From: Pycnococcus provasolii
Taxonomy: Eukaryota > Chlorophyta > Pseudoscourfieldiophyceae > Pseudoscourfieldiales > Pycnococcaceae
Length of the DNA stretch: 64,000 bases
Assembly: GCA_938743325.2 (NCBI GenBank)
Contig: OW568886.1
Location: 372,001 to 436,000 of the forward strand
Direction of reading: 5' to 3'
In this document: positions 1-64,000 of the stretch, piece after piece
Layout of the letters: each line of letters opens with the position of its first letter
Position numbering within the stretch: position 1 is the stretch's first letter
Notes under the pieces: model-generated
Seen by the model: the letters and a program-made list of their open reading frames with translations, nothing else
Database searches by the model: none
What the model was told of the DNA's origin: nothing
Translations under genes and position numbers: made by a program

Positions 1-93
1 CGTACTCGTAATCGTAGCAGGCGTGGATGTGGATTCCTAAATGGTATTGGTTGGTGTGGGATTTCTGTCGTGTTGTTTTCATGTCTTCTGATC

Positions 94-2160
94 ATGGATG
101 ATGTTTTCTGCTTTTCTGGTTCGTCTTCGTCTGGATTTCAGGCACACGCAAATTTGGTGGAGGATGATTCTCAGGATTCCACAGACGACTCCTTGGTGGG
201 TGCGAATACAAATAAGGCTCGTCATGATGGCTCGTCAAAAACGTCGGATTCCATATCAGTTTCAGGTGTTTCAGGTGTTTCAGAGTCATCCTCCTCGACG
301 AGGAGTTTTGCGTCGTCGCAGTCTCACTTTCAGAACTCGGAAGATGAGTCGTTTTTACACGCGGAAGCGTTGTACTATGGAGGTTCTTTGATGGGGATGC
401 GACATTCGGCTGACAGTGTTGATGGCGAAACAACAAAGTCGTCGTCGTCGGCAGCAGCAGCAGCAGCAGCTACAACAACACCAACACACAAGTCTTCTTC
501 TGAATCAGTAATCTCGTCTTCAGGAGTTCCCGACTTCATGGCTGCAAGACACGCACTCGCTCTTCTGTCGCAGCAAGGATCGACGCGCGCGCAGGCTCTG
601 CTAGGACTCGCGCACGCATCAGGACTAGGCATGCCCTACGGAGTCGACAACGCAAGAGCACTGCTCCACCTCTACTTTGCAGCCTCCAACGGCGACATAC
701 AGGCATCCATGGCGCTCGCACATAGGCACTCGCTAGGTCTCGGCGTGCCAAGAAGCTGCCAGGCGGCGGTGCTCTACCTAGCGCCCGTCGCCGAACGCGT
801 AGCGGAGAGAGAACGACTGCCAGGACCCAACCAAGCCGTCGAAAAGGTTAGACTCAGCGTCACGACGGACTCGAGCAGCAGTGCCGCACGAGAGCTCGAC
901 GTTGTGCAGTACTACCAGTACAGCGCGGACATGGGAAATTCAGACGCGCAGACCGCCATGGGCCAGCTGTTCAATTTTGGCATGAGAGGAATCGAGCAGG
1001 ATCACAGCAGAGCACTGCACTACTTCCAGCGCGCCGCCGCGCAGGGGGACAACGATGCACTGGCTCACCTCGGACACATGTACGCCAACGGCTTAGGCGT
1101 GGAGCAGGACAATGCCACGGCGGTGGAGTACTTCGAAAAGGCGGCAGCTAACGGACACCCGAATGCCGAGTACGGGCTCGGGTACCTGCATCTCGCAGGC
1201 CACGGCGTCGCGAAGGACTACGCCAAGGCTGTGACGTACTTCAAGGCGGCGGCGGATCAGAGCCACGTCGAGGCGCAGTTCCACCTCGGCGTAATGGCAC
1301 TCAAGGGATGGGGCATGAAGCAGGACGTCTCCAAGGCGTACGCGCTCTTCCACGCCGCAGGAACGTCGGGGCACGTACTCAGCCTCTACAACCTCGCGAT
1401 GCTGCAGCTGCGCGGCGGCCACGGCACGTCGCCCAACTGCCGCAGTGCTCTCGGCGTGCTAAAGAATGTCGCGGAGCGAGGGCAGTGGGCAAGCCTCTCC
1501 GCCGCGCACAAGGCGTTCTCGAACAAGGCGTACGGGCGTGCGCTCACGCTGTACGTGAGAGCGGCGGAGATGGGGATTGAGGTGGCAGAGAGCAATGTCG
1601 CGTACATGCTCACGAAGGGTCTCGGCCTCGCGCCTGATGGCAGCGACGCAGAGGTGGCGGAGCTCGTCGCGAATGGAGGGGTGGCACCGTGGTGGTACGC
1701 CGCGAACGGCAATGCGACGGGCGCGCTCGGGTACGCGCTTCGCATGCGCCAGCGTGCTGCGACACAGGGTAACGTTGCGGCGATGATGGCGGTGGGAGAC
1801 GCGTTCTACTACGGCCGAGGTGTGACGAGGGACTGGGCGCAGGCGGTGGCTGTTTACCGGCATGCGAGCCACCTCAGGAATGCGCAGGCTTTCTTCAACC
1901 TCGGCAGCATGCAGGAGCGCGGCGAGGGCCTGCCACGCGACCTTCACCTTGCCAAGCGCTTCTACGACCAGGCGAAGTCCACCAACACCGAGGCTGCGGT
2001 GCCCGTGATGGTGGCATTCGCCGCCATGCGCGTTTGTGCGTGGATGGAGAAGAGCGTGCCGTGGCTGGCAAGACTGCTGTTCCCGCACGTCAAGCGCCTG
2101 CACGAGGCGGAGATGCGAGCGAAGGCCGCGTCATCATCATCATTAGAAAATGTGGAGTAA
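94..2160 (+). CDS. HRD3: SEL1L/HRD3-like ERAD adaptor with Sel1 repeats
   Basis: Probable subunit of the ER-membrane HRD1 ubiquitin-ligase complex that recruits misfolded glycoproteins for degradation. From about residue 150 to 630 there is an array of Sel1-type TPR-like repeats (AxxxLGxxYxxGxGVxxDxxxAxxYFxxAAxxG). One repeat carries the family signature of HRD3/SEL1L: a GLGVPRSCQAAVLYLAPVAERV stretch followed by a basic-acidic linker. The end of the array (LPRDLHLAKRFYDQA, then a weakly hydrophobic tail) matches plant HRD3A. The first 140 residues are Ser/Ala-rich low complexity. The frame is open from base 70, but the first ATG is at 94. A pyrimidine-rich stretch ending in TTCAG at 141 looks like a splice acceptor, so the true first exon with the signal peptide may lie upstream of the window. 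Family assignment is firm; the N-terminus is uncertain. Confidence 0.85.
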   Translation: MDDVFCFSGSSSSGFQAHANLVEDDSQDSTDDSLVGANTNKARHDGSSKTSDSISVSGVSGVSESSSSTRSFASSQSHFQNSEDESFLHAEALYYGGSLMGMRHSADSVDGETTKSSSSAAAAAAATTTPTHKSSSESVISSSGVPDFMAARHALALLSQQGSTRAQALLGLAHASGLGMPYGVDNARALLHLYFAASNGDIQASMALAHRHSLGLGVPRSCQAAVLYLAPVAERVAERERLPGPNQAVEKVRLSVTTDSSSSAARELDVVQYYQYSADMGNSDAQTAMGQLFNFGMRGIEQDHSRALHYFQRAAAQGDNDALAHLGHMYANGLGVEQDNATAVEYFEKAAANGHPNAEYGLGYLHLAGHGVAKDYAKAVTYFKAAADQSHVEAQFHLGVMALKGWGMKQDVSKAYALFHAAGTSGHVLSLYNLAMLQLRGGHGTSPNCRSALGVLKNVAERGQWASLSAAHKAFSNKAYGRALTLYVRAAEMGIEVAESNVAYMLTKGLGLAPDGSDAEVAELVANGGVAPWWYAANGNATGALGYALRMRQRAATQGNVAAMMAVGDAFYYGRGVTRDWAQAVAVYRHASHLRNAQAFFNLGSMQERGEGLPRDLHLAKRFYDQAKSTNTEAAVPVMVAFAAMRVCAWMEKSVPWLARLLFPHVKRLHEAEMRAKAASSSSLENVE

Positions 2161-2215
2161 CTTCCCCTTCCCTGTGTTCTTACAACGCAAGCAATATTTC
2201 CCCATCCCCCTTTTT

Positions 2216-3262
2216 CTACGCCTCCGGCTGCAGCGCCTTGAGGCCGACGGACGGCGCGACGGCCATGCAGTTGAGTCCGTTGTCCACGTACATGGTGAGG
2301 CCGGTGCATGCGCTGGCGAGAGGCGAGCTGAGGAAGCATGCGACGTCGCCAACCTCCGAAGCCGTGAGTCCCTTAGGCGCGGGTGCGTTCTGCTCCGAGT
2401 AGTCGATCATCGTGCCGATGAAACCAATCGCCTTCGCCGCGCGGCTTCCAAGAGGTCCGGCGGAGATGGTGTTGACGCGCACGCCGTACTTCTGGCCAGC
2501 CTCCCACGCGAGCACGCGCGTGTCCGCCTCGAGCGCCGCTTTTGCGGAGCTCATGCCACCTCCGTATCCGGGCACGACGCGTTCGGCGGCGAGGTACGTG
2601 AGGCTGATGATGGATCCTCCCGGGTTCATGATGGGCGTGAATCGCTGCGCCATGGACACCATGGAGTACGACGACGCGGAGACCGCGGCGAGGTATCCTC
2701 CGCGGCTCGTCTCGAGCAGAGGCTTGGCCACCTCCGGTCCGTTGGCGAGGCTGTGCACGACGATGTCGACGGTTCCGAAGTCCGCCTTGACCTTGTCCGC
2801 ACACTCGGAGACTGTGAATCCGGGGTACGCGACGTACCGCTTGTTCTCCGCGACATCCGCGGGAACATCCTCGGGCGTGTCGTAGACGGCATCCATGGGG
2901 TAGATGGCTGCAAACTCCATGAGCGATCCGTCGGAGAGTTTGCGCGACTCGTCAAACTTTCCACGTCGCAGCGACGTTTCGAAGATGTTGAGTGCAGGCA
3001 CCCACGTTCCCAGAATGATTTCACATCCCGCCTGTGCGAGCGACTTGGCGATGGCCCATCCGTATCCCTGGTCGTCGGCGATACCTGCGATGAACGCTTT
3101 CTTTCCACGCAGGTCGATGGGAAGCGTGGTGTTGGATGCTGCGGCGGACGCAGCCGGGGATGATCGCGACGACGAGAAGCGACGAGCAGAAGAAGAAGCA
3201 GGACGAACACGAGCAGAGACGCGAGCAGCCGAGGAGACACCACGTGCTTGTGCGGACATCAT
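2216..3262 (-). CDS. ENR: plastid enoyl-[acyl-carrier-protein] reductase (NADH), plant type
   Basis: Catalyses the last reduction of each fatty-acid elongation cycle in the plastid (trans-2-enoyl-ACP to acyl-ACP). The 348-residue protein starts with about 45 residues rich in Ser, Ala and Arg without acids, a plausible plastid transit peptide. The Rossmann fold begins at residue 52 ([20 protein letters not shown]). The catalytic pair is Y233 and K241 in YGGGMSSAK, with the eight-residue spacing of plant ENR rather than the seven of E. coli FabI. The substrate-loop region [17 protein letters not shown] is intact. Length is normal for precursor ENR. It converges on the HRD3-like gene with 55 bp between stop codons; a TTACA at 2180 (TGTAA on its own strand) 32 nt past the stop is a likely polyadenylation word. 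Confidence 0.95.
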
Positions 3263-3540
3263 CGTAGAGCTAAAAGTGATCTATCTCAGGAGCTCTCCGT
3301 CCTCCGGGGACGGGGGGGCCCCACCTGGACCTGATGAGTGAGGGGAGTTGGAAATGAGCGGCGGAAAAAGATTTCCCTTTTTATCCTCAAGAACAGCCCC
3401 GATCGGGTTCACGAGGGGCGTTCGGCACTTCGGCCCCCCTCTGGAGCCTTCCCCTGTCCCTGGAGGGGGAGACCTGACGGGGACTGGTCCAGGGCCGGCC
3501 TGGGGGGACTGGGACTTGGACATTTGGTTGGGGATAGGAT

Positions 3541-3790
3541 TCCGCTTGGTGTCGCACTTGTCGTCTCCTGTGTTGTTGTGTCAGGTCTTGGTGTCTCCTG
3601 TGTTGTGGCAGGTCTTGGTGTCTCCTGTGTTGTGGCAGGTCTTGGTGTCTCCTGTGTTGTCGCACTTGGTGTCTCCTGTGTTGTCGCACTTGGTGTCTCC
3701 TGTGTTGTCGCACTTGGTGTCTCCTGTGTTGGTTGTGGCAGGTCTTGTTGTCTCCTGTGTTGTGGCACTTGTTGTCTCCTGTGTTGTGGC
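3541..3790. repeat. minisatellite, about nine units of 24-36 bp
   Basis: Tandem units share the core GTCTCCTGTGTTGT and differ in the linker, alternating between a GGCAGGTCTTG form and a CGCACTTG form. Units of the same form are clustered, as expected if copies expanded locally. It is open in several frames because the unit is often a multiple of three, but there is no sign of a gene. Confidence 0.9.
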
Positions 3791-3983
3791 TCAAAGAGGG
3801 AAGTGAGTTACACAGGTGGAGAGGAACGATAAGGTAAGTCAAAGGGCGAAGAGCAGAAGAAACGAAAACGCAAAAGGAAAGGTCGAAGCCAGAAAAAACG
3901 AAAAAAACGAACGAAGTCTCCCCCTATTATTATTGACATGGTAAGAACTAAAGTAAAGGAATTCCACTAGAGCTAGGATTAGC

Positions 3984-4014
3984 TAGGGTTAGGGTTAGGG
4001 TTAGGGTTAGGGTT
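3984..4014 (+). repeat. interstitial TTAGGG array (five units)
   Basis: Five perfect TTAGGG units on the + strand, ending about 243 bp before the ATG of the proline-rich gene at 4257. Another single unit lies near 4046. The G-rich strand is the sense strand of the downstream gene, as in the other arrays in this window. Confidence 0.9.
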
Positions 4015-4256
4015 TCAGGGGTACTGTAAGAAAGTGGTTTCCAAAGGGTTAGGGTTTCCAACGAGGCCGGCCGCGTCTTCTTCTCTCTCCCTGGAGGGGA
4101 GTTACACACGCGCACACACACACGCGCACACACGTCCTCGCACACGTCCTCCTGATTGTTTTCGCTGGATCGCTCGCTCGTGTGTGTGTGATCGCTCGCT
4201 CGTGTTGTTCGCGTTGCGTTGCCTTAACTTTAAGGTCGGCCCGTTGCGTTAAGATT

Positions 4257-7200
4257 ATGCGACGTGTTAACGTCGGTGGCGCCGCCGCCGCGCCGCCGCC
4301 GGGTTCTCAGCCGCTCGGAGCCACACAGAGGCAGTCGCCGCCGGGTTCTTCGCAACTTGGCTCCCCCACCGCCGGGTTCCCGGCAAACAACGCAGCAGCC
4401 GTGTCGTCTACGCAGCTGCACGTTCACGTGCACGTGCACAGCAGCGGCGCTCCAGCAGCAGGACAGGATACCGTACTAGACGCGACGAACAAAAACACAC
4501 AGGCATGGCCCACGTCGTCGAGTATCACCAAGTATGCAGCCTTGCTGGTTCTACTCATAGTCGCGCTCGTGGCCATCGTGGACATGACAGAAATGCACGG
4601 AAAGAGAAGCGTCGTCCTGACACCTACGCGATCGTCCGCGCTGCGGAGAGGATACCCACAACCTGAGGCTGTGCCGTTCGCGCCACCGGACGCACCACCA
4701 ACGCCGCGTGCGCCGAGCAAGCCCGACTTTCCCTTGCGTGCGCCTTCGCCGCCTCCGCCGCATGCGCCGTACACACCCTTTGGGATCGAGGAGGAACGAA
4801 ACAAGGAACGGGCGAAGAAGAAGCAGGAAGTCAGAGCTGCGAAACAAGCTCGTTTCGCCGCAGCAAACGGCGACGTCCCTCCTGCCCCGGAGGCTCCCAT
4901 CACGGAGGAGGCGGAGCGCGAGAAGTTGGAGCAGGAGCTTGATCACGTGAAAAGGAAACAGGCGAAAAAGGAGCAGTACGAGCGCAACCTTCACAGGACG
5001 GAGAGCTGGGCGGCCAACGACGCACGGCCATTCTGGGAAATTGGAGGCGGGCGCGAAGGCGGCAAACCTCGCGTAACCGGGGAATCGCAGCGCGTTCAGG
5101 TGGTTGGTGAGGACGTGCCTGAAAACTTCTACCAAGTCGAAGGCTTCGGCCTGCCGCCGCCTTCTCCGCCACCACCTCCGCCGCCGCCTCCACCGCTTCC
5201 GGACTACGTCAAGTCTGCGTACGCGGTGTACGGCGAGGGACCCAAGGGCAAAATCTCGAAGAAGTGGATGAAGAAAACAGGGCTCTTTCCGCCGCCGAGC
5301 CCGCCGCCGCCGCCGTCGCCGCCGCCGCCGCCGCCAAATCCGCCGGAGGTGCCGCTCGCTGATCGAAAACCGGGGCAGGTGACGCCTAAACACAATGGCA
5401 AGCGCATGTTCCGCAAGTGGATGGCGGCGACCGGCAATTTCCCACCTCCGCCTCCGCCGAGCCCGCCCCCACCGCCGAGTCCGCCTCCGCCCCCTCCCGC
5501 GAGAACGGATGCGCGCATCGCGTGGTTTGGCGCTCTGCACTGCGAAAAACCAAGAGTCGTGCACAAGAGATATTGGCTTGGGTGCGTGGCACTTACACCC
5601 ATCGACCCGACGACGCTGCGCGCTGATGGCAGGAATTTCCGGCCTGTGGTGGAGCATGTCGATGGCGTGGCAGACGTGGCATTTCTCGTCAAGCCGGGCG
5701 TAGAGCGCGTCAATATCGCCATCGCGCCGGCGGTGGAGCCTGATCCGCTTGTGCGTACCGATTCGGCGTACCTGCGCAATACGAGCTGCCCTTGCGTACA
5801 GATTGTTGCACATCAGCACATAGATGTGCACGGCACAGTCGACGTCGCGGACAGCAACCTGCTGAGGTCGGAAGTTCCGATTTCCATCGGCATCTCCGAC
5901 ATATCGAGAAATCCTGGGGTGACGCGGGCGGTTGGTTCCACGGGGTCCACGTGGCCCGAATACGTGCCGCGGGAACGGCGCGGGCTTGCACACTTCATTC
6001 AACCTTCGGTGGGAAATCTTCAGCGCGGTGTCGGACGTACTGTGGTGGTGCTGCGCGTGACGGCACAGGATGGACATACCACAAGGCAGTACCGCGTCAC
6101 CTTCTTGAAGCAAGCGGCACCTCCCCCGAAGGAGGAGACGTGGCTCAGTTCCGTGCGCATCCTACCAAATATCGCGCCTCGCGTGTATCTTCCCGAGTCG
6201 CACGATGTGCAGGTGGCTGGCGACACGCCGGTCGTGCCGACTGGCGACGTCGAGAAGACGGAGAAGAAAGAGAAGGAGCTTGAGGGCAAGGAGGGCCTGT
6301 CAATCACGGTGGACTCGAATGTGACAGCGTCAGATGTTGGGCTCGATCCCATGCGATACGGCTTCTTCAGCAAACACCTGCGTGACAAGCACCGCAGGAA
6401 TGGAGGGTTGCGTGTGACTGAGGACGGCATAGGTGCCACGACAATATACGGCGAAAAGCAGCGGCTTGTGCTGAGCAGACAGTACGAAGGCTACGAGCAA
6501 AATGTGACGGTTGGGTATGGAACGAGCGCTCTGCGCGTTGCGCTCATCGGCGAGGATTCCACGGCGCAGCGCGTGTGGTCCGTCGACGTCGCGCTCACGC
6601 GGGGATCGCTCGAAGACCTGCTCATGGACGGTGCATGCGAATCGGCGGCAAGCGAGCCTCCCGTGCCACCATTACCACCCGCGCCGCCACCAACGCCGAG
6701 TGCCCCAGATTCTCCACCAGAGTCACCACAACAACCTCCGCTGCCACTCTACCTGTCGCCATTCACGCCCCCCGACGAGGTATCGCCCTCGCCTCCACCT
6801 CCTCCGCCTCGCCCACTCCAATTCACGGGAAAGTACGCCGTGCCGGAGAGACAAGCAGATCTACCACCGGAAGGCCGCCGACGCTGACGGCGCCTTTTCC
6901 AGGAGGACGACTCGCCGCCAAATCCACCGACGCATTGCTGGTCTAAGGTTCAGGGTCTAGGTGCTCGGCTTTGCCTGCAGGTGCCCAAAGGAAAGTTCCT
7001 CGATGACATGAGCGGTGCCGCGAAGCGAGCTTACATAAAGGAACTCGCGCGGAGTCAGAATTCACAAGCTATTTGCCTCGAGACGGACAGGCATGGCAAG
7101 TGCATCAAGTACTCGACGGTCCCACCACCTCTTGCACCGGGCGCGTACCTTGCGCCTCCCATTCCACCCATTCCGCCGCCGCCACCTCCTCCGGCGGAAT

Positions 7201-8732
7201 GCGGAATGGAGCCTTCCATCTCGGCACCATTCGCGGTGCCCTCGTACGAGCAGGCAACGTCTGCTGAAAACAACGGCACGTCATGGACGATGGTTGTGCG
7301 CGTCGTGAAGGACGATGGCTTCAGCGCGCATCTCCATGTGCTTCGCCTGTCCTTCGCGGCGGCGTCGCCTCCCCCTCCCCCAAGCCCGCCACCTCCTCCC
7401 CCGAGCCCGCCGCCACGACCTGCGCGCACGAAGAAGCGGATTGGAACGCACATTTCGAAGAAGTGGATGGCAAATACGGGAAACTACCCGCCTGCACCGC
7501 CAGGCGTTCTAGGACCTCCGCCTCCCGCTCCGATGACCCCATCCAGAGATCGTGCGCAGGCAATGGTGGATGCCCTGCAAGACGAAACGCGGGGCAATCA
7601 GCAGAAGCAGGCTGACATTGCCAAGGACAGCGAGATTTTGAAGGCGATCGGGCCACATGGGCTGAACGCGATGCGCGCGCACAAGAAAGATCTCAAGACG
7701 AAGCGGCCTGCGCCTAGTGACAACGAAACGGAGGCGGCGCTCGACGAGGAGCTTCGCGCTCTGAAGCGCGAGGCGTTTGGCATGTCGTACGAGGATTTCA
7801 AGCGCCTTCGTACTCCCCCGCCTCCGCCGGAGCAGGGGTGGTTCAAGGTGAAGGGCATCAAGGATCCCGTGCTCATTCCAGCTGATGTTTGGAAGAAGTA
7901 CGGAGTTGGGTGGAAGAAAGGATGGACGAAGAAGCAGGCTGAGAAAGACCTTGCTGGATGGGTTCGGGCTCATCAGAATGACAAGGCTCATGCGAAGTGG
8001 GTCCGAGGCATGACATACAATCAGTCGCACGTGCTTCGCATCCCACCGGCGCCTCCGCCAATCCCTCCGACGATTCCGCCACCGCCTCCGAACGTCCCTC
8101 CGTTCCCGGTGGATGGCATGGGGCACGTTTTCCAGATGGACCTCGAGGAGCTCGTGGAGACGATGAGAAAGAATCGCACGCGCTGTGCGACTTGGCGCGA
8201 GGGAACCGTTACCATGCTTGGCGACCTTCCGCTTGCGACGGGCAACGAGACGGCGGGAAGTCCGGCTTGCGAAGAGACGGAATTGATCTCGTACCCTCCG
8301 CTTCCGCCACCACCTCCGTCAGCACCTCCAACCCCTCGGCCTCCTATGCTCCTGCCGCCCATGCCAGGGATGGGAAATGCAAGCCTGATGGCGCTGAGCG
8401 TGTCTGACGAAGGCGGCGGTCCCCTTCTCCTCACACCCGCGTTTTCGAGTGACCACTTCAACTACCGCGCCCGATGTCCCCCGCCGTGCACATCCGTGAA
8501 GTTGACCTTCGCATGCGAGAATCTGAATGCGACGACGACGACGACGGTTCAGCCTGCGCGCGCAGATGCTGCCGTAACCGTGCTTCGCGGATTTGCCGCC
8601 ACTGTTGACCAGGACGTGTCTGTGGGCGCAGTACCCGCGCGTCTGAGCGTGAACGTGCTCGTCGTTGCTTCCCCTGCGCCTGGAAGTGAGGAGATGTTCA
8701 ATGCGACGTACAATGTCGCGCTGCACCTGTAG
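4257..8732 (+). CDS. large proline-rich membrane protein with cadherin-like beta-sandwich domains
   Basis: Probably one wall-associated or surface protein of about 1470 residues. A single hydrophobic segment near residues 89-107 (KYAALLVLLIVALVAIVDM) looks like a signal anchor. After it come SPPPPP blocks separated by a recurring linker, KKWMxxTGxFPPP, seen at about 5255, 5410 and 7460. Two or three regions fit the cadherin-like beta-sandwich fold (Pfam PF12733 type): around 5650-6110 (ends VVVLRVTAQDGHTTRQYRVTF), 6500-6610 and 8385-8730 (SVSDEGGGPLLLTPAFSSDHFNYRA). The frame is open from 4182 to 8732 except for one TGA at 6885; sequence on both sides is in the same frame, so I treat that TGA as lying in a short intron (6840-6902). 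The ATG at 4257 is the best start. A UGUAA follows the stop by 31 nt. Exact function unknown. Confidence 0.75.
6840..6902 (+). other. candidate 63-nt intron in the proline-rich gene
   Basis: Starts GTGCCG, contains a branch-like GCTGAC, and ends in a pyrimidine run plus CCAG. Its length is a multiple of three and its removal joins the two open stretches in phase while removing the only in-frame stop between 4257 and 8732. An alternative donor GTACGC at 6833 would shift the frame. Inference only; a true stop or sequence error remains possible. Confidence 0.5.
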
Positions 8733-8883
8733 TGAGTCCAGACTACCCGGTACATCCTAATGTGTAAAAACAACAACTTGTGTACTTATCTTTACCAAAA
8801 AAAAACACAATGCTAAGGCGAGTGTGACACATGTATAGGATAGGTTGGGAAAATTACTTACCGCACCCATCAGGGCCAGGGCC

Positions 8884-8909
8884 AGGGTTAGGGTTAGGGT
8901 TAGGGTTAG
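8884..8909 (+). repeat. interstitial TTAGGG array upstream of TRM112
   Basis: Four units of GGGTTA on the + strand, preceded by degenerate CAGGGC copies, ending 101 bp before the TRM112 ATG. G-rich strand is the sense strand. Confidence 0.9.
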
Positions 8910-9009
8910 CACCCGGCGGCGGCGGCGTGCTCCTTTCCTGGTCTCCTTCCAATCCTCGTCGCTCCTCGCTCAGCCCCGTCCCGTCGTCTCGTCAGTTCGC
9001 GTTTTCGTG

Positions 9010-9381
9010 ATGAAGCTGCTGACGCACAACATGCTCGCGTCGACGGTGCGCGGCGTGTCGCAAGGCTACCCGCTCGGCATCGCACCCGGCGCCGTCACAG
9101 AAGTGCACGCGTGCGACTTCTCGAAGGAGTTTCTCGTGCACGTCTTCCCCAAGCTGGAGTGGTCCGCATTCGTGTCGGCGTGCGCGTCTCTGTCGCTACC
9201 CACCATGCCAGCAGAAGTCACGCCAGCGTCGTGGGAAGACGAAAGCTTCCTTCGGCAAATGCACCACAACCTGCTGGAAGTGCACGTGCAAGAAGGCACG
9301 CTCATTTGTCCTGAATCGGGCCGGCAGTTTCCCGTCTCCAAAGGCATACCAAATATGCTATTGAACGAGGACGAAATATGA
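9010..9381 (+). CDS. TRM112: TRM112-like methyltransferase activator
   Basis: Small obligate partner that stabilises several methyltransferases acting on tRNA, 18S rRNA and release factor eRF1. The 123-residue protein starts with the family hallmark MKLLTHNML and ends with CPESGRQFPVSKGIPNMLLNEDE, almost the textbook C-terminus. Only three cysteines are present and no CxxC pair, so the zinc knuckle of yeast Trm112 is missing, as in the animal form. The upstream frame is open to 8845 but the ATG at 9010 is dictated by the conserved N-terminus. A UGUAA lies 17 nt after the stop. Confidence 0.96.
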   Translation: MKLLTHNMLASTVRGVSQGYPLGIAPGAVTEVHACDFSKEFLVHVFPKLEWSAFVSACASLSLPTMPAEVTPASWEDESFLRQMHHNLLEVHVQEGTLICPESGRQFPVSKGIPNMLLNEDEI

Positions 9382-9565
9382 TGACATATACCAACTATGT
9401 AACAACAACAGAAGTGATGTGACGAAGTCTTGTAAGGTTTGCCACTGCACGACTTTACACACACATCCCAAAAAAAAAATGGCCTCGCGTGTCAATCCTC
9501 TTTTCTGTACACGCGCACCACAAAAACCAAAGTCCATCAACCATTCCCCACCCCCCAAAAGCGCC

Positions 9566-11917
9566 TCACGGCCCTCCTGACGGCGCCGCCGCGGTGTCAG
9601 AAGGTGGAAGCCTGCACGCTGCGTAAATGGTAAGCAGCTTGTGATTCAGCTTCATGGCTATCGTGGACTCCTGCTTGACAGGGCGAGGAAGCTTGACGAT
9701 GAGTGCACGTGGCTGCGACGTTGGCGTTCCCTTCCGAATCACAACCAAGCGCCCAACGGCATCGGCGTAAACGTCCGGCTCAACAACCGACGTGTCGCAC
9801 TTGACGTACACCTCGTAAGATGAGCTTGGCATGTCCGGCGAGATGGAGGCCACCTGGCAAATGCACGCCACTTCAAGATCGGAAGCACCTTTGTCCCCTC
9901 CGCCGCCGCCGCCGCTGGCGCCACCACCACCGCGGCCGCCGCTTGGGAGAATGTGCGATGTGTCGTCGAGAACCATCTCCCTCGCTGTCTCGCCCGTATT
10001 GACGTGATTCGCGTTGAACACGTCGCCATTTAGCAGCTGATCAATGCTCGTCATCACGTCAAAGTTGTTGTCTGACGCGATTGGCAGAGCTGCAATGGAG
10101 ATGTCACGCTTCGTCGCGTACGACTCCCAGACGAACATACGCGTCTTGCCGAGCTCAGGGAAAGGGCTGTGGACGCCGGCATCGAAGTAGACGAACGGCT
10201 CGTCCCTGTGTGCATCGTACACGCCGCCATGGTACGAGCCATCGTCGCACCGCACCCAAAGGCGCTTGCAGTGAAACGCGCCCGTTGCTGTGCGCCGGTC
10301 GTTGGCGAGAATCGTGGCAGACTGGCGTTCCTCCGACGTCGCGTCAGCTGGATAATCTGGGTGTTCAGCACGATCCTCTGTCGCTTTCTTCTGAGCGCTC
10401 TCGCTCGATCGGCGTATCAGTATGCGCCGCGGTCGTGTTGACACACCTGCACCTGCACCCGCACCTGCACCCGCACCTGCACCTGCGCCTGCATCGACTT
10501 CCACTGCTGAGCTCGACTTCCATGCCAGAGCTGCGTCGCTCTGGCGTGGTTCTCCTTCTGGCTGCGCGAATCCATCTGAGAGGCTGAAATCTCCGCGCTT
10601 GCTCCGCTTCGACCCTGCTGCCGTCGACGTGCGTGCCGTATCACCCGTGCGCCTCTTTTTCGCAGCCGGCATGATCTTCGGACCTCGCATCTTTGGCGAG
10701 ACGTACGTTTTCAGCTCACTTTTCTTTGGCGTCCCAAGCTTTTGTTCTTGGTGTTTGAGTTCGAGCTCATTCAGCCCCACCGCCTCGAAGAAGCTGCGCA
10801 TCAGGTACGCTGCATTCGTGCATGTCCTGCTGTCGATACCGCACAGGCGTGCGATCTGTGTCCATCCGCCTGTCGTGTTACGAACAGCGTTCGATCCACC
10901 GTGCTCGAGGACGCTGGCGTACAGTTGGTACAGATCAATCGCCTTCTTTCTGTTCAAGAACTCGGTAGGCAGTCTGGGTCGCGATCCTGACGAGCGAAAT
11001 CCCTTGAAGTTTGGTCGTTCTTGTATTTTGTCCCACAGGCGATGAAATGCTGCTTCGAACTGCGCGCGGCTCATCCACGAGCGTTCTTCTTCTTCTTCTT
11101 CTTCTTCTTCGTCGTCGTCGTCGCCGTCGCCGTCGTCTTCATCGTCTCCTTCTTCTTCTTCTTCGTCGTCGTCGTCGTCTCCAAGACCACAAGCAGCAGC
11201 AACAACAGCTTTAGCGGCGGTGGCAGCGGCATGTTTGAGTGCACTTTTCTTTCGCGGCACAGGTAACATGCTTTCTTCGTAGCGATCCGCCGCCTTCCGC
11301 TTTCGTGGTCCTTCAATCGGCGTGAATCCCTCCAGCAGGCCCAAGTCTCCCCTCTTCCGACTTGGACTTGGTTTCGACTTGGGCATGACGTTGGTTTCTG
11401 GAGCAGCCGGATCCGCACCCGCGTCGTCGTCGTCGTCGTCGTCGTCGTCCGTGCGGTTGTCTGCGAGAAGAATAGCGTCAGCGGCGCTACCACCCGCCCC
11501 CGCTCCTGAGGGCCTGCCACCTCCCAACCTATCCATGTCCATATCCATGTCGTCGTCGTCATTGTCCACGTCTCGGCAGGCATTTGTTTCAACCGGGATT
11601 CCTGAAGGGGCGTGATACTCCTCGGGAGGCTGCGCAGAAGAGGATTTCAAAAAGTCTTCGAGGTCTTCCCCCACCACAGGTCCGTGAACATCAGCGCGTG
11701 TATCGCGTGGCACGGCAGCGGGCGACGGTTCCCCCTGATGCAAGGATGCGTGGTCGTCATCACCAACGGTAACATGAGCAGCACGGTCCCCAGAAGCATG
11801 ACCCCTGTTACCCCCACTAGCAGACGGCGATGACGACGAGTAATTCACCCCCACGACGACGAGATTGCCACCACCACCAGACCCAGGACCACCACCAGGA
11901 GGAGGAGCCGTGCTCAT
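9566..11917 (-). CDS. ARID-domain nuclear protein with acidic tracts
   Basis: Probable chromatin or transcription factor of 783 residues. An ARID DNA-binding domain lies at about residues 280-390: FHRLWDKIQERPNFKGF, then LDLYQLYASVLEHGGSNAV and GGWTQIARLCGI, ending in a helix with YLMRSFF. It is preceded by long Asp/Glu runs encoded by GAC/GAA repeats and followed by basic, Ser-rich sequence and an Ala-Gly repeat. A later stretch (LWVRCDDGSYHGGVYDAHRDEPFVYFDAG) looks Tudor-like; that part is inference. The frame extends to 11950 from a GTG, but the first ATG is at 11917. The family is clear; target genes and complex are unknown. Confidence 0.85.
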   Translation of the reverse strand: MSTAPPPGGGPGSGGGGNLVVVGVNYSSSSPSASGGNRGHASGDRAAHVTVGDDDHASLHQGEPSPAAVPRDTRADVHGPVVGEDLEDFLKSSSAQPPEEYHAPSGIPVETNACRDVDNDDDDMDMDMDRLGGGRPSGAGAGGSAADAILLADNRTDDDDDDDDDAGADPAAPETNVMPKSKPSPSRKRGDLGLLEGFTPIEGPRKRKAADRYEESMLPVPRKKSALKHAAATAAKAVVAAACGLGDDDDDEEEEEGDDEDDGDGDDDDEEEEEEEEERSWMSRAQFEAAFHRLWDKIQERPNFKGFRSSGSRPRLPTEFLNRKKAIDLYQLYASVLEHGGSNAVRNTTGGWTQIARLCGIDSRTCTNAAYLMRSFFEAVGLNELELKHQEQKLGTPKKSELKTYVSPKMRGPKIMPAAKKRRTGDTARTSTAAGSKRSKRGDFSLSDGFAQPEGEPRQSDAALAWKSSSAVEVDAGAGAGAGAGAGAGAGVSTRPRRILIRRSSESAQKKATEDRAEHPDYPADATSEERQSATILANDRRTATGAFHCKRLWVRCDDGSYHGGVYDAHRDEPFVYFDAGVHSPFPELGKTRMFVWESYATKRDISIAALPIASDNNFDVMTSIDQLLNGDVFNANHVNTGETAREMVLDDTSHILPSGGRGGGGASGGGGGGDKGASDLEVACICQVASISPDMPSSSYEVYVKCDTSVVEPDVYADAVGRLVVIRKGTPTSQPRALIVKLPRPVKQESTIAMKLNHKLLTIYAACRLPPSDTAAAPSGGP

Positions 11918-12337
11918 GGCTGACACAAGGTGCTGATACAATGGAGTCACGCAAATTCGGGAATGAAGGGACGCGCCGTGAGAACTTGAAAGTTAAAAAA
12001 AGGCCTGCTTCGCCCCCCGGGAGGAACAAGAAAAGGGAGCTGCGAGGGATCCCCAGAAATGGTGGACCCAGGAAAAGGGGCCCACCAGAAACATCTACGG
12101 TCTGTCCCACTCCCAACTCCCAATCAGCCTCGCATCCTCAAACTCAAAATGAGATGTCCCCTCCCCCCTCCTCCCCTCGCAGGCCAGGCAGGCCACTTGC
12201 CAGGGGGGCTCCTGTTCTCTCCGTCACTACGGTAACCGTAGTGGCACAGCACGCATAGCAGCACAGCACAGCCCAGCCCAGCCTGGCATCACGTTATGCA
12301 TACACGAGGGAAGTAAGAAGTAGTCTAAGCATTGTTA

Positions 12338-12601
12338 GGGTGTACTTGCACAGCGCAATTCCCTTAGCAAATAGCGTTAGCGGGGCCCCGCTAACGCTAT
12401 TTTTAGGGAAATCGGTAGCGTTAGGGGCCTGAAAATGGGACTTAACGACATTGGGGCTAACGTTACCGGGGAGGGATGGAAAACCAGTTCTCCGACCTAA
12501 TCGCTCGACCATACGAATTTCCGGGGGGGGGATGGGAAACAGGTTTGCCGATGACGCGCTAACGCTATTTGCTAAGGGAATTGCCTTGTGCAAGTACACC
12601 C
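12338..12601. mobile_element. 264-bp MITE with terminal inverted repeats and 5-bp target duplication
   Basis: Non-autonomous DNA-transposon-like element. Its ends are inverted repeats of about 46 bp starting GGGTGTACTTGCACA, with only a couple of differences between the arms. The flanks are TGTTA on the left (12333-12337) and TGTTA on the right (12602-12606), a target-site duplication. Inside the left arm is a perfect 30-bp palindrome at 12371-12400 centred on GGGGCCCC. It has no coding capacity. The superfamily cannot be fixed from one copy. Confidence 0.85.
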
Positions 12602-13162
12602 TGTTATATCCCCTTGGTCTAAGGTTAAGTTAGTCCACTGAGCTCTGGGAAGAAAAGAGAGTTGTACCTTAAAAAAAAGAGAATTGTAGATGGCGAAGGT
12701 GGGCTATGTAGGTAGGAAGTACACTCTATCCTACCTTTCCAGTACAGTACATACATCGGCAGATAAATCGGGGTGAGGTCTACAGTATTATCGGGTGAGA
12801 AAGGTAAAATTATGTACGTACTCTCGTTATCGTCTGTAACGTAACTTTAGTACCTACTGTAAGGTTTAGTCTACCAATGAGTTTGCTCCGTCGTCGTCCG
12901 GTCTTTGAAAGAAGTTTCCGGTAAAGGGTGTTCAACCTTTTTCTCCTCCCGTGATCCCGTCCACCTCTGGATCCCGTCCCCCGGGGGATGCCGGACGCTT
13001 CGTTGCAAGTCCGGGGATTGATCCGGGGAGAGGGGACTTACAGTAGGCCATCAGTCGCCATCACCACAGGTACCTGTGCAAGTCCCCGGCCATCACTCAA
13101 GCGCCATCACTCACGCTTAAGCCATCACCTTGTCATCTTGTTTTTGTTTTCAGCCTTGTTAT

Positions 13163-13345
13163 TAACGAACGGCTTAAGCAGCCACCTATTCTTTGTGCTT
13201 GTCTTGTTCTTGTACAGCTTACACTCGAGGGGGCGAGCTTGTTAACGGCTTAAGCAGCCACCTTTGTGCTTGTCTTGTTGAGCCTCCTTACACTCGAGGG
13301 GGCGAGAACGCCTTAAGCAGCCACCTTTGTGCTTTGTGCTTGTTG
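13163..13345. repeat. three degenerate tandem copies of a 65-75 bp unit
   Basis: Each copy carries CTTAAGCAGCCACC, then TTGTGCTTGT, and (in the first two) ACACTCGAGGGGGCGAG. The third is shortened. It lies in the presumed 5' flank of the 13525 gene. Confidence 0.75.
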
Positions 13346-13490
13346 GATTAAGTATCGAGTTCAGGGACACACTCAGCTCTTTCTATTTTTGTGGACATTG
13401 ATTGACGTGAGGAGTGACCGGCCGCTCGTCCCTTCGGCCTTCTCTCGTGCCTTTTTCAAAACTCAACTGAAGTGCCTCTTCATTTGTCGA

Positions 13491-13495
<5 letters not shown>

Positions 13496-13525
<30 letters not shown>
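13496..13525. repeat. AT dinucleotide microsatellite abutting a start codon
   Basis: About fourteen AT units run directly into the ATG of the next gene. Length is likely polymorphic and would alter the 5' leader only. Confidence 0.9.
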
Positions 13526-13529
<4 letters not shown>

Positions 13530-16500
13530 TTCGTCGCGCGACGACCTCAGGCACGTCGGTGCGCTACTAGAGCACGGCGAACAACAACACACCATCACCC
13601 GCTCGCCGTCGACGTTGAAGAGAACGTGGAAAAAACAAGCCAAAATGGTCGCCGCGGCAACCATGGCGGTCGCGCCGGAGAACCCAGAACACTCGTACAA
13701 CCTCGCGGAGATGTTCGAAAAAACCGTGCTCTCGCACGTCGTCGACCACAGCGCGGAAAAGTGGAGGGCGCCGCCGCCGTCGCAGCTGCGCGTCAAGGCG
13801 GAAAGCAAGCAGTTTCGGGCGGCGCCGTACTCCGGATGGGGAGTGTCCTTGGACAAGGCGTCGGCGGAGATGTACGAAAGTCAACAGGCTGAGCTAAGAG
13901 GGGGACACACGAGCGCGCTCACGGAAGACTGGCAGAAAGTCAGCTGGGAAAACGCATACAAGAGAAAAATGCAGCTCGCGAAGCACGGCGCACACCACCT
14001 CCACGGCACAGCGCATGTTACGCCGCACCACATCGCGAGGAGCAAGAGCGCTAGGCGGCCAAACTTAAGCATCGATGTCACGCTCGAAGGCTCGGCATCC
14101 ACGGGAAACCTTCCCACACCAGGGACGTCGTGGACGGCGCCACCGCGGCCGATGACACCTGGCGCCTACACCCCTGGAAGCTCGACGCGGGCGTCACACA
14201 AAGACAGAATCGTCAGCGCACGTGTCGGGCTCACCAAGAACCTGCAAACGAAAACCGCCGAGGAGATGCGAAGACGCGGGGAGGAAATGAGAATGGCGGA
14301 GAAGCGTGCAGCAGAGCGGCGCATCGGACAAAGGCAGGCGTCGTTCGAGTACCAAAATACGCCATCCAGTGCAGCTCCGACGGCGCACGTCACTCCGGCA
14401 GGTGGCGGAGGGGGAGCTGGCGCCCGAACGCAGGACGACGACGTCGCGCTCGGCGCCGAGGTTGCAGACGAGTGGCTCGGGCTCGTCGCCAAGCTGAGGT
14501 ATCGTGGAAACTCGGACGAAAGGCTGAACCGAAGCGTGAAGATGCTCCAGCCGAACGCGCTGCGTCTGAGCGGGGCGACAGGAGACGACGCCATGAGCCT
14601 GTACCGCACGCTGTACGTCCACTCCGTGGGATTCCAGGATCGTGTGACGGAGCTCATCAGCCGGCTCACGAGGAGAAGGGAGGCGAGTGGTGAGCCCGGC
14701 GAGAAATTTCGCAACGAAATGCTCACCGCGGCATTCGTCTTCTACTCGGAACTTTGGCAGTCTGCGCTGGGAAGCCGCTTCCCCGCCTACATGCGCGCGC
14801 TGCACAAGATGACCGAGAACGACGAGCAGGACAGTTTGCTCCACCGCAACTGGGAGGTGCTTTCGGAGGACCTGAAAAAGGCCCAGAAGGAGCGTGAAGA
14901 GTTCAAAGAACGCACAGAGCTATTGGAGGTTGAGGTTGCGGAATTGCACGAACGAGTGGAAGTCGCACAGAAGCTTCGCCGCGAGGCAGCTGACGCGTCG
15001 ATGCACGCCACAAATGCCCAGAACAAGGCGATCGCCGAGCGTAGCGACGCGCTCGCTCTCGTCGCCACTGCGGAACGAGTGCGTGACGATGCGACCCAAA
15101 GGGCAGAGCATGCGGAGGCTGAGGCGACACGAGCGAAGGCGGAATGTGCGGAGGCACTGGTTATCCGCGATCGCGCGGTCGGTGAGTTGGATTCCGCGAA
15201 GGCTGCCACTGCCGAAACCAAGGTGCAGCGTGACGAGCAAAATGAGCGTGCAAAGAAGGCTGAGGCGGAACGCGACGATCTCGATTTAGCAAAAAGCGAG
15301 CTGCAGGACAAGCACGAAAAACTTGAGTTGCAGTTTGCGGAGATGAAGCGTAGCTTGGTGCTGGCAAATTCCACATCCATGCGCCTGCGTCAGCACATTG
15401 AACAGATTGAGGCGAAGAATCACAATGCTGTCATCTACGAGCTGCAAGGGACCATCACGAAGCTTCAGTACAAAATTGACCAGATGGAACGACACCACGA
15501 GCAAGAGCTGGCGGCGGCGCATCGTGGAGACCAGCAAGATGCGTTTACAAGAGGGCAGGAGGCTGGACGAGCCAGCCTCCGCAAGGAGACGGAGCAGGAG
15601 ATTGAGCGCATCCGCAAGGAATGTGCGGATGAAGTGGATCTGCACAAGCGCACGTTGAACGCGCAGAAGTCAAAGTTTGACGACGCTGTTGCGGAGGCTG
15701 TTGAGGCTGCAACCGGAGATATGCCCGCGGCACCGCCACCACCTAGTGAGACGCAACTTGAGCTTGCGCGCGTCCGCGCGCTGCACGAGGATAGTGTGGA
15801 CAATACGAAGAAGTACATAATAGACCTCGAGAAGCAAGTGGAAAAACTCGATGCTTGGGGCAAGGAGTGCCTGGTTCAGAAGACGAGAGCCATGAATGAC
15901 AAGGAGGCTTCCTTGGCGGCACAGGACCGGCTACGAGTGAAGCTGTCCAACATGATGCAGTCGAAAATGATTGTGATGGACGCAGCGCAACGAGAGATCC
16001 ATACCGCGATGCAGAAGCTTAAGGAGGTTCATGGTAAGGTTGACTCTTTCCTCGAGAAGGCGGACGGAGCATTCGACGCATGGCAGCACTCGGTGGGACG
16101 CGAGGTTGAAAGATGGGGTACTTCCATCGACGAATTCAAGCTGCTAGTCGATCAGCTCGCTCAGTTTGCCATCAACGCCATTTCCGGATCACGAGGCATG
16201 TCAGAGACGAGTGAACAGGGAATGCTGCGTGAGCTGAATGAATGCCATCGAAAGATCAAGCAGCTGCTTAATGTTGTTGAAGTTGCAAAAGAACGTGAGG
16301 CGGAGCTTGCGAACCAGAAAATGCAAGCAGTCAAGGAGGCGACGGCGGCGCAGCGTGCACTGCATGATATAACGCAGGAATTAGAACGCATCCAAGCTGA
16401 AACAAATGAAGCTAAGGCGCTTCAAAGAAAAAGCCAGGACGCGCTTGAAGCGAAGCTCGCTGAAGAGGCAAAGTTGACTGAGTTTAATGCACGTCATGCA

Positions 16501-18363
16501 AGTCGTGCACCTACATCAACTCCGATTGCACAGTCGGAATCAATGATCGCGCAGCCCGCCGCTGCGCCGGCTCCCACTCCTGTGGTGCCGGAAGTTGTCG
16601 CTGACGTGGTACCGCAGGCTGCCGCTGCGCCGGCTCCCACTCCTGTGATGCCGGAAGTTGCCGCTGACGTGGTACCGCAGGCTGCCGCTACTCCGGCTCC
16701 CACTCCTGCGGTACCGCAGGCTGCTGCTGCTGCTGCTCCGGCACCCACTCCTGTGGTGCTGGAAGTTGCTGCTGCGCCGGCACCCACTCCTGTGCTGCTG
16801 GAAGTTGCTGCTGCGCCGGCTCCCACTCCTGTGGTGCCGCAGGCTGTCGCCGCACCGGCACCCACTCCTGTGATGCCGGAAGTTGTTGCTGACGTGGTAC
16901 CGCAGGCTGTCGCCGCACCGGCTCCCACTCCTGTGGTGCCGGAAGTTGTTGCTGACGTCGTACCGCAGGCTGCCGCTGCACCGGCACCCACTCCGGTGGT
17001 GCTGGAAGTTACCGCTGACGTCGTACCGCAGGCTGCCGCTGCGCCGGCACCCACTCCTGCGGTGCCGCAGGCTGCCGCCGCACCGCCACCTTCTACTGCA
17101 GTGCCGCAGGCTGCCGCTGCGCCGGCACCCACTCCTGTGGTGCCGGAAGTTGCTGCCGCCGCACCCCCACCTTCTACTGCAGTGCCCCAGGCTGCCGCTG
17201 CGCCGGCACCCACTCCTGTGGTGCCGGAAGTTGCTGCCGCCGCACCGCCACCCACTCCTGCGGTACCGCAGGCTGCCGCTGCGCCGCCACCCACTCCTGT
17301 GGTGCCGGAAGTTGCTGCTGCACCACCACCACCTCTTGTCGAGGCCCAGGCTGCTTCCGCGCCACCACCCACTCCTGCTGTGCCCCAGGCTGCCGCCGCA
17401 CCCCCACCTTCTACTGCTGTGCCCCAGGCTGCCGCTGCGCCGGCACCCACTCCTGTGGTGCCGCAGACTGCCGCCGCATCGCCACCCCCTCCTGTTGAGG
17501 CACAGGCTACCACCGCACCACCCACTCCCATTGAGGCGCAGCCCGCTGCTGCACCGGCACCCCCTCCTGTTGAGGCGCAGCCTTCTACTGGTGTGGTCCC
17601 GCAGCCCGCTGCCGCGCCTGTCCCTCATGTTGAGGCGCAGCCCACCGCCGCCCTGGCACCCGTTTCTATAGAGCTACAGTCTGCAGCTGCGCAAGTCCAC
17701 AACACTGCTATTGTGCCACCCACTACTGCTCCGCCGGCGACCGAGCCGTCTGCCGTGTCGATTGCGCAAGCGCCGTCCACGACAATCGCGCCTGCTGAGG
17801 TGGAGCCCGATGTCGCCACGCCTATCCCTCCGGCTGCTCAACCGACCGCCGAGCCGACGCCTGAGCCAACATCGGCGGATGTGCAGGCCGCTGCTCCGCC
17901 GGCGACCGAGCCGTCTGCCGTGTCGATTGCGCCTGCGCCGTCCACGACAATCGCGCCTGCTGAGATGGAGACCGATGTCGCCACGCCTATCCCTCCTGCT
18001 GCTCAACCGACCGCCGAGCCGACGCCTGAGTCGTTTTCCGTGCCATCTACACCTGCGCCGTTAGTATCTGTGGAGGAACATGGCGCCGATACGCCGCCTC
18101 CTTTAGGAGCGAATGAGAGCAGCTTGAACATTGTTGAAATTTTCTCTCCAGGAAGAGGACCGAGCGCTCATGGACACCTCGATGGCATCCGCAGTCGCCC
18201 GGGTACAAGTGAACAGTGGCGAAGATCTATTTCGACTGTGATTCAGTCACAGTCGTTCGACACACGATTAGGCAATCGCGCGCGTTCTGCTCGCGTTAGG
18301 CAAGGTCCGGCGGGCTTCAGCACGATGTCTCCCATCGAGAAAAGAAAAGCGTACGATGGTTAA
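13525..18363 (+). CDS. giant coiled-coil protein with Ala-Pro-Thr-Val repeat tract
   Basis: I do not recognise the family. The 1612-residue product has a mixed N-terminal region of about 440 residues, including a conserved-looking segment near 14680-14830 (FYSELWQSALGSRFPAYMRALHKM). A long heptad-rich coiled coil follows (about residues 445-990; many AEAER/EKLEL stretches). Then comes a roughly 370-residue repetitive tract of units like AAAPAPTPVVPEV (16555-17660), a Ser/Thr/Pro-rich zone with an internal duplication around 17720-18030, and a basic C-terminus. Another possible start is the ATG at 13645 (MVAAATMAVA). A cytoskeletal, centrosomal or flagellar role would fit but is not shown. A UGUAA lies 47 nt after the stop. 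Confidence 0.8.
16555..17660 (+). repeat. coding minisatellite for Ala-Pro-Thr-Val repeats
   Basis: In-frame repeats built on GCTGCCGCTGCGCCGGCACC plus CACTCCTGTGGTGCCG, with variants that encode EVVADVVPQ, EVAA or QAAA linkers. Copy variants recur in blocks, indicating repeated unequal exchange. The reverse strand is also open over most of it, an artefact of composition. Confidence 0.85.
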
Positions 18364-18547
18364 ATCTTTGACTTAATCTGCGTTTGATTTTCCTCTGACA
18401 ACAAAAGTTTGTAATTCGAATTTTAATGATTTCTTTTCGCAACAAACAACATCTGCCCGTGAACACCAACTAACTATGCGACAGTGCATACACTGACAAC
18501 AACAACAACAACGCGCAATTTCACAATTCAATTTTTCGTTCTTTTGC

Positions 18548-20071
18548 TTACACATGACTACCAACGCTCGTACCAGCAACGGCAAGACCGAACTCATCTG
18601 CACGACGGCTTGTCGAAGTCAAGCCGCCACGTCGGCTCGGCTTTGCTGGTGGTCTGCGAGCGCCAGGCGTGCCATGTGCTGTCGAAGAGGCAGATATCGT
18701 CGTCGCCGCCGCCGATCCAATACGAAGACCTTCCAAATTCAGAAGTCCAAATCTTGGATCCACCGGCGGCGTGGGCGGCATTGGTTTCTCCTTAGCACGC
18801 CGCCTCTCGCGTGCAACTCGCCGTGCAGCCTCGCTTGCCGCCTCGGCGGCGGTTGCGGCGGCGGCGGCTGTCGCCGCGAGCGCATCGGCAACATCCTCGT
18901 GTGGGTTTGGCGCAGCAAGTTCGCGTTCCGCAGGCATGGGAACGTCGGTTGGGTGTATGCGCACGGTGAACGGATGCTGGGGGTGGCATCCGCGTTGGAA
19001 GCATGCTTCGCACAGGCTGATGGACGCGCAGATCGCACAGTCGAAACGTCTGCCAATGATCGCGCACGAAGCGGCGGCTCCGCCCCCTGAGACGGGCGCG
19101 AACCCGGCGTCGCCCCCCGGTGCGCCGTCCGTTGCGCCTCCTCGGCGGCATCCATTGCATGCAGCTCCGTAGTGCACGCTGCCGGTGGAGGCGGCGGCGG
19201 CTACATTCGCGCCGTTCGTTCGCATGCTGCGCCTCCACATTTCGCGCGGCGGTTCCCAGTCGAACGGTCCCCATGGCGCTCGGCACAGCGGGCACGTGAG
19301 CGACTTTTCGAGGCTCGCCTGGTGCTCTGACCAGTACCGCATGCACTTTCCGTGTACGTTTCTGCCGCACCCGTCGCGGCACCACACGAGCATTGCTCGC
19401 GCCTCGTCGTTCTCGTTCCAGTCGTCGATTGTCTCGTAGCAGATGGGGCACGTCTCGTCCGGCTCGACGTTCCTCCTTGCGTTCATTTCGTGCGCTCGTT
19501 CTGCGTCCTGCGCCAGTTTCTTTTTGCGTTCGATTCTTCTCTGCGCCGCCTGCGCCGCCTTTTGCCGTTGGCTGAGCTGTCCGCACTTTGCGCCGCAGCG
19601 GAGCACCTCGTCGAGTTCGCGGTCTGTGAGGCTGAGTTGCCATACGAGCGGGTTTCTGGGCGGCACGCGCAGCACCTTGAGCATGACGAATAGGATGTGC
19701 ACGCACAGTTCTGGTTCGCGTATGCGGTCTCCAACAGACGGCGGGAGTCTGTGCACGCCCGTATTATTTTTGCTCTTGAGCGCGCCAGTTTTATTTTTGT
19801 CCATGCACATTCCTCCCCCGCACGAGCACGTTTGTCGCGCGCCAATCAAGACGCGGTGCTTTTGCGACAGTGGATCTGGAGCGAGAGTGCTAGAGTTGTT
19901 GTGATCCGTCGTTTGCGAGGAGGAGGAGGAGGAGGAGGACACCACGACGAATGACGTCGGTCCCGGTTGCTGGACAAGGTAGAACGAAGACGCGAGTGCC
20001 AATCGTATGCTCTCAGATGATTCCAACGAGGGTTTCGGACGCCAAGGAGACAAACGCAGGTCGGACGCCAT
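18548..20071 (-). CDS. ZSWIM2/MEX-like E3 ubiquitin ligase (SWIM-RING-ZZ)
   Basis: Probable ubiquitin ligase of 507 residues. A SWIM zinc site is formed by C82, C84, C123 and H125, with an insertion between the pairs, followed by the typical HILFVMLKVLRVPPRNPLVWQ stretch of ZSWIM2. A RING finger spans about 208-263 (C208, C211, C231, C235, H240, C243, C260, C263). A ZZ finger spans about 305-368 (C305, C308, C345, C348, C354, C357, H363, H366), with a Gly/Ala-rich insertion between its first two cysteine pairs. The order SWIM-RING-ZZ is that of ZSWIM2, known in animals for a role in testis cell death. The C-terminus is Ala-rich coil plus Ser-rich tail. Substrates are unknown. Confidence 0.85.
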   Translation of the reverse strand: MASDLRLSPWRPKPSLESSESIRLALASSFYLVQQPGPTSFVVVSSSSSSSSQTTDHNNSSTLAPDPLSQKHRVLIGARQTCSCGGGMCMDKNKTGALKSKNNTGVHRLPPSVGDRIREPELCVHILFVMLKVLRVPPRNPLVWQLSLTDRELDEVLRCGAKCGQLSQRQKAAQAAQRRIERKKKLAQDAERAHEMNARRNVEPDETCPICYETIDDWNENDEARAMLVWCRDGCGRNVHGKCMRYWSEHQASLEKSLTCPLCRAPWGPFDWEPPREMWRRSMRTNGANVAAAASTGSVHYGAACNGCRRGGATDGAPGGDAGFAPVSGGGAAASCAIIGRRFDCAICASISLCEACFQRGCHPQHPFTVRIHPTDVPMPAERELAAPNPHEDVADALAATAAAAATAAEAASEAARRVARERRRAKEKPMPPTPPVDPRFGLLNLEGLRIGSAAATTISASSTAHGTPGARRPPAKPSRRGGLTSTSRRADEFGLAVAGTSVGSHV

Positions 20072-21009
20072 GGCTGCAGAGAATGAATGATCACGGTCAA
20101 AGCAAGTCTACCCTCTCTTAGGAACGAACGGGTTTGTTGGTTTGCGGCCGGGCAAGTTCATGCATTGGGGCAAGTCGTTCATGGTCATGGTCATCATGGC
20201 ATGGGGCTTGCAAGTTCATGCAAGTTCATGCAAGTTCATGCTAAAGGTACTAAGAATCATGCATGCGGCCGCGGCCTTAAATGCAACAATAAAAGCAACG
20301 GCTACCTTTCCGAAACTTTCATCTAAAGTTACCTTTAAGGGGTCCCTTAAAGGTAAGGGGTCCCCGGGGCGCGTATTGCCTAAGACGTGGTCAAGAGCTG
20401 GAACCCGGCCGGTTTTCTTTGACGTTCTAAGACGTGGTCAAGAGCTGGAATCCGGCCGGTTTTCTTTGACGTTCTAAGACGTGGTCAAGAGCTGGAATCC
20501 GGCCGGTTTTCTTTGACGCTCTAAGACGTGGTCAAGAGCTGGAACCCGGCCGGTGTTATTTGACGTGTGTTCAGGCGTGATGTCAAGACCGGCCGCGAAC
20601 AATCAAGGGCAAGCTTCACCTGGCCTTGTGGCTCAAACTTCAAAGCAGCCTTGCAGCTCCCCCAAACGACAAACGCGAAACGTTAAGAGTAGGGTTTCTA
20701 TCATAGGTAACCCTGAGGTGGTGCCCTACTATCACCATTGCTTTGTCGTTGCAGAGCTTGGCAGAGCTCATCAGCGCCGGTCGGGACTCCGAGAGTCCCA
20801 CGGGCACGGGTGTCTTTTCGCTCGCAGCGAAAAAGAGAAAGAAAGGGCCACGTGGACGGCCGTTTTGGTGCCCACGTGCCATTTTTATACATCACATCAC
20901 GTGCGTGATTTTGTCAAGACTTGATTGAAGGCAAGCTTAGTTGGTGTTGCTCTCTCGAAATGAATATATTATATTGCGGATATTCATTTGTTGTACATTT
21001 TGGATATTT
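20072..21009. other. noncoding interval with tandem repeats
   Basis: Between the ZSWIM2-like start and the cupredoxin gene. Holds short repeats of CAAGTTCATG near 20195-20240, CCTTTAAGG-type words near 20310-20360 and the 47-bp tandem array. Apparent reading frames around 20550-20930 show no protein-like features. Confidence 0.6.
20380..20567. repeat. 47-bp tandem repeat, four copies
   Basis: Four head-to-tail copies starting at 20380, 20427, 20474 and 20521, each with CTAAGACGTGGTCAAGAGCT and a GGCCGG core. Only a few substitutions separate copies, most of them in the last one. Confidence 0.95.
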
Positions 21010-22254
21010 ATGCCGATTTTGATGTTGGCGAGTTCTCATCAGTTTTCCATGAACCTTTTGTTCTCCTTTGGTGTCGGCCTCTTGCTGTGCGTGTGCGATG
21101 TTAGCGCCGCTGATCGCGTGCTTGGAAATGAGGCGGGGGCACCTTTGATGCGCAACCAGAACTGTTCACCGAACGCGAAGAACGAATTCGTATTTAAAGT
21201 CAACCCCTACGAGGGCGAGTGGGGGCAGTACGAGGTGGAGAACTGCTCAGGCGTCTCGCCGAAGCTTCTCATCAAGAAGGGCGTCACGTACACGTTGCTG
21301 CAGAAGGATAAGAGCAATTGGATGCACCCTCTTGGCCTCGCGTACTACCCAGACGGCGCGCACGGTTTCGGACCGGAACCCGAAGTGCCCGAACTGGAGG
21401 AGCCAACGCCGGACGACTGCTCAACCGCGAAATTCGCATGCGATCCTGGGGCGGGCGTAAAGGAGGCGCCGCTGTACGGCATCAACGGCGTGTACGAAAG
21501 CATCGATAACTGGAACGAAGGCAAGGTCAGTGGTCTGGACGTGTACGAGCCGCTCTTCCAGCGCCCGCAGGACCAGTGGGTCGAAGCAGGCGGAGACGCC
21601 GGATACGGCGTCAAAATAACCATCCCAGCAAACAGCAAGACGAAGACGTTCTTCTACTTTTGTCATATCCACGCGGGTATGAGCGGTTACATGGAAGTAA
21701 CCGACGCGAACGAGTCCCACAACACGCTCAAGTTGGCTGGCGCCGACGATCTCGGGGATACTTACTATGGAACGCCGAGCGCTGCCTTTGACAACAAGTG
21801 CGGCACGTTCGACGTGGACCCGTACCACAGCAAGCAGGACGAGTTCTGCAGCAAGCAGGATTTCCTGTGCGACCGCACCGGCTCCGACTTTAGCAATTGC
21901 ATGCAAGCTATCAACTGCAAGATGAACTACATGATGCGCGTCAAGGAAGTGGCAGACAACCCGCTCGCAGTCTTCATGCAGCAGATGATTCCGCACCATG
22001 AGAACGCCGTGCAGATGTCGCGAATCGCCATGAAGCACGCAACAAAGGCCAAGGGCTACGATTCTGAAGTGGAAGATTTGTTGCGTTCTATCATGGCGAC
22101 ACAAAATCACCAGATTCAGACCATGAACACGTGGCTCAAGACGCACGCCAGCGACGGCGTGGTGTGCTCGCCTCCCAAAATCAGCTCTGCATTGGGCGTC
22201 GCGGGCAATGGCATTGGCGTTGGCATGTGCATGGTGATGGCCAACTTGGTGTAG
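21010..22254 (+). CDS. secreted cupredoxin-DUF305 fusion, putative copper protein
   Basis: A signal peptide is evident (MNLLFSFGVGLLLCVCDVSA, using the ATG at 21010 or 21049). The N-terminal half has cupredoxin features: a candidate first ligand in WMHPLGL near residue 104, and the terminal loop FCHIHAGMSGYMEV near 217-228 with the Cys-His-Met order of type-1 copper sites. The C-terminal third (about 318-375) is a DUF305 four-helix domain, FMQQMIPHHENAVQMSRIAMKHA, with the conserved Met and His pair linked in bacteria to copper handling. The very C-terminus is hydrophobic and could be a GPI signal. Function as an extracellular copper carrier or oxidant-handling protein is inference. AATAAA and UGUAA motifs follow the stop by about 35 and 47 nt. 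Confidence 0.8.
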   Translation: MPILMLASSHQFSMNLLFSFGVGLLLCVCDVSAADRVLGNEAGAPLMRNQNCSPNAKNEFVFKVNPYEGEWGQYEVENCSGVSPKLLIKKGVTYTLLQKDKSNWMHPLGLAYYPDGAHGFGPEPEVPELEEPTPDDCSTAKFACDPGAGVKEAPLYGINGVYESIDNWNEGKVSGLDVYEPLFQRPQDQWVEAGGDAGYGVKITIPANSKTKTFFYFCHIHAGMSGYMEVTDANESHNTLKLAGADDLGDTYYGTPSAAFDNKCGTFDVDPYHSKQDEFCSKQDFLCDRTGSDFSNCMQAINCKMNYMMRVKEVADNPLAVFMQQMIPHHENAVQMSRIAMKHATKAKGYDSEVEDLLRSIMATQNHQIQTMNTWLKTHASDGVVCSPPKISSALGVAGNGIGVGMCMVMANLV

Positions 22255-23189
22255 GAGGCGTGAGTTGCGACTTGCGAGGAATGGACAATAAAGTAGGTGA
22301 TGTAACCTCGGCGCACCGCCCAGTTGCTCGCGCGACTTGGCGTGCTGGAGGTTGTCCGCCATCTTCCCGATGGACGCGCCGAGGCTGAGCGGTCGGAGCG
22401 AGGCAGGCGTGGAGGAGCACGAGGAAGGTATTGTAGATGGTGTGATGACAACACAGTACAGTGAGTGGGACCATCTCTGGGAGGTTACTGTACCAACTAT
22501 TTTAACCTTAAGGCTTATCATCATGGAAGGAAGGGGTGGTATGAAAGGTTGAACTGGAATAATGGATTGGCCTTGAGCTCTTGAGAGCATTTCCCACGTC
22601 GTGTGGTCGTGTTGTCGTGTTGTCGTGCTTCGAGTACAAAGGTAAAGTTTACCACGAGTCGATAGTTACTAAGAACTACCAGTCGATACCAGTCGATGGT
22701 CGCTACTCGGCTTACTCGCTATCCATACTACGTATGTACGATAGTGGTAAAATAAGTACTTATGTACTACGAGCGCCGCCCACTAGAACTACATGCTACA
22801 CAGCCTGAAGAACCATCGTTCGTTGGAATCGCCGAGAGATTGCTCGAGATTGCTCGAGATAAACGCGCGAATTGAGTAATTGACGAGCTTGATTGCAGAT
22901 TGCAGATGCACATTCGAATCACCACGCACCAGGGTGGTCAAGTAGTACTAATGTAAAGTAAGCTGTGTTTGGCTCCTGCGCCTTATTAGGAGCTTCAGCC
23001 AGGTGTCTTCCTCCTGAGAGTCGTCGGCCTGTCAGTCGGCGGGCGCAGCGCAACGCACACAGTAGTCTAGTCTATTGAGCATCGTCGAAGCTCCACCTCG
23101 CTCAAGTGAAGTTTAAGTTTAAGGGGTGAGTGAGCTCACACACACAAATACACGTCGAGGCTCTTGAACGCTTGCTTGAGGCAGCCACC
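22255..23189. other. noncoding interval, nothing convincing
   Basis: About 930 bp. A short direct repeat ATTGCTCGAG occurs twice near 22838-22860, CAGTCGAT repeats near 22680-22695 and a CCTTAAGG word at about 22508. Reading frames here are short or antisense to the cupredoxin gene. It should include the promoter of the 23190 gene. Confidence 0.5.
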
Positions 23190-24161
23190 ATGTCCCTAAC
23201 GACGACGGCGCCAAGATCTATCCACCACGATTATGACGTTGATGGTGGTGGAGCAGTCGCGACGACCTTCCAAGGAGACCTTGCAAGCCAGCCAACAAGC
23301 AACTCCTCAAACACCTCAGATGCCGCAAACTCTGACCCGGCACGAACCATGGCGTCGGCACTCGCGGAGCGTGACGCGCTCCTTGAACGCGCATTCCAAA
23401 CTATCGTCAACCTGCAAATGGACAAGAAAACTCTCTCGGAGGAAGTCGCGGCCGCACAAGCTCTCGCTCTCTCCCAAAAAGCACAAACATCCATGGAACA
23501 CGCACGAGCACTCGACAGTGAAGTGGCTGAACCAACTCCTGAAGAGCAAGAAGAGCACGACGGCGACGGCGATAAAGGCGTCATCTCCGAGAACATGGCG
23601 GACTGGATTGACAGCCTCCCTCAAAGTCTGAGAAACGCCGCGACACCGACACCAGCGCCACCCGTCGCACGACAGCAACTAGACGCGACGCTCAGGTACG
23701 CGTACGATACGCCAAACTATAGGCCAGCGAGACTAACGAACTTGGCGCACAGAGACATACTCGCTGACGCGCAGCGGGCAGCTGCCGAGGCGGCGGCGGC
23801 GTCCAAGGCGGCGAAAAAAGCGTACCAAGAAGCTGCACTGGCCGCGTCAAGAACGCGCTCGCAGAGGCGCGAGGAGGCGCTCGACGTACAGAGAAGAAAG
23901 CTGGGCCACACGAGCTGGGTTGCTAACCTCGTGCGCATTGAAATGCAGCTGCTCTGCGCGGATATTTCCGCCAACAGCAACCGCGACGGCTCGCTCAACA
24001 GGCTGTGGAGTGACGCAAGACTTACAGAACCCAAGGTGCCCAAGTCACTGCGCACGTCGCGCATGGCACACGCCGTGCCTGGTTGGGAGCCGAGCGGCTT
24101 CGGTGGAGGGTGGAGCGCCGAGGCAATGCGCAACTTCAAACCCAACTGGTCAAGATGGTAG
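23190..24161 (+). CDS. hypothetical coiled-coil protein, 323 aa
   Basis: No family recognised. The ATG at 23190 sits in a strong context (GCAGCCACCATGTCC); the frame is open a little further upstream only from a GTG. The protein has an acidic, Ala-rich helical N-half, then a long charged helix (AQRAAAEAAAASKAAKKAYQEAALAASRTRSQRREEALDV). A compact C-terminal block follows (VANLVRIEMQLLCADI, then SLNRLWSDARLTEPKVPKSLR and Trp-rich ends). The trailing WEPSGFGGGWS and NWSRW motifs look conserved. UGUAA follows the stop by 26 nt. Confidence 0.75.
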   Translation: MSLTTTAPRSIHHDYDVDGGGAVATTFQGDLASQPTSNSSNTSDAANSDPARTMASALAERDALLERAFQTIVNLQMDKKTLSEEVAAAQALALSQKAQTSMEHARALDSEVAEPTPEEQEEHDGDGDKGVISENMADWIDSLPQSLRNAATPTPAPPVARQQLDATLRYAYDTPNYRPARLTNLAHRDILADAQRAAAEAAAASKAAKKAYQEAALAASRTRSQRREEALDVQRRKLGHTSWVANLVRIEMQLLCADISANSNRDGSLNRLWSDARLTEPKVPKSLRTSRMAHAVPGWEPSGFGGGWSAEAMRNFKPNWSRW

Positions 24162-24270
24162 CGAAATGTGAGATGCTGAGATGCGGTGTAAATAGTTCAT
24201 GAGATATTTATGATTACTTGTGTTGGTACAGCGTGATCGCGCTCGCTCCTGAAACAGCAAAAACAAGGTG

Positions 24271-27200
24271 TCAGTCACCTTCGTCGACGACGTAGCGAAC
24301 AGGCGGCGGGTGGTGCGGAGGCAGCGGAGGGATGGTAGGTGGAGCAGCTGGCCGCATGGGTGGCGGCGTATCAGGTGGCGGCGTTTGCGGAGGCAGCGGA
24401 GGTCGTGGCGCATACCACACCCAATTGCGAGTCATGGAAGCCGGCAGCGTAGGCGGAGGCGGACTCCAGAACATGCGCTGTCGAGCCGTCATCGGGTGCG
24501 GGGGAGGGGGAGGGGGATTTGGCGGCGGTGGCAAGAAAGGCGCGTGAGGAGGGCGTGCCTCGTCCGTATTTCCGTAAATGCCATAAGGCGGCGGAGATGG
24601 CGGAGGTTCCGGTGGAAATGTCATCACGCTTGGAGGTGGCTCGCGCGGCTTCGCCACGTCCACGGGAAGGTCCGCGAGGAACACCTCGGGAGCGGGCGGA
24701 GGAGAAGACACAGGCGGCATGGCCCCATTCATCTGAATGCGCTTCAGAACCTTGCTCAGGCGCTTCATCTCGAGATTTGTGAAGTTGGTACCTTCCCATT
24801 TGTCGCCGCCAGTTGTACGCACGTGCTCGCGCTTCTTGTGAGATCGCTTCTTCTTCGCTTGTTTCGGTGCCGTAATTTCGTACCCCAACGAGGCAGCCAC
24901 AAGGGGCCAGCATTCTTCCGCATGATGTGCCGGTACCGACTGCCCAACGTGGTAAACATACGGCGGTGGATCGCCGATGCCACAGCCGTGGTGCAGCAGC
25001 CGTACAGCCTGTAGGAACGCGCAAGGCGGGTCCTCGAGACGGAAGTTCGCACAGCCCAGCGCCTCGAGCGCCGAATCGCCAATGAATACAAGATTCTTGT
25101 GAGAACGCTTGGTGAGCTTGTCGGGCACCGCATATCGGCGCGGCGGTGGCGGCATGGGTGGGGGTGGCTGCGAAACGGCACCACTCACGCCACCGGCGCC
25201 CATCGCCCATCCAAATACCTGTAGGAGGGATCGACCTCCGCCCGCACGGAATCGGCGCCGCGCAGAGGCAGAATCCTTGACAGAAGGTCCAAAGCGCCGC
25301 GCACTCGCATGGCGCGTTTGCTCTGCGGTGACTTTGCTGTGGGATTTGTGTGTATAAGCGACGTAGTCGTCGAGGTCCTCGTCGCCAATGAGCGAGGGGT
25401 CAACGCGTTCGCGAACGTAGGCGGAAATATTCCTCTTCGAGTCCACGCGAGATCTCAGGCGCACGTGCTCGCCGCGCGCGAGTGCCTCCGCTGCATCCGT
25501 GACGTTCCGTGTGATGCGCGTGGTGTTTTCATGATGTTGCGACTGGCGCGTGTGAACTTTTGTACGCCTCACCGAATCATCGTCGTCATGCCGCAAGCCG
25601 TGGGCACGCATGTCCTGTCGATGCTTGCTCTCGTTCTCCCAGGGCAGGTCAAGACCAGGCTTAAGCGGAGCGCGGAGCGCGTGATCTCTGGTGATCGACT
25701 CGTGCGCCTTTCGAGCGGAGGACGCGAGGACATCCTCCTCCTGATGGATGGTCAACTCCGTGCGATGGATCTCCTCAAGCTCTTCGCGAGCCTCTGTGCG
25801 CAGATCACCAACGCGCGATGCAAAGCGATCTGCCGTCTCGCCGCGGCACCAAACAATCGCCCCGCCAGACAAGCACGCAAGCAGCGGCGAAAGTGCAGGG
25901 TCGTTGACGGCGCCAGACGACGCGGCGTCGACGTCGACGACGCTGAGTGTGTCAAGCACGAGGGCGACGAAGAGGCGCATCATCGTGTCGCGTGTTCCCG
26001 CAGACAACCCCAGATCAGCCACGATGTCGAATGGCAAGCCACCCACACCGGCAGGCTTCTCGGGAACCGCGAGGGGTGCCGCCGAGCATGCCACGCTCCG
26101 GCGCATCGAGGTCGCACCTCCGATGGTGGGGCATTGAGCGCACACGTGGTACGAGGCCGCGCCTTCTATGTAGCGCAAGCTTCCCTCAAACGATTTTGCA
26201 GCCTCACTCCTCTGCGACGACACCTTTTGCCGTGCGCGTGTAGTCAGGCGCGCGAAGATGCTCGGTCGTGGTGCCTCCGGAGGCGCGGGGCAGCGTTCGT
26301 TCGCCGCCGTCGCTTGTGCAGGCGCCCTCTGCCACTCGGCGCCGGCGTTGTCGGCGAGCGGGCGGCGGAGCGCGGTGGCAGTGCCAAGGTAGAAGGCGCC
26401 GCCGAGTTCACTGTCATCCGCGCACACCACGCCTGCTCTGTGCTCGTCCATACCAAGCAGTCGCCGCCTCCCGTTGCGCTTCTTCTCCATTTCCTTTTCC
26501 TGCTTCTTGCGCTCCTTCTCCGCCTCCTTCCGCTTCTTGCGCTCCTTCTCCGCCTCTTTCTCCTCCTTTTCGCGTTTCTTCTCCTCCTTCTTCCAGTCCT
26601 CCTTCTCCTCCTTGCACCACTTTTTCTTTTTCATATCGTCGTCCTTCCAGCAAGGGGGTGGTGGCGGAGGGGGTGGTGGAGGCGGAGGTGCCGGTGGCAA
26701 CGGCGGATGCCCGAGCAATGCGTACCTGCCCGGGAAGTACTTGCGTGGCTGTGCATTCCACGACGGCGGCGGTGGCGACGGCGGGGGAACTCCGTTCATC
26801 TCCGCGCGCATAGCTTCGTCGTCGTACGCGTGACCACCACGACCTCGGCGCAGATTCGCCCAGTAGGCGTCGGGCGGCGATGGTGGCGGCGGTGGGACGA
26901 GACCAAGCATGGCATTGTAGCGCAGCCGCGCCTCCACCTTCCACGACTTGTAACGTGGGCCATGCCTCGGAGGCGGTGGCGACGGAGCGTAGTCGGCGCC
27001 ATTTCCGCGCAGATCGCCGTCTTCGCCGATGCCAAAGTACACGGGCGGGCGTGGTGGTGCCTTGAATAGTGCCTCCACTGCTGCCTTACGCGTCGCCTCC
27101 TCTTCCAACCTGGCCATTTCCTCCGCCTGCCGCGCATCGTCCTCGAGCGACGAGCACGTGCGCACACGGCTGAATGTCCAGTGTGCGCCCGCCGCGGCAC

Positions 27201-28311
27201 CGATCGCTTCGATCGTTTCGAGCGACGCGGGCATGGATGGCACGTCGTCAGCTCGGCCGAGAGCCACGTCGAGATCGTCCACGTCGGGCTCCTCCTCGCC
27301 CTCCTCCGTCGCATTCGGCACGTGCACCAGGATGTGTGGTGCGAGCGTAAGCACATCCATCGCACGCCCGAGCAAGCCCGTCGGTCTTGAGGTTGGCGTA
27401 CCGCCTTCGCTGCGCGAGTGCGCGAGGTGCTCGTCAAGCGAGCGCCGCAGCTTTTGTGCCTGCGCGGGCAGGTTGAGCCACGCGACGGCGTCGTACAGCA
27501 AGGGCGTCTGCGCCTCCGCGCGTGCTCGGGACGGCGCGAGCGGCTCGCCAAAGACGAGTCGGTTGGGAAAGCGTGACGTGGGTCCGCACGCCGCGCGCTT
27601 GATGGCTGGTGGTGCCGGTGGCGCGGGTGGTGCGTACACGCCGTACACGACCGACGAGTTTCTGGCCGCGAAGGCTGCGAGCGTGGTTGTGTTTCTCCTC
27701 TCCGGCGTTTCTGCGCCGTGTGCGACCCACAGTCCCGCCTCGTGCTTGTCGACGGCATTCCCAAGCGGACAACCAGCCTGCACGAGTTCGAGGACGCTGA
27801 ACCTTCCTCCCTGCTGGCTCGCGATGCGCTGGTTTGCTAGAGCGCCGGCGAGTCGAGCAGCCACGGCACGCGCGGCTGGGCACCACGGATGTGTGGCGTG
27901 GGCCTCGTTGTCGTCATCCGAGTCTTCCCTTTCGTATCGCTCGCAGAGAGCGCTGTGCTTGCGGCTGTGAGGAGGCACTTCCCTTGCGAGGTGCGTGCGA
28001 ACTTCGTGGAGTCTCTGCGTGACTGTGATTGTCGTCGTCGTTTTCCTCTTCCACTTTTGCGGGTAGAGGAGTGGCGGTGGCGTCGGCGGTGGCGAGCGGG
28101 GCAGGAGAAGTCTCCAGTCACCCGACTCAGAGCTTTCAGGCCGAGGCTTTTCTTCTGAAGAGGTGGATGTGGCCTCCCCAAAAGAGCATGACAAGAGCAA
28201 GAGCAAGATCAGTAACTTAAGGCAAACCTGCTCTGAAGAAAGCTTGTCACGAGGGAGACATTGCCATGAATGTGACGGAGCCAGAGAGAAAGCGCGATGG
28301 CCGGCCATCAT
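24271..28311 (-). CDS. large secreted proline-rich (wall-type) protein
   Basis: About 1346 residues from the ATG at 28311. An N-terminal hydrophobic stretch VCLKLLILLLLLSCSFGEATS looks like a signal peptide, though it sits about 30 residues in. The body mixes charged helical parts with many PPPPP and SPPPP blocks, as in the protein at 4257: linkers such as YKSWKVEARLRYNAMLGLV and DDEAMRAEMNGV precede the blocks. A Lys/Glu-only helix of about 90 residues lies near 26460-26640. Near the C-end a non-repetitive part (FIGDSALEALGCANFRLEDPPCAFLQAVRLLHHGCGIGDP) resembles the start of a GDSL/SGNH or PC-esterase-type domain (GDS motif), which I only suggest. Proline hydroxylation and glycosylation are expected from the sequence type. 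Function unknown. Confidence 0.75.
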   Translation of the reverse strand: MMAGHRAFSLAPSHSWQCLPRDKLSSEQVCLKLLILLLLLSCSFGEATSTSSEEKPRPESSESGDWRLLLPRSPPPTPPPLLYPQKWKRKTTTTITVTQRLHEVRTHLAREVPPHSRKHSALCERYEREDSDDDNEAHATHPWCPAARAVAARLAGALANQRIASQQGGRFSVLELVQAGCPLGNAVDKHEAGLWVAHGAETPERRNTTTLAAFAARNSSVVYGVYAPPAPPAPPAIKRAACGPTSRFPNRLVFGEPLAPSRARAEAQTPLLYDAVAWLNLPAQAQKLRRSLDEHLAHSRSEGGTPTSRPTGLLGRAMDVLTLAPHILVHVPNATEEGEEEPDVDDLDVALGRADDVPSMPASLETIEAIGAAAGAHWTFSRVRTCSSLEDDARQAEEMARLEEEATRKAAVEALFKAPPRPPVYFGIGEDGDLRGNGADYAPSPPPPRHGPRYKSWKVEARLRYNAMLGLVPPPPPSPPDAYWANLRRGRGGHAYDDEAMRAEMNGVPPPSPPPPSWNAQPRKYFPGRYALLGHPPLPPAPPPPPPPPPPPPCWKDDDMKKKKWCKEEKEDWKKEEKKREKEEKEAEKERKKRKEAEKERKKQEKEMEKKRNGRRRLLGMDEHRAGVVCADDSELGGAFYLGTATALRRPLADNAGAEWQRAPAQATAANERCPAPPEAPRPSIFARLTTRARQKVSSQRSEAAKSFEGSLRYIEGAASYHVCAQCPTIGGATSMRRSVACSAAPLAVPEKPAGVGGLPFDIVADLGLSAGTRDTMMRLFVALVLDTLSVVDVDAASSGAVNDPALSPLLACLSGGAIVWCRGETADRFASRVGDLRTEAREELEEIHRTELTIHQEEDVLASSARKAHESITRDHALRAPLKPGLDLPWENESKHRQDMRAHGLRHDDDDSVRRTKVHTRQSQHHENTTRITRNVTDAAEALARGEHVRLRSRVDSKRNISAYVRERVDPSLIGDEDLDDYVAYTHKSHSKVTAEQTRHASARRFGPSVKDSASARRRFRAGGGRSLLQVFGWAMGAGGVSGAVSQPPPPMPPPPRRYAVPDKLTKRSHKNLVFIGDSALEALGCANFRLEDPPCAFLQAVRLLHHGCGIGDPPPYVYHVGQSVPAHHAEECWPLVAASLGYEITAPKQAKKKRSHKKREHVRTTGGDKWEGTNFTNLEMKRLSKVLKRIQMNGAMPPVSSPPPAPEVFLADLPVDVAKPREPPPSVMTFPPEPPPSPPPYGIYGNTDEARPPHAPFLPPPPNPPPPPPHPMTARQRMFWSPPPPTLPASMTRNWVWYAPRPPLPPQTPPPDTPPPMRPAAPPTIPPLPPHHPPPVRYVVDEGD

Positions 28312-28470
28312 CGCGCCAAATAAAAGAGGGATGGGCCGATTGGATTTTTGGATGCATTCGTTGATGAAACGAAAGTTCAAGGTTCTGCGGCCTCGATCGG
28401 GAACCACTTCATTTGCGGCCCAAACAGCATTCGGATCATCATTCGGAAATCAAAAAAATGAACCAAACGA

Positions 28471-28510
28471 ACCCTATCGTAACCCTAACCCTACTTCAAA
28501 ACCCTAACGC
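28471..28510 (-). repeat. interstitial telomere-like array (CCCTAA on +)
   Basis: Four or five CCCTAA-type units with small interruptions, about 160 bp before the ATG of the proline-rich gene on the minus strand. In that gene's sense orientation it reads TTAGGG. The flanking word CCCTATCGTAACC recurs next to the array near 61908. Confidence 0.8.
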
Positions 28511-28605
28511 TAACGTTTCCTGCAGCGACCATCTCTCTTGGTATGTAAAAAAAAGTAAGCTAAACTGCTAAAGTACACTCGATTTTACTGGGTGCACTAG
28601 TGATC

Positions 28606-29370
28606 TTAGCTGAAGACAAAGTAGCTGAGCACGACGAGCACAATCATCAGGAAGAGGATGATGCAAATCTGTCCGCGCATGCCAGCCTTCTCCAACAGCT
28701 TCTCCATCTTCCGCTGAGCCGCTTTCAACTTTCCGCGCGTCGTCTCCACGTCCTCCTCCAGCTCCTCGAGCATGACTTGTTGTTCCTCAAGCTCGCGCCC
28801 AATCGTGAGGCCCACGTCACCGAGGCGTCGAACGGCGCCGCCGAGCTCGTCGAGCTCGCTATCCTGCTCGCGCATCATCTGCATGGTTGTGCGCTCCTGC
28901 GCGTCGAGAAAGTCGTCGTTGTCGCGTTCCCTCTCGCGCTCGAGAGCAGCGGCTGCTCCTCCGCCGTCTCTCGGCGCGCTGGACGCCGTGCTGCCCGCAC
29001 GCAGCGCGTTCAGGATGCTCCCCGTCTCGACGTTGACGACCATTTTGCTGCTGTCAATTTTGCTGCGGTACGCTCGAATCTGCGAGCGCGTTCCGTCCAC
29101 CCACTGCTGTCGCCTTTTCACTTCGTCAGCGTCGATATGAAATCTCGCAGGATTTTCCGCCGCTTTCTGCACAGCAGCGGCAACGTCCGCGACCATTGCC
29201 TCGACGTCACCGAGTCTGCTGCTTAGTTCGTCTGCCGCGCGCACTTTGGCTTTATCTCCGTGCGGCATACGTTCCCACGACGTGAATGACTCCGTGAGTT
29301 TATGTAACGACTCAGCGATTTCGTCGCGCACCAGATAGAAGGGGTCGAGAGCGGCGCGACGCTGCGACAT
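28606..29370 (-). CDS. SYP6: syntaxin-6/SYP6-type Qc-SNARE
   Basis: SNARE for fusion at the trans-Golgi/endosome. The 254-residue protein has the syntaxin-6 N-terminal three-helix domain (DPFYLVRDEIAESLHKL, residues 9-120, with VKRRQQWVDGTRSQIRAYRSKI). The Qc SNARE motif spans about 165-228 (QERTTMQMMREQDSELDELGGAVRRLGDVGLTIGRELEEQQVMLEELEEDV), followed by a C-terminal membrane anchor (ICIILFLMIVLVVLSYFVF). The length and order are those of plant SYP61. The start is a clean ATG. Confidence 0.93.
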   Translation of the reverse strand: MSQRRAALDPFYLVRDEIAESLHKLTESFTSWERMPHGDKAKVRAADELSSRLGDVEAMVADVAAAVQKAAENPARFHIDADEVKRRQQWVDGTRSQIRAYRSKIDSSKMVVNVETGSILNALRAGSTASSAPRDGGGAAAALERERERDNDDFLDAQERTTMQMMREQDSELDELGGAVRRLGDVGLTIGRELEEQQVMLEELEEDVETTRGKLKAAQRKMEKLLEKAGMRGQICIILFLMIVLVVLSYFVFS

Positions 29371-29592
29371 GATGATAGACCAACCTACCCCAACCTATGC
29401 TATGATACTATTTAAAAAAAAAGAGAAAATGAACCGATTGGGAAGGATGAAACGAAACGAAACGCGCAGAGCAGACAACACACAAAAAAGCGTGAACGAA
29501 TCTGCCGGAAATGAGCAGGGCGGAGAATGATGAGCAGGAAAAAAACGCCATTCGGAGGCCGAGAACAGGGAGGGGAGGGGCCCGAGGAGGTA

Positions 29593-30062
29593 CACCCTAA
29601 CCCATAACCCTAACCCTAACCCTAACACCCTACCAATAAAGGTATCCTCACCCATAACCCTAGATCCTAAAACCCTACCAATAAAGGTACACCCTAACCC
29701 CTAACCCTAGATCCTAACACCCTAACAGGAAAAGCGAATCTCGCCTCCCATTCCCTATCATATGTAAAGTTTAGTTGTCCGTAACCCCTAAGGGTAGCCC
29801 TAGATCCTAACCCCTAACCCTAGATCCTAACACCCTAAAACCCTAACAGGAAAAGGGAATCTCCACCCAATCCCATTCACTATCATATGTAAGGTTAGTT
29901 GTCCCTAACCCCTAACCCCTAACCCCTAACCCCTAACCCTAGATCCTAACACCCTAACAGGAAAAGCGAATCTCGCCTCCCATTCCCTATCATAGACTAT
30001 GTAGTTGTCCCTAACCCCTAACCCCTAACCCCTAACCCTAGATCCTAACCCTAACCCTAACA
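29593..30062. repeat. subtelomere-like block of CCCTAA runs and about 110-130-bp repeats
   Basis: Runs of CCCTAA and CCCCTAA alternate with a repeated segment containing CCTAGATCCTAAC, CAGGAAAAGCGAATCTC and CCATTCCCTATCATATG, seen in three full copies and one partial. It lies between the divergent syntaxin (ATG at 29370, 223 bp away) and F-box genes, so it fills most of their shared promoter. Copies are close in sequence, suggesting recent amplification. Confidence 0.9.
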
Positions 30063-30139
30063 GGAAAAGCGAATCTCCGCCGAATATTCCGTTGTCGTAT
30101 TTATCTGTCCCACATTTTTATGGAAATGGATTATGCTCC

Positions 30140-31429
30140 ATGGATGCGTTTCCGAACGACGTCTTTCTCGTCATCTGTGGGCTGTTGGACGTGTTAAGTT
30201 TAAGTGCACTGGCCTCAGTGTCAAAGACCTTGTCTCTTCGCATAAAGGACGTGTGGCCGTATGTGGCGAAAAACAAATGGGACATCACGGTCTTAGGATC
30301 TAGTAAGGTTACGAAGAATGCCTTGTGTGGTGGTGATTTTGGTGATAACTATTTTGGTGATAATGTCGTCTTTTGTCGTCATTTTGAAGTCAGGATAGGT
30401 TTGTGGAATGTCGTCGTGGACGTACCCGCATCTCTTCTCATTGATGAACACAATGGTGAATTTGGAGGTGGTGATGTCGTCGAAGACTTTCATCACACGA
30501 CGTGCTTGGCGCTCGAGTGCCGAGGAGGAGCAGAGACCTTGGAAAAAAACAACGAAGGCGGTGAACAACAGACCGTCAACTGGCGCAAACTCTGTGCACT
30601 CTTCGAACCGCTGCAAGCTGCCTGTCCATGCTGTGCGGCTTGCAACAAGTACGTCGGACGCGAATTCACAAACGCGGATATCGACACGGGATGGCGAGCA
30701 CAAATCGTCATTGAGAGAAGCCTTGACGGAACGAACAGCGCACAACGCCCGCTCACGCACAAGCTCGCGAGACGTGCGCATGGACCAAGACTTACGGCAC
30801 TGCGCCTGCGGCCTCTCGTGAATGGCACTGCATCTGAGTGCTCTGATGCAGGCGACGACGGGTCTCTCGTGGGAGGACTGTTTCGGTCCGACGACGGTTT
30901 CGCAGACCGCCTCGTCTCGGTGGTCATGTCTGGCGATCGCCGATACGTCCTGGGAAACCACACGCTGCATGACCACGGCGTGAGATTCTACGACTGCATT
31001 CAGCTTGGCAAGAATTGCCGAGTTGCGTTCACGCGTGTCGGCCGTTTCTGCGACGAGCACGGCGACCGTGCACACGTCTTTGGAACGCTCCCAGTGTCCT
31101 GCCGTGGCGCGGTCGGAACGGGAATCTCTCACGCCGACGCTGCCGACGACGTCAACGATATTGGCGTAGTTTCTTGGGTCGCGTCCGCGCAGCGCGCCCA
31201 CGACGAGCCATCGTGCCCGCTTTGCCAAGGCGCGGCATTTGCGCTTCCGACGTCGCGCCTTCGCGTGGACTATCCCGTGTCTCCCGAGTTGCCGTTGGAT
31301 TGCGCGCCTTGCTTCGACGGCGAGCTCTTCGCTTGTGCGCGCGGCCTTCACGTGTGGGGTTGGCGTCGTCAGACGGGCGCGGGTACACTTCTGTACAGCC
31401 CCGCGATCGTCGAGAGAGACGAACCTTAA
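30140..31429 (+). CDS. F-box protein, cysteine-rich
   Basis: The first ATG at 30140 opens directly into an F-box-like helix pair: FPNDVFLVICGLLDVLSLSALASVSKTLSLRIKDVWPYVAKNKW. This suggests a substrate adaptor of an SCF ubiquitin ligase. The remaining 380 residues are not a repeat family I can name. They include Cys-rich patches, CPCCAACNKY near residue 162 and CPLCQGAAF near 360, that might bind zinc. UGUAA lies 36 nt past the stop. F-box call moderate; substrate unknown. Confidence 0.65.
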   Translation: MDAFPNDVFLVICGLLDVLSLSALASVSKTLSLRIKDVWPYVAKNKWDITVLGSSKVTKNALCGGDFGDNYFGDNVVFCRHFEVRIGLWNVVVDVPASLLIDEHNGEFGGGDVVEDFHHTTCLALECRGGAETLEKNNEGGEQQTVNWRKLCALFEPLQAACPCCAACNKYVGREFTNADIDTGWRAQIVIERSLDGTNSAQRPLTHKLARRAHGPRLTALRLRPLVNGTASECSDAGDDGSLVGGLFRSDDGFADRLVSVVMSGDRRYVLGNHTLHDHGVRFYDCIQLGKNCRVAFTRVGRFCDEHGDRAHVFGTLPVSCRGAVGTGISHADAADDVNDIGVVSWVASAQRAHDEPSCPLCQGAAFALPTSRLRVDYPVSPELPLDCAPCFDGELFACARGLHVWGWRRQTGAGTLLYSPAIVERDEP

Positions 31430-31765
31430 AGTAACCTTAAGCGCGAGAGTACAGTAACATAAAGTGTAAATTAAATAGTATCATATACATCGTGCGAATA
31501 CCACGGTATGTAATACAGGAAAGGATGAATGGTGTGTGACGGAATCATCCATCGCCCTTGTGGTTGTTTGTTGTTGTAAAACGTTTTAGTGGTAGTTGTG
31601 CAAGCTATTCCATGCATGGACGGATCCCCAATGCCAATGGCAAACGGCTGGATCCCTCCTTTGGTGGTAACATACCCCCTCCCGCTTTGAGCCGCGGCCT
31701 ATTTGGTATGACCCGTCTTGGGCCGCATTCATCTTCTTCGCGCTCCGTCTCTCGAAGTGCTTGTC
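31430..31765. other. short noncoding interval
   Basis: 336 bp between two + strand genes. Contains the UGUAA word for the upstream gene and presumably the promoter of the next. Nothing else recognised. Confidence 0.5.
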
Positions 31766-32317
31766 ATGGGCCGCTACGACGCGATATTGGCGAAGCACAA
31801 CGTCGTTGACGTGCTGCCGAGCGGGGGTACGGGCACTGTCGATCTCAGCAGCAACGGTAACGGTAATGGTAAGGCCGCGACCGCTGGTAAGGCACCTACC
31901 GCTGGTAAGGCATCTAAACCACCAGCACCAGCTGTTGCCTCAGACGTCGTGCTTTCTTCGTCAGAGTCGGAGTCAGAAGTGGACGTCGCGATACGAACAG
32001 CCAGATCAAGACCGCTGCCGACGAGCTCACGAACACGAACAAGGCCGGCTAGTGGTGGTGTGCCTGGTCGTCGTGTTCCACCGCTGCAAAGGAGGTTGCA
32101 TGCACTCTCCATCTCGCTCAAGGGACCCGAGTGGGACGACGAAGAGGAAAGCGTGGGAGCTCACGGGACGCCTGGGCAGGCAGCTGCGGCAGCAGCCAGT
32201 GACCGAAGAAGTCGTGCGGATCCGCCGCGGATCTTGGACTTAAGACGCGACGCCATGCGTGCACGCATGCTGAGGAACAAGGCGGCACGCGAACAACTCG
32301 AAAAGCAGTCGCAATGA
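31766..32317 (+). CDS. small hypothetical protein, 183 aa
   Basis: No family recognised. It starts at the ATG at 31766 (MGRYDAILAKHNVVDVLP); the open frame upstream begins only with TTG. Most of it is low complexity (Gly-Asn, Ala-Gly-Lys-Ala-Pro, Ser-Glu repeats). An ordered-looking core QRRLHALSISLKGPEWDDEEESV and a basic C-terminal helix with RDAMRARMLRNKAAREQLEK follow, which could be a nuclear or RNA-binding tail. The UGUAA after its stop overlaps that of the opposing gene. Confidence 0.6.
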   Translation: MGRYDAILAKHNVVDVLPSGGTGTVDLSSNGNGNGKAATAGKAPTAGKASKPPAPAVASDVVLSSSESESEVDVAIRTARSRPLPTSSRTRTRPASGGVPGRRVPPLQRRLHALSISLKGPEWDDEEESVGAHGTPGQAAAAAASDRRSRADPPRILDLRRDAMRARMLRNKAAREQLEKQSQ

Positions 32318-32359
32318 CGGGTTTCTGATGTACAAAAATATATTTCATTATTTCATTCT

Positions 32360-32373
32360 TTACACTTTGTAAC
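32360..32373. terminator. bidirectional polyadenylation word shared by convergent genes
   Basis: The sequence TTACACTTTGTAA contains TTACA (TGTAA for the minus gene ending at 32399, 35 nt away) and TGTAA for the plus gene ending at 32317 (52 nt away). The two 3' ends would overlap. UGUAA is the main polyadenylation signal known in chlorophyte algae. Confidence 0.6.
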
Positions 32374-32398
32374 ATGGAGCGATATCTACGCGCACGAA

Positions 32399-34063
32399 TT
32401 AGCGCCCGCCCCCCACGCCACGCTGCACAGCCGCCGCCTCCAGCGCTCGCACCTGCTCTGGGCTCAGGCCGAGCTCCTTTACCATCGCAGCGATCTTCGC
32501 ATCCACCTCGTGGCGCAGGTGCGACAAGTCAGGGGCGGATTCGTCTGCAGCCGCGGGCGTGCTGCTTGTCACCTCGCTTCCGTTGTCGGCGTCGGCGTCG
32601 TCGTCTTGCAACGTGAGCCATACAGCAAGCACGAACCGATGGCCGCTTAGCACGGCGTCGACGGCGTGCAGGTTGTCCGCTCCACTCGTGAAGCACACGA
32701 AGCGGCCTTGCCTTGGAACAACCACCTCATCCATCGACGCGTCGACGAAGCGAAAATTGCCACCCGCAAACTGGCCTGGGTGCCTCGTCGCAGCGCCGTC
32801 TTCCTCAGAGGCGTCGTTCAGGTACACAAGACAGCTGTAGTCGTAGCTGCGCACGTTCGCCTTGTCGATGTGCCTTTGCGTGTAGTCGTACGCAGCGTCC
32901 GCGGGAGGAATTTCGAGGCGCGTCAGCAGCGCGCCGGCAATGCGCAGGCGACCTGCCGGCTCGTCGAAGTGCCTCTCCGCCGCCGACGTGACCGCGCTCA
33001 AGGCGCCGCGCACAGCTGACGCTGCTTCGTGGCCAGCCTCGCCGATGAACAGCGAGGAGAGTGCGGATGGATCATCCACTCGAACGTGCGCCTCGCCGCC
33101 GCGAGAGGTCGCATTCGCCGAGTGAAGTGCCACAACAGCAACGCCCGCAAGCGTGCGGCACAGCTTGGGTGACAGCGCGCCATCCGCAACGACGCGACGC
33201 CTAGCGTGTTTTGCCCTGTGTGCATACACGTCTCGATATAGGGCAGGCGCGGAGCGCGCGTCGTCGTCGTTGTCATCACCGCCGCCGCCGCCGCCGCCGC
33301 CGTTGTCCCTCGCGGCGTGCGGTGGAGCTCTCCACGTCAACGGCGCGTCGAGGTGCTCGTGGCCAGCAACCGTGAGCACCTGCCTGCTGGCTGTCGACCG
33401 CTTCGCAACCAGTGCACCTTGCACCGCCTGCGCCTTGCGCATCGCCGCGGATGCCGCGTCGTCTCCTGGCCGCGGCGCGTCCTTCTTGCGCACGAGCAGA
33501 TCAGGCTCGTTTGCAGAAGTATCGTCGGCGCCGTCTTGATCGCCGAGTGCGGCGTGAATGCTCTGTTTCGTATTTTCTGCGAGCGCCTTCATGGCGACGT
33601 CGACGAACGCGTCACGCCATCTTTCGAGTTCCCTCGTCACATTCCCCGTGTCGGCGTCTCGCAGTGCGTCGCCACCCGACGCGTGGTACAAGGCTGTGGC
33701 GTGTTCTCTCCACACGTCCTCTCCGCCGCTTGGTGGTGGTTCTTCCTCTTCTCTGTGGACGCGTTCGAGGCGCTTCGGCGCCTCGACGACGCACACCCAC
33801 TCGCACGCGTTCTCCTCACGCTCGAGCTTGGAGGCCTTTCTGATGCGAGCCTTGCACGCGTTCAAGTCAACAGGTGATGGCCAGGGCACGCACGAACTCT
33901 TGGGTTCGTGCGTGCCCTGTAACCACGTCACGACGACGGATCCAAAGCGGCACGACGGGTCTTCTGGCCTGAAGTCGTGCGAGACGTCCAACGAGGCGCC
34001 GTCTGCGGTTTTGTCGAAGCCGCCGGCGAGCGGGACGCGGAGAGACACCACCGCCTCCGACAT
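32399..34063 (-). CDS. 2OG-Fe(II) oxygenase, prolyl 3-/4-hydroxylase type
   Basis: Probable hydroxylase using 2-oxoglutarate, oxygen and iron, acting on a protein substrate. The C-terminal catalytic domain (about residues 330-505) has the iron triad: HxD in QRHIDKAN, and the distal His in ADNLHAVDAVLSGHRFVLAVW. The Arg of GHR would bind 2-oxoglutarate. SYDYSCLVYLND and GGNFRFVD are typical of leprecan/P3H and 2OGFOD3 relatives. The N-terminal 250 residues are unassigned, and no signal peptide is evident from the ATG at 34063. The frame upstream (to 34177) starts only with GTG and is hydrophobic, so a signal peptide from an unseen exon cannot be excluded. The substrate could be the Pro-rich proteins, but that is inference. 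Confidence 0.8.
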   Translation of the reverse strand: MSEAVVSLRVPLAGGFDKTADGASLDVSHDFRPEDPSCRFGSVVVTWLQGTHEPKSSCVPWPSPVDLNACKARIRKASKLEREENACEWVCVVEAPKRLERVHREEEEPPPSGGEDVWREHATALYHASGGDALRDADTGNVTRELERWRDAFVDVAMKALAENTKQSIHAALGDQDGADDTSANEPDLLVRKKDAPRPGDDAASAAMRKAQAVQGALVAKRSTASRQVLTVAGHEHLDAPLTWRAPPHAARDNGGGGGGGGDDNDDDARSAPALYRDVYAHRAKHARRRVVADGALSPKLCRTLAGVAVVALHSANATSRGGEAHVRVDDPSALSSLFIGEAGHEAASAVRGALSAVTSAAERHFDEPAGRLRIAGALLTRLEIPPADAAYDYTQRHIDKANVRSYDYSCLVYLNDASEEDGAATRHPGQFAGGNFRFVDASMDEVVVPRQGRFVCFTSGADNLHAVDAVLSGHRFVLAVWLTLQDDDADADNGSEVTSSTPAAADESAPDLSHLRHEVDAKIAAMVKELGLSPEQVRALEAAAVQRGVGGGR

Positions 34064-34240
34064 CAACGAGCACGACAGCGCGCGATCGCCCGCCGGAGAG
34101 AGTGGGTGGGTGGGGGGGGGGGAGGAAATCACATACCAAAATACATAAAAAAAGGAGTGGGAAATACACTTTACCACTACAGAATTATGAATTTACAAGT
34201 CGCAGTTGTCGCAGTCGTCACAGTTGCCACAGTCACGTCG

Positions 34241-36001
34241 TCACGCCCAGTCGTGCCCCTGCACGAAGTTCTGCCTCGACCGGAACAGCTCGCCGATGAC
34301 GCGATCTTCGTCAGACTCATCCGCCGAAAAGGCGAACAGCATGCGCCTCTGCTCGAGACTACGCAGCTTCGCTGGTGTCGTCGCGTCGGCGCCGGAGCTG
34401 CGCGTCTCGCGTCCGAGGCCACCCAGAACTTCGCTGTCGCTGCCGTGGTGCAGGAGTGATGCCGCACGTGCGAACTCCGCGCACATCATGTCGGCGGTTG
34501 ACGTATCGCGCACAGTTCGTGCGGCATTCTCGTCTGGCTCGAACGGATCCTCAACCGCAAGTGCCGCACCAGGCCAGCGAGCGAACGTTCCCTCGGTGGG
34601 GTTGAAAGGACGCACGAGCGCACATCCACGGAGTGCGCTGACAATCACGCCGCTTTGCCAAAACTCGCGTGAGATGCTCATGCGCGCCACAAATGTCGTG
34701 AAGAGATCGACGAGCTTTAAGTTGTCAGCTTCTTGTTCGTCGTCGCCGTCGTCGTCGTCATCGTCGTCGCTTTCCACCACGGGACCAAGGATGATTTCGC
34801 ATTCGTCTGAAACGAATTGCAGCCATTTTTTCTCGTGCTCTGCATCTGGCAAGTTGTCGCACGGCAGCAGTTCGTCGAGCGGCGGTACGATCGTGGGCAT
34901 GTGGGAGACGGATGCGGCGTGGTGGTACGCAAGAATCAGCCAGCACCATGAGTTGAGCGATCCAGCACCCGCCGGATCATTCATGCCACGAGCGGCGGCC
35001 CACAATTTGGTGAGCTGCACGAAGCGCCGAAGCATGGGTAGTCGTTTGACGACTTCAGCCATCGCCTTTGACTTGAGGACGTTTGCCGTACCAGCCGTCA
35101 GAGACACTTGAACCGTTTCACCGCCACGGCTCAGAAAGTTGGCGCGTAGCAGTGGTACTCGCACTCGCGAGTGCACAACGGTCTCAATATCCCGAAACCT
35201 CTCGTCGTTCTCGAGCGCCGACGCGGCGTCAATAAGCAGCGCGACGTGTTTTGCTCTACGTCGCGTCGCGGCGTCGATTCCTCCTTTCGTCGATTCTTCT
35301 TCCTGCTTCGTGCGACTGAGGAACCGGTCGACTGATGTGGTTGAGTCGCCGTTTGCGTTTGCGTTTGCGTTTGCGTCTGTGTCAGCGTCGTCGTTTTGAA
35401 AGTGCAAGTCGACATCGCTCGTGACGAGGTCTGTTCCGATGACACAACTGCCGTACGTCTCGATGGGCAGAGGCGCGAGTATGTCGCGTGTTGTTTGGAT
35501 AGCTTCTTCGCGCGCCTGCTTGACGTTGTGTGTCGTTTTGTACTTTTTCAGAGTGGCTGCAAAAGCCTGAGCGAGTCGTTGTTTTGCTGCATCTGACGTG
35601 CTCCACCACAAGGAAGCGACGTTTGCGTCAGAGGCACGCCACTGCGTTTCCGCGTCGCGCGCCACCTGTGCGCGCATGACGGGCCTTGACACCACGTCAC
35701 TTTGCGCGTGGCAGTCATCTTCCGGCGCGGGTGCGAGCGCGGTTAGGGCGACACGCACGCACTCCGCGGTGGTTGTTTCCGCGCCGACGACTCCCGCGTG
35801 GTGCGAAGCCGCTTGGTGCGTTTCCATCTGCGCACGCGTCGCCGCGACGAACAGACACGTGCCTCGCGCGCCGCAGCAGAACGTGCACGAGTGCCTCATA
35901 TGGAGTCTGTGTTCCGTTAACGCCGACCACGAGGGGAATACCATACGACAAGTAGGACAGCCATAACGACTGCTGGTTGCCATTCCTTTTTCTCTCCTCA
36001 T
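34241..36001 (-). CDS. zinc-finger nucleotidyltransferase (TUTase/poly(A) polymerase family) with altered active site
   Basis: Member of the non-canonical poly(A)/poly(U) polymerase family. N-terminal C2H2-type fingers are seen at CPTCRMVFPSWSALTEHRLH and CTFC...H. The nucleotidyltransferase core has YGSCVIGTDLVTSDVDLHF, the G-S and D-x-D motif. The central and PAP-associated parts fit (LTKLWAAARGMNDPAGAGSLNSWCWLILAY, then VDLFTTFVARMS and LAVEDPFEPDENAARTV). The third catalytic Asp, expected in the strand after the core, is Gln (ETVQVSLTAGTANVLKS; codon CAA near 35109). Catalysis may therefore be lost or unusual. Starts at 36001 or 35983 are both ATG. TTACA 45 nt past the stop is a likely poly(A) word. 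Confidence 0.85.
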   Translation of the reverse strand: MRREKGMATSSRYGCPTCRMVFPSWSALTEHRLHMRHSCTFCCGARGTCLFVAATRAQMETHQAASHHAGVVGAETTTAECVRVALTALAPAPEDDCHAQSDVVSRPVMRAQVARDAETQWRASDANVASLWWSTSDAAKQRLAQAFAATLKKYKTTHNVKQAREEAIQTTRDILAPLPIETYGSCVIGTDLVTSDVDLHFQNDDADTDANANANANGDSTTSVDRFLSRTKQEEESTKGGIDAATRRRAKHVALLIDAASALENDERFRDIETVVHSRVRVPLLRANFLSRGGETVQVSLTAGTANVLKSKAMAEVVKRLPMLRRFVQLTKLWAAARGMNDPAGAGSLNSWCWLILAYHHAASVSHMPTIVPPLDELLPCDNLPDAEHEKKWLQFVSDECEIILGPVVESDDDDDDDGDDEQEADNLKLVDLFTTFVARMSISREFWQSGVIVSALRGCALVRPFNPTEGTFARWPGAALAVEDPFEPDENAARTVRDTSTADMMCAEFARAASLLHHGSDSEVLGGLGRETRSSGADATTPAKLRSLEQRRMLFAFSADESDEDRVIGELFRSRQNFVQGHDWA

Positions 36002-36423
36002 CGGGAATCGCAAAAGTATTTGTGGTGTGGTTGGGGTTGGGGTGTGGTTGGGCCGTGGCCGTTGGGGTTCGGCGAAGCAGGCCGGGGAGAGGAAGGGGAG
36101 AAGAAGAAGGTGTGAGTTAGGGGTTCGAGGTCCCTAGCTAGGGTTAGGGGTTCGAGGTACTGTAGGGGTTTCTTCGTACTACTTTTTAGTTTTCTTAAAG
36201 TGGTCCGTGGTCATCGACATCCTCTCGCGGCATGTCTGTCGCATTGATTGCCGAGCGAGTGTTTCTTCGCAATGGCTTTAATGGCGTCGGAGAACTTTGC
36301 ACGCCGCCACGAGTAACGGCCGTTCTCGAAGCGAGTACTTAGCGAGGTGGGGACCCAGGGAATACACGATCCAGTCGAGCGAGGACCTACTACACTCGTG
36401 AGTAATCCGCTTGCCCGAAACAA

Positions 36424-37184
36424 TGTTGGGGGATGGAATAATTGGGGGTTATTCAGTTCTATGTTAAGGAATCACGTGATACCTCCTGAGGGATCACGTG
36501 ATACCCGAAAGGGCTGAATCACGTGATACCCGGAAGGGATCACGTGACCCCTTGGAAGAAAGAGGGAGCTCGGAGAAGCCTCCCTCCCCCACCTTGTAAG
36601 GGAAGGTGGGTTCCGTGGGAAAAGCTTGAGAGTTACAGCTATGGATCTATTCTCTTCCAGCACCCTAATGGGGATGCAGCCGGACCTACACGATGGAATA
36701 CGCTTCTGCTGCGCCTCAAGACAACTTAGGATGACAATACCAATCCTGTGGCGATTAGACGTCAGACTGAACCTGCCGTCGCTGCAAGCCACCACTAATT
36801 GGGAATGGGATGATGAAGCGCGAACTCATGGGAGATGGGTCCGCGAGGAGGAGTGTTGGGGGATGGAATAATTGGGGGTTATTAAGTTCTATGTTAAGGA
36901 ATCACGTGATACCTCCTGAGGGATCACGTGATACCCGAAAGGGCTGAATCACGTGATACCCGGAAGGGATCACGTGACCCCTTGGAAGAAAGAGGGAGCT
37001 CGGAGAAGCCTCCCTCCCCCACCTTGTAAGGGAAGGTGGGTTCCGTGGTGGAAACTACCACGTACGGAGTTTATTATTGTTGTTAAGTGTTATCTCGTGT
37101 AACACTAGACGACCTTAAGTTACCTTTAAGCATATAACACTCCGTGGTCCTCTCCCTCCACGTATTGGCCGGTGGTTTCCAACA
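36424..37184. mobile_element. LTR-retrotransposon fossil, internally reduced (TRIM-like)
   Basis: A direct repeat of about 195 bp (36424-36618 and 36854-37048) differs at about one position. The downstream copy continues as a complete terminal repeat of 331 bp (36854-37184) that begins TGTTGG and ends CCAACA, an inverted end pair as in LTRs. A purine-rich GAGGAGGAG sits just before it, as expected of a polypurine tract. The whole is flanked by AACAA on both sides (36419-36423 and 37185-37189), a 5-bp target duplication. The internal part is only about 235 bp and noncoding, so the element is broken and could not act alone. The near identity of the repeats suggests a young insertion. Family (copia or gypsy) cannot be told. 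Confidence 0.8.
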
Positions 37185-37689
37185 AACAACATGGCTGCTG
37201 GTGGGACTGAAGAAGTGCGAGTAGGAGGAGCTTCGACGGCGTCGGCGACTCGGCGTCGGCGGCGGTGTGAGGATAGTACAACTTTGTTACGATATATCAT
37301 ATGATAATTAAAATTCGAGTCATTTATTGAAATTATGTTTTGAGGGGTATTGTTCTTGTTGGCGTTCGTTGTCCTCTGTCATGAGGCTTGGGTTGCCATA
37401 CTTGAACGACCAGGCTGACCAAAACGTCTCACGCACGAACTTAAGGACCGGGAAGATGAACGGCAGGTCCGGGACCTACCTAAAAGGCAAGAACTAAGGT
37501 AGAAGAAGCACTTAATGTTAGGTAGGGTTCACTAATTAGTTCGGGTTTTATGCTCAAAAGTCAAAATCTTGCTAGCTAGTGTTGTAGGGGACTTAGACCT
37601 TAGCCCTCTTGAGTGAGGATACCTCTTTTCCAGAAATGAATAGGGGATACCTCTTTTGGTCGACCAATTTGTAAGGAGAACTTTTCCGA

Positions 37690-37880
37690 TTTTCCCGACT
37701 TATTTGGTCGTGGTCGGGAATCCCGACTTAAATTAGGTCGTAAATTTAGGTCCTAATACTTTTTTTGGTCGGTACCTTTAAGGCGGGGGGTAAGGATCCT
37801 GTATCCGGAAACCCCTTCGGGGTCTCCCGAATTAGGATTTTAACCAGGAATTAGGTCGGGATATTTTCCCGACCTAATCC
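37690..37880. other. hairpin-rich GTCGGGA/TCCCGAC stretch
   Basis: Several small inverted repeats: GTCGGG/CCCGAC at 37713-37727, ACCCC/GGGGT around a TTC loop near 37810, and 12-bp arms ATTAGGTCGGGA/TCCCGACCTAAT with a 5-nt loop at 37850-37878. Possibly eroded ends of a small mobile element. Confidence 0.5.
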
Positions 37881-37954
37881 TCCCCTTGGAACGGATATTT
37901 GTGCAGAAAAGCCCTAAGTTGATTTCTGACGTGTCTCGGCAATTCCAAAATTGA

Positions 37955-39358
<1,404 letters not shown>

Positions 39359-40116
39359 TGTCCATATACATTTTTGATTTTGAGTATTTTGAGTTTGAGT
39401 ATTTTGATTTTTCATTTTTTGGGGTTTCTTTTTTATACATAATAATACACTTAATGTAATAATACACTTAATCATAACACAGTAATAATAATAAGAAACA
39501 AATAAAACAAATCTCCACATATTACGATGGCACCACGGCCAGTCACGCCATTGCCAAGAAGATGCTCGGTCGGCGGTGTCGGTGCGATGATACGGCGGGA
39601 AGAACCCCCATGTAGCAGAGCGAGAGCGAGGAGCGACGCCTGACCACACCGCGCAACGGGGATTCAGAACGCACTGCGCGCGGACCGGACGGAGGATTGC
39701 CGCACGGATTGCGGTGTGGTTGAGTGACTCGGTCGGTGAGTGCGCGATGATGCGATGCGATGCGATGCGTGATGCAACCAGCTCTGCTCTGAGATCTCGA
39801 ATGCATCACACGGGAGATATCTACCGGCGCGGCGCGTTCGTCGTCGTGAGCCGCACGCGTATCTTTTCAGACCAACGAGCCTTGCAAGGGTGCAAGTAGT
39901 TGTCCCAATAATTCTCCGGCCGTTTTTCCATTTCACTTTTCCTTTTTTAGTTTTGACATCCACGTTTGTTTGTTTGTTTGTTTGTGCTGTGCTGTGTTGT
40001 GTTGTGTGCGGCCAGCCAGCCAGCCAGTCGTATCGTATCGTTCAGCTAACAGCTCACCTTAAACTTGACAGTATCTACATATTTATTTTGGAATTCATAT
40101 CACTCGCATCAACAGC
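39359..40116. other. noncoding interval with simple repeats
   Basis: Between two + genes. It has GATGC repeats near 39750-39775, TTTG repeats at about 39964-39985, GCCA repeats near 40010-40027 and AT-rich sequence after the DUF3050 stop with UGUAA at 39455. No gene or RNA recognised. Confidence 0.5.
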
Positions 40117-41103
40117 ATGATGGTGGTCCAACAACACCAACCACCCGTAGTATCTTTCGCACCTTGCTCGCGGAGATACACACAACAAGTGACTAGGAAA
40201 ATCCAAAAGAAGGATACGAGGCCTGCTTGTTCGCGCCAACAAAATAACGCACACGCAGCTACTCGCCGTTGTATGGATGCTCTGGGTCGAGGCCGTACTC
40301 GCACTGCTCGCTACGACGTTTCAACGTCGGCTGCTGCCGCCAACATGACAAGCATCACTGCAACGTTCATGGCGGAAAACCCTGTGCTGAGCGGCGTCAT
40401 CATCACAGTCATACGAAGTGTCGGAGCAGACCTCTTTGCACAAATGGGTGTGGAAAAGAAAAAGTGGAGCGAAATCAACTGGCGCCGCGTCGTCGGCTTT
40501 GGCGCGTTTGGGGGCATATACGTAGCCTTCTTCATGTACTACCTATACGTATGGCTGCTGACTCCTCTGCCAACCTGGCTGGGCTTGAAGGGAAAACTCG
40601 TGTGCGGCATTTTCACAATGCTCGTTGACCAGTTCATTCACACGCCGTTCTTGTATATACCAGCATACTACTTGTCGTGCGAGTGGGTCAAGAACAAGCC
40701 GAACGCAAACCTGCTGGCTGACGCGTACGAAACGTGGAAGCGCGAAATCAAGTCGACGTTCAAGGCGGCGCTCGGCGTGTGGCTGCCAGCCATGACAATC
40801 AACTTCTGCGTACTGCCCACGCATCTCATGGTGCCTTGGATCAACCTCGTCGGCCTGTGCTGGATGGTCTTCCTCTCCGTGAGCTCCGGCGGAAAGGAGG
40901 TGGCTCAGCACCCAATGAGCGTTGCTCCGTTTGACGTCGTGGACACCGACGGCGATGGCGTGATCAGCCGTGAAGAGTACGCCGCCGCCTTTGGCGACAA
41001 GTCGGACTCACCATCCTTCGAGAGTGTGGACACAGACGGTGACGGCAGCATCACCCGCGACGAGTACGCCGCCGCATTTGACGACAAGAAGGAGCAAAAT
41101 TGA
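40117..41103 (+). CDS. Mpv17/PMP22-family membrane protein with C-terminal EF-hand pair
   Basis: Inner-mitochondrial or peroxisomal type membrane protein. After about 75 residues that could be a targeting peptide (Arg-rich, few acids), the Mpv17 region (about 85-265) shows YMAENP-like FMAENPVLSGVIITVIRSVGADLFAQ, the conserved WRRVVGFGAFGGIYVAFFMYYLYVWL, DQFIHTPF and WLPAMTINFCVLPTHLMVPWINLVGLCWMVFLS. Two canonical EF-hand loops follow, DTDGDGVISREE at about 275-286 and DTDGDGSITRDE at about 306-317, in near-duplicate YAAAF contexts. The Ca-binding tail is unusual for this family. The ATG at 40117 is the first in frame, with another at 40272 and MTSITATF at 40345. Confidence 0.85.
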   Translation: MMVVQQHQPPVVSFAPCSRRYTQQVTRKIQKKDTRPACSRQQNNAHAATRRCMDALGRGRTRTARYDVSTSAAAANMTSITATFMAENPVLSGVIITVIRSVGADLFAQMGVEKKKWSEINWRRVVGFGAFGGIYVAFFMYYLYVWLLTPLPTWLGLKGKLVCGIFTMLVDQFIHTPFLYIPAYYLSCEWVKNKPNANLLADAYETWKREIKSTFKAALGVWLPAMTINFCVLPTHLMVPWINLVGLCWMVFLSVSSGGKEVAQHPMSVAPFDVVDTDGDGVISREEYAAAFGDKSDSPSFESVDTDGDGSITRDEYAAAFDDKKEQN

Positions 41104-41189
41104 CCTTAGATCTCCGCGCCGATGACAAAAGATGTGCTAGCAGCGAATGGCTCTACGTCGACATACAGAGGCTTGGTTGGTTGGGTTAG

Positions 41190-41245
41190 GGAATACGACG
41201 ACGACGACGACGACGACGACGATAATGACGACGACGACGACAACT
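41190..41245. repeat. GAC trinucleotide microsatellite
   Basis: Run of GAC/GAT units in the short gap between the Mpv17-like and U32 genes (convergent 3' ends). Confidence 0.9.
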
Positions 41246-41337
41246 TAAATTACTACAACTTCTACAATAATCTATTAGTTTCAATTCTTCTTTTTATTTT
41301 CAAATACACATACATATGTTCACGATGGATAGGGGAC

Positions 41338-44181
41338 TTATTCGTCCATCTTAGCCCATTTGGCGTTCGTCTTAGAGAGCTCGCTTCGATCGCGCTCCGC
41401 GCGTACCTCGAGGGAACCTAATCCCACTCCCTGCACCGCGCCGTTGGCATCGGGAATGAGATCCAGTCGACGCATCAGCTGCTCGTCTGTGATATCTCCA
41501 CGCAACAAACTCTGATAACCCTGCACAACCTCTCTCGCGCGGTCAGCACTTTCATCCACCAGCTCGATGCGAAATCGCCCGAAGCCCGAAGCTGCGAGCT
41601 CCGAAACGTAGCAGGCACCCGACTGCGCAGCTGCGTTGAACACCGTGTTGCGGCAACCCATGTCTGCCATAACGCGGTGATCTTGACCGTCGTGGGAGCG
41701 CAGGTGAACCTGAGCACTCTCGCACGGATGGCCGCAGTCGACGTACGAGTCGCCGTCTGACAAGAAGCGAGCAAAGACGCAGTGCTCCGTGTGGAAGATG
41801 GGAAGGTGAGTGTGGACAATCACCTCGAGCAGCTCCGCACGCACACCTAGCTCCTTCGCCAACTCCACCTGCTGCTTTGCGTTGAGGTCGTGCGTTAAAC
41901 AAAGACGCTCGAGACCGCCAGTCTCAAGCAGATCGTGGGCGGCTAGCGTGTTTGCGGCATTCAGGCTGAAGTCGCCGTGCAGTGGAGGAACCTTGCATCC
42001 TTTCGCCGGTCCGTCGGAAACCGTCGCACCCGCGCCTCCGAGAAGGCGCAGGCGGTACAGCATTCCCGCGCTGCGCACGAGCAGCGCGTCAGCCTCTAGG
42101 CGAAGGTAGAATGCCCAGAGGCGCTCCTCGGAAGGCTTAAGAATGCGTGGCGTGGCAACCACCGCACGCTTCCCAGCAGCCTGCACAGCTTCCGTCGCCT
42201 CACGCAGTCCGTGCACTTCCAGGAAGTCCAAGATAATCTCGTCGACGTCGCACGCGACAGCCGCCTCCGCCTGCTGGCGAGTGCGGCAGAGAACGGTCAG
42301 CTTTGGCATTGTTTTGCTACTTGCTGAGCGCACATCGTCGTCGCCGTTATCTCTGCGAGGTAAGCCTTCTTCGGCGATACGAGTCTTTAGAGCTGAAAGC
42401 ACCTTTCCATCGGGCATGTCGGAGGCACGCGTGTGCTCGCGTCTTGCCGCAAGCAGTGCATCTACGGCAGAACGCCTCGCCACTTTGATGCCCTTTGCTG
42501 GCAAGAACAAGCCGGATGCTATGCGCACATCGCTGCGCTCGATGCAAAGCGGCGTTCCTCCTAGCTCACCAATCGCGCGTTGGACAGCCGCTTCGTCGAG
42601 CGGTCTCGATTCGGCATGCTGCAGCATCACGTCGGAGATGCCAACTCCCTTGCGACCGTCCTGATCGCGTAGAGTGATTGTGAGAGGTTCGCCCACCGTG
42701 CCTGCGCGTACTTCGCAGACAACACCTGCCCGTTTGTCGACACCGTCGTAGCTAGCTCGAATGCGACGTTCCAATTTCGCATCGCGCGTGCGCCAAACGA
42801 GCATGCCCTCGTGAAGATTCTGCAGATCAATCCACCCCTTTCCGAAGCGCAGCTCCACCTCCCTGTCCTCGCCATCATGGGTGCCGTGATCGATCACCTC
42901 AAACACGCTCCCTCCGTCCTCATCTTGCTCGGGTTGTCCTGCATCAAACACGACGCCATCTCCCGGTGCGACGGAGGGCATTGCACCGCTGCCGCCGCCG
43001 CTGAGCCAGACGCGAACGCCTCGTTTCGTCACGGCAGTCACCTCGCCAACGAAAACGCCGCGATGGCGTGGGGCACGTCCACGAACGAGTCGCTGATGTT
43101 TGGAGCCTTCGAGAAATCCAGGTGTCAGACCTCGGTGCGTCGCGTCTTGTCCGCGTGCGAATACCTGATGCAAATCATCCCAATCTTGCTGCGACGTCGC
43201 AAAGGGCTTTTGTTCGTCGTCGTCGTCGTCGTCGTCTGCGGCAAAGGCGGCGTCGATCGCCTCGCGATACAGGCGCGTGGTCAGTGCGACGTATTCCGGT
43301 CCCTTGAGCCTTCCCTCGATTTTGAAGCACGAAACACCGGCTTCGATGAGCTGTGGGACCATGTCAAGTGCGGCGAGATCCTGCGGCGACAGCAGGTACT
43401 TCTCGTCGCCCATGACGCGCAATTCGCCGTCAACGAGCAGGCCGTACGGCATGCGGCAAGCCTGAGCACACTGCCCTCTGTTGGCACTTCGTCCACCCCA
43501 CGCCTCGCTGGAAAAGCACTGTCCCGAGTAGCTGACGCACAGTGCGCCGTGCACGAATGCCTCGACTTCCGCGCTGGTTCCTTCGTGCACCGACTGAATG
43601 TCTTGTACTGAGAGTTCTCGTCCGACGACGACACGCTTCACGCCCCTCTCTCTTGCAAATTCAGCTCCCTCCCCGCTGGTGATACTCATTTGCGTGCTGC
43701 CGTGCACGGGTAGGTGAGGTGCAACTTTTCGTATCAGTGCAAGTGCTCCCAAGTCTTGCACAATCACCGCGTCGACGCCCGCCTCGGCGAGCAGTCGTAT
43801 TCTCTTTTCGAGCAGAGGCAGTTCGTCGTCGAAGACGAGCACGTTGATGGTGACGAACCCCTTGACGCCTCTTTCGTGCAGGTACGCGACGACGTCGTGA
43901 ATTTCCGACGGCGCGAAGTTGGACGCACGTGCTCTTGCGTTGAGTTCGGTGAGTCCGAAGTACACGGCGTCCGCGCCACTGGCGACAGCCGCTTTGAGCT
44001 GCGGCCATCCTCCCGCGGGTGCAAGCAGTTGCGGTTTTTGTTTGGGGTTTCTCTGGCCCTCCACGGCGCGCACGAGCGGCGCACTGCGGCGCACGGACGT
44101 CTGCGAGAGACGGAAGGCTGGGGAGGCAGCCCTGAGAGCCGGGCGCGCAGACATGCGCACGCGTGCGGCGGCGCCCGGCAT
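41338..44181 (-). CDS. peptidase-U32 family protein, RlhA-like, with organelle leader
   Basis: Member of the U32 family with a C-terminal DUF3656-type extension, the arrangement of bacterial RlhA, which hydroxylates a cytidine of 23S rRNA. From the ATG at 44181 the first 45 residues are rich in Arg, Ser and Ala (MPGAAARVRMSARPALRAA), a likely plastid or mitochondrial leader. The core has LLAPAGGWPQLKAAVASGADAVYFGL, VDAVIVQDLGALALI, GSTQMSITSGEGAEF, FVHGALCVSYSGQCFSS and GQCAQACRMPY with the conserved cysteines, and CFKIEGRLKGPEYVA. A C-terminal part, HLPIFHTEHCVF and CGHPCESAQVHLRSHDGQDH, adds more cysteines. Total 947 residues. Organellar rRNA hydroxylation is inferred from the bacterial relative. 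Confidence 0.88.
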   Translation of the reverse strand: MPGAAARVRMSARPALRAASPAFRLSQTSVRRSAPLVRAVEGQRNPKQKPQLLAPAGGWPQLKAAVASGADAVYFGLTELNARARASNFAPSEIHDVVAYLHERGVKGFVTINVLVFDDELPLLEKRIRLLAEAGVDAVIVQDLGALALIRKVAPHLPVHGSTQMSITSGEGAEFARERGVKRVVVGRELSVQDIQSVHEGTSAEVEAFVHGALCVSYSGQCFSSEAWGGRSANRGQCAQACRMPYGLLVDGELRVMGDEKYLLSPQDLAALDMVPQLIEAGVSCFKIEGRLKGPEYVALTTRLYREAIDAAFAADDDDDDDEQKPFATSQQDWDDLHQVFARGQDATHRGLTPGFLEGSKHQRLVRGRAPRHRGVFVGEVTAVTKRGVRVWLSGGGSGAMPSVAPGDGVVFDAGQPEQDEDGGSVFEVIDHGTHDGEDREVELRFGKGWIDLQNLHEGMLVWRTRDAKLERRIRASYDGVDKRAGVVCEVRAGTVGEPLTITLRDQDGRKGVGISDVMLQHAESRPLDEAAVQRAIGELGGTPLCIERSDVRIASGLFLPAKGIKVARRSAVDALLAARREHTRASDMPDGKVLSALKTRIAEEGLPRRDNGDDDVRSASSKTMPKLTVLCRTRQQAEAAVACDVDEIILDFLEVHGLREATEAVQAAGKRAVVATPRILKPSEERLWAFYLRLEADALLVRSAGMLYRLRLLGGAGATVSDGPAKGCKVPPLHGDFSLNAANTLAAHDLLETGGLERLCLTHDLNAKQQVELAKELGVRAELLEVIVHTHLPIFHTEHCVFARFLSDGDSYVDCGHPCESAQVHLRSHDGQDHRVMADMGCRNTVFNAAAQSGACYVSELAASGFGRFRIELVDESADRAREVVQGYQSLLRGDITDEQLMRRLDLIPDANGAVQGVGLGSLEVRAERDRSELSKTNAKWAKMDE

Positions 44182-45187
44182 TTCGGCTGGGTGTGGTGTG
44201 GATAAATGGAAAAGCCCCTGTGGGAGGGGAGGGGGTTCTGGGGGGGGGGGGGGGTCCGTCATTGGATGGGTTTTTTTGTCCCTCATCACCTTCTTCAAAT
44301 GCAAGAGGCGCCGAAACTCACTTTGGGATCCACCCTTGGCCTTGGTTGCATTAAAACTTTGCGCAACCCCCTTTCGGCCTTTCTTCCATTGCTTTCTTCA
44401 ATTGCTTTCTTCAATGGGCGTTCCCGTTGCCGTTCCCGTTGTCGTTCCCCTTTTCCCGTTCATGTTCCCGTTGTCGTTCATCATCATGTTCATGTTGTCG
44501 TTCAACGTTGACGAACTCGCTAAACCTTTATCCCGTGTAAAGGGATTCCTTCGTTGCCTTCGTTGCTACTGAATTTTCCTTCGTAGACTGGCATGAAGAA
44601 ACGCCTAACCCTACGATAGCGCCAACCCCATCAAGCAACACTCTTGAGACTTGAGAGTTGAGTTCGCGCACGCATGCAAGTGATGACTGGGAAGGGGCCA
44701 AGGGGGAAGGGGGAAGGCCGAGAACGGTGAACCTGAACAGGAAGCCCGAGAAACCTGAACAGGAAGGCCGAGAACCCTGAACAGGAAGGCCGAGAACCTG
44801 AACAACAGGAAGGCCGAGACCCTGAACTCCATTGGGTCCCGGGATCCTTCTTTGAACTGAACATGATTCTTTTTTTCGCTGGCGCGATATGTACCCCGAT
44901 TTGTCATTTCCGCATATCTGCGTCCGCCTCCTGAGGTGTGCGAAGAAAATCTACCTCGGGGGATTTTCAGCGGCACATTTTTTAGGGAACCGAAAGACCC
45001 CCCCAGTGGGGAGGGAGTGGGTTTCGGAAGTTCTGGATAGGGTACTTGTTTTTTGCTCACTCGAGCTCTCCGAGAGAAGAAAGAGTTCAGTCGGAGAGAT
45101 ACCTATTCGAGGTGGACCGGGGGAAGAGGATTCCCACCACCCTAAAGAACCCTTGGAATAGGTATCTCTCCACCTCGTTTGCTCGCC
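44182..45187. other. noncoding interval, divergent promoters
   Basis: About 1 kb between divergent U32 and branching-enzyme genes. It holds a G run near 44240, CGTTCCCGTTG-type repeats near 44415-44480, a CCTAACCCTACGATAG telomere-like word at about 44606 and the tandem repeat at 44720-44830. Confidence 0.5.
44720..44830. repeat. tandem GAACAGGAAGGCCGAGAACC repeat
   Basis: About four to five imperfect units of roughly 22 bp with core AGGAAGGCCGAGA, spaced by CCTGAAC. Confidence 0.85.
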
Positions 45188-48055
45188 ATGGCCACGGCTC
45201 CCGTCTCAGGAGGAGGAAAGATGTTAACACGTGGTGGTGCTAGTGCTAGTGGTTCTAGGGCCCTTCTCAGTGGTGGTGGTTCTAGGTCATCGTCGCGGGC
45301 CCGTCATGCTGTGACGAAGGAGCGTCATCCTGGTTTGGTGAACCAGGATTCGCGGATTCGAAGCTCGCCTGCGGACGTTCCGGAACCAGCTCTCTCGCCT
45401 GTCGAAAAACTTAGACAGGAAAACGAACTGCTGCGACGCACGATTGAAGAAGCCGAAGCGGCACAAGCACTCCTGGAAGAAATCGAAGAGGAAAATGGTG
45501 TCGAGGAAGAGACGGCGACGCCCGCCGCCGCAACACAACAGCCAACACCCGCCGCGGGAGACGTCGACATGATGGACACAGCCTCGACGGTAGGAACATC
45601 GCCCGCGTCCATGTCCGACGTGTCGTCCGCGCCTGGAACGTACACGCCGTCGGGAAGCAAGTTCCTCACGTCCATCGACTTTGACGGTGTCGCGGCATAC
45701 ACCACCAAAGGCGAGGACGAGATGTCCGCGTACATCGGAAAGCTCGGACCGCTCGGGAAGGAGAACTTCCGCCTCGAGGAGCGAACGAACCGCTCGTGGA
45801 TGCCGCAGCTGCCTCCCGTCCCTGGCGGCTTGAAGGAAGTCCCCGGAGTGATGCCCGAGGTGACGGGCGACGGAACGGCATGCTTCCAGTGGGACGGAAG
45901 CCTCGAGCAGTGCCGCGAGCACTTCCAGCACCGCTACGGAGTGTACGGCGGGCTGCGGCACCACATCGACGTGCACGAGGGTGGCATGGACAAGTTCACA
46001 CGAAGCTACGAGTACTACGGGCTGCACCGCGGGGAGAACGAGGGCAAGAAGGGTCTGTGGTACCGGGAATGGGCGCCGGGTGCGCAGGCACTCGCGCTCG
46101 TTGGCGAGTTCAACCAGTGGGAGCCATCCCCGGAGCACTGGGCTGTTCGTGACGAGTTTGGACTGTGGCAGCTGTTCATCCCCGACGGTGCCGACGGCTC
46201 GCCCGCCGTCAAGCACAAGACGAAGGTGAAGTGCCGCATCGTCGGCTCGGACGGCGCGACGGTCGACCGCATCCCCGCGTGGATCCGGTGGGCGACCCAG
46301 GAGTGGAACGAGATCCAGTTCAACGGCGTGTACTACGACCCGCCTGAGACGTCGGCCGAGCCTGGCGTGCTCGAGGAGGGCAAGAAGTACGTCTTCAAGT
46401 ACCCGCGCCCCCCGCGCCCGCGCGCGCTTCGCATCTACGAGTGCCACGTCGGCATGTCGTCGATGGAGCCGAAGATCAACAGCTACAAAGAGTTTGCCGC
46501 CGAGGTGATCCCGCTCATCGTCGACCTCGGGTACAACACCGTGCAGATCATGGCGATCCAGGAGCACGCGTACTACGGAAGTTTCGGGTACCACGTGACG
46601 AACTTCTTCGCGCCCTCGTCGCGCTTCGGCACGCCGGACGATCTGAAGTACCTCATCGACCAAGCTCACCGCTACGGCCTGACGGTGCTCATGGACATCG
46701 TGCACAGCCACGCGTCGGAGAATGCGCAGGACGGGCTCAACTACTTCGACGGCACCGACTCGTGCTACTTCCACGAGGGGTCCCGTGGACGCCACTGGAT
46801 GTGGGGAAGCCGCTGCTTCGACTACGGCAACTACGAGGTGCTCCGCTTCCTCATGTCCAACAGCAGGTACTGGGTCGACGAGTTCAAGTTTGACGGATAC
46901 CGATTCGACGGCGTGACGTCGATGATGTACCACCACCACGGACTCAGCACGACGTTCTCGGGCGCGTACAACGAGTACTTCGGCTTCCACACGGACGTCG
47001 ACGCCGTCGTGTACCTCATGCTGTGCAATGACATGCTCCACAGCCTGTTCCCCAGCGTCGTCACGGTTGGCGAGGACGTCAGCGGCATGCCCGCGTTCTG
47101 CCGCCCCGTGTCCGAGGGTGGGACTGGATTCGACTACCGCCTCAACATGGCCATCGCCGACAAGTGGATCGAGTTCATGGAGGAGCGCACCGACGACTCG
47201 TGGGGCATGGGCGAGATCACGCACACGTTGACGAACCGCCGGTGGATGGAGGAGTGCGTCTCGTACGCCGAGTCGCACGACCAGGCTCTCGTCGGAGACA
47301 AGACGCTCGCCTTCTGGCTCATGGACAGCGACATGTACGACTACATGGCGCACCCCGACTTTGGCCCGAGCAGCCCTCGCGTCGAGCGCGGCATTGCGAT
47401 CCACAAGATGGTTCGCCTGCTGACGATGACGCTGGGTGGGGAGAGCTACCTGACCTTCATGGGCAACGAGTTTGGGCACCCTGAGTGGATTGACTTCCCC
47501 CGAGATGACTTCGTCGACCCTGGAACGGGCAAGTTCGTTCCAGGCAACGGCGGATCGCTCGAGAAGTGCCGCCGCCGCTTCGACCTTCCCGACGCCGACT
47601 ACCTGAAGTACCAGTGGCTTCGAGGCTTTGACCGCGCGATGTGTCACCTCGACAAGGCGTTCGGCTTCATGTCCGCGCCTCACACGTACGTGAGCCGAAA
47701 GGATGAGATGGACAAGCTCGTCGTTGCGGAGCGCGGCGACCTCGTGTTTGTGTTCAACTTCCACCACACGAACAGCTACAGCGACTACCGCGTCGGGTGC
47801 CTGAATACTGGCGGATACAAGGTGGTGCTGAGCAGCGACCAGTCATGCTTCGGCGGATACAGCAACGTGTCGAAGGAGGCTGACGTCGAGTTCTTCGCGA
47901 CGGATCACCCGCATGACGACAGGCCAGCTTCCATGCAGGTGTACGCACCGGCACGCACGTGCGTCGTGTACGCGCCATCGGAACGCGTGGATCCTCTGGC
48001 GAGTGATCCTGAGGGTCTTGGCGTGAAGGATATCGGGCCTTACTTTGCCGTTTAG
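45188..48055 (+). CDS. SBE: 1,4-alpha-glucan (starch) branching enzyme, plant SBEII type
   Basis: Makes alpha-1,6 branches in starch. The protein has 955 residues from the ATG at 45188. The first 120 residues are Gly/Ser-rich with a coiled stretch and could include a plastid leader. A CBM48-like N-domain ([25 protein letters not shown]) precedes the GH13 barrel. Catalytic regions are all present: DIVHSHAS near residue 502, [18 protein letters not shown] with the nucleophile Asp near 573, [11 protein letters not shown] with the acid Glu near 628 and [13 protein letters not shown] near 695. The stretch [13 protein letters not shown] and [17 protein letters not shown] are close to land-plant SBEII. 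The C-terminal beta-domain is complete (ends DIGPYFAV). Confidence 0.96.
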
Positions 48056-48934
48056 GAAAGCCGCAAAAAATGCTGAGGAATAAACGACGACTCTAACAAA
48101 AAAAAAACCTCTACAAAAAAAACGACCACAAAATGTTTCCACCCTTCCTTTTTTTTCCTTGTAATGGGTACACGTAGAAAACAACGAAAATAACAATAAC
48201 AACATGATGGACGTAGTAGATCCATCTCGATCCCCTCCTCCTCCTCCTCAGGTCTCCTCCTCCTCCTTAAAACCCCATATATAATAATATATGGTAGCCA
48301 TGCTTGTTGCTACCCGGTAGTAGTGCAGCCTTGCCAGATAGATGTCCTCCTCGTCCTCATAAAGGTTTCTCTCCCTTCTTCTCTGGACACCCACAGCAGA
48401 GGCACAGAGGAGACATGTCTACCCAAATGCATGCGCGACATACATGAATTCCTTCCGTTCCTTGACTGACTCCTCCAGGAGTGCAGGGCAGACCCTACCT
48501 AACCCCTAACCTGAACCTCCCCCCTATTTTTTATTAGGGGGGGGGGGGGGGAGTTTTTTTCCCATGTTTTTTTCCAACTTCCTGAGCACTGCTGCTGCTG
48601 AATCGACGTTTTCCGAGATAGGTGGGACCGAAAACGCCCGACCTGACGCTCCGACCAAATTCCTCCCTTGGGGCCAATCAAATCAGTTTTTCGCACTCGC
48701 TCGTTTTCAGTAGGTGCCCAGCCCGACCAAGTTCATTCAGTCAGCTGCTTCGTCGACGGTGAAACGGGTGAATTGAGTGAGTGCACAACAACACGCGCGC
48801 GCATCAGTCAGTTAGCAGTAGTGAGTGACGGGCGTGCATCTCTCTCTGCTGATTGAATTGATCGAACAACAACTACGGTTAGTTTGTTTACTAGATCTCC
48901 ATCTCGGCAGGCTGACGTTCGTATCGTGTTGTAC
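48056..48934. other. noncoding interval between SBE and VHL-domain gene
   Basis: 879 bp. Contains TCC-rich simple sequence near 48235-48265, a stem CCCCCCTA/TAGGGGGG around 48519-48545 that runs into a G homopolymer, and a few CCTAACCCC words near 48498. Presumed promoter and leader of the next gene. No gene seen. Confidence 0.5.
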
Positions 48935-50713
48935 ATGCCATTTTTAGTGTCCGGCATTCTGCGTGCAGTCACCTCGCTGTGGAGCATCTGCGCATCCGTC
49001 ATTCATCAGCCGTTCGTCTGGGTCACCGAGAGAATGACGCCGCGAGCGGAGAGGAGGCGACGACGCGAAGCACGAAGCGCAGCAACGCCGGAGGAGGAGA
49101 TGATGCCCGACGAAATTCCAGAAACGCCGCAGCGAATGCGTCGACGACGAGGCAGCTCGCGTGTCGTCGACTTTCGGAGTCGTGATGGAGAAGAAGGAGA
49201 AGCGGCAGCGGCAGCGGGGGATGGTGGTGGTGGTGGCGGTCGCGGCGGCAGCAGCAGCAGCAGCAGAGGACTACTATATGACGGTGCGAATGCTGTTGGC
49301 GTGCGTCAGCGCCGTCGTCAGAGAGCCACAACAGCAACAACAACATCAACAACAACAACAGACGACGAGCATGAGGAGGAGGATCACCTGAACGACGGCG
49401 TGGTCATAACTGAAACACCACAGCAGCGACGGCAGCAAATCGTGCTAGGAACCATTCGGCGAATTGTCGAGGAGGCGAACGAGTTGGCTGCTGCTCACCA
49501 GCTGCTTGAGGACGACGACAACGACGACGACGACGCCAACAACAACAACAACGACGACGACGACGCTGCCGCCGTTGTTGTCGACGATGGTCCACACAAT
49601 CTCTGGGAATCAGCTGCACCCGCACCGGAGGAGGAGACGCCAGCTCGTGCACCGCAAAGGTGGCAAAGCCAAGAGAGCGTGACTGCGACTTGGATTCGCT
49701 TCCACAACACCAGCAAGTCTCACACCGTTCGTCTCTTCTGGTACGACTACGATGGATTGCTTCGTCCATACAAGGAGATTGCGCCAGGTGGATCATGCCG
49801 TCAGCAGACTTACCTCTCGCATCCGTGGACATTCAAGGTGCGACCTATGCGGCAGACACCTCCGCCGCCGCTAACGGTGCAGCAGCAGGCTGAAGATGAG
49901 GCAAATCAGCGGCGGCTGATTGCCGCAGACGTGGAGGAGGAGATTGTGGCTGCCGCGGCAGGAGGACGACTGCAACAGCCTCTTCGAAATGCGCTGCTCA
50001 TCTGGGCAGCTGCCGCTGCACGTCATGCAATGCCTGCGCGACATACTAGGATGATTCGGCAGCAGCAGCAGCAGGAACAACAACATCAACAACAACAACA
50101 ACAAGGTGATGATCCCGATAACGACGACGACGAGGAGGAGGAGGAGGAGGAGGAGGAGGAAGAGGAATTTCTCGACCGTCAGAGTGCGGCAGAGGCGCTC
50201 CAAACGTGGGCTGATTTAGCACGTGATATGCTCACCGAGGAAGGCGTGGATATTCCAGAGACAACCGATGCGGCGCAACCACCACCACCACGTGCTGATG
50301 AAGACATGGAGCTGATTCTCGTCAACCGCGCGACGAAATGTCGCGTCGTGCAGCCTGAGGTGGATGAGACAGATGTGTACATTGAGATTGCACAGCCGTT
50401 ACCATGGCGACCGAAGGAGACGCATTGGCGCTTTCCCGCCGAGTTTCGGGAGACGGCGAGGACTGTTTTGCTGACGCATTACCGTCTTGCCCAGAACACT
50501 AGGAACGAGCGGCGGCGGCGGCGGCAGCAGCAGCACTCTTCTGGCAAGCGCAAGCGTCAACCATCGGCGGACGATCTTGGACTCGGCGACATGCCGATGG
50601 ACATGGTGCTGGAGGTGCTTCGCCACCTCGCGCCGTACATGCCAGACTGCATCGACGACATCGACGGGCCCCACATGCGCGTTGTTGGTGGTGAGATTGA
50701 TGCTGAGGAGTGA
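48935..50713 (+). CDS. VHL beta-domain protein with acidic and Gln-rich tracts
   Basis: The centre of this 592-residue protein (about residues 252-302) matches the von Hippel-Lindau beta-domain: TWIRFHNTSKSHTVRLFWYDYDGLLRPYKEIAPGGSCRQQTYLSHPWTFKV. In animals this domain reads hydroxyproline on HIF as part of a ubiquitin ligase. Elsewhere there are Arg-rich, Gly-Ser, Asp-Asn and Gln runs made by trinucleotide repeats. The C-terminal part has WRFPAEFRETARTVLLTHYRLAQ and then LGDMPMDMVLEVLRHLAPYMP, the last resembling a short F-box-like helix; this is weaker. The N-terminus is hydrophobic (MPFLVSGILRAVTSLWSICASVI) and could be an anchor. No alpha-domain or elongin BC box was recognised. Confidence 0.75.
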   Translation: MPFLVSGILRAVTSLWSICASVIHQPFVWVTERMTPRAERRRRREARSAATPEEEMMPDEIPETPQRMRRRRGSSRVVDFRSRDGEEGEAAAAAGDGGGGGGRGGSSSSSRGLLYDGANAVGVRQRRRQRATTATTTSTTTTDDEHEEEDHLNDGVVITETPQQRRQQIVLGTIRRIVEEANELAAAHQLLEDDDNDDDDANNNNNDDDDAAAVVVDDGPHNLWESAAPAPEEETPARAPQRWQSQESVTATWIRFHNTSKSHTVRLFWYDYDGLLRPYKEIAPGGSCRQQTYLSHPWTFKVRPMRQTPPPPLTVQQQAEDEANQRRLIAADVEEEIVAAAAGGRLQQPLRNALLIWAAAAARHAMPARHTRMIRQQQQQEQQHQQQQQQGDDPDNDDDEEEEEEEEEEEEFLDRQSAAEALQTWADLARDMLTEEGVDIPETTDAAQPPPPRADEDMELILVNRATKCRVVQPEVDETDVYIEIAQPLPWRPKETHWRFPAEFRETARTVLLTHYRLAQNTRNERRRRRQQQHSSGKRKRQPSADDLGLGDMPMDMVLEVLRHLAPYMPDCIDDIDGPHMRVVGGEIDAEE

Positions 50714-51562
50714 GGTTTTTTTCTACCATTAGGCGGAGGTTTGGTAGGGTGGTAGAGGACATTCGGGGTTCGGGGTCAAGCTCATTTTCGTTTCCGAGTC
50801 TTTTTCGTTTTTACGTTTTTTTTGCCTTTTGACCTGCTCCGTTTTCGTCTTCATTTTTCACACTCTGGACAATATGAAGCGCTTCGCCAACTAACTGGCT
50901 GACGTCGTCGTCGGCAACGTCATCGTCGCCGTCATCGTCGCGCTCACGCGCTTCCACGGCGGCTAACCAACCAGCCGCCTCCGCCTCCGCAATTTCCAAT
51001 GTGCCCGTCGTACGCGTTCGCGCCCTCTCGCCCGGATGCCAGAGAATCCTCGAAAAACGTGCGCTCGCAGGCGGTGAGACGTGCATTCTGTGACGTGGAC
51101 GACGCGGATTGAGAGAAGGTTGTTTTCTGTGTGAATTGTGGCGTTGATGGCGACAAGTTGCAAGACTGACGTCACCAGGCTGTTTCAAGCATGGTTCTAA
51201 ATTCCCGTGTATTTCAAAACCCCAATCAATCCCAACCAGGAATCCCGTTGTATCGCTCAACAATAATTTTTGTTCCATCACCTCCAATTTTCGGGGTTTT
51301 CGGGGATCACGTTTGCAGTCACCGTGTGCACGGATGCGGCAACACCAGCCTCTCTGGTGGCGTTCAGTAACACGCTCACACCCTTGCCTTTCGACACTGC
51401 ACCCACGCATCGCGATACCCCTGGGCATCCACGCGCCACACGGACCTACGCTAAAAATTATTGCTGCTGAGTGTTCCATACGCGATATTAACGGGTACCG
51501 CCGTCTTGTTACTAAATAGTGTCCTTGGTCAAAGCAGTCACTTTAGTAGTAACTTAGGATAT
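50714..51562. other. noncoding interval with a weak antisense frame
   Basis: Between the VHL-domain gene and the H-NOX kinase. Holds the weak minus-strand frame 50811-51479 and presumably the kinase promoter. Nothing else recognised. Confidence 0.4.
50811..51479 (-). CDS. doubtful small gene
   Basis: Open for 222 codons but only the last 60 or so residues look protein-like (EIAEAEAAGWLAAVEARERDDDGDDDVADDDVSQLVGEALHIVQ). Upstream, another frame of the same strand (50944-51156) has a plausible stretch NARLTACERTFFEDSLASGREGANAYDG. A spliced gene using both frames is possible; no clear GT-AG pair was found between them. Low confidence. Confidence 0.25.
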   Translation of the reverse strand: MEHSAAIIFSVGPCGAWMPRGIAMRGCSVERQGCERVTERHQRGWCCRIRAHGDCKRDPRKPRKLEVMEQKLLLSDTTGFLVGIDWGFEIHGNLEPCLKQPGDVSLATCRHQRHNSHRKQPSLNPRRPRHRMHVSPPASARFSRILWHPGERARTRTTGTLEIAEAEAAGWLAAVEARERDDDGDDDVADDDVSQLVGEALHIVQSVKNEDENGAGQKAKKT

Positions 51563-52190
51563 ATGTACGGGTGGATACACAGCTGCACGGAAGACCTCGT
51601 CATCAAGCAGTTTGGCGCCAAGTCGTGGCTGCTGATTCTCGACGATGCAGGGTATGGCGAGGTGGGACTCGGCGGATGGTACAACGAAACGTACTACGAC
51701 GACAAGGTGATCTACAACCTGGTTGCGGCAGCCTCGCGCGTGCTCATGCTGGATGCGAACACCGTCCTAGACGCGTTCGGTGCGCACTTCGTCGAGTTCG
51801 CCGTGAAGGCTGGCTACGACCGCTTCATGCGATGCCTCGGATCCACCTTTGAAGATTTTGTCAAAGGTCTCGATCGTATGCATCGCCATCTCCAGATCAA
51901 TCTACCGGAGATTGTGCCGCCTGCGTTCTGGACGCATCGGTGTTTGACAGAGCCTGGTGTGCTCTACCTGCACTACTCCAGCACGCGCGAAGGTTTGTGG
52001 CCTATGGTTCCAAGTCTCTGCAAAGAGGTGGCGCGACGCTACTATGCATTCGAGCTGGATGTGCAGATTGAAAAGCCAGCACGCGTCGACAAGCGAGGTT
52101 CACATACTACCGTTTTCCGTCTTACCGTCGTGGGTGGCGAGGCGGCGGGAAACTTTCTCTCCGAGTCGGATTATCGTGCAAAGATGGGCG

Positions 52191-52221
<31 letters not shown>

Positions 52222-53241
52222 CAACAGAACTACGGCAGCAACTACTACTGCTACGGCGCCATCATCATCGACGACTAGTACCATACGCTGCCCCTTCTCT
52301 GGTATGAAAGTCGATTTCCCTACAACTTCTTCTTCACCACCACCAACAACAACGTCAGAAGATGCTGTGATTCGTCGAAGGACCCCATCGTCGACGAAGA
52401 ACAACAAGTCTGTGCCATTGCGCGGTATACCTCACAACAGACCACCATCATCCTCATCATCGAGAATGGATTATCAAAGCCACGCCACTGCTGTAGAAGA
52501 CGCCGCACGTTCGTTCGGGGAAGTTTCGATGGCATCTCGATATGCACACAAGGAAAGGAAAGGAGACTACCTTGACGCAGCGGCAGCACTGCCAGCAGCT
52601 GCACCGATAGAGACAACAACAAGTCCTCGTCAATCCTTTACAACAATTGACGGTTCCGAGCCGCCGCGACACATTGCAACTTTGTGCGAGGAAGCATTGC
52701 TTGACGAGGATGAGGACAATACAGACAGATCCGAAGGAATGTCATCATCAGTGTCGTCAAGTCGCAAAGATAGCAGAGGCAGCAACGCCAGCAGCGACGA
52801 GTCTCTACGAAGGAAGGATTCTCCTCTAATTCACAACGCATGCATGCACGCAACCGTGGAAGGCATAGATCTGCAGCACTTACGTACCTCGCTCGAAGGT
52901 GAGCGAGGTACGATGCAGCATCTCAGTCCCATTCACTCCGGCCGGGACGATGACAACTACTACTCGGCGTCGTCGTCAAGTCGTAGCACATGGGCTTCGT
53001 CGAGTCTATTTTCTCACAGCACCGACAGTACTCCCAGAGACCTTGGTGGTGGTGGTGGTGGTGGTACAACACTGCGCGTCGTAGAAGAGGAATTAGGAGG
53101 AGGAGGAGATGTTTCCACCACTCCTCGAGACATGTCAGCCTCACGACATCGTCACACTTCTGCCGGAAACCTGATAACGCGTGATGAAGGAGGACAACAG
53201 CTGGTGGAGGAGCAAGGAGGAGGACGAGCAGCTCGCGCAGA

Positions 53242-53298
<57 letters not shown>

Positions 53299-55576
53299 CG
53301 ATCCAAGGAAGGTTTTCGAACGATCGATTTCAGAACCCCTCTCCTCGCCGAGGCTTCCACACTTACAGAATCAGCTTCACCACCTGCTGAGCGCATACGA
53401 CGTGCTCGAAACGCTGCCGTATCACATCGTGTTCCGTTACGACCTCCGCGTCATCTCGGTGGGGAAACTTCTTTCGCGTATCATGCCACAGCTATTGGAG
53501 GAGGGAGCACTCGTCAGCGAGTCCTTCAATATCGGAGCAATTGGGCACATCTCACGCCCCAATGCGCCCGTGAGCACGTCTTCACTCGTCGACGCATGTG
53601 CAAGGAGCGACGACGGGACCGCCTCCCTGGAGCTTGTCGCTCAGCATTGTCTACCTAACGCAAAGCATCGCATCACGATGCTGGGCGTGGTGAAGTTCAA
53701 GAAGTCCAAGGATCGCGATCCCGTGTTTCTCTTCCACGGCTGTCCGAATGCTCTGACGCTGGCCGAGATCACCGAGCAGGGTTTGTACCTCGACGACTGC
53801 CCACTCTACGCGAGCAACATCGACCTCCTCATGGAGGGTGAACGGTTGCTTCGACAGAACAACGAGGCGAGCGCGATGCAGCTGCGGCGAGATGCCGAAA
53901 CGTCGCGGCGCCTGAACGTTCGTCTTGCGGCTGCGCTGCAATTTGTCTCCCACGAGGTTCGCAACCAACTAGCTCCTGTCCATGCAATCGTTCGCGACGG
54001 TGGCGTGCCGAAGAAGAAGAGGTCGTACCGCAAGAGCAAATTTGCCAGTGCGGTATCGTCACCACCACCGTCGTCGGCAGTTCCAGCAGAGGCTGCCGCA
54101 GCGGGCGTGGATGATGAACAAGCCGTGTTATCGGCGCCGACAGTAGGTGCACCAGGCGTCTTTACCTATAATACTTCGCAGTCAGAAGACACTCAAGACA
54201 TGTCAGACAGCTCAGACCCTGCTTCAGATGTGGACGACGAGGGTGGAGATCGCGGCACCGTTCTCACCGCACTGTCAACCACGTCGGAGATCCTCAACAA
54301 CGTGCTTACGATTGCACGGCTGAAAAGTGGAAAGGCTGATGTGCCCACAGGCGTGTTTAAGCTTGGCTCGTGGATTGATGTCGTGGATCAGTATGGTCAG
54401 AAACTCGTGAAGCGGAGGAAAGACAAAAAGCATGACGTGAGATTCAAGGAGATGGTTTTGGACAAGCGCCTCAGCAAACAAGAACGTCAAGAAAAACCTC
54501 AGGATGATGGAGCCGAGTCTTCAAAAGTCTTTCAACATGAAAAGTCTTTCGACAGGCTACGCGACATCTCGGTAGAAGGTTCACGAACGTGGCTTATCCA
54601 GGTGGTGACGAATCTTCTCTCGAATGCGTACAAGTTCACCGAGCGAGGTACCATCTGCGTGACTTGGACAATCAGCGATCCTCCGATTGCAGCGGCGGCT
54701 GAGGAGGAGGAGGAGGAGGAGGAGGGGGCAAGAAAGGAGAAGGATGATGATCATGGGCAGAAGAGCAGCGCACGATCCACAGCGTCGTCGTCGTCATTAT
54801 TGTCCAAAGATCCCGCAAACCTTATTCATGTCAAGGTGCAGGTGTCTGACACAGGAACGGGTATCGCCAAGGAACAAATTCCAAGTGTTCTCGAAGAATT
54901 TGGACAAATTCGCACCGGGAACGATACGAATTCAGGCACCGGACTAGGCTTACCTCTATCCAAGCGCATGACAGAGGCAATGGGAGGGACGTTCGTGTTC
55001 GAGAGCGAGCTTGGCGTGGGAACTACTGTGACGGTGGAGCTGAACATGAAGATGAGCGATGCGCCGATGATGGGCACGATCGCCGAACGCACCGAAAATC
55101 CCTTCGCAAAGCTGCCCTTGCCGCTTCCGCACGAGGTGTCGTCGATGCGACCAGGTCTGGACCTCTACTGCGATGTGCTTGCAGTGGAGGACAACGCACT
55201 TCTGTCCAAAATGTACCGCCGAAAGTGCGAACGCATCGGCCTGAGCGTCAAATGCGTGGAGGATGGAGCAGATGCGGTGGAGCTGATCGAATCTGGATGG
55301 AAATTTGGCGTCATTCTCATGGACATGACGATGCCCGTGATGAACGGCGATGTGGCGTGCCAGCTCATCCGAAAGCCGGCGCACCTGCAAGGCCCCGATT
55401 ACAAGGGCTGCATCTGTCTTGTCACGGGAAATGCTTACAGCAAGAAGCAGCTCGACGAGCTGCAGACGAATGTGGGATTCGACCACGTCTTCCAGAAGGG
55501 CGAGACGCCGAGCTGGATGGATCTGATTGAATATCTCGTGGAACACATCTCCGGAAAGAATAAGGGGAAAGCGTAA
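51563..55576 (+). CDS. H-NOX/HNOBA hybrid histidine kinase with receiver domain
   Basis: Predicted gas-sensing (NO or O2) two-component sensor of 1337 residues. Residues 1-190 are a heme H-NOX domain: it begins MYGWIHSCTEDLVIKQFG, the proximal His is H107 in LDRMHRHL, and the YxSxR heme-propionate motif is Y138-S140-R142. About 400 residues of Ser/Thr/Asn/His-rich linker follow, including a poly-Asn run. Residues about 602-770 match the HNOBA domain of soluble guanylate cyclase (ETLPYHIVFRYDLRVISVGKLLSRIMPQL, and a conserved LFHGCPNALTLAEITEQGLYLDDCP). A histidine kinase then has H797 in VSHEVRNQL, the N-box LLSNAYKFTERG near 1020, and G-boxes SDTGTGI and SGTGLGLPLSKRM. The receiver (about 1200-1327) has D1254 in ILMDMTMPVMNG. 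The ATG at 51563 is set by the conserved MYG start. Confidence 0.92.
53244..53300 (+). repeat. in-frame AAC run encoding poly-Asn
   Basis: About nineteen AAC codons in the linker between H-NOX and HNOBA. A shorter AAC run is near 52203-52227. Both fall in unstructured linker, so length changes are probably tolerated. Confidence 0.95.
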
Positions 55577-55714
55577 ATGAGGCGCCGCCGCGTGGTTGGT
55601 GACTTTGTGGTGTGGGCGTGAAATAAAGTTAGCTTGTTTTTTGCAGCACAACAAATAGAATGTTACAATGAAAAGAAATGATATACAACATCTAGTCTAC
55701 GATAAAGATGGACT

Positions 55715-57010
55715 CTACTCCTCGTATGGATCACACGAGGACTGCTCGATGGCATTCACCCACACACGCAAGGCGCTTGTGCCGTCCTCGCCATCGCGTG
55801 GGACTACGACGTTGGTGCGACAGTTCATGCAGAGTTGACCCGCGATCGCTTCTTCGTCATCCGAACCAGTGCCGATAGCGACGACGGGAGTGAGACAAAG
55901 CGAGCACAGGCGATGCGGCGCGGTGCCCGTGCAGGCCTCCGCGCCGCTGGGACGCCATCGCCCTACGTCGATGCGCTGTGCCTTGTCGCCACGATTGTAA
56001 GAGACGGGAATGGAGAAGGGATATGCGTCGAGTTTTTGCGCTGCGCGGATGACGTTGATTGCGGCATCCGCGCGCTCGGCAACCATGCTCGCAACGAGAG
56101 CTTCTGAGCACGCGTCAATCGTGCGTGGATTGTCTGGCGGCGCGATGGGAAGGCACGGCAGCTGTATGTGTCGATGCCTGCAGTAGATTGCAGCCTCTTT
56201 GCGCGAGATGGAGCGCATCGGGTGCACGAAGAACGGCAGCCCGTGCGTGAGGTGCATCCGTATATCTGCTGCACCGAGGTCTGCGTTGACGACTGCGCCG
56301 ACGCGCTTGGAAATGCTCGACAGGATGCGAGCCGCCGTACCATCGGCACTTTCCCCGCAGAGCACGCTGCCACACTTCATTGACGCCGCGAAGTTTGCGA
56401 TGGCTCGACTTCGCAGGAACGTGACTGCGTCGTGCCTGGCCGTGGCATCGCGCACGCGTGCGAGCAAGCTCTGGTGTGTTTGTGCTATTGGCTTTAACGT
56501 GTGAAGTTTGACGTTCCTTTCTTCGCACGCCTTGCGCAGTGCCTTCGTGACTCCTTCACTGCCATTTTCTGCTTCGACGACGTGTACTGCGACGACGAGG
56601 TGCAGGCGCCTCTTTTGTTGGTTCGCGAGCATTTTCTCCTTTCCCTTCAGGAGGGGTACCTGCTGCCTTTCATTATGATGATTTCGCGGCGACGATGATG
56701 GTGATGGTGACGACGAGGATGAGGAGTCATCGCGCGCACATGTTGTGCATATTGCATCTAACAAAGCGAGTGAGGAGGGTCCTCCTGAAAGCGCCAGGCA
56801 TAAGGATGAGTTTCCTGCAAGCAAGAGTTCGTCGTTGCGTACGTTTTGGAGAACAAGAATTTGAAACGACGAGGTGAAGCACGAAGAGCAGAGAGGTCGC
56901 GACGAGAGACGCGCGGAGGCACCACTACTACTGCTACCGCTACTGGACGCACCACACCGCACGCATAACATCAAAGGCACAGGAGCATCACTGTCCGCCG
57001 CCGCCGCCAT
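55715..57010 (-). CDS. CTU2: cytoplasmic tRNA 2-thiolation protein 2
   Basis: Partner of CTU1 in adding sulfur to U34 of tRNA for Lys, Glu and Gln, through the URM1 pathway. The 431-residue protein has the N-terminal CVRCG and LCSSCF pairs, then LALSGGPSSLALLDAI in place of the PP-loop. RRLHLVVAVHVVEAE, FLRSRAIANFAASMKCGSVLCGESADGTAARILSSISKRVG and FFVHPMRSISRKEAAIYCRHRHI are the NCS2/CTU2 core. The C-terminal cysteine pairs CSLC and CMNC are present. A Ser-rich insert near residues 92-112 is extra. ATG at 57010; TTACA 50 nt past the stop is a likely poly(A) word. Confidence 0.92.
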   Translation of the reverse strand: MAAAADSDAPVPLMLCVRCGASSSGSSSSGASARLSSRPLCSSCFTSSFQILVLQNVRNDELLLAGNSSLCLALSGGPSSLALLDAICTTCARDDSSSSSSPSPSSSPRNHHNERQQVPLLKGKEKMLANQQKRRLHLVVAVHVVEAENGSEGVTKALRKACEERNVKLHTLKPIAQTHQSLLARVRDATARHDAVTFLRSRAIANFAASMKCGSVLCGESADGTAARILSSISKRVGAVVNADLGAADIRMHLTHGLPFFVHPMRSISRKEAAIYCRHRHIQLPCLPIAPPDNPRTIDACSEALVASMVAERADAAINVIRAAQKLDAYPFSIPVSYNRGDKAQRIDVGRWRPSGAEACTGTAPHRLCSLCLTPVVAIGTGSDDEEAIAGQLCMNCRTNVVVPRDGEDGTSALRVWVNAIEQSSCDPYEE

Positions 57011-57120
57011 TAAAATGGGTGAAAATCGACGACTTTTTATTACGGGAGGTCAAATAGGGGGAAAGAAACTGCTTTTGATGGGCAAGGGAAAAAACTCAAA
57101 AAAGTAAAAAACAAAACTGG

Positions 57121-57150
57121 TAACCCTAACCCTAACCCTAACCCTAACCC
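57121..57150 (-). repeat. interstitial TTAGGG array upstream of CTU2
   Basis: Nearly five CCCTAA units on the + strand, 111 bp before the CTU2 ATG (minus strand), so TTAGGG is on the sense strand. Confidence 0.9.
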
Positions 57151-57631
57151 ACATGCCGATGGCCCTCCTAGTAGCTAGCTAAGCTTAAGGTAGTACTCCC
57201 CTTAAAAAGGGAGAGCCTACTTTTCTGCTTAAGCGCCCGGCCGTTCCCTGACGGCTGACGTTGGGTTGTGGCCACCTACACCTGTTGTGGCGTTGTGAAG
57301 TCCTCGTGGCCATTGGCCAACCCACCATTGTGCTGTTCTCGTGAAGTCACAACTCACAACGAGGCAATACTCGTTGATTCGACTACAGTAAATCATCGTT
57401 GATTTAACTTTTAACTTACAATCCATCCATGCCACAACAAAACAGACCGGCCTTAAGGTTGTCATTACGGGTAGACTACGATAATATCGTTGTTGCCTTT
57501 TCTTTTCCATACAGTATTTCTTCTTCTTGCGGCCTTGCAGCCTAAGCTTAACTTAAAAAAGAATTAACCTTAAGGTTACCTTTGCAGCTAGCTGTTTCTT
57601 GCTTGCAGGAGAGTTCAGGAAGGAAGGAAGG

Positions 57632-57661
57632 AACGGAACGGAACGGAACGGAACGGAACGG
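57632..57661. repeat. GGAAC pentanucleotide microsatellite
   Basis: About five perfect GGAAC units, followed by three copies of CTGATGC. Confidence 0.9.
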
Positions 57662-57996
57662 CCTGATGCCTGATGCCTGAGGGGATGGATGCAAGCAGGA
57701 TTCCCTTAAGGAAAGGCGTGCAAGCTTCCTTAAATTAACCTTAGGTGGGAGAATACAGTACTAAAAAGTAGGTAAACTTTACTTTACGTCGCGGACCTCC
57801 CTCCTAAGAGGAGCCTGTTCTCTCCGGAGCTCCTCCGTTGTCCGTCCGCCATCCGGCATTGGCTTTTGCGTTCTCCCCCTCTAGGCCTTCCTACCCGTAA
57901 AAAGGTCGTGAGGTGAGGCTCGCAACCCGGCAACCGGCCGGCCGGTTCCTCTCCCCTCGAAGGTTAAATTTCGACTCCCGTATTCTTAGGGTAGAA

Positions 57997-60249
57997 ATGA
58001 CATCCATGGATGGTTTCGTCACGTGCTCCTCCATGTCCATGCGTGGTGCTCCTCTCCGTCCTTCCTCCTTGGCCTTGGAGGCCCATGATGGGGCAGGTGC
58101 TGAAAAGGGACAAGGAGGCGCGTCGGGAGGGAGAAGGAGAAACAGACGCGGGTCCGTCGTCGCTGGACATGGACTCGCGCGAAGCGTTGCCGACAAAATC
58201 AAGTTTGCGAGAATGCAAGAGGAAGCTAGGACGGCACGCGACACGCCGCCCGAAGTCAAAGTGCATCGTGGCGCGCGCAAGAGGGGTGGCCGTGGACGCG
58301 GGGGTGGTGGTGGTGGAATGCTCGGTTCCGTCGTGCAGGCTGCGAGGGTCGTCGAGGTGGAGTACGTGCCCATGGGACGGGGCGACGAGACGGTGAGGCG
58401 CACGCGTGAGGTCTCCAAGAAGTGGATGGCAGGCGAGACGTTCGATGTCGTGGCAGAGTACGGCGCCCGCGAGATTCTTCGTGCGGCTGAGTTTCACAGC
58501 GATCGCATTCCGCCTCACTTGCTCAATTTGGAGGGCAGCGCGGAGCCGCAGCTGACGCCGCGGATGTCCACATCCTCATCCGCGTCTGTCAAAAACCGCG
58601 TCTCCTCTTCGAGCTCGAAGGGTGACGATGCACCCTCGTCTTCCATGTCTCCCACGGAGACCCCTCGAGTTTCTGAAGCACTTCTCACGTACCTCATGGA
58701 CAAGGCGCACCTGAACTACTCAATGAGCGCACCTCGTCCAGTGCGAAGATCGATTGACGGTGATGGGCATCGCTGGACAGCGGGAGATGGCACGCTCAAA
58801 GACGTCGCACGAGAGGAGCGCCTCAAGCGGCGCACCATCGCAGGCTCCACGTGCATTCGCCAGGCGGGGTTCCGAAGAGGGTGCGCCTCGCGCTGGTCCA
58901 ATGACAAGCACAGTGCACCAATCGACAGCGAGTATCTCGACGAGTACGAGGACTACTTCACCGAACTGGAGGAGGCTGAAGGTGGCACCGAATCGGACGA
59001 CGATAACAACGCGGGTATGTTCTCGCAGTGCCGCATTGGGGAAGATGTGCCTTTCGAGGGCACGCTCGTGGAGTGGATGCCAGACACCTGGAGCGAAAGC
59101 AAGCGCATGCCGATGAGCTATGCGCCCCCCTTGCGCTCGACTCGTGCGTACGAGGAGGTGGTTCGCCCCACTGAGGTGAGTGAGACTGCCGCGGCGGCGC
59201 TGATGGCAGGCGGCGCGATGCCGTACGATCTACCCTCTGCGTCTCGGCCGCACACGGCGTCGAGCGTACCGCGCACGCCGCGTGACGAAAGGCTTCTCGT
59301 CCTTCCACCACGCTACCGAACCATGATTGCGCGCGAGCGGGACGGCGGCAGCCTCTGCCTTCTGAATCTCAAGGAGAAATACGCGCCGGGTGATGGTGAC
59401 ATCTACGAGCGTGCGCTTGCCGCCGCAAGCACGCGCAAAATGCCCGGCGCTGCAGCTGTTCTTCCCGCCGATGTAAGCCGCGGTCCGCGTCGTGACTGGG
59501 AAACGGAGGTGCTGGAGCACGCCATGACAGCCAAGGCTATGGCACGCCCCGATCGCACCGAGCGACGTCTGAAGGCGTGGACCAGCGCATGGGCATCAGT
59601 GCTCTCTGGCAACGCGAATGGCTCGGCGAACCTCGACGAGCACATGGAAATGCTTGAAAGTGTCGAGAACCTGCGAGCGCCGGGTACTACGCCGGCTGAC
59701 ACGATGCGCTCGCGTGCCTCGAGCTTCTCGGGCTTAGGCACGCGGCGGCTGCACACTTCGCACCAAAGCAGCGCGGAGCGCATCGAGGCAATCGAGGATG
59801 AGAAGGAGCGCGAGGCGGCGATCGAGGAGGTAGCCAAGGCATCGATGGCAGCGGCTACGGATGTGTTCCGTCGCATGCGCCTGCGCACTGCACCCGCGCA
59901 GTCATCTCGCGGCTCTGGCACGGCATCGACGATGACGAGCAGCATCCGGCGGCCGACGGCGAGAAGGGCGGCGACGACCATGCTTTTTGACCATGCGACC
60001 ATGTCGGACTTTGCCGAGGCATTTGGAGGCAAGTGGGCTTCGAATCCGGGGAACGCTCCATCGTCGCCATCGAACCTGCCATGCAGCCCTCGTATGCCGA
60101 TGCGACGGGATGTTCCCGCATGCCGTCGATACGTCAATGCAGCTGGCGCAAAGCACGCCGACACTCGCGCGATGAATCTCGGCTTGACGGTAAGCCGCAA
60201 AAGGGGATCTTATGGAGGAACATCTTCGGGAGCCGTGACTGTACGATAA
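57997..60249 (+). CDS. hypothetical Ser/Arg-rich protein, 750 aa
   Basis: No family recognised. The first ATG in frame is at 57997 (MTSMDGFVTCSS); the frame is open further upstream only from a GTG. Features: a basic GRRRNRRGS stretch and Arg-Gly-rich run (RKRGGRGRGGGGGG) near residue 110, a KKWMAGETFDVVAEYGAREILRAAEFHSDRIPPHLLNLEG segment near 130-185 that looks structured, Ser-rich linkers, an acidic YLDEYEDYFTELEEAEGG patch and a charged helix (AERIEAIEDEKEREAAIEEVAKASMAAATDVFRRMRL) near 590-630. The C-terminus is basic. Could be a cytoskeletal or signalling scaffold; not shown. Confidence 0.7.
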   Translation: MTSMDGFVTCSSMSMRGAPLRPSSLALEAHDGAGAEKGQGGASGGRRRNRRGSVVAGHGLARSVADKIKFARMQEEARTARDTPPEVKVHRGARKRGGRGRGGGGGGMLGSVVQAARVVEVEYVPMGRGDETVRRTREVSKKWMAGETFDVVAEYGAREILRAAEFHSDRIPPHLLNLEGSAEPQLTPRMSTSSSASVKNRVSSSSSKGDDAPSSSMSPTETPRVSEALLTYLMDKAHLNYSMSAPRPVRRSIDGDGHRWTAGDGTLKDVAREERLKRRTIAGSTCIRQAGFRRGCASRWSNDKHSAPIDSEYLDEYEDYFTELEEAEGGTESDDDNNAGMFSQCRIGEDVPFEGTLVEWMPDTWSESKRMPMSYAPPLRSTRAYEEVVRPTEVSETAAAALMAGGAMPYDLPSASRPHTASSVPRTPRDERLLVLPPRYRTMIARERDGGSLCLLNLKEKYAPGDGDIYERALAAASTRKMPGAAAVLPADVSRGPRRDWETEVLEHAMTAKAMARPDRTERRLKAWTSAWASVLSGNANGSANLDEHMEMLESVENLRAPGTTPADTMRSRASSFSGLGTRRLHTSHQSSAERIEAIEDEKEREAAIEEVAKASMAAATDVFRRMRLRTAPAQSSRGSGTASTMTSSIRRPTARRAATTMLFDHATMSDFAEAFGGKWASNPGNAPSSPSNLPCSPRMPMRRDVPACRRYVNAAGAKHADTRAMNLGLTVSRKRGSYGGTSSGAVTVR

Positions 60250-60301
60250 TTGAAAAACAGAGTAAAGTACATTGCATTACTGCATTACTGAACGAGCGAT
60301 C

Positions 60302-61804
60302 TCAGCTCTTAAGGGCAATGCCAGCCTTCGCGAGTGCCTCCCGGACCCAAACTGGCGCGCGTCCATCTTCTTCCATTTTCTCATAGGGCACGGCGTAGTC
60401 GTCGTTCGCGCGCACACGAGGGAACTGCTTTCGCATAAATTGCTGCACAAACGCCTCGAAGCGGTTGTTTTCAATCGCCTCACGAATCTGCTCCATGAGC
60501 CTCATCATGTACCGAACGTTGTGCACGGACACGAGGCTGCTCGCGACTGGTTCGCGCGTGACAATCGTGTGGAGGTATGCGCGCGTGTAGCGCTTGCACG
60601 TCGCGCAGTCGCATCCCGCCTCGATCGGGCGCATGTCGTTCGCAAAGCTTCGGCTGCGCAGCTTGAGCAGTCCCGACGACACCATGGCGGTTCCAAAGCG
60701 CGCGGTGCGTGTCGGGTACACGCAGTCGAACATGTCCGCGCCGAGCGCGACGCACACGACGATGTCGACGGGGTATCCGACGCCCATGACGTACCTTGGC
60801 TTGTTTTCGGGAAGCAGCTCGAGCGACGCATCCACGCACCTCCAGAAGTTCGCCTTGTTCTCGCCGCCGGAAAGACCACCAACCGCGTAGCCGGGCAGGT
60901 TGAGCGGGACGAGCTCTTCACAGCTCTTGCGCCGAAGTGCGAGGTCAAGTCCTCCCTGCACGATTCCAAACAGGCTCTGCCTATCCGTTCTCTTGTGCGC
61001 GGCTATGCACCTCTTCAGCCATCTGGTGGTTCTGTAGGTGGCCTCCTCGTATCGTTTTGGATCGTTCGCCGTCGAACTGACCACGTCGTCGAGCGCCATC
61101 ATGATGTCAGCTCCTATTCTATTTTGGACTTGCATGCAGTGTTCCGGCGTTAACGTTGTCGTGTTTCCTGTTGCGGGGTCCTGGAATGTGACTGCGTGTT
61201 CGGACACTTCGAGGAGGTCGCTGAGTGATACCATTTGGAATCCTCCAGAGTCTGTGAGCATGGCTCGTTTCCACGAGACGAAGTTGTGCAGCCCGCCCAT
61301 GGTTTCAATGAGCGCGCTCCCGGGTCTCTGTTCGAGGTGGTACGTGTTTCCGAGTATGAGTTGAACGCGTGCGTTTTCGAGGTCGAGAGCCGTGAGTCCC
61401 TTGACGGATCCTTGCGTTCCAACGGGCATGAACATGGGTAGTTGGCACGCGAAGTGGTGCGTGGTCATCGTCGCACGCCGTGCCCTTTTTTCACGAGAAG
61501 ACAACTCGAAGACGAGCGCAGGTGAGATGGACGACGCCAACAAAGTCGACAAAGGCGGTGACGAAAGCAAGCGCGCACGAGCCGACGATACCAGTGATGA
61601 GCCTGATGAGCCATGGAGACCAACCAAACCACCGGAGCCAACCAAACCAGCCACCACACCAGCCAAACCATTCTTACCATCATCGTCGTCACCACCACCA
61701 CCACCACCACCCTCCTCATCCGACACAAACTCCTCAAAGGAATCCAAGTCTGAGGCTCTGCGACGCCGCTTATTATTATTACCTCTTCTAGGAGCAGCGT
61801 CCAT
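60302..61804 (-). CDS. TGT: queuine tRNA-ribosyltransferase catalytic subunit
   Basis: Exchanges G34 for queuine in tRNAs with GUN anticodons. The 500-residue protein has the TGT barrel: LTDSGGFQMVS with D185, FGIVQGGLDLALR, GYAVGGLSGGE, MGVGYPVDIV and the nucleophile D360 in DMFDCVYPTRTARFG. The zinc site is C398, C400, C403 (CDCATC) and a His in VHNVRYM. An N-terminal extension of about 95 residues is Lys/Arg-rich (NNNKRRRRAS), then acidic and Gly-rich, longer than in most eukaryotic forms. It could carry a nuclear or organelle signal, or the true start may be M113, where conservation begins. Its 3' end faces the 57997 gene. Confidence 0.95.
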   Translation of the reverse strand: MDAAPRRGNNNKRRRRASDLDSFEEFVSDEEGGGGGGGDDDDGKNGLAGVVAGLVGSGGLVGLHGSSGSSLVSSARARLLSSPPLSTLLASSISPALVFELSSREKRARRATMTTHHFACQLPMFMPVGTQGSVKGLTALDLENARVQLILGNTYHLEQRPGSALIETMGGLHNFVSWKRAMLTDSGGFQMVSLSDLLEVSEHAVTFQDPATGNTTTLTPEHCMQVQNRIGADIMMALDDVVSSTANDPKRYEEATYRTTRWLKRCIAAHKRTDRQSLFGIVQGGLDLALRRKSCEELVPLNLPGYAVGGLSGGENKANFWRCVDASLELLPENKPRYVMGVGYPVDIVVCVALGADMFDCVYPTRTARFGTAMVSSGLLKLRSRSFANDMRPIEAGCDCATCKRYTRAYLHTIVTREPVASSLVSVHNVRYMMRLMEQIREAIENNRFEAFVQQFMRKQFPRVRANDDYAVPYEKMEEDGRAPVWVREALAKAGIALKS

Positions 61805-62311
61805 GACGACGACGACGACGACAGGGTGATATCAGACGACGGCTCCGGTCAAGGGAGGGGGGACTTACGGCGGCGGCCGCTAACCCTAACCCTAACCCTA
61901 ACACGAATACCCTATCGTAACCTTACCACGAATGGGTGGGGGCCACCAAAGGTTGGGTCTTCACTCTTCACGCAGATTCTTCACGCTAAATTTTACAAAA
62001 CCTCCGCCTATTTATGTATGTCTGGCGGGAATGCGGGAGTGGGACGATTCCAGTACCACCGGCGACAAAGAGGACATCCGTGCGCGACTCGCTCGATGCA
62101 ACGATGCGACGCAAACGTTTCGTGCGGGCCATCGAGACAGAGCGGCATAGTGCCCGCCGTCCGTGCTGCTGCTGCTCCGGCCCTCCATCAAAATGTGCCG
62201 TTGTATTGGACGTTGTGTCGGACATAGCAGCGCTTTGACCAGCCTTCTTTTCGCGCTCCGCAAAGGTGGCACACTCAAGCCAAACATGGGAGGTGAACGC
62301 AGCCACCCCAG
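61805..62311. other. noncoding interval with a TTAGGG array
   Basis: Holds the CCCTAA array at 61881-61902 and may include earlier exons and introns of the Tudor-like gene at 62312. No other feature recognised. Confidence 0.45.
61881..61902 (-). repeat. interstitial TTAGGG array upstream of TGT
   Basis: Three to four CCCTAA units on +, only 77 bp before the TGT ATG on the minus strand. A CCCTATCGTAACC word follows, as near 28475. Confidence 0.9.
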
Positions 62312-62572
62312 CGAACATGGAGTGTCATCGGGCTCCGCGCTCGCAATGAATTCGCTGACGGCACGTGCGCAAACGGGACCATCGTGGACTACGACGCAAC
62401 GTCGAAGTGGTGGCGAATACGGTACGACGACGAGTACACTGACTTCGTTGGATCCATGGAGGAGGACAGCAATTCTGCCGAAACCGCACACGCAATTCGC
62501 CTGTTCCTCCAGCACACTGAAGAAGCGCAAACACCATCCGACAAGGGGCTGCAAGGCATACCTAAAGTTTAA
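62312..62572 (+). CDS. probable last exon with Tudor/Agenet-like domain
   Basis: In one frame the sequence reads RTWSVIGLRARNEFADGTCANGTIVDYDATSKWWRIRYDDEYTDFVGSMEED and on to a stop at 62572. This fits the small beta-barrel pattern GxRVxKxFxDGxxxxGxVxxYDxxxxWxxVxYDDxxxE of Tudor/Agenet-like domains. The frame is closed by a stop at 62294 but an acceptor-like CACCCCAG ends at 62311. So this is likely the 3' exon of a spliced gene whose other exons lie at roughly 61930-62290. I could not establish these. Partial, moderate-low confidence. Confidence 0.4.
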   Translation, partial: RTWSVIGLRARNEFADGTCANGTIVDYDATSKWWRIRYDDEYTDFVGSMEEDSNSAETAHAIRLFLQHTEEAQTPSDKGLQGIPKV

Positions 62573-62691
62573 TGTGAAACCTCAGAACTGGGCACGTGGA
62601 AGGGGAGGGGTTGGAAAACAAGCGGCGCTGCAAGAAGGGATTAATATTTTGCGCGCGGGAGTTGAATTTTATGCTGAGAATTAAATCTTTT

Positions 62692-63999
62692 CTACTTATT
62701 CTCTTCATCCTCACCCTCGCTCTCCACCCTCGCCTTGTCCTCGCTCTTCTGGTTGATTTCGGCTAACTGCATCCTTAGATCGTACACGAAGATGTAACAG
62801 TCCAGCGCGAGAACCGCGTAGAACAGCACTGTCACAGACACGTCGGCCGCCACACTGCCGTTGAATACCGACGATAAAAGCGCGATGAGGCACTGACAGA
62901 GCTCGATTGCGTACAATTTGAGGCTGTACGAGCCGTCCGCGCTGTCCTCGAAAGGCTGGTGCCGCCATAAAACGACCATCAGTAATACGACGATGCATGC
63001 GCTCAGGCCCGCCTGAGCCGTCGGCATGGAGGAACCAAAGACGCTGATGATCGCCAATCCAATCGTTTGCAGCATGCTCGCAGTGATCCACCACCACGCC
63101 GTCGCTTTCAGGCTTTCGAGCTTATCGCTGAACACGGCTTGCACCTTTTCCGACGCCGATCCTAGGGCCACCCTGCGCACCACCACCAACTGCAGCGTGG
63201 TGTACAGCGCCAAGAAGAAGGTCCAAAATGCCGCGATGCCTATAACTTCTATGTATTTCATATCGCCCATGTCGCATTTCCTGGTCGGGTCGCCATTCAT
63301 GGTGGGCTCGTCGCTGTCGTAGTTGCAGTTGTACGGCTCAAGGATTGCAACGATCAAGGGCAGGAAAGTGAGCTCGCAGACCTTCCTCAGGAATTTGAGC
63401 ATTTTGTATTGGAATTCGGTGTTAGATGCACACCAGAAAATGATCCAAAAAACGATGTTCGGCGCCATGAGCACCGAGATGCGCACGAGAAGGCGAATCA
63501 TGTACTGCATATTAGCGGTCGGTCCCAAGCACTCGGGGGAGGCCATTTCGATGACGTCAAGCCGCACTACCGAGGTAATGTACCGGTAAAAGTCCAACAC
63601 CGCGTGAGGCCAAGACACGCTGAAGGCGACGACGATCGTGGTGAGCTGCATGTGCCTCAGAAACATTTGCACGTGTTCTTGTATGACATGGACGTGTTTC
63701 TTGATGACCTGGAATCGCGTCGTAAGCGACTTGGAATCGCGTCGATTCGACTCGAGCATCGAGGTGAACATGTAATACGCGTACATGAACGCAAGCGCGA
63801 TGGTGCCGTAGATGAGGATGGCGTACTTGGACCACGCGGCACACGCGTGGCACTCGCCGTTGAATATGTACGAATCTTCACCGCACGTGCCGAATACTGC
63901 CTCGATTGTCACGCCACGCTGCCGCAAGGGCTCGAGCGCAGGTGGCACCTTGGCCCCGAGGGAGTTGTCGAGTAGATTGATTCTGGTCAGGCTGGTTAG
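62692..63999 (-). CDS. LRR multi-pass membrane protein, 3' part (5' end outside window)
   Basis: The frame is open to the window edge, so the start lies beyond it. The first residues read LTSLTRINLLDNSLGAKVPPALEPL, a leucine-rich repeat, followed by GTCGEDSYIFNGECHACAAW, a short Cys-rich spacer. Then about nine hydrophobic segments follow (for example YAILIYGTIALAFMYAYYMF, TIVVAFSVSWPHAVLDFYRYI, VFWIIFWCAS, IGIAAFWTFFLALYTTLQLVVV, AGLSACIVVLLMVVLW, VSVTVLFYAVLALDCYIFVYDL) and an acidic tail. The plan, extracellular repeats plus a polytopic C-terminal domain, resembles large receptor or TRP-like proteins of algae and protists, but I cannot assign a family. Confidence 0.75.
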   Translation of the reverse strand, partial: LTSLTRINLLDNSLGAKVPPALEPLRQRGVTIEAVFGTCGEDSYIFNGECHACAAWSKYAILIYGTIALAFMYAYYMFTSMLESNRRDSKSLTTRFQVIKKHVHVIQEHVQMFLRHMQLTTIVVAFSVSWPHAVLDFYRYITSVVRLDVIEMASPECLGPTANMQYMIRLLVRISVLMAPNIVFWIIFWCASNTEFQYKMLKFLRKVCELTFLPLIVAILEPYNCNYDSDEPTMNGDPTRKCDMGDMKYIEVIGIAAFWTFFLALYTTLQLVVVRRVALGSASEKVQAVFSDKLESLKATAWWWITASMLQTIGLAIISVFGSSMPTAQAGLSACIVVLLMVVLWRHQPFEDSADGSYSLKLYAIELCQCLIALLSSVFNGSVAADVSVTVLFYAVLALDCYIFVYDLRMQLAEINQKSEDKARVESEGEDEENK

Positions 64000-64000
64000 A

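Follow-up and report, generated by a model that had tools for sequence, protein, structure and literature searches.

In animal soluble guanylate cyclase (sGC) and in Chlamydomonas CYG12, the H-NOX and HNOBA domains occur together with a cyclase (PMC2576301, in excerpt). The beta-1 chain of sGC carries H-NOX, HNOBA and a helical connector in that order, and binding of NO shifts the proximal-His helix of its H-NOX domain and rearranges PAS and coiled-coil contacts (PMC8196705, in excerpt). The first-pass annotation of the DNA studied here had stated that a cyclase follows this sensor pair in animals and known green algae; animal sGC and CYG12 agree, but the statement is too broad for eukaryotes at large, because the H-NOX proteins of Acanthamoeba, an exception outside those groups, are not found with guanylyl cyclases (PMC4053784, in excerpt).

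The cyanobacterial system represented by Nostoc Alr2278 and by 2p04/2p08 has three ingredients, H-NOX, HNOBA and a histidine kinase, spread over two genes; the Nostoc H-NOX of known structure is encoded in a histidine kinase operon, and the HNOBA structure is of a domain taken from an N. punctiforme histidine kinase (excerpts of PMC2576301). In bacterial H-NOX/kinase and H-NOX/GGDEF pairs, to which the algal protein can be likened, H-NOX controls a kinase or another enzyme; it alters autophosphorylation of its partner kinase, and the NO-bound form is inhibitory in Vibrio cholerae and Shewanella oneidensis (PMC8738867, in excerpt). Eukaryotic hybrid kinases with ethylene, CHASE, phytochrome and other sensors pass phosphate from a kinase and receiver into HPt proteins and response regulators. 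A review from 2019 on the histidine kinases of archaea and eukaryotes (PMC6944256) contains neither 'nitric oxide' nor 'HNOB', and the rows examined in its table of eukaryotic groups list no heme sensor.

A gene for a single-chain H-NOX-HNOBA hybrid kinase is present in a green alga. It shares the three cyanobacterial ingredients and the domain order of sGC beta-1. The cyanobacterial system has two genes (PMC2576301, in excerpt), whereas the algal protein is one chain, carries a receiver and long low-complexity linkers, and belongs to a eukaryote. In contrast to sGC, its output is a histidine kinase and receiver with no cyclase domain, and its linker measures about 430 residues, whereas the matches to sGC beta-1 end at 168 and begin again at 207. 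With the eukaryotic hybrid kinases it has in common a kinase and receiver, here predicted to lead into HPt and response regulators. Among the matches listed by a full-text literature search, judged by titles and the starts of abstracts, none describes a eukaryotic single-chain H-NOX-HNOBA-kinase. All of the parts are known; what appears new, as judged from the literature, is their combination on a single chain in a eukaryote.

Domain organization of the locus

The window, the whole stretch of 64,000 nucleotides that was analysed, covers positions 372001-436000 of contig C26 in an assembly of 32.3 Mb and 46 contigs. The gene has the following features.

51563..55576, forward strand: whole gene, H-NOX-HNOBA-kinase-receiver; one uninterrupted frame of 1,337 codons followed by a stop
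51566..52066, forward strand: H-NOX (HNOB) heme domain, residues 2-168; Pfam PF07700 (E 5.5e-33), PDB matches and alignments
52079..53374, forward strand: linker of low complexity, about 430 residues long and including a poly-Asn run (AAC x19, 53243-53299); composition, tandem repeat, frame open throughout
53390..53893, forward strand: HNOBA (PAS-like), residues 610-777; Pfam PF07701 (E 2.1e-8)
53810..53950, forward strand: connector linking HNOBA to the kinase (residues about 750-796), probably a helix; its beginning aligns with sGC beta-1 downstream of GLYLSD, and it runs straight into the H-box
53948..53971, forward strand: H-box SHEVRNQL with the probable phospho-acceptor H797 (codon 53951-53953); motif, and a weak DHp profile match of 6.4 bits
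53999..54232, forward strand: insert of low complexity that splits the DHp hairpin (residues about 813-890); composition, and alignment against 16 further kinases
54266..54340, forward strand: second DHp helix (residues about 902-926); 8.9 bits with a home-made profile, higher than any of 466 scored shuffles
54611..55048, forward strand: HATPase_c, taken from the N box to where the Pfam match stops (residues 1017-1162) and containing a Glu-rich insert; Pfam PF02518, motifs
55175..55552, forward strand: receiver, residues about 1205-1330, with E1209/D1210, D1254, T1288 and K1312; Pfam PF00072, motifs

The domain search proposed in the first-pass annotation called HNOB, HNOBA, HATPase_c (1089-1162, E 1.9e-18) and Response_reg (1205-1290, E 1.7e-9), all above curated cut-offs, whereas HisKA was not called. 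These domains lie in that order in one stop-free frame, and the single chain of H-NOX, HNOBA, kinase and receiver claimed from the letters was thus confirmed at the genomic level; the heme ligand H107, the YxSxR motif, H797 and D1254 were also found at the positions given there.

Relationship to sGC and to bacterial H-NOX systems

The best matches of the H-NOX domain among solved structures in the PDB were sGC beta-1 and Nostoc Alr2278, the latter with 35% identity. For HNOBA only seven PDB matches were obtained at E values up to 10, all of them sGC beta-1, sGC alpha-1 or the Nostoc HNOBA kinase 2p04/2p08, and the best alignment takes in the GLYL-D-PL segment, which continues into the sGC helix. 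One possible history starts from an algal sGC in which a hybrid kinase took the place of the cyclase, an account that we place a little short of an even chance; the other is that an H-NOX gene of cyanobacterial type fused with its HNOBA kinase. Replacement would accord with the HNOBA scores, 38 bits (E 1.1e-8) against sGC beta-1 but 16 bits (E 0.06) against the fragment of the Nostoc kinase, although these are only roughly comparable because one chain has 619 residues and the other 121. On this evidence HNOBA leans towards sGC. Fusion, on the other hand, is favoured by the distal Met that Nostoc and the alga have in common and by the domain set, which is that of the cyanobacterial pair (PMC2576301, in excerpt).

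Placing the H-NOX and kinase parts in trees had also been proposed; both trees were built, and both leave the placement of the algal protein unsettled. In the H-NOX tree of 13 rows, the alga falls beside Manduca sGC beta-1 and near Nostoc, but the three were not separated. Its 10 bacterial rows came from 10 of the 21 plasmid records in which tblastn found an H-NOX match, the other 11 belonging to genera already represented. All 10 plasmid loci that were read hold a standalone H-NOX ORF of 179-198 aa, whereas the algal H-NOX, at the genomic level, is part of a single open frame; the plasmid neighbours were GGDEF genes (three loci), genes annotated as ATP-binding protein (two) or other genes (two), and three loci carried no annotation. 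The algal HNOBA had no match in the plasmids at E 0.01. The kinase tree had 17 rows, consisting of nine of the alga's own kinases, seven bacterial kinases and the protein itself (P0001), whose long branch joined another long branch, L044; the kinase core diverges too far to be informative on origin. Fifteen regions of the alga's own genome, part of its HATPase_c matches, had been translated and six of them left out: L050, L051, L057 and L055 because they nearly duplicate L049 or L052 (92-96% identity over five compared pairs), L054 as gyrase B-like and L056 as mitochondrial-type kinase-like. The bacterial L072, which has no annotation, was also omitted.

Relatives were sought in genome_contigs and viral_contigs, each with two scans by peptide patterns followed by tblastn, and none was confirmed in either collection; the pattern matches that failed tblastn numbered 25, 72, 42 and 600 over the four scans. 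Such empty scans say little about absence, because the patterns were strict and tblastn does find H-NOX in the 21 plasmid records. A search of the alga's own genome with the whole protein gave eight matches: the gene itself, six kinase or receiver regions, and one on contig C38. The C38 match (E 5.5e-6, with stops) was rejected as an HNOBA domain, as it consists of the poly-Asn run only. The same architecture could stand between the cyanobacterial H-NOX/HNOBA-kinase pairs and the soluble guanylate cyclases.

The kinase half and its phospho-acceptor domain

The protein has the features of a hybrid kinase, namely HATPase_c with an N box (1017-1025) and G boxes (1095-1101 and 1124-1130), and a C-terminal receiver with its Asp, Thr and Lys. 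The phospho-acceptor domain is more divergent. Pfam HisKA gave no call in the whole protein, nor in three DHp pieces at E values up to 10. With a home-made DHp profile built from 13 other kinases, residues 741-940 scored 11.2 bits (E 0.017) and the whole protein 5.9 bits (E 0.73); for helix 1 and the H-box alone, two of 497 scored shuffles exceeded the 6.4 bits. Because the profile match is not clearly significant, the domain was placed by motif, order and position, and H797 is the probable phospho-acceptor. The H-box carries a Gln where Pro is usual, and an insert of about 80 residues divides the DHp. Low-complexity inserts are also present in sister hybrid kinases; in one of them, L047, a shorter insert interrupts the hairpin at the corresponding position. 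The 'complete histidine kinase' of the first-pass annotation accordingly stands as regards HATPase_c with its N and G boxes and the receiver, but its DHp part, although H797 is in place, went uncalled by HisKA and is weak by profile.

These data bear on an alternative in which the kinase half is weak, or is mainly a phosphatase or relay scaffold, so that NO would gate the removal of phosphate and not its addition. The lack of a HisKA match, the weak DHp profile, the Pro-to-Gln change, the insert inside the DHp and the end branch of the kinase core, the longest in its tree at 4.44 changes per column, would fit such a protein. Against it, the N, G1 and G2 boxes and the acidic pair, Asp, Thr and Lys of the receiver are intact and HATPase_c matches strongly, and we regard this alternative as unlikely, if worth keeping in view.

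Phosphorelay components in the genome

Counts of domains in the genome were made from six-frame translations exon by exon and are lower bounds, so that intron-split genes may have been missed. HNOB and HNOBA had one match each in the assembly, both in this gene, which means that no competing H-NOX receptor was found. There were 29 HATPase_c matches, not all of them histidine kinases, and 32 receiver matches; other hybrid kinases of the genome have PAS, GAF or phytochrome sensors. Four HPt matches were obtained; one is a free 148-aa protein (E 1.8e-9, contig C2), and the other three share their frames with a cyclase match. Two proteins of 542 and 535 aa, on contigs C26 and C3, combine a receiver with a Myb-like domain, the make-up of plant response regulators of the class termed 'type-B' in plant usage. 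Parts of a plant-type multistep phosphorelay, a free HPt and receiver-plus-Myb regulators, are thus encoded. All 19 listed cyclase matches of the genome fall outside this gene, and Pfam found no Guanylate_cyc in the protein. With kinase and receiver domains on the chain and these relay proteins in the genome, the earlier proposal of a two-component output in place of a cyclase is supported. Six-frame search of the genome gave no match to the NO synthase family or to truncated haemoglobin; because of the former, NO would come from another route or from outside.

The heme pocket and its predicted ligand

The H-NOX domain displays the features of its family: the HNOB profile, a proximal His and the YxSxR heme-propionate motif (138-142). 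In the alignments H107, P120 and Y138-S140-R142 are conserved, and we take their roles in H-NOX to be established. An AlphaFold2 model of the domain, made without an alignment, had a mean pLDDT of 37 and was discarded. The distal pocket holds M148 and F76, and Nostoc also has Met in the column of M148. No distal-pocket Tyr, the mark of O2-sensing H-NOX, was found in residues 143-153, the stretch presumed to include its column in O2-binding proteins, in alignments made up of sequences other than the O2-type. The absence of Tyr from this stretch makes O2 an unlikely ligand and favours NO or CO.

O2-binding H-NOX proteins need the distal Tyr (PMC8738867, in excerpt), and NO (or CO) is therefore likelier than O2 as the heme ligand. 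From the earlier proposal of NO or O2 sensing, NO is retained as the predicted ligand and O2 becomes improbable. A heme that senses O2, CO or the redox state in place of NO has precedent in other H-NOX proteins, some of which sense O2 (PMC8738867) and some of which have been proposed as redox sensors (PMC7108781; both in excerpt). Given a Met at 148, as in Nostoc, and no Tyr in 143-153, we rate this somewhat lower still than a predominantly phosphatase or scaffold role of the kinase. Of the docking residues named for sGC in an excerpt of PMC8196705, Asp102 aligns with D104 of the alga and Asp106 with R108.

Integrity of the reading frame

The frame begins at 51461 (TTG) or 51563 (ATG), ends at 55576 and has no internal stop; the ATG at 51563 yields an MYG start common to three aligned H-NOX proteins. 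Each of the five other frames has 30-45 stops across 51563-55576, and in 20 shuffles of the window, by single bases, the longest stop-free run was 201-412 aa, which excludes a chance origin of the open frame. Codon use, trained on two neighbouring frames, supported the gene frame in 15 of 17 overlapping windows, and the two that preferred another frame are both inside the linker, which is rich in Ser, Thr and Asn. Inspection by eye and a simple list of donor motifs revealed no convincing splice signal in the DHp insert or the linker. Near-complete domains in one frame each are seen in the same genome for a starch branching enzyme, TGT, a U32 peptidase and a DUF3050 protein, and frames of sister kinases reach at least 2,321 aa; long single frames are therefore normal in this genome. 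That two genes, one for H-NOX and one for an HNOBA kinase, have been read as one across a linker open by accident might be suggested by the separate cyanobacterial proteins (PMC2576301, in excerpt), the low complexity of the linker and the two deviant codon windows, but is highly improbable with about 430 linker codons free of stops, against 30-45 stops per other frame over the gene, and with in-frame low-complexity stretches and long single frames in other proteins of the genome.

Contamination was considered and rejected, as low-complexity inserts like those of this protein occur in other proteins of the assembly, the contig measures 616 kb, and the neighbours are a plant-type starch branching enzyme and a VHL-domain gene. 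PsbO of the assembly scored 318-383 bits with 11 of the 34 PDB sequences listed and at most 250 bits with the remaining 23; we presume, partly from entry codes, that the former are green-lineage and the latter red-lineage or cyanobacterial. The alga was taken as green because its PsbO scores best with the green-lineage chains.

A proposed route from NO to transcription

We favour, with rather better than even confidence, a cytosolic NO-responsive hybrid kinase that would feed HPt and type-B regulators. Given the order of the domains, the conserved motifs and residues and the classes of downstream protein that the genome encodes, we infer the following steps. NO would bind the heme held by H107, and the resulting shift in H-NOX would pass through the dimer of the PAS-like HNOBA domain and the connector into the DHp helices, altering autophosphorylation at H797. 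Phosphate would then move from H797 to D1254 of the attached receiver, from there to the free HPt protein (contig C2), and on to the receiver-plus-Myb regulators (contigs C26 and C3), changing transcription.

Several observations count against this reading: the DHp is divergent (no HisKA, a weak profile, the H-box Gln, a long insert and a long branch), six-frame search of the genome gave no match to the NO synthase family, and the strict-pattern scans found no orthologue that would show conservation. A plain copy of the sGC mechanism is further disfavoured by the long linker, by R108 in place of Asp106, and by the simple heptad test, in which no 28-residue register of the connector had at least 7 of 8 hydrophobic a/d positions, the sign of a strong coiled coil; a coiled coil there is at most putative.

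Significance for NO perception in green algae

According to excerpts of PMC4620153, higher plants are without canonical sGC, NO perception in green algae and plants is unsettled, and cyclase domains are numerous in the chlorophytes Chlamydomonas and Volvox but few or absent in others. The features of this protein suggest that nitric oxide is perceived in this alga by way of a phosphate relay. More tentatively, and with appreciable doubt, it may be a gas receptor of neither the sGC nor the bacterial two-protein form, in which NO would be wired within one chain into a plant-type HPt/type-B relay in an alga where no other H-NOX was found. If the favoured reading is true, the protein would be a concrete NO receptor outside cGMP signalling, uniting the sGC sensor and a phosphorelay output in one protein, and it would serve as a natural experiment on whether a kinase can be driven by the sensor pair of sGC.

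Other frames in the window

Directly upstream of the H-NOX kinase gene lies a gene with a VHL beta domain, whose protein is of low complexity. Animal VHL is a protein of the O2 pathway. Two further long frames gave no Pfam matches at 0.001.

48884-50713 (+), VHL beta domain gene (E = 1.8e-8)
13525-18363 (+), frame of 1,612 aa
24271-28407 (-), frame of 1,378 aa

Sister histidine kinases elsewhere in the genome

Regions of the same assembly (G000) translated around HATPase_c matches encode further kinases, among them the following hybrid kinases.

L044:573-5948, 1,792 aa, phytochrome (PAS_2-GAF-PHY) followed by PAS, histidine kinase and two receivers
L048:2018-5677, PAS_9 hybrid kinase
L043 (contig C35:476500-486000), open frame of more than 2,300 aa that includes a hybrid kinase

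The PAS_9 protein contains an NCRFLQG stretch, the LOV flavin-site motif, and it is likely a blue-light kinase. Ahead of the L043 kinase stand many tandem repeats, very alike, that look like PAS domains.

Other genes, distinct from the H-NOX gene, combine kinase and cyclase domains.

L052 (C42:222000-231000), histidine kinase-receiver-receiver-cyclase, 1,270 aa
L055 (C10:911000-920000), same architecture, 1,283 aa
L049 (C41:1-9000), histidine kinase-receiver-HPt-cyclase
L050 (C37:5000-14000), histidine kinase-receiver-HPt-cyclase
L057 (C1:1-9000), histidine kinase-receiver-HPt-cyclase
L051 (C37:424000-431000), shorter fourth copy of this set

The long proteins of L052 and L055, each uniting two-component and cyclase domains in a single chain, are 95% identical. 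Protein identity among L049, L050 and L057 is 95-96%. Contigs C41, C37 and C1 each carry one of these genes at most about 11 kb from an end, and L051, the shorter copy, sits some 40 kb in from the opposite end of C37. The genes at the three contig ends possibly constitute a subtelomeric family.
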